From: Gemmatimonadota bacterium
Lineage (GTDB): Bacteria; Gemmatimonadota; Gemmatimonadetes; Longimicrobiales; Gaopeijiaceae
Assembly (NCBI GenBank): GCA_029262115.1
Contig: JAJCZZ010000037.1
Span: 1 to 35,708 of the forward strand
DNA: 35,708 bases
Direction of reading: 5' to 3'
Position 1 is the stretch's first letter, and each line of letters opens with the position of its first letter. Below, piece after piece: positions 1 through 35,708 of this stretch. Under the pieces are notes generated by a model. That model saw only the letters and a list, made by a program, of their open reading frames with translations, ran no database searches and was not told the origin of the DNA. The position numbers were made by a program, and so were the translations under genes.

Positions 1-25
1 GGCGGGGATGCGGCCACTTACCTAC

Positions 26-65
26 TGAATCCGCCTACGCGGCGATGAATCCACCTACGTGGCGA
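26..65. repeat. Tandem pair of 20-nt units
   Basis: Units 26-45 and 46-65 abut directly and differ at two positions (G to A and C to T). Each unit contains a 4-bp inverted repeat around CTAC, CCGC/GCGG in the first and CCAC/GTGG in the second, so the two differences preserve pairing. Confidence 0.6.
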
Positions 66-183
66 GGCGGCGGTTGCTTCATCGCCGAGCAGGGGGGACC
101 GCGTTCGTCGGTGGCCGTGCGCTCGCGACGCCACAAGGAACCGTTACGCCGGACGCGCCACACGGGAATCATCTTCGCTCCTT

Positions 184-209
184 TATAATTTTACATAATA
201 TGTATTATA
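184..209. promoter_or_regulatory. AT-rich palindromic patch
   Basis: A short, very AT-rich segment in GC-rich DNA. It contains TATAAT at 184-189, the 13-nt palindrome TACATAATATGTA at 192-204, and a second TATAAT on the minus strand at 204-209. It could hold divergent -10 elements or an operator. No matching -35 box or downstream gene was found on either strand. Confidence 0.3.
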
Positions 210-403
210 CGAAGCAACGACGAAACGAATAGGACGACCGAACCCCAACCCCCCCACGGATTCCCCCGACCGAACGGACTCCCCCCCGTCTCTCCCCGAA
301 ACAGGCGCTTGCGTCCCGTCGGCCGGGTTTGACCGTGGTCGGACGGTCACCGCCGCCCATCTGGCCGGTCGCTCCGACGTCCGGTGATGGCCTCCAACAC
401 ACA

Positions 404-535
404 AAAGTGCACACTTGTGCGGGCAAAATCATCGAGTGTGCACTTTCCACGAATTATTCCGCACAACTCACCAAGCGTTCCCGGTGGGTCCCACGGGTGG
501 TGAGAAATGTGGAACTATTCCCCACAACTCACCAA
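404..535. repeat. Cluster of TGTGC/GCACA inverted repeats
   Basis: A perfect 12-bp inverted repeat pairs 404-415 with 435-446 across a 19-nt spacer. A 20-nt direct repeat (455-474 and 516-535) has one mismatch. Each copy can close a hairpin: GAG(434-436)/CTC(467-469) with TGTGC(437-441)/GCACA(461-465), and TGGTGAG(498-504)/CTCACCA(528-534) with TGTGG(508-512)/CCACA(522-526). The single mismatch between copies is matched by a change in the opposite arm. It may be a repeated operator or a small structured RNA. Confidence 0.5.
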
Positions 536-725
536 CGAGTGAATCTGGGTGAACGAGTCTGACGTTTCGTCTGTTGGGGTGGACGCGAGCCGCGCCACCG
601 ACGTCGGCTCGCCGGGCGCCGACTCTCTCGCACCAAGTCACGGTCGGCACGCCCGGATCGCCGCCTCCGGCCCGTTCGGCCTCGAGATCCGCACGTCTGT
701 CGGCGCGCCCCAAGGCGGCGCGCTT

Positions 726-848
726 CCCCCAAAGAGCGTCGTCGTCGGGGTTGTTGCTACCCCGCCTCTTCCGCGATCGCCAGCAGCGTGGCCTGCCCCC
801 CCCGAAGAGCGTCGTCGTCGCGGTTGTTGCTACCCCGCCTCCTACGCG
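726..848. repeat. 50-nt direct repeat, offset 73 nt
   Basis: Segments 726-775 and 799-848 are near-identical, sharing AAGAGCGTCGTCGTCG and GGTTGTTGCTACCCCGCCTC, with a few substitutions. The second copy runs into the last codons of the minus-strand TPR gene, whose stop is at 842-844. The first copy can form a short GGGGT/ACCCC hairpin, so it may have arisen by duplication of a gene end or terminator. Confidence 0.6.
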
Positions 849-1528
849 TTCAACTCCGCCAGCCGCATCTCGTACAAACCGCGCTGCTGATCATTGTCGT
901 CCATGTCGGCCAGGATGCGCTCGTAGAGCTGACGGGCACCGGCCGCGTCGCCCTGATCGGCCCGAATGCGCGCGGCGGCCTCGAGCGCGGCCCGGACCTG
1001 GAAGTCCAAGTCGGACCGGTCGGCGATCCGCATGTAGATCGCCTCGGCGTCCTCCCAGCGACGTTCCTGCTCGTACGCCGATCCCAACAGCGCGGCGGCT
1101 TGCATCTCGAGCGGCGCGCGCGGTGAGGACCCCATCGGCTCCAACACGGCCAGCGCCTGCTGCGGCTGGTCCGTCTGGAGGTAGAGCTCCCCGAGCATCA
1201 TCCGCGCCTCGCCGGCGTAGGGCGTGCCGCCGAAACGGTCCAGAAACGTCGCGAGGTCGGCCTTCGCGCCCTCGAGGTCCTGCATGGCGACGGTCTGATG
1301 GATGGCCTCGAGCTGTTGGCCGGCCTGCTGGGACTGCTGCGTGCTGAACCGCTGGTAGTACACGATGCCGGCCACGGCGATCACAGCGACGACGGCCAGG
1401 ATGGTGATCAGGTGCTGGTTGTTCTTCGCCCAACCCGACATCTCCAGGGTCGTTGCGATGAACACGTCATCCGGGTCGCTCTGGTTGTTCTGAGGGACGC
1501 GGCTGGCCCCGGGGTGGCGCTTCGTCAT
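842..1528 (-). CDS. YfgM-like single-TM tetratricopeptide protein
   Basis: A 228-residue protein with a charged cytoplasmic N-terminus, one hydrophobic segment at about residues 40-58, then an extracytoplasmic alpha-helical region with TPR-type helix pairs (ELYLQTDQPQQALAVLEPMG is typical). The layout, one TM helix followed by TPRs, matches the YfgM / TPR_21 family, whose E. coli member associates with SecYEG and periplasmic chaperones; the role here is inferred. The ATG at 1528 was chosen because the longer open frame adds a non-family extension. No strong Shine-Dalgarno is visible. It is followed downstream by the direct repeat at 726-848. Confidence 0.7.
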   Translation of the reverse strand: MTKRHPGASRVPQNNQSDPDDVFIATTLEMSGWAKNNQHLITILAVVAVIAVAGIVYYQRFSTQQSQQAGQQLEAIHQTVAMQDLEGAKADLATFLDRFGGTPYAGEARMMLGELYLQTDQPQQALAVLEPMGSSPRAPLEMQAAALLGSAYEQERRWEDAEAIYMRIADRSDLDFQVRAALEAAARIRADQGDAAGARQLYERILADMDDNDQQRGLYEMRLAELNA

Positions 1529-1663
1529 ACCTGGCGTGTCCGACTCGATTGGGGAGGTTCCGGAAAACGGCCCGGAAAAGCCCCAAAAGCTAGAGCCACC
1601 GCGAATACGGGTCAACGTGGAATCGCGGCGCCCCGCTGGTGCCCCCGTACGGCCGAGCGCAGG

Positions 1664-2956
1664 TCATGTCGGAGCGCCACCCGCTCGTCCGAGGACCGGG
1701 CGGGTGGCGAGATAGACGGCCGCAAGCGACAGCGGCAACGCCATCAGGGCGGCGCTGCGCGGTCCCACCACATCGGCCAGAACCCCCACTCCGAGCACGC
1801 CGAACGATCCGGCGGCCCAAGCGAGTCCCATCACGATCCCCGAGCCGACGGCAGCCCCCTTCGGTAGCAGCTCCTGTGCGATCACGACAACCGGAGGCAG
1901 CGTCGCCATCCCCAGGAAACCCGCGAACCCCGCCGCGACCAGGGCTACCGGCGAGCCCGGTGGAAGGGCCATGGCCGCCAGATGGGCCGGAACGGCGAGG
2001 GCACAGAGGCTTCCCAGGACGACCCGCCGATCGTACCGGTCGGCCATGAAGCCCCCGGCGATCGTGCCGAACGCCTGCGCGCCCAGGTAGGCGGTGAGCG
2101 CCACGGCGCCGAGGGTCTCCGAACCGCCCACTTCGGCCACGATGATCGGTTCGAGCGTGACGAAAATGCGCTGAGAGAACGCCATCAGGGCACTGACACC
2201 GAACACGAGCCCGAGCGGTCCGACCAGATGGGACAGCACCTCCCGCGGTCCGGGGGGAAGGTGCGCCGACGCCCGCGCCTCGGACCGTCCGCTTGGGAGC
2301 GCCCGGAAAAGGAACGGTGTGAGGACGACGGCCGGGATCATTGCCACCCAGAGCCCCTCGAGCCCACGCCACTGCACGATTCCTACGGCAATGAGCGGTC
2401 CCAGCGCGAAGCCGGCGGTGCCCCCGAACGAGAAGACCGACATCCGCAGACCGCTCCCCTTCCCTTCCTCGACCCGCACCGCGTACGAGGCCCCGGGGGG
2501 ATGAAACGCCGCGCTCCCCAGCCCGCCCATGAGGAGAAGCACGAGGAGCACCGAGAACGACGGCGCCCAGCCGATGAGCGACACGAACACCGCGGACGCC
2601 AAGGGACCAAGCACGACGAAGATGCGTCGGCCGAACCGGTCGGCGAGATACCCGAGGAGCGGCTGGAGCAGCGACGCGGCGATCGAAAAGCCCATCGCGA
2701 GCGTGGTGGCCATTGCAATCGACAGCCCCAACCGGTCCATGATGCGCGGCAGGAGCGGGGGGACGAAGGCCGCGTACGCGTCGTTCATCCCGTGGGCGAG
2801 CGCCACCACGAGCGCCACACGAGCGGCTGCGGAACGAGGCGATGGCGGGACGGCGCGGTCCGCGCGTGTAGGCGCCGTGGGCACGGGCGATAGAGGCACG
2901 GAAAAGCGGCGGGACGGGGTGAGAGAATCCGCGGGGCGGGAGCGGCGAAAGACCAC
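1664..2956 (-). CDS. MFS transporter, fosmidomycin-resistance (Fsr)-like
   Basis: About 430 residues and 12 predicted membrane helices. After a basic, Pro/Ser-rich N-terminus the first helix carries HGMNDAYAAFVPPLLP, typical of the Fsr subfamily. The conserved loop GYLADRFGRR (MFS motif A) and FHPPGASYA between helices 4 and 5 also fit Fsr-like exporters, and a second motif-A-like loop, GGFMADRYDRR, opens the C-terminal half. It probably exports a small amphiphilic compound by proton antiport; the substrate cannot be read from sequence. The start is uncertain: 2956 is a GTG without a good ribosome binding site, and GTGs at 2899 and 2884 are alternatives. Confidence 0.8.
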   Translation of the reverse strand: MVFRRSRPADSLTPSRRFSVPLSPVPTAPTRADRAVPPSPRSAAARVALVVALAHGMNDAYAAFVPPLLPRIMDRLGLSIAMATTLAMGFSIAASLLQPLLGYLADRFGRRIFVVLGPLASAVFVSLIGWAPSFSVLLVLLLMGGLGSAAFHPPGASYAVRVEEGKGSGLRMSVFSFGGTAGFALGPLIAVGIVQWRGLEGLWVAMIPAVVLTPFLFRALPSGRSEARASAHLPPGPREVLSHLVGPLGLVFGVSALMAFSQRIFVTLEPIIVAEVGGSETLGAVALTAYLGAQAFGTIAGGFMADRYDRRVVLGSLCALAVPAHLAAMALPPGSPVALVAAGFAGFLGMATLPPVVVIAQELLPKGAAVGSGIVMGLAWAAGSFGVLGVGVLADVVGPRSAALMALPLSLAAVYLATRPVLGRAGGAPT

Positions 2957-3428
2957 GGACGCCCAAGGGAGGGCGTCGGCGCGGCGGACGATAACGCGGT
3001 CGGGCTGGGTCGACCACCGCCCCCGTGGCCACCGCCGCCCGTCCGCGGTGAGCCCTCAATCGCGCGGGATCGCCTTCGGTGTCGGACCGACGGTCCGCCC
3101 TCAACCTCCGACCGCGTCCGCCGTCGCGTCGCCCTCCCGCGGCGACTACTGCCGCCGGTCCACCGTGAGCCCTCATCGCGCGGGATCGCCCTCGACTTCC
3201 AACCGACCGCCATCCTCCGCGCACCTCACCTGCGCCTGGCGGTCGCCGCGTCGCGCCCAATCCGACCGACGATCACCCTCGACCTGCGACCGACCCTCCT
3301 GGTCCGCCCACCTCACCCGTGTCTGGCGGGTCGCCGCGTCGCGCCCCAAGCTGAAGGCCCTGGGGTTCACCGTGACCACCTCGGCCGCCGCTCAAGTTCC
3401 GTCCGAATCGCATCGCCTGGAGTCGTAG
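2957..3428. repeat. Divergent intergenic region with degenerate repeats
   Basis: This 472-bp gap separates the minus-strand MFS gene from the plus-strand ggt gene. It is built largely of diverged repeats: a GTGAGCCCTCA-TCGCGCGGGATCGCC block occurs near 3045 and 3166, and a longer block at 3184-3260 recurs at 3271-3350, sharing the segment CACCTCACC, then CTGGCGG and TCGCCGCGTCGCGCCC. No gene is supported. Promoters for both flanking genes must lie here, but none stands out. Confidence 0.55.
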
Positions 3429-5156
3429 ATGATCCGCGTCCGTCCCGTCCTGACCAGCGTTTTCGCCGTCCTGGCACTGCACGCGTGCCAACCATCCGGA
3501 CAGCCCGGTTCCGTCGAACCGGATCGCGCCGCCCAGGTCGTGTACGCACCGACCAACCGGCCCGACGTGCGCGGAAGCCGGGGAGCCGTGTCCGCCGGAC
3601 ACCCTCTGGCTGCCCAGGCCGGGCTGCAGGCGCTGCACGACGGCGGCAACGCGGTCGACGCGGCGCTGACCATGGCGGCGGTCCTCGCGGTGGTGCGCCC
3701 ACACATGAACGGAGTCGGCGGCGATGCGTTCGTCTTCGTGTGGGAGGCCGCCACCCGTGAGGTTCACGCGCTGAATGGGAGCGGCCGGTCGGGTGCTTTG
3801 GCCACGCCCGACTTCTTCCGGGGCGCGGGGCTCGACGAGGTCCCGGAACGGGGCGGAAAGGCGGTCAGCGTGCCCGGAGCGGTGGCTGCCTGGATCGATG
3901 TGCACGAGCGGTTTGGTACGCGCGACCTGACTGAGCTTCTTGCTCCCGCGATCCACTATGCGCGAGAGGGCTTTCCGGTATCGGCGCGCCTGGCCGCCGA
4001 TATCGCGGCGCAGGGCGGACCCCTCAACACGGCCGGCAAGGCGCAGTACATGCCGGGCGGCGCCCCGCCTCCGGTGGGGTCGCTGTTCAAGAACCCGGCC
4101 CTGGCCCGCACGCTGGAGCGCATCGCGGCCCACGGAAAGGACGGCTTCTACACGGGGCCGGTGGCCGACCGCATTGCCCGCTTCGTCGCCGGCGAGGGCG
4201 GACACATCCGGGCTGCCGACCTGGCCGCGCACACGTCCACCTGGGTCGACCCCCTGCGGGCGGAGTACCTCGGCCACGACTTCCTGGTCTTCCCGCCCAA
4301 CACCCAGGGCCTGGCCCAACTTCAACTCTTCACCATGGCCCGGTCGCACGACCTCGAGCGCCAGCAACGCAACAGCGCCCCCTACCTCCACACGCTGATC
4401 GAGCTCAAGAAGCTGGCATTCGCCGACCGGGACCGCTGGGCGGGCGATCCGGAGCACATGGACCTCCCGGTCGACCAGTTGCTGGATCCGGGTTACCTCG
4501 GGCGGCGCGCCCGGCTGATATCCCCGGAGATGGCCGCGCGGGAGGTCCCACCGGGCATCGGAGATGCGCTCCCGGAGCCGGCCGACACCGACGATTCGGG
4601 CGACACGGTTTATCTCACCGTGGTGGACGCGGACGGTAACGCGGTGAGCTGGATCCAGTCGCTCTACGCGGGCTTCGGGTCGGGTCTGTTCGAACCGGAG
4701 ACGGGCGTCATGCTGCACAACCGCGGCGCTCTGTACACCCTCCAGGACGGGCACCCCAACCAGGTGGCCCCCCACACCCGGCCCTACCACACGCTGACGC
4801 CGATGATGGTCCTGCGGGACGGCGACTTCGCGTTCACGATGGGCACGCCCGGCGGGGACTCTCAGCCGCAGACGCTGATCCAGATCGTGAACAACCTCCT
4901 GGTGTTCGGGATGTCGCCCCAGGCAGCCATCGAGGCACCCCGGTTTCGTTCGTACGGTGGAGTGCGGGTGGACATGGAGGACCGCATGCCGGCGCAGTCG
5001 GTAGCCCGGATGAGGGCCATGGGCCACGACATCCGGCTGATTCCGGGGTGGACGGCCACGTTCGGGGGGGCGCAGATGATCATGCGCGACCCGGAGTCCG
5101 GGACGTTGGTGGTGGGCTCCGACCCCCGCCGGGAAGCGTACGGGCTGGCCTGGTGA
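3429..5156 (+). CDS. ggt: Gamma-glutamyltransferase, lipoprotein
   Basis: A 575-residue Ntn-hydrolase precursor that should cleave glutathione and other gamma-glutamyl compounds and transfer the glutamyl group. A signal peptide ends in lipobox LHAC (Cys20), implying membrane anchoring outside the cytoplasm. The small subunit would start at Thr393 in the context SGDTVYLTVVDADGNAVS, where autoproteolysis creates the nucleophile. Oxyanion-type loops NGVGGDAF and GTPGGDS are present. A GGAG Shine-Dalgarno sits 6 nt before the ATG. The stop overlaps the next start by one base (TGATG), so it leads an operon with a DUF423 protein and a sirtuin. A gamma-glutamyl-type acylase of the same superfamily is the main alternative. 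Confidence 0.93.
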   Translation: MIRVRPVLTSVFAVLALHACQPSGQPGSVEPDRAAQVVYAPTNRPDVRGSRGAVSAGHPLAAQAGLQALHDGGNAVDAALTMAAVLAVVRPHMNGVGGDAFVFVWEAATREVHALNGSGRSGALATPDFFRGAGLDEVPERGGKAVSVPGAVAAWIDVHERFGTRDLTELLAPAIHYAREGFPVSARLAADIAAQGGPLNTAGKAQYMPGGAPPPVGSLFKNPALARTLERIAAHGKDGFYTGPVADRIARFVAGEGGHIRAADLAAHTSTWVDPLRAEYLGHDFLVFPPNTQGLAQLQLFTMARSHDLERQQRNSAPYLHTLIELKKLAFADRDRWAGDPEHMDLPVDQLLDPGYLGRRARLISPEMAAREVPPGIGDALPEPADTDDSGDTVYLTVVDADGNAVSWIQSLYAGFGSGLFEPETGVMLHNRGALYTLQDGHPNQVAPHTRPYHTLTPMMVLRDGDFAFTMGTPGGDSQPQTLIQIVNNLLVFGMSPQAAIEAPRFRSYGGVRVDMEDRMPAQSVARMRAMGHDIRLIPGWTATFGGAQMIMRDPESGTLVVGSDPRREAYGLAW

Positions 5157-5527
5157 TGGACCGCACGTTCTTCGGCATCGGCGCCCTGTTGGCCTTCGTC
5201 GGCGTCGGGCTCGGCGCGTTCGGCGCCCACGCGCTGCGCGCGACCCTCGCGCCCGCGGACCTGGTCATCTTCGAGACCGGCGTGCGCTACCAGATGTATC
5301 ACGCGCTCGCCCTGCTGATGGTGGGGTGGGCGTGGAGCCGGTGGCCGGTGCCCGCGGTGTCGGTGGCGGGATGGCTGTTCGTCGCGGGCATCGCCGTGTT
5401 CTCGGGATCGCTCTACCTATTGGTTCTCACGGGTGCGCGCTGGCTCGGGGCCGTCACGCCGATCGGGGGGGTCTGCTTCCTGGCAGGCTGGCTGTGCCTC
5501 GCATGGGCGGCGCTACGCGGCTCCTGA
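5156..5527 (+). CDS. DUF423 family small membrane protein
   Basis: A 123-residue protein with four hydrophobic helices. The N-terminus carries GAFGAHAL, characteristic of DUF423 (E. coli YgdD family), followed by a TGVRYQMYHALALL segment also typical of the family. The function is unknown; it is an integral inner-membrane protein of the expected family length. The ATG overlaps the TGA of ggt, so it is probably translated by coupling, and only 4 nt separate it from the sirtuin gene. Confidence 0.88.
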   Translation: MDRTFFGIGALLAFVGVGLGAFGAHALRATLAPADLVIFETGVRYQMYHALALLMVGWAWSRWPVPAVSVAGWLFVAGIAVFSGSLYLLVLTGARWLGAVTPIGGVCFLAGWLCLAWAALRGS

Positions 5528-5531
5528 CCGG

Positions 5532-6335
5532 ATGACCGAGCGCTTCGCGCCACCCGAGGCCGACGTCGATCGCGCCCGACGCCTCCTTCGTGACGCGAAC
5601 GGGATCGTGGTGCTCACGGGCGCGGGCGTGTCGGCCGAATCGGGCGTCCCGACTTTCCGGGGAGCCGGCGGTCTCTGGCGCGATCACCGTCCGGAAAAGC
5701 TCGCAACGCCCGAGGCGTTCGCCCGCGACCCCCTTCTCGTCTGGAGCTGGTACCAATGGCGGCGCGACCTGGTCGAGCGGTGCGAGCCGAACGCGGCGCA
5801 CCACGCTCTGGCGCAGCTTTGCTCGGATCGCAGCGACGTCCGACTGGTGACCCAGAACGTCGACGGGCTCCACGAGCGTGCCTCCGACGCGATCGGGGCG
5901 GCCGGCGCCACCGCTGTGCAGCCGCTCACCCTGCACGGCTCGCTGTTCGGGACCCGCTGCACAGGCTGCGGGACACGAAGCGGGGCCCGGAGTCAGCGTG
6001 TCGACACGACCTCGGTCGATACGCTGCCCCGGTGCGATGGGTGTGGCGCGCCCCTCCGTCCCGACGTTGTCTGGTTCGGCGAATCGCTCGACGCCGACGT
6101 GCTCGAGACGGCCTTCGAAGCCGCCCGCGCGTCCGAAGTGTGCTTCGTCATCGGAACGAGCGCGTTGGTTCAGCCGGCCGCCTCGATCCCGCTCGCCACC
6201 CTCGATGCCGGCGGATCCATCATCGAAGTGAACCCCGGCGCCACCCTGCTGTCGGGGCTGGCGAGCGTCTCGCTACGAGCCCCCGCGGCCTCGACAGTCC
6301 CCTTGCTCCTGTCGCGCCCTTCCTCCTCGACGTGA
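5532..6335 (+). CDS. NAD-dependent protein deacylase (sirtuin, CobB-like)
   Basis: A 267-residue Sir2-family enzyme that removes acyl groups from protein lysines using NAD. Visible motifs are the NAD-binding GAGVSAESGVPTFRG near residues 30-44, TQNVDGLHERA, catalytic His135 in LHGSLF, and a complete zinc tetrad Cys143, Cys146, Cys168 and Cys171. Tyr74 and Arg77 form the YxxR pair that in class III sirtuins (CobB, SIRT5) recognises acidic acyl groups, so desuccinylase or demalonylase activity is likely in addition to deacetylation. It is the third gene of the ggt/DUF423/sirtuin operon, starting 4 nt after the previous stop. Confidence 0.92.
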   Translation: MTERFAPPEADVDRARRLLRDANGIVVLTGAGVSAESGVPTFRGAGGLWRDHRPEKLATPEAFARDPLLVWSWYQWRRDLVERCEPNAAHHALAQLCSDRSDVRLVTQNVDGLHERASDAIGAAGATAVQPLTLHGSLFGTRCTGCGTRSGARSQRVDTTSVDTLPRCDGCGAPLRPDVVWFGESLDADVLETAFEAARASEVCFVIGTSALVQPAASIPLATLDAGGSIIEVNPGATLLSGLASVSLRAPAASTVPLLLSRPSSST

Positions 6336-6418
6336 ATGACCATAGAACAGATACGTCTCATACGGTGTAGCTGGCAGATCCCGCGTCCCTGCCCGCCCCG
6401 CCCCATCTGGACAAGTCC

Positions 6419-8395
6419 ATGCGCCGAGCGTCGTCCGTTCTCGTTGCCATCCTGTTCGCCGCGTGTGGTGGCGACGGTCCGTCCCAGCCGCAGGTGTCGA
6501 GCGTCGCGGTGACTCCCGCCTCGTCGACCCTCTCCGCCGTCGGCGCGACCGTCCAGTTGAGCGCGCAGGCGCGCGACGCGGCCGGAGCGTCGGTCACGGG
6601 GCAGTCGGCCACCTGGGCGAGCGACGCTACCACCGTGGCGACCGTCTCGACGACCGGACTCGTAACCGCCGTGGCGCCCGGAACCGCGGCCATCACCGCC
6701 ACCGTGGCGGGCGTGGCCGGGTCGGCGGTCATCACGGTGAACCAGCCGGCCCAGGCGTGCGAGGCCCCCGCGACCGTTTCGCTCAGCGCAGGTCAGTCCC
6801 AAGCGTTCGACTCCAACGACTGCTTCATCCTGCCGGCGGGCGCAAACGGCGACCGATACCGAGTCGTCGTCACTCGGCCCGACTCGGCAGGGGCCAGTTC
6901 GGTGGCGGACGTCACGCTCCACGTGACGGGAATCGGCGTGACCGCGGCCCCCGTCGGGAGCGCCGCACCGTCCTCCCCGCAGACCGGGCCGACTCTCCGA
7001 CTCGACCGGGGACTCATGGAGGCGGTGGCGGTCTCCCGGACGACCGAGGCGTTCCACCGCGAGTTGAGAGCCCGCGAAGCCGGCCTCTTCGCCGAGGCCG
7101 CCGCCGGAACCGCGCGGCTGGCCCCCGCGACCCGAGCCGCGGGGCCCCTCATGGCGTCCGCGGCCTCCGCCGAGCGCATCACCATCGATACCAGCACGCC
7201 CAACTCGTGCACGGCGGGAACCGGTCCGAAGGCGACGGCGTTCCTCGTCTTCGAAAACGACGACGTGGCCATCTATCAGGACAGCGTTCAACGGGCGAAC
7301 GCCCCCATCAGCATCGGGCACGCGCAGCAGATGGGGACGTACTACTCGGCGTACGCGAAGGACATGATCAACGCGTACTTCGGTCAGATCTCGGACATCG
7401 ACGGCAACGGCAAGATCGTCGTGTTCGCATCGCCGACCGTGGGCTCCGGGATCGCGGCGTTCGTCTGGAGCGGCGACTTCTTCACGACCGAGTCGTGCCC
7501 CGCGTCGAACGAGATGGAGCTCATCTTCTTCAATGCGTCGGTCATCAGCGCCATGGGCGGCGAATCGCCCAACTACCAGGCGCTCGAGACCCTGGCGCAC
7601 GAGGCAAAGCACGTCGTGTCGCTCCGCCGACGGATCGACGCGAGTCAGGCGGCTGGGGCCGGCCGATTCCATGCGACCTGGATTGAGGAAGGCACCGCGG
7701 AAATCGCCGGGGGGATGTCGTCTCGAATCGCCTGGGCGGCCACGGGGGGTCCGCCCGTCGGAGCCAAAGTAACCCGCTCCGACCTCGGCGCGAATGGCGT
7801 CAACGTGACGCCGGAGAACTACGGCATCTTGCTGCGCCTCGTTCGATCGCTCTGGTATCTGGACAGCCAGCCGAACGGTCTGGTCGTCACGCCCTCCGGC
7901 GCCGATACCAACCACAGCCTCTACGGCTCCGGCTGGCACTTTCACCGCTGGCTCGGCGATGCGTACGGCAACGCGGCGCTGCCGCAAGCGGACTCCTCCC
8001 TCTTCCGCGCGCTGACCGACTCGACTGCGGGTCAGGGCACGAACGGGCTCCGCCAGCAGACCGGTAAGGCGTTCCGCGAGCTGTTCCGCGAATACGCGAC
8101 CGCCGTGGCGCTCCACGGGACGGGGGCGCCCGAAGGCCCGCTCAACTTCACGAGTTACGACTTCATCTCGGCCACGAACGTTCTCGCGGATCAGCCCGAA
8201 GGCGAGTACCCGTGGCCCGTCACCACGAGCGGCCTGGGGCCGTCGAAGACCTTCAGGACCGCCGACTACACCGGAAAACTCGGGCCGACGGGCATCCGGG
8301 TGCACGACCTCGTGTCGAACGGCACGGGAACGGGCGCGCAGATCCACCTCGACATGGACGTTCCGGGCGAGATGCTGGTGGTGCGGATCCGATAG
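6419..8395 (+). CDS. Ig-like (BIG2) lipoprotein with HExxH metallopeptidase domain
   Basis: A 658-residue exported protein. The signal peptide ends in LFAAC (Cys16), so it is a lipoprotein. Residues about 24-110 form a bacterial Ig-like BIG2 domain (VAVTPASSTLSAVGATVQL, then GLVTAVAPGTAAITAT). A central domain ends in a gluzincin-like zinc site: His394-Glu395-x-x-His398 in ETLAHEAKHVVSL, with WIEEGTAE about 25 residues later supplying a candidate third ligand (Glu424). The layout resembles the hyicolysin (M30) type of peptidases. The C-terminal part is unassigned. It probably acts at the cell surface on an unknown protein. Confidence 0.75.
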   Translation: MRRASSVLVAILFAACGGDGPSQPQVSSVAVTPASSTLSAVGATVQLSAQARDAAGASVTGQSATWASDATTVATVSTTGLVTAVAPGTAAITATVAGVAGSAVITVNQPAQACEAPATVSLSAGQSQAFDSNDCFILPAGANGDRYRVVVTRPDSAGASSVADVTLHVTGIGVTAAPVGSAAPSSPQTGPTLRLDRGLMEAVAVSRTTEAFHRELRAREAGLFAEAAAGTARLAPATRAAGPLMASAASAERITIDTSTPNSCTAGTGPKATAFLVFENDDVAIYQDSVQRANAPISIGHAQQMGTYYSAYAKDMINAYFGQISDIDGNGKIVVFASPTVGSGIAAFVWSGDFFTTESCPASNEMELIFFNASVISAMGGESPNYQALETLAHEAKHVVSLRRRIDASQAAGAGRFHATWIEEGTAEIAGGMSSRIAWAATGGPPVGAKVTRSDLGANGVNVTPENYGILLRLVRSLWYLDSQPNGLVVTPSGADTNHSLYGSGWHFHRWLGDAYGNAALPQADSSLFRALTDSTAGQGTNGLRQQTGKAFRELFREYATAVALHGTGAPEGPLNFTSYDFISATNVLADQPEGEYPWPVTTSGLGPSKTFRTADYTGKLGPTGIRVHDLVSNGTGTGAQIHLDMDVPGEMLVVRIR

Positions 8396-8501
8396 GCTGG
8401 CCGCGTGTTGGACGCAAGGGTGAAGCCGGGAGGTGATCGCCCGCCTGGCGGGGAGGCCGCCGTGAACGCCGGTCGCGGCAGCGGGCTCGAGTTGGGTGAG
8501 A

Positions 8502-9521
8502 CTAGTCCTGCTCCGTCAGGACCGAAGCCAGGGTGTCGTTGGCGATGTTGCCCCCGGAAACCACGACCACCAGAGGCCCCTCACCGACCGGACGAACGCC
8601 CTCGGAGCGGTGGAGGAGCGCCGCCACGCCGACGGCTCCCCCTCCTTCGACAACGATACTCAACTCGTTGTAGCAGAATCGGATAGCATTCGCGATCTCA
8701 TGTTCCGTAACAATCACGTGTTGATCAATGGTGTCACGGACGAGCACGAAGGAGAACCGGTTGTTTTCGCCGATTCCGCCGGCGAGTGCCCCGGCCAGGG
8801 TTGGCTCCTCGGGAAGACTCACCGGGCGGCCGGCGCGAACGCTCGCATGCATGACGGCGGCACGCTCGGCGGCAACGGCCACCACCGGTGGCGCCGCGCC
8901 TCCGAGTCGGTGACGGAGCCCCAGCGCGACGCCACCTGCCAGACCTCCCCCCGAGAGCGGCACCACGACCGCTCCGACGTCACGGCCGAGCGTCTCGACC
9001 ACCTCCAGACCTACCGTCGCCTGACCCGCGATCACCCAGGGATCGTCGTAGGCGGACACGTACACCCGCCCCGAAGCGGCGGCATCCGCGACGGCCCGCG
9101 CCTCGGCGTCGTCGAACGTGTCCCCGGCGACAACCGCTTCGGCCCCGGACGCGCGGATGCCCGCCAGTTTGACCGGGTCTACCCATTCGGGGACGTAGAC
9201 GGACGCCGGTACCCCCGCGTGGGCCGCGGCCCACGCCATCGCACGGCCGTGGTTCCCGCTCGAACATGCGACCACGCCGGCTGAACGCTCGGCAGCGGTC
9301 AGAGCGGCGATCCGCGCGAGCGCGCCCCGCACCTTGAACGATCCGGTGCGTTGCAGGCTCTCGAGCTTGAGCAGCACCCGGCGACCACACGCGGCCTCGA
9401 GCTCCGGGCAGCTCAGGAGGGGCGTGCGGAGGACGACGCCGTCCACCGCGCGGTGGGCCGCCTCGATGTCAAACGTCAGGATGTCGGCTCCGCGCACCGG
9501 ACTGCCGCCCACCTCGTCCAC
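8502..9521 (-). CDS. PLP-dependent threonine/hydroxyaspartate ammonia-lyase or serine racemase
   Basis: About 339 residues, fold-type II PLP enzyme. Lys63 in RTGSFKVRGA is the Schiff-base lysine; SSGNHGRA binds the substrate carboxylate and SGGGLAGG the cofactor phosphate, with a C-terminal SGGNI segment. There is no C-terminal ACT regulatory domain, so this is the short catabolic or racemase type. Sequence alone does not separate threonine dehydratase, threo-3-hydroxyaspartate dehydratase and serine racemase. There is no in-frame ATG near the family N-terminus; GTG at 9521 has a GAGGGG box 11 nt upstream, with GTGs at 9512 and 9497 as alternatives. The start overlaps nothing and lies 37 nt after the TPR gene's stop. 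Confidence 0.82.
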   Translation of the reverse strand: MDEVGGSPVRGADILTFDIEAAHRAVDGVVLRTPLLSCPELEAACGRRVLLKLESLQRTGSFKVRGALARIAALTAAERSAGVVACSSGNHGRAMAWAAAHAGVPASVYVPEWVDPVKLAGIRASGAEAVVAGDTFDDAEARAVADAAASGRVYVSAYDDPWVIAGQATVGLEVVETLGRDVGAVVVPLSGGGLAGGVALGLRHRLGGAAPPVVAVAAERAAVMHASVRAGRPVSLPEEPTLAGALAGGIGENNRFSFVLVRDTIDQHVIVTEHEIANAIRFCYNELSIVVEGGGAVGVAALLHRSEGVRPVGEGPLVVVVSGGNIANDTLASVLTEQD

Positions 9522-9558
9522 GCATCGCCGTACCCCTCGATCATGCCGCCCGCCCGAC

Positions 9559-10548
9559 TCAGCGGTTGCCGACGCCCGCCAACTCCGCTTCCGACGCGAT
9601 GTAGCCAAAGGCCGCCCACTGCCCTTCCCTGCCCTCCAGATTCCGCCGGAACAGCCGCTCCGCCGCCTCCGGGTCCCCGTTGAGCAAGTACCACATCCCC
9701 ACGCCATACGTCGTTGTCGTACCGGCCAGCGTGGCGTCCTCGCCCGGCGGGCCGAGCAGATCCTCGGGCGTCCGCTCGCCCTTGAACAGCAGGACGAGAT
9801 CGAGGTACCCGCCACTCTCGACGACCTCCATGTCCGGTGTGATGGACGCCATGATCGCCTCCGCCTCGTCGTCGCGGCCGAGGCGGAGGAGCGTCATCGT
9901 CCGCCAGTACGCGGTCGCCACCTTCGAGTCCGGGTGCACGGACACCTCCGCGCACGTCTCATACGCTTCCGCCGCCTCCTCGAAGTCCCCCGCCAGGTAG
10001 TGCGCGAGGCCCAGATGGTACCAGATGTTGAACTGGAGCGTGCTCGTGGGGATCCCCGCAGCGTTGGGAAGCCCGTCCGGCTCCACCTGGTCGGGGTGAC
10101 CGTCCGTCAGCGACGCGGCGCGACGGAAATCGGCGATGGCGTTGTCCAACTCCCGAACCGACAGGTATCGGTGCCCCCGATGGCGGTAGAGACGGGCTTC
10201 GTTCGGATGCAGGGCGATGGCACGGGTGTAGGCGTCGATCGCGTCGCGATACCGGCCCATATAGGCGATCCGGCGGCCCAGCCAGATGAGCGAGTCGACG
10301 TCCTGGGGGGTCGACTCGAGCGCCCGTTCGGCCTCGGCCAGGCGGACGGTGTACACCGCGCGAGCCTCCTCCGAAAGGACCGGGGGCGGCAGATGTTCGT
10401 CCAGGAACGAGCGCGCTTCGATTCCCTCGGGGAGCGGCGCGTCGGCGACGGCGGCACTCTCCTCGTCTTCTTCCGGGGGCGGTGTGTCCGCGCAGGCGGT
10501 GAGAAGGACGAGGGTCAGGGCGATGGCGGTTGTGCGGGACCGGAACAT
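9559..10548 (-). CDS. Tetratricopeptide-repeat lipoprotein
   Basis: A 329-residue lipoprotein with a signal peptide ending in LLTAC (Cys19) and an acidic linker. At least three TPR units follow, for example LIWLGRRIAYMGRYRDAIDA, then a YTRAIALHPNEARLYRHRGH unit and a WYHLGLAHYLAGDFEEAAEA unit. TPR lipoproteins scaffold protein complexes at the envelope; the partner is unknown. It lies directly upstream of the PLP-enzyme gene on the same strand and may be co-transcribed with it. Confidence 0.75.
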   Translation of the reverse strand: MFRSRTTAIALTLVLLTACADTPPPEEDEESAAVADAPLPEGIEARSFLDEHLPPPVLSEEARAVYTVRLAEAERALESTPQDVDSLIWLGRRIAYMGRYRDAIDAYTRAIALHPNEARLYRHRGHRYLSVRELDNAIADFRRAASLTDGHPDQVEPDGLPNAAGIPTSTLQFNIWYHLGLAHYLAGDFEEAAEAYETCAEVSVHPDSKVATAYWRTMTLLRLGRDDEAEAIMASITPDMEVVESGGYLDLVLLFKGERTPEDLLGPPGEDATLAGTTTTYGVGMWYLLNGDPEAAERLFRRNLEGREGQWAAFGYIASEAELAGVGNR

Positions 10549-10658
10549 GTGGGCACTCCGAAACGGCGCGTGGTGAGACGGGGACGGGCAAGATCCGGGC
10601 GCGGCGGCGCGGGCGCAATCGGCGGCTTTCGGCGCCTACCTCTCGGCGGCCAGGATGC

Positions 10659-12155
10659 CTACCTCTCGCCCGCTTCCCACGCCGACGGCGCGAGGACCAT
10701 CCCTTCCTCGGCGTCGACGACGGGCGTCAGGCCGAGCGACGGCGCCAGCAACCTCCACGCCTCCCTGTCGGCCCCGGTGAGAGCCAGCACTCCCGGGGTC
10801 CGCAACAGGGCTGTCGCCAGATCATCCAGCCGAGGGAGGGCCCCCTCCAGGTCGAGTACGGGTCGTCCTGTCTGCAGCAGCACGAGTAAGGGCTGGTCCG
10901 CATAGATCGCCGCACCCCCCGGAACCTGGTTGTCGAGAAAGCGGATCACGGGGGAGTCGACCCAGACCCGGGCCGTGTGATCGGCACCCTCCGTCTGAAT
11001 CGCTACCAAGCGGGCTCGGCCGGCCCACCCCGACGCGGTGAGCCAGGTGAGCGCTCCGAGCGTCAACGCAACTCGTCGCGGCGCATCGCTCCGGACGAAC
11101 GCGCGGGCGATCAGCAGTCCTAGCAACGCCGCGACCGGTGGCGCCGCCACCAGACCGCTTCGCTCACTGCTCCCGAACAGGAAGGCAGACAGCCCGACAC
11201 AGGCCGCCACCAGCGGGAGCACTCGCCACGCGTGCACCGCCAGAACGTCCCGGGCGGCGGGGTCGTGCCACAGGGTGTCGGGCGGCGGCAGCTCGGTCAT
11301 GCGCCGGTCGTGCGCAAGCAAGGCGGCGGTGGCCACCCCCACCAGAAGGGCGATCGCGACACCGGCCGACCCGTCCATTCCCGCTCCGGCCCACCGGGCG
11401 AAACCAGAGAGCGCTTCGGCGGAGGCACCACCCGGCTGGATCGCGAGGGCCGGAACGCCCGGGATGATCGCGCCCAGTGCCGGGAGCGCGAGCGACGGCG
11501 CCGCGGCAGCCGCCGATTGGGCCGGTCGACCCGGTCCGGGTCGAACCCACGGCCAGGCCGCCGCCGCAAGCGCCCCACCCGCGCCCACGGGCGACAGCGC
11601 CCAGCACGCGGCCGCGATCACCCCATGCAGGAGACTGCCGCCGGGCCGGTACACGAGAGCGCCGGCGAGGAGGGCCATGCCCGCCATGGTCGCGCTCGTC
11701 ATGTCCAGGGTGGTCACCACCTCGGCCGTGACGGGCGAAACGATGAGAAGTGCCACCGCGACCAGTGCGCCCCCCAGCCCCGCCGCGCCCCCCGCGAGCC
11801 AACTGACACCCAGGACGGTCAGCGCCAGCCCTCCCGCCATCACCCAGAGCCCCGCAATGTGAGACCGCACCCCGTGCCGTCCGAGCCATCCGATCCCCAC
11901 CGGGAGGATGGCGTGACCGGGCGCCACGGCTCTCCACGCGAACGGCGCGTCGAAGTCGGCGACCCGAACGGTGGGTGATTGCCCCTGAGCGAGGGCCGCG
12001 CCGCCCACGATGGCCGTCACTCCCTCGTCGTCGAGACTCGGGAGCAGCCAACTCTGGTTGGCCACCAGCACCGAAAGGGCCGCGGCCAGGGCGAGGACGA
12101 GGCCGATAGTGATGCCGGTCGCGGCCGGGCTGCGGGGACGGCGTGTGGAGGACAT
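10659..12155 (-). CDS. Polytopic membrane protein, GT-C glycosyltransferase-like
   Basis: A 498-residue protein with about ten hydrophobic helices and a soluble C-terminal domain of about 110 residues. The first loop after helix 1 has an acidic DDEG followed by a G-rich region and a FDAPFAWRAVAPGH segment, which resembles the DE...DHPP loop of ArnT/GT39-type lipid-linked sugar transferases. Resemblance is partial, so catalytic activity is not established. The ATG at 12155 is the first in frame. It is followed by 110 bp and then the TPR lipoprotein gene on the same strand. Confidence 0.5.
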   Translation of the reverse strand: MSSTRRPRSPAATGITIGLVLALAAALSVLVANQSWLLPSLDDEGVTAIVGGAALAQGQSPTVRVADFDAPFAWRAVAPGHAILPVGIGWLGRHGVRSHIAGLWVMAGGLALTVLGVSWLAGGAAGLGGALVAVALLIVSPVTAEVVTTLDMTSATMAGMALLAGALVYRPGGSLLHGVIAAACWALSPVGAGGALAAAAWPWVRPGPGRPAQSAAAAAPSLALPALGAIIPGVPALAIQPGGASAEALSGFARWAGAGMDGSAGVAIALLVGVATAALLAHDRRMTELPPPDTLWHDPAARDVLAVHAWRVLPLVAACVGLSAFLFGSSERSGLVAAPPVAALLGLLIARAFVRSDAPRRVALTLGALTWLTASGWAGRARLVAIQTEGADHTARVWVDSPVIRFLDNQVPGGAAIYADQPLLVLLQTGRPVLDLEGALPRLDDLATALLRTPGVLALTGADREAWRLLAPSLGLTPVVDAEEGMVLAPSAWEAGER

Positions 12156-12182
12156 CGGGTCTCGACGGAGAATAGGAACGGA

Positions 12183-12208
12183 CCCCGAGAACGCGCGCGT
12201 CCCCGGGG
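12183..12208 (-). terminator. Possible terminator of tRNA-Arg
   Basis: On the minus strand downstream of tRNA-Arg, CCCCG and CGGGG arms close around a GC-rich loop that contains the palindrome ACGCGCGCGT. The following minus-strand sequence, TCCGTTCCTATTCTCC, is T-rich but has no clean T run. Confidence 0.3.
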
Positions 12209-12226
12209 CCCGCGGCCCTCCCTGAA

Positions 12227-12300
<74 letters not shown>

Positions 12301-12382
12301 GGGGTGGAGACGGCTGAGCCGACCCGGGGGAAAGGGTGAGGAATCGGGGACCGCGGGTCAATGGCGAAGGTGGGGCCGCCTC

Positions 12383-12400
12383 TTGTCACAAACCTGACAA
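12383..12400. promoter_or_regulatory. Palindromic operator-like site
   Basis: TTGTCA and TGACAA form a perfect 6-bp inverted repeat across 6 nt, 60 nt upstream of the channel gene's start. It has the shape of a dimeric regulator site. The TTGTCA half could also serve as a -35 element, but no good -10 follows. Confidence 0.35.
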
Positions 12401-12460
12401 CGTGGCCCTCCCCTTGCACCGTCGTGTGAAGCAGCCCCTCACCCCACCTCTGGAGGATCC

Positions 12461-13252
12461 ATGCTTCCAAGCTCGCTCTCCCTCTCTCTGGCATTACAGG
12501 TCACGCCGATCGACCGCACGGCGACCTCGGTCTCCGCGGCGCTCGCGTCCATCATGGCGTTTCTACCCCGCCTGCTCGGCTTCATCGTCATTCTCGTTGT
12601 CGGATGGCTGATCGCATCGCTGCTGGCTCGGGCCGTCGGCACCCTCCTTCGGGCGGTCAGCTTCAACGAGCTCGCCCGCCGCTCGGGCATCAGCGACTTC
12701 ATCCAAAGCATGGGCACGAACGTCGATGCGGCGGGGTTCGTGGCCAAGGTGGCCAAGTGGATCGTGCGGATCATCGCGCTCGTAGTAGCGTTCGATGCGC
12801 TCGGACTTCCGGCCGTGTCGGAGGTCCTTCAGGAGCTCCTGCTGTGGCTGCCGAACCTGATCGTTGCGCTCGTCATGCTGGTTCTCGGGGGATTGGCCGC
12901 CAACGCGCTGTCCAACATCGTGCGGGGCGCTACGGCCGAGGCCGAGCTCGGCGACCCCGACCTTCTGGCCGGGATCGCGAAAGCGGCGGTCTGGGGCTTC
13001 GCGATCATCGTCGCGGTCAACCAGCTCGGAATCGCGCAGACGCTGGTCAACACGCTCTTCACCGGGATCGTGGCCGCGATCTCGATCGCCCTTGGTCTCG
13101 CCTTCGGCTTGGGCGGAAAGGACGCCGCCGCCCGCACGATCAACCGCTGGAGCGAGAAGGCGAAGGACTCCTCAGGCAAGATGAGAGAGGCCGCACGCAA
13201 CGCGAACGAGCGGGCGTCCGAGGCCGGACCCGAGATCGCTCGGGACCGCTAG
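12461..13252 (+). CDS. Mechanosensitive-channel-like membrane protein (conserved TM helix repeat)
   Basis: A 263-residue protein with about five hydrophobic helices. Two repeated units of the type found in the conserved TM-helix family (PF05552) are visible: FIVILVVGWLIASLLARAVG near residue 41 and LIVALVMLVLGGLAANALSN near residue 130. They are followed by ISIALGLAFGLGGKDAAART, which resembles the pore-lining helix and turn of MscS-type proteins. The C-terminus is a charged tail. It probably acts as a small-conductance or osmotic channel, but it lacks the large beta domain of true MscS. GGAGG lies 5 nt before the ATG, and a strong hairpin follows. Confidence 0.78.
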   Translation: MLPSSLSLSLALQVTPIDRTATSVSAALASIMAFLPRLLGFIVILVVGWLIASLLARAVGTLLRAVSFNELARRSGISDFIQSMGTNVDAAGFVAKVAKWIVRIIALVVAFDALGLPAVSEVLQELLLWLPNLIVALVMLVLGGLAANALSNIVRGATAEAELGDPDLLAGIAKAAVWGFAIIVAVNQLGIAQTLVNTLFTGIVAAISIALGLAFGLGGKDAAARTINRWSEKAKDSSGKMREAARNANERASEAGPEIARDR

Positions 13253-13283
13253 ACGAGGGACGGCGCGCTGGTGGGATGGTGTG

Positions 13284-13313
13284 GGGCCCGTGGGCAGAGT
13301 CGCCCACGGGCCC
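13284..13313 (+). terminator. Strong hairpin after the channel gene
   Basis: A perfect 12-bp stem, 13284-13295 with 13302-13313, and a 6-nt loop, 31 nt after the stop codon. The downstream sequence TACGCTTTCTAC is only partly T-rich. The hairpin is symmetrical enough to act for the convergent gene that ends at 13409. Confidence 0.65.
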
Positions 13314-13408
13314 TACGCTTTCTACGAACCGCCCGAAGCGCGGCCGGTGACAGCAGGTGTCCGGCTCCGGCGCTCACCATTCCAGGGGAATCAGCCGCGA
13401 CCACACTT

Positions 13409-14059
13409 CTAGCCCGAAAACTCCCCCCTACCCCCCTCGTCGCTCCGCCGTCCCGCCAGGTACCCTACGCAGTAGGCCCGGAGCGTCACGTCGAACCGGT
13501 CCATGTCCGGCTTCGATCGGAGGCCGGCCTCGCCCTTCCGCTTCAGGCTCTCAGCCAGCTTCGCGATCTTCTCGGTCAGCATCATGACGTCGAAGTCGCC
13601 CCCCGCCGACAGCTCTTCGGGATCGAGGTGGGCGTCGTCGCCCATGCCGGTCACGACCACGTCCTCCATCTGGTCGGCGGTAAGCTCCAGCCACGGGACC
13701 GTTCGGTCACGGCTGGGCAGCGGATCGTCGGGTGAAATGAAGGCGCCCCCGCCCGCGTCGATGTCGCCGGCTTCGGGCGCGGTCGTCGTGCCGACATCTT
13801 CGAAACCGCCGGCCTCCGCATCGATATCCCCCGCCTCGGGAGCAGCGTGCGCCTCACCGTCGTCGACCTGAGGACGTACCCGCCCCGGCATCGGGTCGTC
13901 CGGAAGGATGAACGCCGCGTCCACCCCCCGGCCGCCCAATGAGGCGGCGCGCGCTGCCTGATGACGTCGCGATCCGGGCGGGAACGCTGGAGGAGGAAGG
14001 GGCGGCCGCTGGCCGTTCTCGTTCTTCCCGCCTCCGCGCGCGTCGTCCTGTCCGGTCAT
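13409..14059 (-). CDS. Hypothetical acidic protein with internal repeats
   Basis: A 216-residue soluble protein with no signal peptide. The first 40 residues are basic, Pro-rich and probably disordered. Two short motifs are duplicated: APEAGDIDA occurs twice and F-I-(L/S)-PDDP-(M/L)-P twice, suggesting internal duplication. The C-terminal half (about 115-205) is ordered and contains MMLTEKIAKLAESLKRKGEA, probably an amphipathic helix. No family is recognised. GGGAG lies 7 nt before the ATG, which supports translation. It lies next to the DedA-like end of the large operon, 100 bp downstream and on the same strand. Confidence 0.6.
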   Translation of the reverse strand: MTGQDDARGGGKNENGQRPPLPPPAFPPGSRRHQAARAASLGGRGVDAAFILPDDPMPGRVRPQVDDGEAHAAPEAGDIDAEAGGFEDVGTTTAPEAGDIDAGGGAFISPDDPLPSRDRTVPWLELTADQMEDVVVTGMGDDAHLDPEELSAGGDFDVMMLTEKIAKLAESLKRKGEAGLRSKPDMDRFDVTLRAYCVGYLAGRRSDEGGRGEFSG

Positions 14060-14159
14060 GATCCGCTCCCTGCTCGGTAGGCTGGCCCGATCGGTTCGAC
14101 CGGCCCCAAGCCAATATACGGGGCGACTCGACCCGTAAACAGACGGCGCGCCCGTTCGA

Positions 14160-14867
14160 CTACAGAACCGCCTTGATCAGGACGAACCCTCCCACGAGAA
14201 GGAGCCCGAATGCGACGGCCAGAAGGTCGAAGTACTTGTCGATGAAGCGAGCGATGGGTGCTCCATAGCGGTAGATCAGACCCGCGACGACGAAGAATCG
14301 GAGTCCCCGGCTCAGCAGCGACGCCAGCACGAAGATCCCGAAGTTGATGCCGAACACCCCGGACGACAGCGTGAAGACCTTGTAGGGGATCGGCGTCAGC
14401 CCCGCCAGGAACACCGTCCAGAAGCCGTACTGGTCGTACAACCCCCGGACCCGTTCGAAGGCGTGCTCGCTCACCCCCGGGACGTACGTGAAGAACCAGT
14501 CCTGCAGTAGGCCCCAGCCACCCATCCCGATCGCGTACCCGATGACGCCTCCGACGACGGACGCGGCCGTCGCGATCGCGGCAAAGCGCAGGGACTTCTT
14601 CGGTCGTCCCAGGCAGAGCGCGACCAGGAGCGGATCGGGTGGGACGGGAAAGAAGGACGACTCGGCGGCCGACAGCAGGAAGAGCGCGGGCTCACCGTAC
14701 GGGGTTTCCGCCCAGTGAAGAACCCAGTTGTACAGCCGGCGCACGAAGTTCGGGCGCGCCTCTCCGTGGGTGGTCGACCCGATGTGGTCGACCTCGTCGT
14801 GCATAGGCGCACGCAGTGCCGGCCCCTCCTGCTCCTCGGGCTCGGTGCCCCCATCCACGTCGCTCAC
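14160..14867 (-). CDS. DedA/YqaA-like (VTT-domain) membrane protein
   Basis: A 235-residue protein with about five membrane segments. The conserved core ESSFFPVPPDPLLV (residues 69-82) and a helix with GGVIGYAIG are typical of the SNARE-associated/DedA family, YqaA subgroup; LSRGLRFFVVAG contributes the conserved basic residues. DedA proteins are tied to lipid (undecaprenyl or phospholipid) transport and membrane energetics. The GTG at 14867 was preferred over ATG 14804: it overlaps the pcm stop as GTGA and has GGGAG 7 nt upstream, whereas the ATG has none. It is the last gene of the operon. Confidence 0.82.
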   Translation of the reverse strand: MSDVDGGTEPEEQEGPALRAPMHDEVDHIGSTTHGEARPNFVRRLYNWVLHWAETPYGEPALFLLSAAESSFFPVPPDPLLVALCLGRPKKSLRFAAIATAASVVGGVIGYAIGMGGWGLLQDWFFTYVPGVSEHAFERVRGLYDQYGFWTVFLAGLTPIPYKVFTLSSGVFGINFGIFVLASLLSRGLRFFVVAGLIYRYGAPIARFIDKYFDLLAVAFGLLLVGGFVLIKAVL

Positions 14868-15547
14868 GACCCGCTCCCGGAGTCGGTGTCCCACGCGAAG
14901 CGGCCCATCAAAGGCACGAATTTCACGGCGCCCTGCACGATCTCTTCGGACATCGTCCCACCGGTATTTCGGATGAGCGTGAGCTGCTGTTCTTCGCGGG
15001 AACCGACCGGAATCAGCATGCGCCCGCCGTCGGCCAACTGGTCCTTCAGCGCCTGAGGCACGGACGGCCCACCCGCCGACACGACGATCACGTCGAACGG
15101 CGCGTACTTCCGCCACCCGATCGTGCCGTCTCCCACCATGAGGGCCACGTTCTGCACGCCCATCGCGTCGAGCGCCCGGCGCGCCCGCTTCGAAAGCTCC
15201 CGCACCCGGTCGATCGAATAGACCCGGTCCGCCATCAGCGCCAGGAGCGCGGTCAGGTACCCACTACCCGTGCCGATCTCCAGCACCTTGTCATCCTGCT
15301 GGGGATCCAGGATCCGGAGATAGTGCGCCTGCAGAGACGGCTGGGAGGCGGTCTGCTGAAATCCGATGGGGATGGCCGCATCCTCGTACGCCCGGGGCCA
15401 CACCCCTTCCGGCAGGAAGTGATGACGCGGCACGCGGTCGAAGAGCTGGAGCAGCTCGAGATCGTCGATCCCGCGGGCCCGGATGTCCTCGATGAGCTTC
15501 CGGCGATACCCGACGAAGCGGGTATCGTCTACAGGTCCAGGCCCCAA
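14864..15547 (-). CDS. pcm: Protein-L-isoaspartate O-methyltransferase
   Basis: A 227-residue SAM-dependent methyltransferase that repairs isoaspartyl damage in proteins. It shows the family N-terminus (RRKLIEDIRARGI), the substrate loop AYEDAAIPIGFQQTASQPSL, where the usual GxGQTIS reads GFQQTAS, the SAM motif VLEIGTGSGYLTALL, and the late motif DGGRMLIPVG. No ATG or GTG is available at the right place. A TTG at 15547 with GAGGAG 8 nt upstream gives a family-length protein and starts inside the surE coding region, a 19-nt overlap. Pairing with surE is common and fits a stationary-phase repair role. Confidence 0.9.
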   Translation of the reverse strand: MGPGPVDDTRFVGYRRKLIEDIRARGIDDLELLQLFDRVPRHHFLPEGVWPRAYEDAAIPIGFQQTASQPSLQAHYLRILDPQQDDKVLEIGTGSGYLTALLALMADRVYSIDRVRELSKRARRALDAMGVQNVALMVGDGTIGWRKYAPFDVIVVSAGGPSVPQALKDQLADGGRMLIPVGSREEQQLTLIRNTGGTMSEEIVQGAVKFVPLMGRFAWDTDSGSGS

Positions 15548-16278
15548 CCGCGGATCTCCTCGAGCAGGGTGTAGTTGGTGAGGTCGAGATGCAGCGGCGT
15601 CACGGACACGTAGCCGTCGGCTACGGCCTGAAAATCGGAGTCCGCTGGCCCCCGCCACTGGATCGAGCCGCCACCAATCCAGAAGTACTCCCTGCCCGAT
15701 GGGTCGAGCGCGCGGGTGATCGACTCCGCGTACCGCCGCTTGCCAAGGGACGTGACGCGGACACCCTTCACCTCGTCCGGGGCACACTCCGGGAGGTTGA
15801 TGTTGAACAGTGTGTGCTCGGGGAAGCGCTCCGGCTCCAGAATCTGCCCGAGAATCGTCCCGACGACGCTCCCCCACCCTTCGATCTCCTCCCACCGTTC
15901 ACCCGTGTAGCTGAGCGCCACCGACGGGATGCCCATGACGGTGGCCTCCATTGCCGCCGCGACGGTGCCGGAATACAGGACGTCCTCGCCCATGTTCTGA
16001 CCGTGGTTGACGCCCGACACGCACACGTCCGGCTGGTCAGGGAGCAGCTCGTTCAACGCCAGGATCACGCAGTCCGTCGGGGTCCCGTCGACTACCCACG
16101 CCCCGTCCGTTGCGCGGCGGGCCCGCAGGGGATGGTGGAGTGTCAGGGAGTGGCTGGTCGCGCTCTGCTCCCGGTCCGGCGCCACCACCGTGACATCGCC
16201 CAGCGACGTACACGCCTGCGCGAGCACACCGATCCCGGCGGCGAGGTAGCCGTCGTCGTTGGTGCACAGGATCTTCAC
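15529..16278 (-). CDS. surE: 5'/3'-nucleotidase SurE
   Basis: A 249-residue metal-dependent nucleotidase acting on nucleoside 5'- and 3'-monophosphates and possibly exopolyphosphate. The metal site is complete: Asp8-Asp9 in TNDDG, Ser39 in APDREQSATSHS and Asn91 in VSGVNHGQNMGEDVLYSGTV. Length is typical. The start overlaps the stop of the MerR-type gene (ATGA), and its end contains the start of pcm. Confidence 0.96.
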   Translation of the reverse strand: MKILCTNDDGYLAAGIGVLAQACTSLGDVTVVAPDREQSATSHSLTLHHPLRARRATDGAWVVDGTPTDCVILALNELLPDQPDVCVSGVNHGQNMGEDVLYSGTVAAAMEATVMGIPSVALSYTGERWEEIEGWGSVVGTILGQILEPERFPEHTLFNINLPECAPDEVKGVRVTSLGKRRYAESITRALDPSGREYFWIGGGSIQWRGPADSDFQAVADGYVSVTPLHLDLTNYTLLEEIRGWGLDL

Positions 16279-16643
16279 CCCTGCCCATCTCCCGGAAAGG
16301 TCAGCACAGAGCGGATCTCTTCGAGGTCCGACTTCATCGATGCGAGGAACTCGGGCTCGAGAACGTCCTGGCGCTCCTCTTCGAGTTCTCCAGCCCGTCG
16401 CATCTCGACGAGCCGCTTGTTGGCGCCCTCGATCGTGTACTTCTCCTCGTACAGGAGATGCTTCACGAGGAGGATCAACTCGATCTCCTTCGGCCGGAAG
16501 ACCCGGTTGCCCGCCCGGTTCTTATTGGGGCTCAGGACATCGAATTGGGTCTCCCAGTAGCGAAGGACGTGGGGCTTGAGGCCGGTCAGATCACAGACCT
16601 CGCCGATGGAGTAGTACGCCTTCTTCGCGATCGGCTCGTCCAT
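16275..16643 (-). CDS. MerR-family transcriptional regulator
   Basis: A 122-residue protein with an N-terminal winged helix-turn-helix (YYSIGEVCDLTGLKPHVLRYW, residues 10-30, split across the recognition helix) followed by FRPKEIELILLVKHLLYEE, a standard MerR second half, and a coiled C-terminus rich in Glu. It has no Cys cluster for metal sensing, so it belongs to the short MerR type often found near gpsA, plsY and surE rather than a metal sensor. The effector is unknown. The ATG at 16643 is preferred over the upstream ATG because it begins at the family N-terminus. It overlaps surE by 4 nt. Confidence 0.88.
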   Translation of the reverse strand: MDEPIAKKAYYSIGEVCDLTGLKPHVLRYWETQFDVLSPNKNRAGNRVFRPKEIELILLVKHLLYEEKYTIEGANKRLVEMRRAGELEEERQDVLEPEFLASMKSDLEEIRSVLTFPGDGQG

Positions 16644-16660
16644 GCCGCCTCCTCGTCCGC

Positions 16661-17677
16661 TCACGCCCACTCTTCCGGCTTGGGATCGCGCATCATGAGG
16701 TCACGAAGCGCTGCGGACGGTGCCTTCTGCTCGTGCACGATCCGGTACACCTGCTCGGCAATCGGCATCTCGACGTCGTGACGCGCGGCCAGATCGTGGA
16801 GCGACTCCGCGGTCTTGACCCCTTCGGCCACGGCGGCCATGTCGCTGAGGATCTCCCCGAGCGTCTCTCCCTGCCCCAGCCGGAAGCCGACGGTCCGGTT
16901 CCGGCTCAGCGACCCGGTGCACGTCAGCACGAGGTCGCCCATGCCGGCCAGGCCCGAGAACGTCTCCTTGCGGGCGCCCATCGCCACACCCAGCCGGGTC
17001 ATCTCGGCCAGGCCCCGGGTGATGAGCGCCGCCATGGTGTTGTGCCCGTACCCGAGACCGGCCGACACACCCGCCGCCAGAGCCATCACGTTCTTGATGG
17101 CCCCGGCCAGTTCGACACCGACCACGTCCTCGTTGGAGTAGACGCGGAAGTAGTCGGTCTGGAAGAGATCCTGGACCGAGCGGGCGGCGCCCTCGTCGTG
17201 GCTCGCGACCACGACCGCCGTCGGCGCCGACCGGGCCACTTCCGCCGCAAACGACGGACCCGAGATCACGCTGAAGCGGGCCATCACGACCGGGGGCAGG
17301 AGGTCCCTCAGCACCTCGTCCATGCGCCGGAGCGAGTCCAACTCGATGCCCTTCGAAGCGCTCACGATGAGGGCGTCCTCGCGCACGTACGGGGCGGCCC
17401 GTGCCATCACCCTCCCCACGAACTGGGACGGGCTCACCGAAACGATCACGTCCGCGTCCGTCACGGCCGCCGCCATGTCGGAGGTAGCTCGGAGCGCGGA
17501 CGGAAGCGTCACATCCGCCAGGTAGGGGTTGGTGTGCTCCTCCTCGACGCTCCGCGCGACATCCTGCTCGAAGGACCACAGGACCACGTCCAGCTCCTCC
17601 TTGCCCGCCAGGAGGCCGGCCAACGCCGTCCCCCAGCTTCCCGCACCGATGACGGCCACCCGCCGCGCGCCACTCAT
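16661..17677 (-). CDS. gpsA: Glycerol-3-phosphate dehydrogenase (NAD(P)+)
   Basis: A 338-residue enzyme converting dihydroxyacetone phosphate to sn-glycerol 3-phosphate, the backbone for phospholipids. The N-terminal Rossmann motif is GAGSWGTAL (residues 11-19). SASKG (106-110) and the catalytic-lysine segment ELAGAIKNVMALAAG (Lys195) are present, followed by the substrate-binding GLAGMGDLVLTCTG. The ATG overlaps the plsY stop by 4 nt, so product and user of glycerol 3-phosphate are encoded together. Confidence 0.97.
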   Translation of the reverse strand: MSGARRVAVIGAGSWGTALAGLLAGKEELDVVLWSFEQDVARSVEEEHTNPYLADVTLPSALRATSDMAAAVTDADVIVSVSPSQFVGRVMARAAPYVREDALIVSASKGIELDSLRRMDEVLRDLLPPVVMARFSVISGPSFAAEVARSAPTAVVVASHDEGAARSVQDLFQTDYFRVYSNEDVVGVELAGAIKNVMALAAGVSAGLGYGHNTMAALITRGLAEMTRLGVAMGARKETFSGLAGMGDLVLTCTGSLSRNRTVGFRLGQGETLGEILSDMAAVAEGVKTAESLHDLAARHDVEMPIAEQVYRIVHEQKAPSAALRDLMMRDPKPEEWA

Positions 17678-18336
17678 GAGCGTCGCTCCGACCGGGAGGA
17701 CGGCGACACCGGTGTCGAGGGAGTAGGAGCGGGCATAGCCGCCTCGCTGTCACCGATCCGACGCTCTTCACCGCGCAGGAGCCGTCCGATGTTTCCCCGA
17801 TGCGCCCAGACCACGAAAGCCGCCAGCCCCGCGGTGAAGATCACCACCCCCTGCCCTCCGGCGTGGGGCGTCACCGTCACGAGGAGGGGCAGCGCCATGG
17901 CGCCCACGATCGAGCCGAGCGACACATACCGCGTCATGCCCGTCACGGCCGCCCACACGAAGAAGCCGGACAGGATCGCCAGAGGCGCCAGCGCCATGAA
18001 CACGCCGGCGCTCGTCGCGACGCCCTTCCCGCCCTTGAAGCCGACCCAGACGGAGAACACGTGCCCGAGAATGGCCGCGGCCCCGAACGCCATGGCCCAC
18101 CCCACCCCGACGCCCGCCAGGCCCGGGAAGAACCACACCGGTACGAAGCCCTTGGCGACGTCGACGATCATGACCGGGAGCGCCCACATCCACCCCATCA
18201 CCCGGAACGCGTTCGTGGCTCCCAAATTACCTGAGCCATGCTCGCGCAAGTCAATGCGATGAAAAACCTTACCGACCCAATAACTCGTGGGAATCGCTCC
18301 CAGGAGATAGGCGGCCAGCAGGAGGACAAAGGTCAC
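17674..18336 (-). CDS. plsY: Acyl-phosphate:glycerol-3-phosphate acyltransferase PlsY
   Basis: A 220-residue inner-membrane acyltransferase that adds the first acyl chain to glycerol 3-phosphate. Motifs HGSGNLGATNAFR (residues 33-45) and GFKGGKGVATSAG (99-111) form the phosphate and acyl-phosphate sites. About seven hydrophobic segments are visible, with a Ser/Pro-rich C-terminal tail. It overlaps both neighbours by 4 nt and directly precedes gpsA in transcription order. Confidence 0.96.
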   Translation of the reverse strand: MTFVLLLAAYLLGAIPTSYWVGKVFHRIDLREHGSGNLGATNAFRVMGWMWALPVMIVDVAKGFVPVWFFPGLAGVGVGWAMAFGAAAILGHVFSVWVGFKGGKGVATSAGVFMALAPLAILSGFFVWAAVTGMTRYVSLGSIVGAMALPLLVTVTPHAGGQGVVIFTAGLAAFVVWAHRGNIGRLLRGEERRIGDSEAAMPAPTPSTPVSPSSRSERRS

Positions 18337-19658
18337 GAGTCCCGGCTACTCCGAAGTCGAATGCGAAGCGGGCTACCCAGGAAGGTGAAGCGGTCCCGGA
18401 AGCCGTTGTGGAGATACCGAATGTAGTGGTCGGGAATGGCCTTCGGGTAGTTCGCGAAGATCGTGAACGCGGGCGGGCGGGTGCCGACCTGCGTCGCGTA
18501 CTTCAGCTTGACGGGTCGCCCGCGATGGTGCGGGGGCGGCTGTCGGCCCACGATGTTCTGGAGCGCCTCGTTGACGTCGTGGGTCTCGATCCGGCGGTCG
18601 CGCTCGGCGTGAACCTCCAGGATCAAGTCCAACACCTTGCGTACCCGTTGCCCGGTCTCGGCAGACGTGAACACGATCGGCACCCACTGGAGGAACGGCA
18701 CGCGCGCACGCACGGTCTTCTCCCAGGTGGGCGCGGTCATCGTCTCCTTCTCGACCAGGTCCCACTTGTTCGCCACCAGAATCATGGCAGAGCCCGCCTC
18801 CCAGGCGGATTCGGCCACGCGAATGTCCTGGTGATGGATCTCCTCGGTGGCGTCGACCAGCACGATGCACACGTCCGCCATCCGTACCACCCGCTCCGTG
18901 CGTAGCACCGAGTAGTACTCCAGAGAGTCCGTCACCTTGGCCTGGCGGCGTAGCCCGGCCGTATCGACGAACACGAGAGTCCGACCGTGGAACTGGAGCG
19001 GCGTATCGACGGCGTCCCTCGTGGTACCGGCCTGCTCGCTGACCACCACGCGCTCCTCGCCGAAGAGGCGATTGACGAACGAGGACTTTCCGACATTGGG
19101 CTTTCCAATAACCGCCACGCGGATCGTGTTGGGATCGTCCTCCACCTCGTCCTGCACGGGAAGCGCCTCGAGCACCCGATCGAGCAAGTCGCCCGAACCC
19201 TTCCCGGAAATCGCACTCACGGGAATCGGCTCGCCCAGCCCGAGGGTCCAGAACTCGTGGTGGGACGGGTCGTTCGGGAGGTTGTCCATCTTGTTCACCA
19301 CGAGGATGACCGGCTTGCGAACCTTCCGAAGAAGGTCAGCGAGCTTCTCGTCCTGGGGGTGAAGGCCTGCCTTGCCGTCCACCAGCATGAGGATGGCGTC
19401 GGCCTCCTCCACCGCCGCGAGGGCCTGACCTCGGATGGCGCGATCCATCGGCTCCTTGGAGCCCTCGATCACGCCGCCAGTATCCACGATGTAGAACGAA
19501 TGCCCAGCCCAATCCGTCTCCGCGAAGTTCCGATCGCGCGTGACGCCGGGGCGATCGTCTACGATGGCGACCCGTTCGCCGATGACACGGTTGAAGAACG
19601 TGGACTTGCCGACGTTCGGGCGTCCCACGACCGCCAGTACGGGAAGACGATGGTTCAC
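18333..19658 (-). CDS. der: Ribosome biogenesis GTPase Der (EngA)
   Basis: A 441-residue tandem-GTPase protein for 50S subunit maturation. The first G domain has GRPNVGKS (residues 12-19), DTGG and NKMD. The second has GKPNVGKS (185-192), DTAG and NKWD. The remaining about 90 residues are the KH-like domain, with the basic GRPVKLKYATQ strand that contacts rRNA. Length is typical. It overlaps the DUF512 gene upstream and plsY downstream by 4 nt each. Confidence 0.97.
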   Translation of the reverse strand: MNHRLPVLAVVGRPNVGKSTFFNRVIGERVAIVDDRPGVTRDRNFAETDWAGHSFYIVDTGGVIEGSKEPMDRAIRGQALAAVEEADAILMLVDGKAGLHPQDEKLADLLRKVRKPVILVVNKMDNLPNDPSHHEFWTLGLGEPIPVSAISGKGSGDLLDRVLEALPVQDEVEDDPNTIRVAVIGKPNVGKSSFVNRLFGEERVVVSEQAGTTRDAVDTPLQFHGRTLVFVDTAGLRRQAKVTDSLEYYSVLRTERVVRMADVCIVLVDATEEIHHQDIRVAESAWEAGSAMILVANKWDLVEKETMTAPTWEKTVRARVPFLQWVPIVFTSAETGQRVRKVLDLILEVHAERDRRIETHDVNEALQNIVGRQPPPHHRGRPVKLKYATQVGTRPPAFTIFANYPKAIPDHYIRYLHNGFRDRFTFLGSPLRIRLRSSRDS

Positions 19659-20926
19659 AGCGTGGCCAGAGCCTCCGTCACTTCGTAGCCGCGAACCACG
19701 GAGGCCGCGGCCTGGGCCCCCTCGAAATGCGCCAGCGGAAGGGAGTCGATGAAGAGCTCGTCGGCGTTGAGCGCCTCGGCCGGTAGCACGACGATGTCGC
19801 CCGGCCCAGCGGGGCCGAGGTCCGCGAGGATGTCACGCCCAGCCAGGAGCCCCGCGATGCTGACGCTCTCGCCGAAGAAGCGGTTGGTGACCTCGACCAC
19901 CTCCACGTGCGCTCCCGACGCCTCCGCGAGCCGACCCGCACGCGCTCGGAGAAAGGGCGCCATCGACCGGGCCGTCACCAGGCGGACGCGCCGCCCGTCG
20001 AGGCGCGCCACCTGGTCGACCCGAGCGTCGAACTGATCCACGAAACGCCGGACCGCACCGACTCCGTTCTCGTACAGCGCGCCATCGTCATAGTAGGCGG
20101 CGGCGGGAAGTCCCCGCTCTGCAATGAGATACATCTCGTCGGCGGCATAGGCCCATCCGAAGCCGCGCCCTGCCAGCGCCCGCCGGCGGGCCCCGTCCAC
20201 CTGCTCGATGGCCAGGGCTGCCTCACCCGGCTCGAGCGGCCGCACGGGGCGATTCATGTTGTAGCGCGTGAGACCGACCGGCACGACCGAGAGCGACTCG
20301 ATGGCGGGACCGAGGTCCCACAGATCCTCGATGGTTCGGTCGAGGTGGTCCCCATCGTTCCACTCGGGGCACAGCACGACCTGGGTGTGCAGGGTCAGAC
20401 CGCCCGCGATCAGATCGCGAAGCTGCTCCATGATGAGACCCGCGCGGTCGTTGACCAGAAGGCGGCGGCGAACCTCGGGCTCGGTGGCGTGGACGCTCAC
20501 GTACAACGGCGAGATCCGCTGGTCGATCAACCGCTTCAGCCCTTTTGGGCCGAGATTGGTCAACGTGACGTAGCTGCCGTACGTGAACGACAGGCGAAAG
20601 TCGTCGTCCCGAAGCCAGAGGGTGTCGCGCACGCCTTGCGGATTCCCGTCGATGAAACAGAACACGCACTTGTTGGCGCACTCCCGGATCGCGTCCGGCG
20701 CCGGCACGATGCCCACGACGTCGCCGGGTTCGCGCTCGATCTCGTAGATGACCGCCTCACCGCTCGGCGACACGGTCTCGAGCTCCAACTCCGTGTCGGA
20801 CAACAAGAAGGTCAGATCGATCCCGTCCCGAACCCGCTCGCCGTTGATACGGACCACACGGGTGCCGATCTCGAGCGACAGCTCGTCGGCAATGCTTCCG
20901 GCCTCGATTTCAGCGATGCGAACCAC
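19655..20926 (-). CDS. PDZ / radical SAM / DUF512 protein
   Basis: A 423-residue protein, first in the operon. Residues 1-65 form a PDZ-like domain (AGSIADELSLEIGTRVVRINGE). Cys83, Cys87 and Cys90 in CANKCVFCF make the CxxxCxxC radical SAM cluster site, followed by FTYGSYVTLTNL and a DUF512 region from about residue 210 to the end. The family is widespread and often sits beside der, but its substrate is unknown. The ATG is at 20926, with a candidate promoter just upstream. Confidence 0.9.
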   Translation of the reverse strand: MVRIAEIEAGSIADELSLEIGTRVVRINGERVRDGIDLTFLLSDTELELETVSPSGEAVIYEIEREPGDVVGIVPAPDAIRECANKCVFCFIDGNPQGVRDTLWLRDDDFRLSFTYGSYVTLTNLGPKGLKRLIDQRISPLYVSVHATEPEVRRRLLVNDRAGLIMEQLRDLIAGGLTLHTQVVLCPEWNDGDHLDRTIEDLWDLGPAIESLSVVPVGLTRYNMNRPVRPLEPGEAALAIEQVDGARRRALAGRGFGWAYAADEMYLIAERGLPAAAYYDDGALYENGVGAVRRFVDQFDARVDQVARLDGRRVRLVTARSMAPFLRARAGRLAEASGAHVEVVEVTNRFFGESVSIAGLLAGRDILADLGPAGPGDIVVLPAEALNADELFIDSLPLAHFEGAQAAASVVRGYEVTEALATL

Positions 20927-20983
20927 GGGGTACCTCGAACAGGGGGCCGCGGGCTACGGGAGCCGGCGGGAGCGGAGCCTGGA

Positions 20984-21012
20984 AAGCTAGCGGGACGCCC
21001 CACCCGCTTCAA
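20984..21012 (-). promoter_or_regulatory. Candidate promoter of the eight-gene operon
   Basis: On the minus strand, TTGAAG (21007-21012) and TAGCTT (20984-20989) are spaced by 17 nt, about 57 nt before the DUF512 start. It fits a sigma-70 type promoter with a weak -10. Confidence 0.35.
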
Positions 21013-21154
21013 TTTCTTGGGGTCGGTCGGAACCCATGGAGGCCAGCGCAAGTAGCACGTCGGATCCCCACGCCGATCTTCGACACCTCACGCTACGGGA
21101 CGCCGACCCTGTGCGTCGTGTACACGACCGAGGCGCAACTATGGACGATCGACG

Positions 21155-22351
21155 ATGACACGAACCGAGCGAGCGCCGGCCTCCGTCGGCCTGGTGCTCC
21201 TGGCCCTCATGGGCGCGTCGGCCTGCGAGGAGGTCGAGCAGGTCCAGGACCGGTTCCGGAGCGAAACGCCCCACGAGGCGTATCTCTCGGGCCTGGAGGC
21301 GGCCGGTCTGTCCCGGACCGCGTTGGCTCGTGACTGGATCGTGGCCAGCCGCCGTTCTCTGGACGAGGCGATGCCGGTCTCTCTCCCCTTCCACGAACGG
21401 GGGACCCTGACGCCCGAGGAAGCGGGAGCGGTCGCATTCCGCGTGGACGTGCCCAGAGGCCAGACGCTGACGACCGACATCACCCTGGAGGCCGAGCCGG
21501 GTGCGCGGGTCTTCGTCGACGTGTTCCGGGTCCCCGAGAACGAACAGGACCCCCTCCGGCCCGTCCTCTCGACGGACTCCGTACCGGGCGTGTTCGATCA
21601 CCCGGTCATGCGGACCGGCTCCTTCATCGTGAGGATCCAGCCCGAGCTTCTGCGTGGGGGACGCTACGACCTGACCCTGCGGACCGAGGCGCAGTTGGCG
21701 TTTCCGGTGGAGAATCACGGCCGCCGCGCGATCCAGAGCTTCTTCGGCGCCGACCGCGACGGGGGCCAACGAAGCCACCACGGGGTGGACATCTTCGCCC
21801 CACGCGGCACGCCCGTGCTGGCGACGGCGGACGGCACCGTCAGCCGAGTCCAGACCACGAATCGGGGCGGGAAGGTCGTCTGGCTCCGAGACCCCGTGCG
21901 CAACGCGAGCATCTACTATGCCCACCTGGACAGCCAGTACGTTCGGTCGAGTCAGCGCGTGCGCCGTGGAGACACGCTGGGATTTGTCGGCAACACGGGG
22001 AATGCACGAACGACCCCACCCCATCTCCATTTCGGCATCTACCAGCGCGGGCAGGGTCCGACCGATCCGGCCCCCTTCATCATCCAGCCGGTCGGCGACG
22101 TCACGCCGCTCTCGGTCGACCCCGACCAGCTGGGTCGGTGGGTGAGGGTCCGAGCGGGCGGCGTCCGGCTGAGGAACGCTCCCTCGTCGACCGGGGATGT
22201 GCTCCGCGAGTTGGAGGACCAGGTGCCCGTGCGTGCGTTGGGTGGCTCGGGCAATTGGCTCCGCGTCCGCCTCCCCGATGGGGGAACGGGTTGGGTGGCG
22301 GGCAGCCGTATCGAGCCGATCGAGACGCCGCTGGACGGCGCCGGCCAGTAA
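21155..22351 (+). CDS. M23 (LytM-type) peptidase lipoprotein with C-terminal SH3 domain
   Basis: A 398-residue lipoprotein with signal peptide and lipobox GASAC (Cys24). Residues about 90-185 form an all-beta region. The M23 domain holds zinc ligands His208 and Asp212 (SHHGVDIFAPRGTPV) and the His290-Leu-His292 motif (HLHFG), so it should be an active peptidoglycan endopeptidase. A bacterial SH3 domain, about residues 330-388 (RWVRVRAGGVRLRNAPS, then GNWLRVRLPDGGTGWV), probably binds the cell wall. It is divergent from the DUF512 operon. Confidence 0.9.
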   Translation: MTRTERAPASVGLVLLALMGASACEEVEQVQDRFRSETPHEAYLSGLEAAGLSRTALARDWIVASRRSLDEAMPVSLPFHERGTLTPEEAGAVAFRVDVPRGQTLTTDITLEAEPGARVFVDVFRVPENEQDPLRPVLSTDSVPGVFDHPVMRTGSFIVRIQPELLRGGRYDLTLRTEAQLAFPVENHGRRAIQSFFGADRDGGQRSHHGVDIFAPRGTPVLATADGTVSRVQTTNRGGKVVWLRDPVRNASIYYAHLDSQYVRSSQRVRRGDTLGFVGNTGNARTTPPHLHFGIYQRGQGPTDPAPFIIQPVGDVTPLSVDPDQLGRWVRVRAGGVRLRNAPSSTGDVLRELEDQVPVRALGGSGNWLRVRLPDGGTGWVAGSRIEPIETPLDGAGQ

Positions 22352-22508
22352 ATCCCGTGCCGGTCTCGGCTTAGCGACCGACGTCGACGGTTTGACAACC
22401 GAGGAGACACGCGGCATAAGTCAGCGCCGTCCGGCTGACACCGCGGTCGTGCGCACATCCAACCCTCCCCTGATTGAGCTTCGATTGCCAACGTCTGCTC
22501 CGTCCTCA

Positions 22509-23909
22509 ATGCGAACGTGTGTGCCCCGCCTGACCCTCGCGGCCGTGGTCGCCTACGCAGGGTCCGGCTGCGGAGACTCGGTGGTTCGACCTCGGTTCAC
22601 GGAGGACGAGATCAACGCCCGAGCCGTCCGAGTGGCGGCTTGGGGCGAAGGATCCGGCGCCATTCGCGCGGTCCCGTACATCGACTGTTCGTACGCGGAC
22701 GGACAGACCCAGGGGACGTGCGAGACGGAGGTCCCTCCCGGCACGATGCTCACGTTCCAGGCGTTTCCAGCCGACACCGCGTCGAACGGAATCGCCTTCG
22801 GGGGATGGGCTGGGGCCTGCGGTGGCGCGGAAGGGCTGACGTGCACGCTCCAGGTCGACGCGTTCGACCTGGATGTATCCGCTGGCTTCCCGGGAGTCAC
22901 GCGGCTTTTCGGAAAGGTGTACCGGCCCGACGGTGAAGGCGGACTCGGCAACCTGTTCGTAGGCTTCACGGTCAACGACACCCTGCGTGGCACGATTCCC
23001 GTCAGCGGAGAGGGTGTATTCGACGCCGAGCTGGTGGGCACCTACCGCGGCGCCGCCTCTATGCACCTCACCGTCGAAACTGTCGACGGCCGGCCGGAAG
23101 CGTTCTACCCGGCGTTCCGCGAGGTGAGGATCTGGGACCTGGCCGATCCCATCCAGTGGGTCGTCGCACCCCGCGCCTGGTCCATCAGCGAGGGGACGTT
23201 CGTGGGCCAGCGGGTACCGATCCGCCTGGGTACAGCCATGGCGGAGGAGCCGGCTTTCTACACGACGACGGGGCAGAGCCTGGCCGGTCGCTTCTGGGAG
23301 TTTCAGGTCCAGTCCGTCACCCTCGATCGCCTTCCGCTCAGCCTTGCGGTCGACCGGGCCAACGCAGGTGCGCTCGTCACCGGCGGCGACGTCGACCGGT
23401 ACTGGCGCCGGGTGGCCGAACTCGAGGCCGCCATCGGACGGACCCTCTTCATCCGGGTGGCCGACCCCGCCGCGGCCGATGTGGTGGTCCGGGTCCAACC
23501 CGGCGGGTGCGGGCCCGCCACGGCATGCGCCAACATCGTCAACGGCGATCCCTACCTCGACCGAGGCGGCGAGATCATCCACCACAGCGTGGAACAGTTC
23601 CGGGGCGATCGGGGAATCGTCGTGCACGAGCTCAGCCACGTCCTGGGGATGGGCCACACCTGCGGGTGGACCAGCGTCATGTACGTCAGCCCCGGCGAGT
23701 GCGGGACGTCCGGCGCGCCGTCCGACGTACTGACCGCCACCGACGTCGCCCATATCCAGTTGGCCCTGCGCGTGAACAGCCTGCAGAAAGCGCACGGTAT
23801 GGATCCGTTCGGCGGTGGCCTGATGGCGGCCTGGAACGGTCAGCGCGTGCTCGTGGACGGTCTGGCGCCGTGGTTGCCGCCGGGGTGCGGCCCGTGTGGG
23901 GGCTCCTGA
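22509..23909 (+). CDS. Metzincin-type metalloprotease lipoprotein
   Basis: A 466-residue exported protein with signal peptide and lipobox GSGC (Cys21). The N-terminal half is beta-rich, with WGEGSGAIRAVPYIDCSYAD and a FGGWAGACGG segment typical of bacterial repeat domains. The C-terminal half carries the full zinc motif HELSHVLGMGH (His373, Glu374, His377, His383) and a Met-turn SVMY (Met391) unusually close behind. About 60 residues follow, ending in a Cys-containing tail. It probably acts outside the cell; the substrate is unknown. The ATG at 22509 was chosen because it begins a signal peptide. Confidence 0.78.
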   Translation: MRTCVPRLTLAAVVAYAGSGCGDSVVRPRFTEDEINARAVRVAAWGEGSGAIRAVPYIDCSYADGQTQGTCETEVPPGTMLTFQAFPADTASNGIAFGGWAGACGGAEGLTCTLQVDAFDLDVSAGFPGVTRLFGKVYRPDGEGGLGNLFVGFTVNDTLRGTIPVSGEGVFDAELVGTYRGAASMHLTVETVDGRPEAFYPAFREVRIWDLADPIQWVVAPRAWSISEGTFVGQRVPIRLGTAMAEEPAFYTTTGQSLAGRFWEFQVQSVTLDRLPLSLAVDRANAGALVTGGDVDRYWRRVAELEAAIGRTLFIRVADPAAADVVVRVQPGGCGPATACANIVNGDPYLDRGGEIIHHSVEQFRGDRGIVVHELSHVLGMGHTCGWTSVMYVSPGECGTSGAPSDVLTATDVAHIQLALRVNSLQKAHGMDPFGGGLMAAWNGQRVLVDGLAPWLPPGCGPCGGS

Positions 23910-23953
23910 CCTCTCGGAAGCTGTGCATGGTTGAGGCGTCCCGGCGTCCGTAG

Positions 23954-26398
23954 CTACTCGTCGCGGAGCGCGCCGGCCGGATCGGTGGTCGACGCCCGCA
24001 CGGCGGTCGGTAGGCTCGCGAGGAGGGTCACGACTGCCAGAAGGCCAGCGACAGCCGCATAGGCGCCCGGATCCAGGGGTGACACGCAGTAGAGGTTGCG
24101 CCGGAGAAGGCCGGCCGCGGCAACCGCCAGTGCGCAGCCGGCCAGCGCACCGACGAGCCACACCTTCCCTGCACTCGCCGCCACGACCCCGAGCAGCCGT
24201 CCCCGGCCCGCCCCGAGAGCGGAGCGCAGGGCCAGTTCCCGCCGCCTCCCTGCCGCGATGAACGCCACCACCATGTAGAGACCGACGGCTGCGAGCAGGA
24301 GCGCCAGCGCACCGATGGTGCCGAAGACCCATGCGCCGACCACCCAGGAGAAGTCCCGCTTGCGGTACTCCGCCGCCAGTGTTCCCACCCGCACCCATGG
24401 CGACGAGGGAGCCACCTGCGACACGACAGCTCGCACATCGGCGACTCCGGCCGATTCGTCCCCGGCCGTGCGCACGAACAGGACGCGTGCCTCTCTATTG
24501 CCGGGTGCCTGTCGGGAGGCAAGGAAGACGACCTGGCTGGGCTCCCCGAGCGGACTGGCGTACCAAACATGCTCGGTCACCCCGACGACCTCCGCACAGC
24601 CAGCTCGGAACGAGCCCACCTCCAGACATCCCCCGATCGGGCTCTCGGTCGGCCAGTGCGCCTCGGCGAGGGCGCGGCTCACCACCGCCACCGGAGCGGA
24701 CGACGGTCCCTCGTCTTCGCGAAAGCCTCGACCCTCGCGAATGCCCACTCCCGTGACCTCGAACCAGTGGGGCCCGACGACGTCGAAGTTCACGGACGGC
24801 CCTCGGTCGGAGCCGCGTCCCGCGATCTGGAGCGGACCAAAGCTCGACCAGCGCGCCGGGACCACGTCCCCGAGCGCGACACCGGACACGCCCGGGAGCG
24901 ATCGCAGGCGCCGCGCCGCCTCGTCCGCCCAGTCGCTTCCGTTGCCCGAGCTCCGGTACCGCACATCCACGTGCGCCACCAGAAGCCCGTCGAGGTCGAA
25001 TCCGCTCGGAACCGCCCGGACGTTCCGTAGGCTCATCACGAAGAGGCCGGCCATGACGAGAAGGGCGAAGGCGATGGCCGTCTGCGACGCCATGAGCACG
25101 CCAAGGATCCGCGACACAGAGCGGTCGCCCACGCCCGCACCTCTGCTCAGGACGTCGTTCACGTCTTGTCGCACAGCCCAGAGCGCGGGCAACGAGCCGA
25201 ACACGAAGGGCGTCACGAACGCGACCTCGCCGCTGAGTGCCAGCGTGCGAGGGTTGATCAGCTTCGGAAGCGGAGGAATCGGCAGGAGCTCGACCAGGCC
25301 GGCGCTCGCCGCCGTGAGCGCCACGGCACCCAACGTGGCGGGAACGGCCAGGACCACCGCTTCGGTGAGGTGCTGGCTCACGATCTGCCCGGGGGATGCC
25401 CCCAGCGCGAGCCGCACGGCCACGTCGCGGCGGGCGCGCACCGCTCGCGCCAGCAGGAGGTTGGCGACGGTCGAGCACGCGAGAAGCAGGAGCGCCGCCG
25501 ACACGCCCAGGAGCCACGGCTGGACCGGGCTCCGACCCTGCGTATCCCCAAAAAACATGGTACGAAGCGGAAGGACCGTGAGAGGCACCGTCGGACCGCC
25601 CCCACCCACCGCCGAACCCGTGACCGGCTCCGCCACGAACGGATCGCCCGCACGGGCTGGCGTCACGACTGCCCTCGCCTGCTCGAGCGTGACGCCCTCG
25701 GCCAAGCGGCCGACGAATTGAAGCCAGAAATGGCCGGGTCCGCGGAGCCCCGCCCCACCGAACTCTGGCAACGCGGTCAGGCCCATCGAAATCCACCCGT
25801 CGGTGCGGCGGAGGTCCGCACCGAGGAAACCGTCCGGGGCCACGCCGATGACCCGCACGGACACACCGTCCAGAACCAGCGAGCGACCGAGCACGTTGTG
25901 CGCCCGGCCAAAAAAGCGCTCCCAGCCATCGTCCGAAAGGACGAGCACGGGCGCCCCGGAGCCCACCGCGCCTTCGTCCGTGTCGAAGAAGCGGCCGAGG
26001 GCGGGCCGCACGCCCATCACCGAGAAGAAGTTGCCGGTCACCACGCCGACTTCGATCGGCTGTGCCTCCAGTCCCGACCCCACCGTCGCCTGACGCGACC
26101 CGTACGCGGACACCCCCTCGAACGGGCGGGCCACCCGCTCGGCCACGATCGCCTCGTACTGCGGGTAGTTGGCGGTCGGGCCCGCGCCCGACGCCACCGG
26201 GCCGCTGCCCGCACCCACACGGATGCGGACCACTCGGTCGGGATCGCCCACGCCCACGGGCGGCCGAAAGAGCATCGCATCGACTACCGCGAAGAGCGTG
26301 ATGTTGGCCCCCACGCCGACGGACAAGCAGGCCACGGCGACGAGGTTGAACAGTGGATCCCGGACGAGGCCACGTACGGCCGATCGCAGAGTCGTCAC
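23954..26398 (-). CDS. ABC transporter permease, ADOP type (MacB/FtsX-like, duplicated)
   Basis: An 814-residue membrane protein with an N-terminal helix after RDPLFNLVAVACLSVGVGAN, a large periplasmic MacB core (about 50-260), three helices of a first FtsX unit, then a second anchor helix, MacB core and FtsX unit ending in TDPAGALRDE. This duplicated eight-helix layout is the acidobacterial duplicated orphan permease family. No ATP-binding gene is adjacent, as usual for the family. It is probably involved in envelope export or mechanotransmission; the partner ATPase must lie elsewhere. Confidence 0.9.
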   Translation of the reverse strand: MTTLRSAVRGLVRDPLFNLVAVACLSVGVGANITLFAVVDAMLFRPPVGVGDPDRVVRIRVGAGSGPVASGAGPTANYPQYEAIVAERVARPFEGVSAYGSRQATVGSGLEAQPIEVGVVTGNFFSVMGVRPALGRFFDTDEGAVGSGAPVLVLSDDGWERFFGRAHNVLGRSLVLDGVSVRVIGVAPDGFLGADLRRTDGWISMGLTALPEFGGAGLRGPGHFWLQFVGRLAEGVTLEQARAVVTPARAGDPFVAEPVTGSAVGGGGPTVPLTVLPLRTMFFGDTQGRSPVQPWLLGVSAALLLLACSTVANLLLARAVRARRDVAVRLALGASPGQIVSQHLTEAVVLAVPATLGAVALTAASAGLVELLPIPPLPKLINPRTLALSGEVAFVTPFVFGSLPALWAVRQDVNDVLSRGAGVGDRSVSRILGVLMASQTAIAFALLVMAGLFVMSLRNVRAVPSGFDLDGLLVAHVDVRYRSSGNGSDWADEAARRLRSLPGVSGVALGDVVPARWSSFGPLQIAGRGSDRGPSVNFDVVGPHWFEVTGVGIREGRGFREDEGPSSAPVAVVSRALAEAHWPTESPIGGCLEVGSFRAGCAEVVGVTEHVWYASPLGEPSQVVFLASRQAPGNREARVLFVRTAGDESAGVADVRAVVSQVAPSSPWVRVGTLAAEYRKRDFSWVVGAWVFGTIGALALLLAAVGLYMVVAFIAAGRRRELALRSALGAGRGRLLGVVAASAGKVWLVGALAGCALAVAAAGLLRRNLYCVSPLDPGAYAAVAGLLAVVTLLASLPTAVRASTTDPAGALRDE

Positions 26399-26563
26399 GT
26401 GGTCACGCGCTAGGCCTTGGGTCGCTGCCTGGGGCTATCAATGGCCCGGCGCTGGCGCCGGTCACTCCCGTACGTCGTGCGCCCTGGTAGAATCCCTGCA
26501 TTGGGCCATCAGCCTCATTCGCTAGGCGGTAGGATTCACAGCCCCGATCACGCTCGAAGAGAA

Positions 26564-26591
26564 GGGCCGCCCCATGCACCCGGGGCGGCCC
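26564..26591 (-). terminator. Terminator of the 26622-27137 gene
   Basis: A 10-bp perfect stem, GGGCCGCCCC (26564-26573) with GGGGCGGCCC (26582-26591). On the minus strand it is followed by TTCTCTTCG, a modest T-rich run. Confidence 0.6.
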
Positions 26592-26621
26592 AATCCGACT
26601 CTTCGGTCCAGTCAGAGAGGT

Positions 26622-27137
26622 TTAGTTCATTCGAACCATAACTTCCCGAAGCACCTGCCATCCACCGTGAGCGTCGAGCGCCAGCACAAGGGTGCCATCG
26701 TGCTCCCATACCGGCTGGGCCAAAGTATCCTCTGTGTCGGGGAGGCTGACGCGGTAAAGCCGGATCTGGGCTTCGGTCGCCCCGACCATCTTCAGGGGAC
26801 CGGTGCTCAGAAAGTGCTTCACGCCTCGGGCGAAACTACAGGTGCGTCCGGCACAAGTATACGTATCCGCCGGCGGACGGAGGCGGGCATCGAGAGCCGC
26901 TGCCAACAGCCCTGGCGTCCGGTGACTGAGCCCAGCGTCCTCACACGGATCATACTCTGAGCAAACCACTTGGGGGTCGACCACGATACTACCATCGATT
27001 TCCGAGCGGACATGGGCCGCCACGGCGTTGAAGATCGGAGCGACCCCAGCCGGCACCGCTGGCTGTTGGCCGACCACCGAGGCGGGCGCCGCGAGGAGAG
27101 CGAGAATTGCTGCAGTCCAAAAAACATGCGTTTTCAT
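26622..27137 (-). CDS. Hypothetical secreted protein
   Basis: A 171-residue protein with a clear signal peptide (MKTHVFWTAAILALLAAPAS, cleavage near VVG-Q), no lipobox, and four Cys in two pairs (CSEYDPC and CAGRTC), likely disulfide bonded. The C-terminal region, WEHDGTLVLALDAHGGWQVL, has the look of an NTF2-like or similar small beta-sheet fold, but this is not certain. GAGGA lies 8 nt before the ATG. GC content is lower than in the preceding ADOP gene. Confidence 0.65.
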   Translation of the reverse strand: MKTHVFWTAAILALLAAPASVVGQQPAVPAGVAPIFNAVAAHVRSEIDGSIVVDPQVVCSEYDPCEDAGLSHRTPGLLAAALDARLRPPADTYTCAGRTCSFARGVKHFLSTGPLKMVGATEAQIRLYRVSLPDTEDTLAQPVWEHDGTLVLALDAHGGWQVLREVMVRMN

Positions 27138-27709
27138 CGGCGTTTCCTCGCTCACATGTAGTCGCAGGGCGTGTTCGTAATCATCCCGCTCGCTGGCGTC
27201 CAGCCGAGACACCACGAGCGTCGTGCCGGGATGGTGGGCCGGGGCCGTCGGCAACGGGCGCCCCGTCCCCCGGGACGTTCACGCGGACGGATGAGAGCCT
27301 GACCCTCGACTCGGTCGTGGTTCGCGCGGGGCGCTTCCGATGCTGTGAGACAGGTGACGCGTGCTGGCATGGCACCGCCCAGCCATTTCCTGAGCGGTCC
27401 ACCCGATCCGCGCGGTGGTGCCGTGGCGATCGGGATCCGGGAACGAGTCCTGAACTCTTTGGCGGAGGGGGTCCCTCCTGGCCAAGAGACGATTGGTCGC
27501 CGCCATATGCTCGCGAAGGTGTCCTCCCAGTCCCCTACGCCACCCGGTCAAGAGGACCGACTCAGAACTCAGGAAGAGGGCTCGATATCCCGCCCCGTCA
27601 CGATAGTCCGCGGAATCGACACTAATTCCGACACTGCCACCTCCTGACGACCAGAAAACAAACTACCTCCCAGCGGCGCAAACCGCTGGGAGGCAGCTAC
27701 TCACTACAG
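27138..27709. other. Non-coding stretch before tRNA-Gly copy 1
   Basis: No frame here looks like a real gene; the frames that stay open have no signal, motif or ribosome binding site. The only clear element is the tRNA terminator hairpin at 27666-27693. Some of this may be decayed coding sequence outside the 93-bp repeat. Confidence 0.5.
27666..27693 (-). terminator. Rho-independent terminator of tRNA-Gly copy 1
   Basis: An 11-bp perfect stem (27666-27676 with 27683-27693) and a 6-nt loop lie just beyond the tRNA 3' end. On the minus strand it is followed by TAGTTTGTTTTCTGG, a good T-rich tail. Confidence 0.8.
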
Positions 27710-27799
27710 AGCGGGAGACCGGGCTCGAACCGGCGACCCTCAGCTTGGGAAGCTGATGCTCTACCAACTGAGCTACTCCCGCATGCCCATCAATTCCGC
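27707..27799. repeat. 93-bp direct repeat, copy 1 (putative att site)
   Basis: Identical to 31244-31336. It contains the whole tRNA-Gly gene, 3 bases beyond its 3' end and 17 bases before its 5' end. The left end of copy 1 lies beside the terminator; the right end includes the last codons and stop of the SecB-like gene. Confidence 0.85.
27710..27782 (-). tRNA. tRNA-Gly (anticodon CCC), copy 1
   Basis: A 73-nt cloverleaf on the minus strand. GCGGGAG pairs with CTCCCGC, the discriminator is T, the anticodon loop TTCCCAA is closed by TCAGC/GCTGA, and the T arm carries GTTCGAGC. It is identical to copy 2. Its 5' end lies 7 nt after the SecB-like gene's stop, so it may be transcribed with that gene. 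Confidence 0.96.
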
Positions 27800-28194
27800 T
27801 TCGTGACGGGTAGCAAGACCGGTTTCACACCAGCCTTGCCACTCAGGTTGTACAGGAGTTCACGGAGAAAGGGGAACATGATCGCCGTAGCACCAAACCG
27901 ACAAAAATCGGCGAACGGAGGGGTGACTCCTTCCGTGGACTCGCCCTCTTCCACCTCTACTGAGAACGTCCCGACGAGCACCGCACGGAGCCGGACCGGC
28001 TGGCCCTCGGTCGCGGGGAAGTCAAGTCCCATGAGGACCTCGAAGCTGCGTTCATCTGTCACGTCCCAGTTCCAAACGACGCCGATCTCCGCTTCCTCTT
28101 CGCTCATCCATTCGCTTGGCGCTTGACGGATGTACATCTGCTCCACCGCACTCATCCGTTCCAGGGCGTAGGCCGCCCGTAGGCGTTCGTTCAC
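27790..28194 (-). CDS. SecB-like chaperone
   Basis: A 134-residue protein, no signal peptide. The C-terminal segment GATAIMFPFLRELLYNLSGKAG, given here in part, followed by VKPVLLPV matches the hallmark of SecB proteins: the helix after GA..(I/L)(F/Y)P(F/Y).RE and the final (P)xLLxPV strand. It also fits mycobacterial SecB-like chaperones of toxin-antitoxin-chaperone modules. A beta-rich middle (RLRAVLVGTFSVEVEEGE) fits as well. The start is GTG 28194 without a clear Shine-Dalgarno, and in-frame ATG codons downstream would lose the N-terminal helix. No toxin or antitoxin gene is adjacent. The gene lies inside the tRNA-bounded interval beside an integrase fragment. Confidence 0.6.
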   Translation of the reverse strand: MNERLRAAYALERMSAVEQMYIRQAPSEWMSEEEAEIGVVWNWDVTDERSFEVLMGLDFPATEGQPVRLRAVLVGTFSVEVEEGESTEGVTPPFADFCRFGATAIMFPFLRELLYNLSGKAGVKPVLLPVTKRN

Positions 28195-28570
28195 GGAGTC
28201 GATGATCCGAGACGTTCGGAAGGCCCTGGACCGGATCGCTATCCGAGCCGGCTTCGAAGCCGGCCAAATTCGCCTTCACCAATTGCGCCACACCTACACG
28301 GCCGCCCGAATCCAGACGCTCGATCGGGGCGCACCCGTTGCGATGTACACCGTTGCGCGAGAACTCGGCCATCGTTCGACCACTATGATCGAGGACCGCT
28401 ACGGACACCTCCATGATAGGGCTCCAACCGGCGGGGCGGAGGACGTCGAGTTCGTGCTACGGGAGGCGGCGACTGGACATCTGACGAGAGGAAGCCACGT
28501 AGCCGAGGAGGTCTTGGGCGGAGCCCATTCGGACGCTCCATTCGCCGAGAAGAGGGGACGTGGACCGTGA
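28172..28570 (+). pseudogene. Truncated tyrosine recombinase (integrase)
   Basis: Only the C-terminal catalytic part of a phage-type integrase remains. Numbered from ATG 28202, it shows His26-x-x-Arg29 in HQLRHTY, His57 in RELGHRST and the nucleophile Tyr67 in RYGHLH, followed by a tail of about 50 unrelated residues. The core Arg and Lys and the whole DNA-binding N-terminus are missing; a stop at 28169-28171 closes the frame. It is therefore a remnant that cannot act alone. Its position between two tRNA-Gly repeats marks a former integrative element. Confidence 0.8.
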
Positions 28571-28738
28571 TTCGCCGTCCCTCTGTCCTGATTCTCGGTG
28601 CGGGCTGGCGCATGCCATGCGGTGTCCCTCCCGAAGTCAACTCAAGCGGTATTGAATCCTTTGGATGCCCAGTGGCACGGCGAGGCGCGCGATCTCACGA
28701 GGAACAACCACCCCTTAGACATGGCCCCCCGAGGTGAG

Positions 28739-29887
28739 TTACGTGAAGCAGCGGGAAATGGGCGTATGCTCCGAAGGCGTCCGCTCCAGCGCGTGCCGGC
28801 GAACAACGTGCTCGCCGAATATCCCGGTGACAACGGTCAGAATGTGGTCCTCCCCGACATCGAGAATACGTGCGTCTTCGGGTAGCTCAACCCTGAAGCT
28901 CCCGTCCAAGGACGGCTCCAACACGGTCGCAGTTCGACTAGTTCCGCCTACGCCGTAGTCCTGAAGCCATACGTATCCGAGCGGATCGACGAACAACCCG
29001 TCTGAGACCGGAAGCGTCTCACCGAACCTGTCGACCTCCAGCATAGCGCGTTGCTCGTCCGCGTCGGGGGGTTGGACGCCCGGCGGCGGGTTTGCGGCTT
29101 GCCACGACACGTAAGCCCGTTTCCACTCGACCGTGACAGGCCGGTCCTGAGGAAGGCCTTCATACGGGAACCTCCCTACGACCTCTCCCCCAGCATCCAC
29201 AATGAGTACTTCTGCGACATCGGTGGATGTGATTGCTACGCACTTCCCGTAAGCCGCCGAAAGCGCCTTGGGAGAGAAAGCGGCTACCCCGTGACGTATA
29301 CCGCGGCCCGCCACATGGTACGCGCCACCGAGGGCCCCAGCGACCCTAGCAAATCGCTCCGGACGCCCCATGTCCGGTCCCACCAAGAAATAGTCAACTG
29401 TGTCGCGCTGGAGCCCCACGCGTGGCCGGTACAGGGGCTGCCGCCTTATCACCCAACTCCCTCCCGACATCCTCACCGCCTCGCCAACCACAAAGGGGGT
29501 GCGCATCGGAACCTCCCGCGAGAGGGTCCCGTCATGGAGGAAGCCGGAAGCTCGGCGGTTCGTAGAGTCAAGGACCCAGACGGTGTCTTCTCGAGCTGCC
29601 AAGGCAAACGGGTCCGCGAATTCTCCGGGCCCGAGCCCACCTCGGCCCAACGTCCCGACGAAGCGGCCGTCTCCGTCAAAACGAGAGACCTTCTTATCCC
29701 ATCGGTCGAGAACAATAAACGCTCCATCTCCAGTCAATGCGCCATCCGCCACCAAGGCGAACTCCGCAGGTGGGTTGTGACCGACCGAAATGATTCCCTG
29801 GGTGGAGACGGAGATCTGTCCCAGCGACGTCGAAGGCGTAACAACCACGAGGACTAAGGCGACAGCCCCTGCCCGGCCAAGGGTCAC
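28739..29887 (-). CDS. 6-bladed beta-propeller (NHL-like) secreted protein
   Basis: A 382-residue protein with an N-terminal signal-like segment (VALVLVVVTPSTSLGQ). The body consists of propeller blades of the type FIVLDRWDKKVSRFDGDGRF and LGRGGLGPGEFADPFALA, then repeats near VWVLDSTNRRASGF, LFVDPLGYVWLQDYG and ARILDVGEDHILTVV. Such proteins are common in Gemmatimonadota and Bacteroidota; the ligand is unknown. The start is GTG at 29887, one base after the stop of the upstream Cys-rich gene (TGAGGTG), preferred over the longer frame because the signal segment begins there. Confidence 0.75.
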   Translation of the reverse strand: MTLGRAGAVALVLVVVTPSTSLGQISVSTQGIISVGHNPPAEFALVADGALTGDGAFIVLDRWDKKVSRFDGDGRFVGTLGRGGLGPGEFADPFALAAREDTVWVLDSTNRRASGFLHDGTLSREVPMRTPFVVGEAVRMSGGSWVIRRQPLYRPRVGLQRDTVDYFLVGPDMGRPERFARVAGALGGAYHVAGRGIRHGVAAFSPKALSAAYGKCVAITSTDVAEVLIVDAGGEVVGRFPYEGLPQDRPVTVEWKRAYVSWQAANPPPGVQPPDADEQRAMLEVDRFGETLPVSDGLFVDPLGYVWLQDYGVGGTSRTATVLEPSLDGSFRVELPEDARILDVGEDHILTVVTGIFGEHVVRRHALERTPSEHTPISRCFT

Positions 29888-29888
29888 C

Positions 29889-30293
29889 TCACCGGTCCCC
29901 GGCGAGAACCGTTGCTTCCACGTGCAGTGATATTTCCGCCCCGCAAAAAGCCTCCACCACGAACACCCCACCGCGATCATCCGCTACGAACTCGAGCCAC
30001 CCTGGATCGACGCCGTCAAAGGCGGTTCCTGGGGCCCACAGCGATCCGTCGTACCGCAGAGACACTTCAAGGTCCAGGTCATCCCCCCCGGTGCTGCACG
30101 TGCTGCACCCATTCGGGTCCGGCGCCGAACCCTCGTTGCATGGGATCGACTGGATCTGGTCGACGCACACGCCGTAGCCTGCGACGCCAAAGCAGTACTC
30201 GCATTCGAAGGGGGGGCTCTGCGCCTGGGACTCTTGCGGCGCTATGGCTACCGCGAAAGCGAGAGTGCACAGAGTCATCAGGAATCGTCGCAT
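29889..30293 (-). CDS. Hypothetical secreted Cys-rich protein
   Basis: A 134-residue protein with a signal peptide (LMTLCTLAFAVAIAPQESQA-Q). The mature part starts with a compact Cys cluster, FECEYCFGVAGYGVC, then IPCNEG and GCSTCSTGGDD, then a beta-rich domain with a late lone Cys. The AGAGG box lies 8-10 nt before the ATG at 30293. The gene is coupled to the propeller gene by a one-base gap, so the two probably form one unit. No family is recognised; Cys pairing suggests a small extracellular domain stabilised by disulfides or a metal. Confidence 0.65.
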   Translation of the reverse strand: MRRFLMTLCTLAFAVAIAPQESQAQSPPFECEYCFGVAGYGVCVDQIQSIPCNEGSAPDPNGCSTCSTGGDDLDLEVSLRYDGSLWAPGTAFDGVDPGWLEFVADDRGGVFVVEAFCGAEISLHVEATVLAGDR

Positions 30294-30751
30294 ACCGGCA
30301 CCTCTTAAGCATGAAGATGGGGGGCCGATACTCCGTATGTACAACCTATGGTGCTGACCTCGCAAGCATTTCGTTTCCGACCCCTATGGTCCGACGATGA
30401 ATTAGCTCGATTGCTCGAACCGAGGGAGGTCTTGATGGTGCCGTTTGGTGCCGTCAGTCAACCATTGGGCGGAGGTCGATACGAATCCGCACCCCGGAAG
30501 TCATATCGTGTAATGTGGGCGGAGTCAGAGAGACCCTAGGGGGTGAGGGTCGGATTGTCATGGGGACCGGACCGCCCTCGGTCTGCCTCTCAGTGAGCGA
30601 AGACTCGCGGAATCAATCGGCGTCGAGGAGCCCCCCTCCGTCGACGCGCTCACGTCCTTCCGAAAGCACGCAGCGCTCGAGTAGGACCGAGCGGAGGCTT
30701 GGGCAGATCCTGGTCGCAGATCGCCCATCCACCAGGGCTGGACGGGATTAT
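30294..30751. other. Non-coding stretch in the accessory region
   Basis: 458 bases between two minus-strand genes. A 63-codon plus-strand frame at 30348-30539 has no recognisable motif or ribosome binding site and is not called. The region presumably contains the promoter for the Cys-rich/propeller pair, but only weak TTGCGA/TACATA-like elements can be seen. Confidence 0.45.
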
Positions 30752-31171
30752 CTACTTGCCTCCGATCCGTTTGGGATCGTCCAGCCCGTGGGCCTTGGTG
30801 ACGATCTGCGAGAACGAGGGTGGCAGGGCCTTCTGCCGAATCTTTCCATCGACATACTTCAATAGCTTTCCGCCCTCGACATAGTCTTCGCAAAACCACC
30901 GTCGAAACTCGGCGAAGGCCCGGTCTGGGTAGCACCACGCATTCTGAGGGTTTGATGCGGACTGAGGGAAGATGTCTGGATAGTTGTGCACCCACTTCGT
31001 TCGCTCCCCGTACTTTTCGTCGAAGCCGTGGTCTTTCCAGTGCTTACCCCAGGACAGCATTTCGTAAAGCTCCTGCGCAGGGTCGATCTCGCGGACAGCC
31101 ACCCCAACTCGGGACAGGAGGCCAGGTGAACGCACCAGCGTTCGTCGTCCCCATGTCACTGAGAACGACAC
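30752..31171 (-). CDS. Hypothetical protein, unrecognised
   Basis: Up to 139 residues, no signal peptide. The C-terminal 100 residues are rich in aromatic and charged residues (WGKHWKDHGFDEKYGERTKW, then RWFCEDYVEGGKLLKYVDGK), which is unlike the antisense frames and argues for a real protein, possibly a fragment of a larger one. The N-terminal 25 residues look less protein-like, so the true start may be a downstream GTG or the ATG at Met38. No neighbour or motif gives a function. It lies just inside the second tRNA-Gly repeat. Confidence 0.45.
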   Translation of the reverse strand: MSFSVTWGRRTLVRSPGLLSRVGVAVREIDPAQELYEMLSWGKHWKDHGFDEKYGERTKWVHNYPDIFPQSASNPQNAWCYPDRAFAEFRRWFCEDYVEGGKLLKYVDGKIRQKALPPSFSQIVTKAHGLDDPKRIGGK

Positions 31172-31195
31172 TGACGCATCCGATACAGAAAAGGC

Positions 31196-31235
31196 GAAGG
31201 CGCCGCACGGACACCTAACTCCATGCGACGCCTTC
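31196..31235 (-). terminator. Terminator of tRNA-Gly copy 2
   Basis: GAAGGCG (31196-31202) pairs with CGCCTTC (31229-31235), extended by GCA/TGC across one- or two-base bulges. On the minus strand it is followed by GCCTTTTCTG. It differs from the terminator of copy 1, so the identity between copies stops at the repeat edge. Confidence 0.6.
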
Positions 31236-31243
31236 CTTTACAC

Positions 31244-31336
31244 CAGAGCGGGAGACCGGGCTCGAACCGGCGACCCTCAGCTTGGGAAGCTGATGCTCTA
31301 CCAACTGAGCTACTCCCGCATGCCCATCAATTCCGC
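31244..31336. repeat. 93-bp direct repeat, copy 2 (putative att site)
   Basis: Identical to 27707-27799 over 93 positions, offset 3537. The first mismatches are at 31243 and 31337. It contains the second tRNA-Gly gene and 17 bases upstream of it. Confidence 0.85.
31247..31319 (-). tRNA. tRNA-Gly (anticodon CCC), copy 2
   Basis: A 73-nt cloverleaf identical to the copy at 27710-27782, with its own downstream terminator. It is preceded on the minus strand by about 220 bp of non-coding sequence after the NTF2-like gene, where its promoter would lie. Confidence 0.96.
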
Positions 31337-31543
31337 CCTACCGAGCGTGGTCCCGCCGGTCTCTTCGAAGACTTCTGCGAACTGCTCGACCGAACCACAC
31401 CCAACCGCATAGAGTGAGCGGTTCTTAAGCTCGGGTGCGGGTGGGGCGAGGTCAAGACGGACCGGGCGGCCCGCCCACACGCGCAGCATCTGCCCATGTC
31501 CGGCGCCGGAACCACGGCCCGCCAGCGTCGCCGTCTCAGGTCG

Positions 31544-32017
31544 TCATCGCGACGACCAGTGCACTGCTTCGATCCGCCACGTGCCTCCCGCGCGGGTGAG
31601 AACCACGAGCTCCGCGCCCCGCGAGTCGATGTCGCGCTCCCGGTAGGTCCCGGTCGACCGACTCGTCGAGGTGGCCCAGGCGACATCGCCCCGAACCACG
31701 ACGGAGACCGGCCCACGGTCACGTTCGATCGCGGATGCGAAGGCCATGTCCGCCGGGAGATGGTGCGATGCGTATTCGCCGGCCGTCTCGACGCCGCCCC
31801 CCTCGAGGATCCGGGCCTCCGTTGACAGGACCGCCATCACGGCGGCGCTGTCGCCTGCAGCGAGCGCGGAATGGAATCCTTCGATCACCTCGACGACAGC
31901 CACCGAATCGGACATGTGCCCCGCCTCATGGGCCGAATGATCCTGGGCACTGACCGGCGCGGCGAGCGCACCTGCGAAATGGAGGCCTGCGACGAGTGGC
32001 AAAGCGATGGTCTTCAT
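31544..32017 (-). CDS. Secreted NTF2-like (DUF4440/SnoaL-type) protein with His/Met N-terminus
   Basis: A 157-residue protein with a signal peptide ending near PVSA-QD. The mature N-terminus is rich in possible metal ligands, DHSAHEAGHM (His27, His30, His34, Met35). The rest has the NTF2-like fold pattern: VVEVIEGFHSALAAGDSAAV, a loop, then WATSTSRSTGTY and WRIEAVHWSS at the end, as in DUF4440 proteins. The start overlaps the stop of the CopC-CopD gene by 4 nt, so the two are coupled and it may handle copper in the periplasm (inferred). Confidence 0.75.
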   Translation of the reverse strand: MKTIALPLVAGLHFAGALAAPVSAQDHSAHEAGHMSDSVAVVEVIEGFHSALAAGDSAAVMAVLSTEARILEGGGVETAGEYASHHLPADMAFASAIERDRGPVSVVVRGDVAWATSTSRSTGTYRERDIDSRGAELVVLTRAGGTWRIEAVHWSSR

Positions 32018-33540
32018 GGGTTTCCCTTCTGGAGATGGGACGAGGACGATTGGGCGACCTCCGTGCCAGCCATCTCGGCCGGAGGAGGCGTCGCGACCAG
32101 AACAGCGGTCGCGAGGAGTACGAGAACGGCCACGGCGAGCTCCACGGCCCCGGATCGGCGTAGTCGAGGCGCGCCCTCCGCCCCGGAGGAGAGTGACGGT
32201 CGCACCCGGAGCCAGTTGTAGGCCCCGGTGCCGACGAGGGGGACCAGGAGCAAGAGCTTGATCCCGAGCGTCCGCCCGTATGTGGAGGACCACAGGGCTT
32301 CGAAGGAGCCCAGGTGGAGCCAGGCCGCGAAGACGCCAGTACCCACCAGAAGCGCGGAGAAGCCGAGTGCCGTCAAGGAGAACCCTTCGACTAGAGGGGC
32401 CAGACGTGACCGAGAGCCGTCCGCCTCGAGGGCGGCGGGCACCGCCACCACGAGAAGAAGGAGCAGCCCGCCCATCCATCCCCCCGCGGCCAGGACGTGC
32501 AGGCCGTCCGCGAGGACGGCCAGCGAAACTGCCCCCCCGGAGCCCACCGCATGCCCTGACAGAGCTGGGGTGAAGGCGAGCAGCAGCGACGCCGCACCCA
32601 GGAAGGTCCACGGGAGCGTGGTCCGTCCTCGACGGGCCCAGAGGAAACAGCCGAGTGCCACCAGTGACCCCACGAGCTGGAGCCACCACCCTGCGCCCCA
32701 GATCGTGGAGGCAAGGACCGCCCCGAGCACGGACGAACCGTCCGACCCCGACCCACCGAGGGCTCGACCCTGCGCCCACAGCCGCGCCGCGGCCGCGACC
32801 AGGAGGAGTCCGGCGCTCCACGCGCCTACCCGGGCCGCCGATGCCCGTCCCCCCGCGACGTCGACTTCTCCGTCGCGCCTGCAGGCGGCCGGCAGCACCA
32901 GCAGGCCCCACGACGCCGATCCGATCACGCCGAGCAGGGCCACGAAGCCGAGCCATCGGACCGCGACATACGCGGCCGACCGCACCCCGAACGAATCGGA
33001 CATTCCGTCCGCCGACTCGACATCAGCGGCGCCCTGCCCCACCGCTCCGTCGACCGGCCCGAGGGGGGTCAACTCCGGAACGGTGACGGGAAGCCCATCC
33101 GCGTCGTCGTCCACGTCGAAGGTGTACTCGCCGGTAACGGGGTGCCCGTCCTGCCCGACGATACGCCAGCGCACCGTGTGCGCTCCCGCCGACCAGGCAC
33201 CACGCACCGGAACAAGGACGATGGCGGAGGAGTCGGGGTGCGCGCGCAACCCACCGAGTTCCACCTCCCCGGCAGGCCCCACCATCCGGACGGACGCCAA
33301 CTCCAGATTCTGCGCCCGCGTGAACGTCAGCCGGAGCGTGTCCGCCACGGCGGCCAGCGTATCTCCATCACCCGGAGTCGAGGAGCTGAGATCGTCGTGC
33401 ACGGCCGACGGCACCGGGTTGAACGCAGAGACCACGGCAATGAGAGCTACCAGGAGAAGCGCGATCGCAAGGGATCGCGGAGTTGGCGCCAGTCTGAGAA
33501 ACCGGTCCCTTGCCGCCTCGCCCACCCCTCGATCAACCAT
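32014..33540 (-). CDS. CopC-CopD fusion, copper resistance/uptake
   Basis: A 508-residue protein. After an N-terminal helix (about 22-40), residues 46-145 form a CopC domain: His48 near the mature N-terminus in a HDDLSSSTPGDGDTL segment, and RWRIVGQDGHPVTGEYTFDV, with the His of DGH typical of CopC. The C-terminal part (about 190-490) has eight or more helices of the CopD family, including LADGLHVLAAGGWMGGLLLLL. The fusion arrangement is known in actinobacterial and other YcnJ-like proteins that import or handle copper. GGAGG lies 4 nt before the ATG. Confidence 0.9.
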   Translation of the reverse strand: MVDRGVGEAARDRFLRLAPTPRSLAIALLLVALIAVVSAFNPVPSAVHDDLSSSTPGDGDTLAAVADTLRLTFTRAQNLELASVRMVGPAGEVELGGLRAHPDSSAIVLVPVRGAWSAGAHTVRWRIVGQDGHPVTGEYTFDVDDDADGLPVTVPELTPLGPVDGAVGQGAADVESADGMSDSFGVRSAAYVAVRWLGFVALLGVIGSASWGLLVLPAACRRDGEVDVAGGRASAARVGAWSAGLLLVAAAARLWAQGRALGGSGSDGSSVLGAVLASTIWGAGWWLQLVGSLVALGCFLWARRGRTTLPWTFLGAASLLLAFTPALSGHAVGSGGAVSLAVLADGLHVLAAGGWMGGLLLLLVVAVPAALEADGSRSRLAPLVEGFSLTALGFSALLVGTGVFAAWLHLGSFEALWSSTYGRTLGIKLLLLVPLVGTGAYNWLRVRPSLSSGAEGAPRLRRSGAVELAVAVLVLLATAVLVATPPPAEMAGTEVAQSSSSHLQKGNP

Positions 33541-33737
33541 CGCCCCTCCGCGGGTTCGTAAGGATCCGCAAATGTACGATCAGAAACCCCGAACGATAGC
33601 GACCGCCCATTAAGGCGCAGTGAAGGCAACGTGAACCTCCCTTCACGAAGCAGGCCCCCAGCCCCCCGGCGCTCCCGAGTTGAGCCCGGGGGCTATTCGA
33701 GGGGAACGTTTCCCGAGCGCCGCCCGTACGAACGTCT

Positions 33738-35246
33738 ATGGACTCGAGCAACAGCCCAGGGAATTCAGGGCCACCCGAAACGCTCGAACCTGATCGACGC
33801 CCGCGGCTACGCGTCTCGTTTGTCGCGGTGACGGGCGTTCTAGCCGCGATGGTCTCCACGGCCTGCGAAAACGACCCCGTGGTAGGTGCCGTCGAGCGCG
33901 TCGAGCTTACCGTGGCCGGCGATTCGATCCCAGGCGATACCATCGAGTCCGCACGGGAACGAGCCGTTCGGGTCACACTCACGGAGGACGGCCACCCCGT
34001 GTCCGGGGTCCGCGTCCACCTCCGGCTCGACACCGGATATCCAGGTGTCGTCCTTCGGGACGACGGCTTCGATAGTCAGCAGACGACCACGACCACAAAT
34101 GCCGAGGGTGACTTCGAGTTCGGCGCGCTGATCTACAGCCACGTCACGGACACGGCAGCGATTGTGGTCAGGGTGCCGAAAGTGCAGTTCGAAGACACCC
34201 TCGCTTACGCCGTTTTACCCGGAGCCCCTCTCTCGCTGCGAGTCGGCGACCGCGGCACCTTCCTCAGCGTGGGGCGCCCGCGTCAGATGGCACCCGTCGG
34301 CGTCGACCGGAGGGGGAACCGGTCGCCCCGTGGCGTAACCTGCTCAGGAGGGGACCCCTCCATCGTGATCGTCGCCCCCGATTGCACCATCACCGCCGTT
34401 TCCGTCGGGCGCACGGACTACACGTTCCGCCTCGGCGACCTCACCGCCGAGACCGGGCTTCAAACGGTGCCCGCGGGGGTCATCGTGGCCGAGTTCGTCG
34501 TGGGGGAAACGAGGATGGCAGCCCTCGACGACCCCAGGGGCGAGTCGTTCCGCACCCCGTACTCTTTTCTGGGCGGGCGCTGGTGGCCCGGCACCGACTC
34601 CCTCGTGGTGAGGACCGAAAACGATGGCCTCGCCCTGGTTGGAAGCGACGGAACCGGCCGTGTCCTGGTGGAGGATCCCACCGATTCCCACGCGGTCTGC
34701 CTGGCGGGAGACCGCCTCGTCTTCAGCGACTCGACCGCAACGTGGAGCATGGAGCGCGACGGCACGGGCGTCCGACGACTCGCCGAGGCGATGTTCGTAT
34801 CGGACGTATCGCCAGACTGCTCGAGGCTCCTGGCCTATCGGGAGGACAATTGGGTCATCGCCTCCGTCCCCGACGAATCGATCTCACCCCTGGGCGTATC
34901 GGGTAGCAGCTTCCGATGGTCGCCCCGCGGCGATTGGATCGCCTACCTCGGCCCTGCGGAGATCATCAACAGTGAGTTCGACCGACAGCCCCGCCTGATC
35001 CGCCCGGACGGCACCGGAGACGTCGGCTTCCGGCGCCGACCGACCCCCGGCTTCGGCGCCCTCACCTGGTCCCCCGACGGCCGCTTCCTCGCGCTGAAGT
35101 CCACGGTCTCCGGCGGCGGAGATCGATTCGGCAACGCACGGCCGATCCTGGTCCTCGAGGTCGCCACAGACTCCGCATTCTACGTCGCCGCCCGCTCGCA
35201 AGGCAGAATGGACTGGCGCCCGTTCCCGGCACCTCCGAGGTATTAG
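33738..35246 (+). CDS. Ig-like / TolB-type beta-propeller lipoprotein
   Basis: A 502-residue protein. A hydrophobic segment ends in MVSTAC (Cys43), a lipobox, preceded by an unusually long 25-residue charged N-terminus, so the true start may be later. Residues about 50-165 form an Ig-like region (VELTVAGDSIPGDTIE, then GVRVHLRLDTG and TNAEGDFEFGA). The C-terminal half has WD40-like PD40 blades such as SFRWSPRGDWIAYLGPAE and ALTWSPDGRFLALKS, as in TolB-related proteins. It is probably an outer-envelope lipoprotein with a binding function. Confidence 0.75.
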   Translation: MDSSNSPGNSGPPETLEPDRRPRLRVSFVAVTGVLAAMVSTACENDPVVGAVERVELTVAGDSIPGDTIESARERAVRVTLTEDGHPVSGVRVHLRLDTGYPGVVLRDDGFDSQQTTTTTNAEGDFEFGALIYSHVTDTAAIVVRVPKVQFEDTLAYAVLPGAPLSLRVGDRGTFLSVGRPRQMAPVGVDRRGNRSPRGVTCSGGDPSIVIVAPDCTITAVSVGRTDYTFRLGDLTAETGLQTVPAGVIVAEFVVGETRMAALDDPRGESFRTPYSFLGGRWWPGTDSLVVRTENDGLALVGSDGTGRVLVEDPTDSHAVCLAGDRLVFSDSTATWSMERDGTGVRRLAEAMFVSDVSPDCSRLLAYREDNWVIASVPDESISPLGVSGSSFRWSPRGDWIAYLGPAEIINSEFDRQPRLIRPDGTGDVGFRRRPTPGFGALTWSPDGRFLALKSTVSGGGDRFGNARPILVLEVATDSAFYVAARSQGRMDWRPFPAPPRY

Positions 35247-35708
35247 CCGCGCAGCGCCGCCCCCCGAGACTACCGACGGAAGTGGACGCTCGCCGAAGCC
35301 CCGAGCGTCCACCAAAGGGACCGGTCCCGCCACCCGTGTGTGGACGGGCGTCGCGGAAGGTGCTGCCAGATGCTCCGCGGAACGGACCACTCACCGCGCG
35401 AGCCGGCGCGGTCACGTCCGTTGCGCCAGTCCGTCGGGGGCGCCGCGGACGACTGCAACCGTACCGGCACTATTTGCGGGCCAGTGTGATGAAGTCGGAG
35501 GGGGCGCGTCCTGGCCGGGCGCGGTCGGCCGCCGCGGCCAGGCCTTTCCGCGGAAAGACCCACTCGTCTCGTGAGCCGGCGCGGTCACGGCCCCTGCGCC
35601 GGTTAGTCGGGAGCGCCGCGGAACCCCCCACCCCCCCCCCGTCGTGGGCCCCCCCCCCCGCCCCCCCCCGGCCGCCCCCCGCGCCCCCCCCCGCCCCCCC
35701 CCCCGCCG
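35247..35708. other. Terminal gene-free region
   Basis: No gene is supported. It contains a diverged 75-nt repeat pair (35375-35449 and 35548-35622, 61 of 75 positions equal), then from about 35625 homopolymer-rich C stretches interrupted by G, which look like degraded base calling at a contig end rather than biology. Confidence 0.6.
35375..35622. repeat. Pair of diverged 75-nt direct repeats
   Basis: Copies 35375-35449 and 35548-35622 align without gaps, offset 173, with 61 identical positions of 75. The core GAGCCGGCGCGGTCACG is fully conserved. It may be part of a longer dispersed repeat family, since the window ends soon after. Confidence 0.55.

What the first reader, a model, noticed from the sequence alone, without database searches (positions are those of the whole stretch)
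27707..31336. Duplicated tRNA-Gly bracketing a decayed integrative element
Two tRNA-Gly(CCC) genes are identical over a 93-bp repeat whose edges are sharp (mismatch at the first base on both sides), with a different terminator after each. Between them lie a tyrosine recombinase remnant, a SecB-like gene, a Cys-rich/propeller pair and an orphan ORF, and the DNA looks lower in GC. Integration at a tRNA is established for tyrosine recombinases. The repeat covers the whole tRNA plus 17 upstream bases, which is more than the usual 3'-end att core, so either the element carried the whole tRNA or two tandem tRNA genes were split. The cargo seems domestic rather than phage-like.
Basis: partly seen in the sequence, partly recalled or inferred. 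Interest (0 to 1): 0.7.

Follow-up and report, generated by a model that had tools for sequence, protein, structure and literature searches.

The report
Decayed defence island between duplicate tRNAs
A 3.4-kb worn-out mobile element, holding broken pieces of an integrase and of two known anti-phage defence genes, lies between two identical complete glycine-tRNA genes; such elements at tRNA genes are common, and only the doubling of the whole tRNA gene is unusual.

Summary
In detail: a 93-bp perfect direct repeat (27707-27799, 31244-31336), each copy a complete tRNA-Gly(CCC), 3,537 bp apart, with unrelated flanks and different terminators. The interior is low in GC (61.6%; other windows of that size in the contig at least 66.2%). 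Relatives support an integrative element: the integrase remnant is 61-77% identical to integrases beside tRNA-Gly(CCC) in four relatives, and one relative has an apparently complete 16.5-kb element there. The cargo is not domestic: the 'orphan ORF' is the C-terminal part of BstA (PADLOC E 3e-30), and the SecB-like gene matches the CmdTAC/PD-T4-9 chaperone (E 7e-7). Integrase and BstA are truncated, the SecB-like gene probably too. What does not fit ordinary integration is the repeat: relatives and a free phage carry only a 42-47-bp copy, the tRNA 3' half up to the anticodon loop; here both copies are whole, plus 17 upstream bases, and the usual element arm is absent. Most likely the element carried a whole tRNA-Gly gene and recombined with a resident one; a split tandem pair is the main rival. 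No empty site was found, for lack of a close relative. Known kind; mildly interesting.

The parts
27707..27799 (-). repeat copy A: complete tRNA-Gly(CCC) (27709-27782) with 17 bases upstream; its 5' edge abuts the SecB-like reading frame
27645..27706 (-). terminator hairpin after copy A, unlike the flank after copy B
   Evidence: -35.0 kcal/mol, z -6.4
27790..28194 (-). SecB-like chaperone gene (CmdTAC/PD-T4-9 component C like); its last codons and stop lie in the repeat, so it is probably cut short at the C-terminus
   Evidence: PD-T4-9_C E 6.7e-7, profile 8-115 of 130; homologue G103:C76 (35%) continues past this point and is preceded by an HTH gene; Rv1957 (E 0.07)
28202..28570 (+). C-terminal fragment of a tyrosine recombinase; N-terminal part lost, lies directly beside the SecB-like start
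   Evidence: relatives at tRNA genes
28739..29980 (-). six-bladed beta-propeller protein (DUF5128/NHL-like), cargo of unknown role
   Evidence: E 5.7e-4; E 2.6e-5
29889..30365 (-). Cys-rich protein with a probable signal peptide (by eye), no family match
30752..31171 (-). C-terminal part of a BstA abortive-infection protein; KilA-N-like N-terminal half missing
   Evidence: PADLOC BstA E 3.3e-30, profile 200-286 of 292; PHROG 6287 E 1.6e-21
31172..31243 (-). terminator hairpin after copy B; its first 30 bases resemble the 3' flank of tRNA-Gly(CCC) in relatives such as G136
31244..31336 (-). repeat copy B: complete tRNA-Gly(CCC) (31246-31319) with 17 bases upstream; GC jumps from 0.62 to 0.69 at its right edge

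Best explanation
This is the remnant of a phage-related integrative element of a tRNA-targeting tyrosine-recombinase family that uses tRNA-Gly(CCC) in this bacterial family. Inferred steps: the ancestor held an integrase plus anti-phage cargo (BstA, a CmdTAC-like module). At some point the mobile circle carried a complete tRNA-Gly(CCC) gene with 17 upstream bases, joined to the end of the SecB-like gene, for instance by aberrant excision. It then recombined with a resident tRNA-Gly(CCC), by the integrase at the anticodon loop or by RecA over about 90 bp. That leaves a complete tRNA at each end: copy B with resident upstream DNA and element 3' flank, copy A with element upstream DNA and resident 3' flank. 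Later deletions removed the N-terminal parts of the integrase and of BstA and most of the element. Shown: the repeat, the gene identities, the truncation of integrase and BstA, the low GC, and the integrase family's preference for tRNA sites. Inferred: the element-borne whole tRNA, the direction, and the order of events.
For: Integrase relatives sit at tRNA genes with the C-terminus toward the tRNA 3' end: Gly(CCC) in G136 (77%), G030 (64%), G118 (64%), G020 (61%); Ala(TGC) or Met in others. In the window the fragment points toward copy B's 3' end in the same way. G030 has a 16.5-kb element between full tRNA-Gly and a 47-bp half copy, with integrase, primase/helicase-like and terminase-small-like genes (gene names by eye except the integrase). 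Interior GC 61.6% against a contig mean of 68.9%. The BstA fragment is found in 1 of 121 family genomes and the SecB-like gene in 2 of 121, as expected of cargo. The SecB-like frame runs into the repeat edge and lacks about 12-15 C-terminal profile positions, so that edge looks like a junction inside the element. Copy B's 3' flank resembles the flank of tRNA-Gly(CCC) in relatives; copy A's does not.
Against: No empty site and no circular form was found. Canonical elements of this kind carry only the 3' half, and no relative shows two intact full copies (a degenerate full-length copy in G096 was not followed up). The integrase fragment lies 2.7 kb from copy B, not 0.1-1.1 kb as in relatives, with the propeller pair and BstA fragment between. 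The resident site would need the same 17 upstream bases. Neither copy has the promoter seen before this tRNA in many relatives, so which upstream DNA is native is unclear.
Confidence: 0.5

Rival explanations
1. The tRNA gene was first duplicated in tandem as a 93-bp unit, and foreign DNA later entered between the two copies by any route, including integration at one copy followed by loss of the half-copy.
For: Identity covers exactly one minimal gene (17 upstream bases, tRNA, 2 bases), as in a tandem gene duplication.
Against: No tandem CCC pair was seen in the 121 family genomes; nearly all carry one full copy. No half copy or element arm is left next to either tRNA. The SecB-like frame is cut at the repeat edge, not in spacer DNA.
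Confidence: 0.2
2. An ordinary att pair was altered afterwards: copy A began as a 45-bp half copy and became a full gene through recombination with another tRNA-Gly(CCC) copy or with a second element.
For: The left end is where attR would be, and contigs of five relatives show half copies.
Against: Recombination would need homology on the element side, which a half copy lacks; the typical element arm after the half copy is absent from the window.
Confidence: 0.15
3. The contig is a misassembly that joins two loci at one of the tRNA copies.
For: The genome is a draft in 110 contigs; in relatives several contigs end at this tRNA.
Against: The repeat (93 bp) is shorter than common short reads, both copies lie inside one contig, and integrase and tRNA-Gly(CCC) belong together in relatives.
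Confidence: 0.07

Closest known systems
tRNA-targeting tyrosine-recombinase integrative elements of the same family (G030:C34 29.8-46.4 kb, G020, G136, G118)
   Same: integrase family, tRNA-Gly(CCC) target, integrase C-terminus facing the tRNA 3' end
   Different: theirs end in a 45-47-bp half tRNA (seen in G030 and G020) and G030 has an intact integrase; here two whole tRNAs, a broken integrase, 3.4 kb
BstA abortive-infection proteins of prophages (PMC8585504)
   Same: C-terminal region, profile 200-286 of 292, E 3e-30
   Different: KilA-N-like N-terminal domain missing; probably inactive (inference)
CmdTAC (PD-T4-9), chaperone component (PMC9519451)
   Same: SecB-like protein matching PD-T4-9_C, E 7e-7
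   Different: toxin and antitoxin genes absent; C-terminus probably cut at the repeat
ICEclc family at tRNA-Gly (PMC9960961)
   Same: same class of target, tRNA-Gly including CCC, tyrosine recombinase
   Different: no conjugation genes here; direct repeats of ICEs are given there as 8-60 nt, here 93

Membership tests
tRNA-targeting tyrosine-recombinase integrative element | tyrosine recombinase gene with catalytic C-terminal motifs | tested here: met
   fragment keeps the HQLRHTYTAA and ELGHRS..DRYGH motifs, E 9e-5 Pfam; N-terminal part lost
tRNA-targeting tyrosine-recombinase integrative element | integrase lineage uses tRNA genes | tested here: met
   close relatives next to tRNA-Gly(CCC), Ala(TGC), Met
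tRNA-targeting tyrosine-recombinase integrative element | full tRNA at one end, partial 3' copy at the other | tested here: not met
   both ends are complete tRNAs; no half copy or element arm in the window
tRNA-targeting tyrosine-recombinase integrative element | empty site in relatives | tested here: inconclusive
   only one congener held, without this tRNA in its assembly; no relative with these flanks found
BstA | C-terminal BstA region | tested here: met
   E 3.3e-30; E 1.6e-21
[quoted passage not shown]
   match starts at profile position 200; no such domain in the frame
CmdTAC / TAC | SecB-like chaperone | tested here: met
   E 6.7e-7; Rv1957 E 0.07 only
CmdTAC / TAC | toxin and antitoxin genes adjacent | tested here: not met
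   only the integrase fragment lies upstream
tycheposon (named as a comparison) | tRNA at border, tyrosine recombinase, mobile cargo | not tested
   resemblance only (PMC10872708); the recombinase phylogeny was not examined

The most novel reading that the evidence does not exclude
A mobile element that carries a complete tRNA-Gly(CCC) gene as its attachment site has moved the gene to a new chromosomal place, and the ancestral copy behind the TPR/gltX genes has since been lost, so that the only CCC tRNAs of the genome are element-derived.
Probability: 0.25. Interest if true: 0.5.

Novelty: new member of a known kind. Interest (0 to 1): 0.3.

Why it matters
It adds a decayed island with anti-phage remnants to a tRNA hot spot in this bacterial family (I found no description of it in the papers read), and the relatives show the target there: the 3' half of tRNA-Gly(CCC), ending in the anticodon loop. 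If the whole-tRNA reading is right, it is a case of a mobile element relocating a tRNA gene, which can be tested in close relatives.

Tried and rejected
A partial tRNA copy elsewhere in the window: none (the 15-bp match at 28419 lies inside the integrase frame and is chance-level). The element arm found after half copies in relatives: absent. A remnant of the tRNA at the ancestral site on contig C60: alignment no better than shuffles. Cargo in genome contigs by the propeller protein: none. Relatives with the same 17 upstream bases in genome contigs: none. SecB-like gene on plasmids: none. Viral relatives of the G030 integrase: none. A Gly target for the G014:C52 integrase, as my second notebook entry says, is wrong: its half copy there is tRNA-Ala(TGC).

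Full report
The repeat. ARAGORN places tRNA-Gly(CCC) at 27709-27782 and 31246-31319, both on the minus strand. The exact repeat is 93 bp, 27707-27799 and 31244-31336: 17 bases before the tRNA, the tRNA, and two bases after it. Outside it the copies share nothing, and each is followed by its own strong hairpin. The assembly shows no third CCC copy. The interior has 61.6% GC; the lowest of 475 other windows of this length in the contig has 66.2%. GC rises at once to the right of copy B (0.686) but stays low (0.63-0.65) to the left of copy A across the u210 gene, so the left border of foreign DNA may not be copy A.

The genes between. The integrase fragment (28202-28570 +) keeps the C-terminal motifs and has lost the rest. 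The SecB-like gene matches PADLOC's PD-T4-9_C, the chaperone of CmdTAC (PMC9519451), better than Pfam SecB. A homologue in G103 is preceded by a gene with an HTH, as in toxin-antitoxin-chaperone modules. The 'orphan ORF' is the C-terminal part of BstA, positions 200-286 of 292, E 3e-30 (also PHROG 6287). In BstA the KilA-N-like domain is N-terminal (PMC8585504) and is missing here. The BstA fragment has no match in any other of 121 family genomes, the SecB-like gene in one other. The propeller and Cys-rich genes stay unexplained. So integrase and BstA have lost their N-termini, the SecB-like gene probably its C-terminus, and the recognisable cargo is related to phages and defence, not domestic.

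Relatives. In this family solitary tRNA-Gly(CCC) normally lies 107-226 bp behind a TPR gene, often after gltX. Integrases related to the fragment sit at tRNA genes with the C-terminus toward the tRNA: Gly(CCC) in G136, G030, G118, G020; Ala(TGC) or Met elsewhere. The closest are G014:C52 (79%, next to a tRNA-Ala(TGC) half copy) and G136 (77%, Gly). Partial copies of tRNA-Gly(CCC) occur in G030 (same contig, 16.5 kb from the full copy), G020, G104, G029 and, in a contig that may be foreign to its bin, G096; each runs 42-47 bp from the tRNA 3' end into the anticodon loop. Two viral contigs from an unrelated phage carry the same half, without the rest of the tRNA, about 100 bp from a gene that looks like an integrase by eye. 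This is the classical arrangement with crossover at the anticodon loop (PMC8371274).

What does not fit. Both window copies are whole and include 17 upstream bases. The DNA that follows the half copies in relatives does not occur in the window. The integrase fragment is 2.7 kb from copy B. So the window is not a plain attL/attR pair. The SecB-like reading frame ends inside the 17 bases, and its homologues go on, which suggests that the junction between cargo and tRNA block belongs to the element. I therefore favour an element that carried a whole tRNA gene and recombined with a resident one. A split tandem pair remains possible.

The ancestral site. The G000 TPR gene lies at C60:285-1760, and the 284 bp between it and the contig end hold no tRNA-Gly and no match better than shuffles. 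The tRNA may thus have moved, or lie beyond the contig end. Many relatives have a TTGAC/TA.ATT promoter before this tRNA; neither window copy does, but several relatives also lack it, so no conclusion on expression follows.

Limits. One congener is held and shows no tRNA-Gly(CCC). No genome in genome contigs shares the 17 bases. The empty-site test could not be made. Gene calls in relatives rest on a simple reading-frame script, and names for G030's cargo other than the integrase are by eye. The integrase tree rests on about 70-120 residues with low support at the window's branch.

Noticed in passing
L131 1349-17930 (G030:C34 29848-46430): apparently complete 16.5-kb element between tRNA-Gly(CCC) and a 47-bp half copy, with integrase, primase/helicase-like and terminase-small-like genes: perhaps a phage satellite
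   Followed up: partly
L158 5278-5323, L159 8553-8598: two nearly identical viral contigs with a 46-bp tRNA-Gly(CCC) half about 100 bp from an integrase-like gene: probably a free phage attP
   Followed up: partly
L142 9836-9966 (G014:C52): integrase, tRNA-Ala(TGC) half copy and element arm in a row at the contig end, as in an attP of a circular form
   Followed up: no
L137 2560-2635 (G096:C240): degenerate full-length tRNA-Gly(CCC)-like copy (82%) 3.7 kb from a half copy; the contig may be foreign to its bin
   Followed up: no
window 26622-27254: u210, a low-GC gene of unknown family left of copy A, with one distant relative in the family (G014, 34%); the foreign stretch may extend over it
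   Followed up: partly
L067 8979-9773 (G020:C42): 264-aa gene between tRNA-Gly(CCC) and the integrase, weak match to a candidate defence family PDC-S47 (E 0.001)
   Followed up: no
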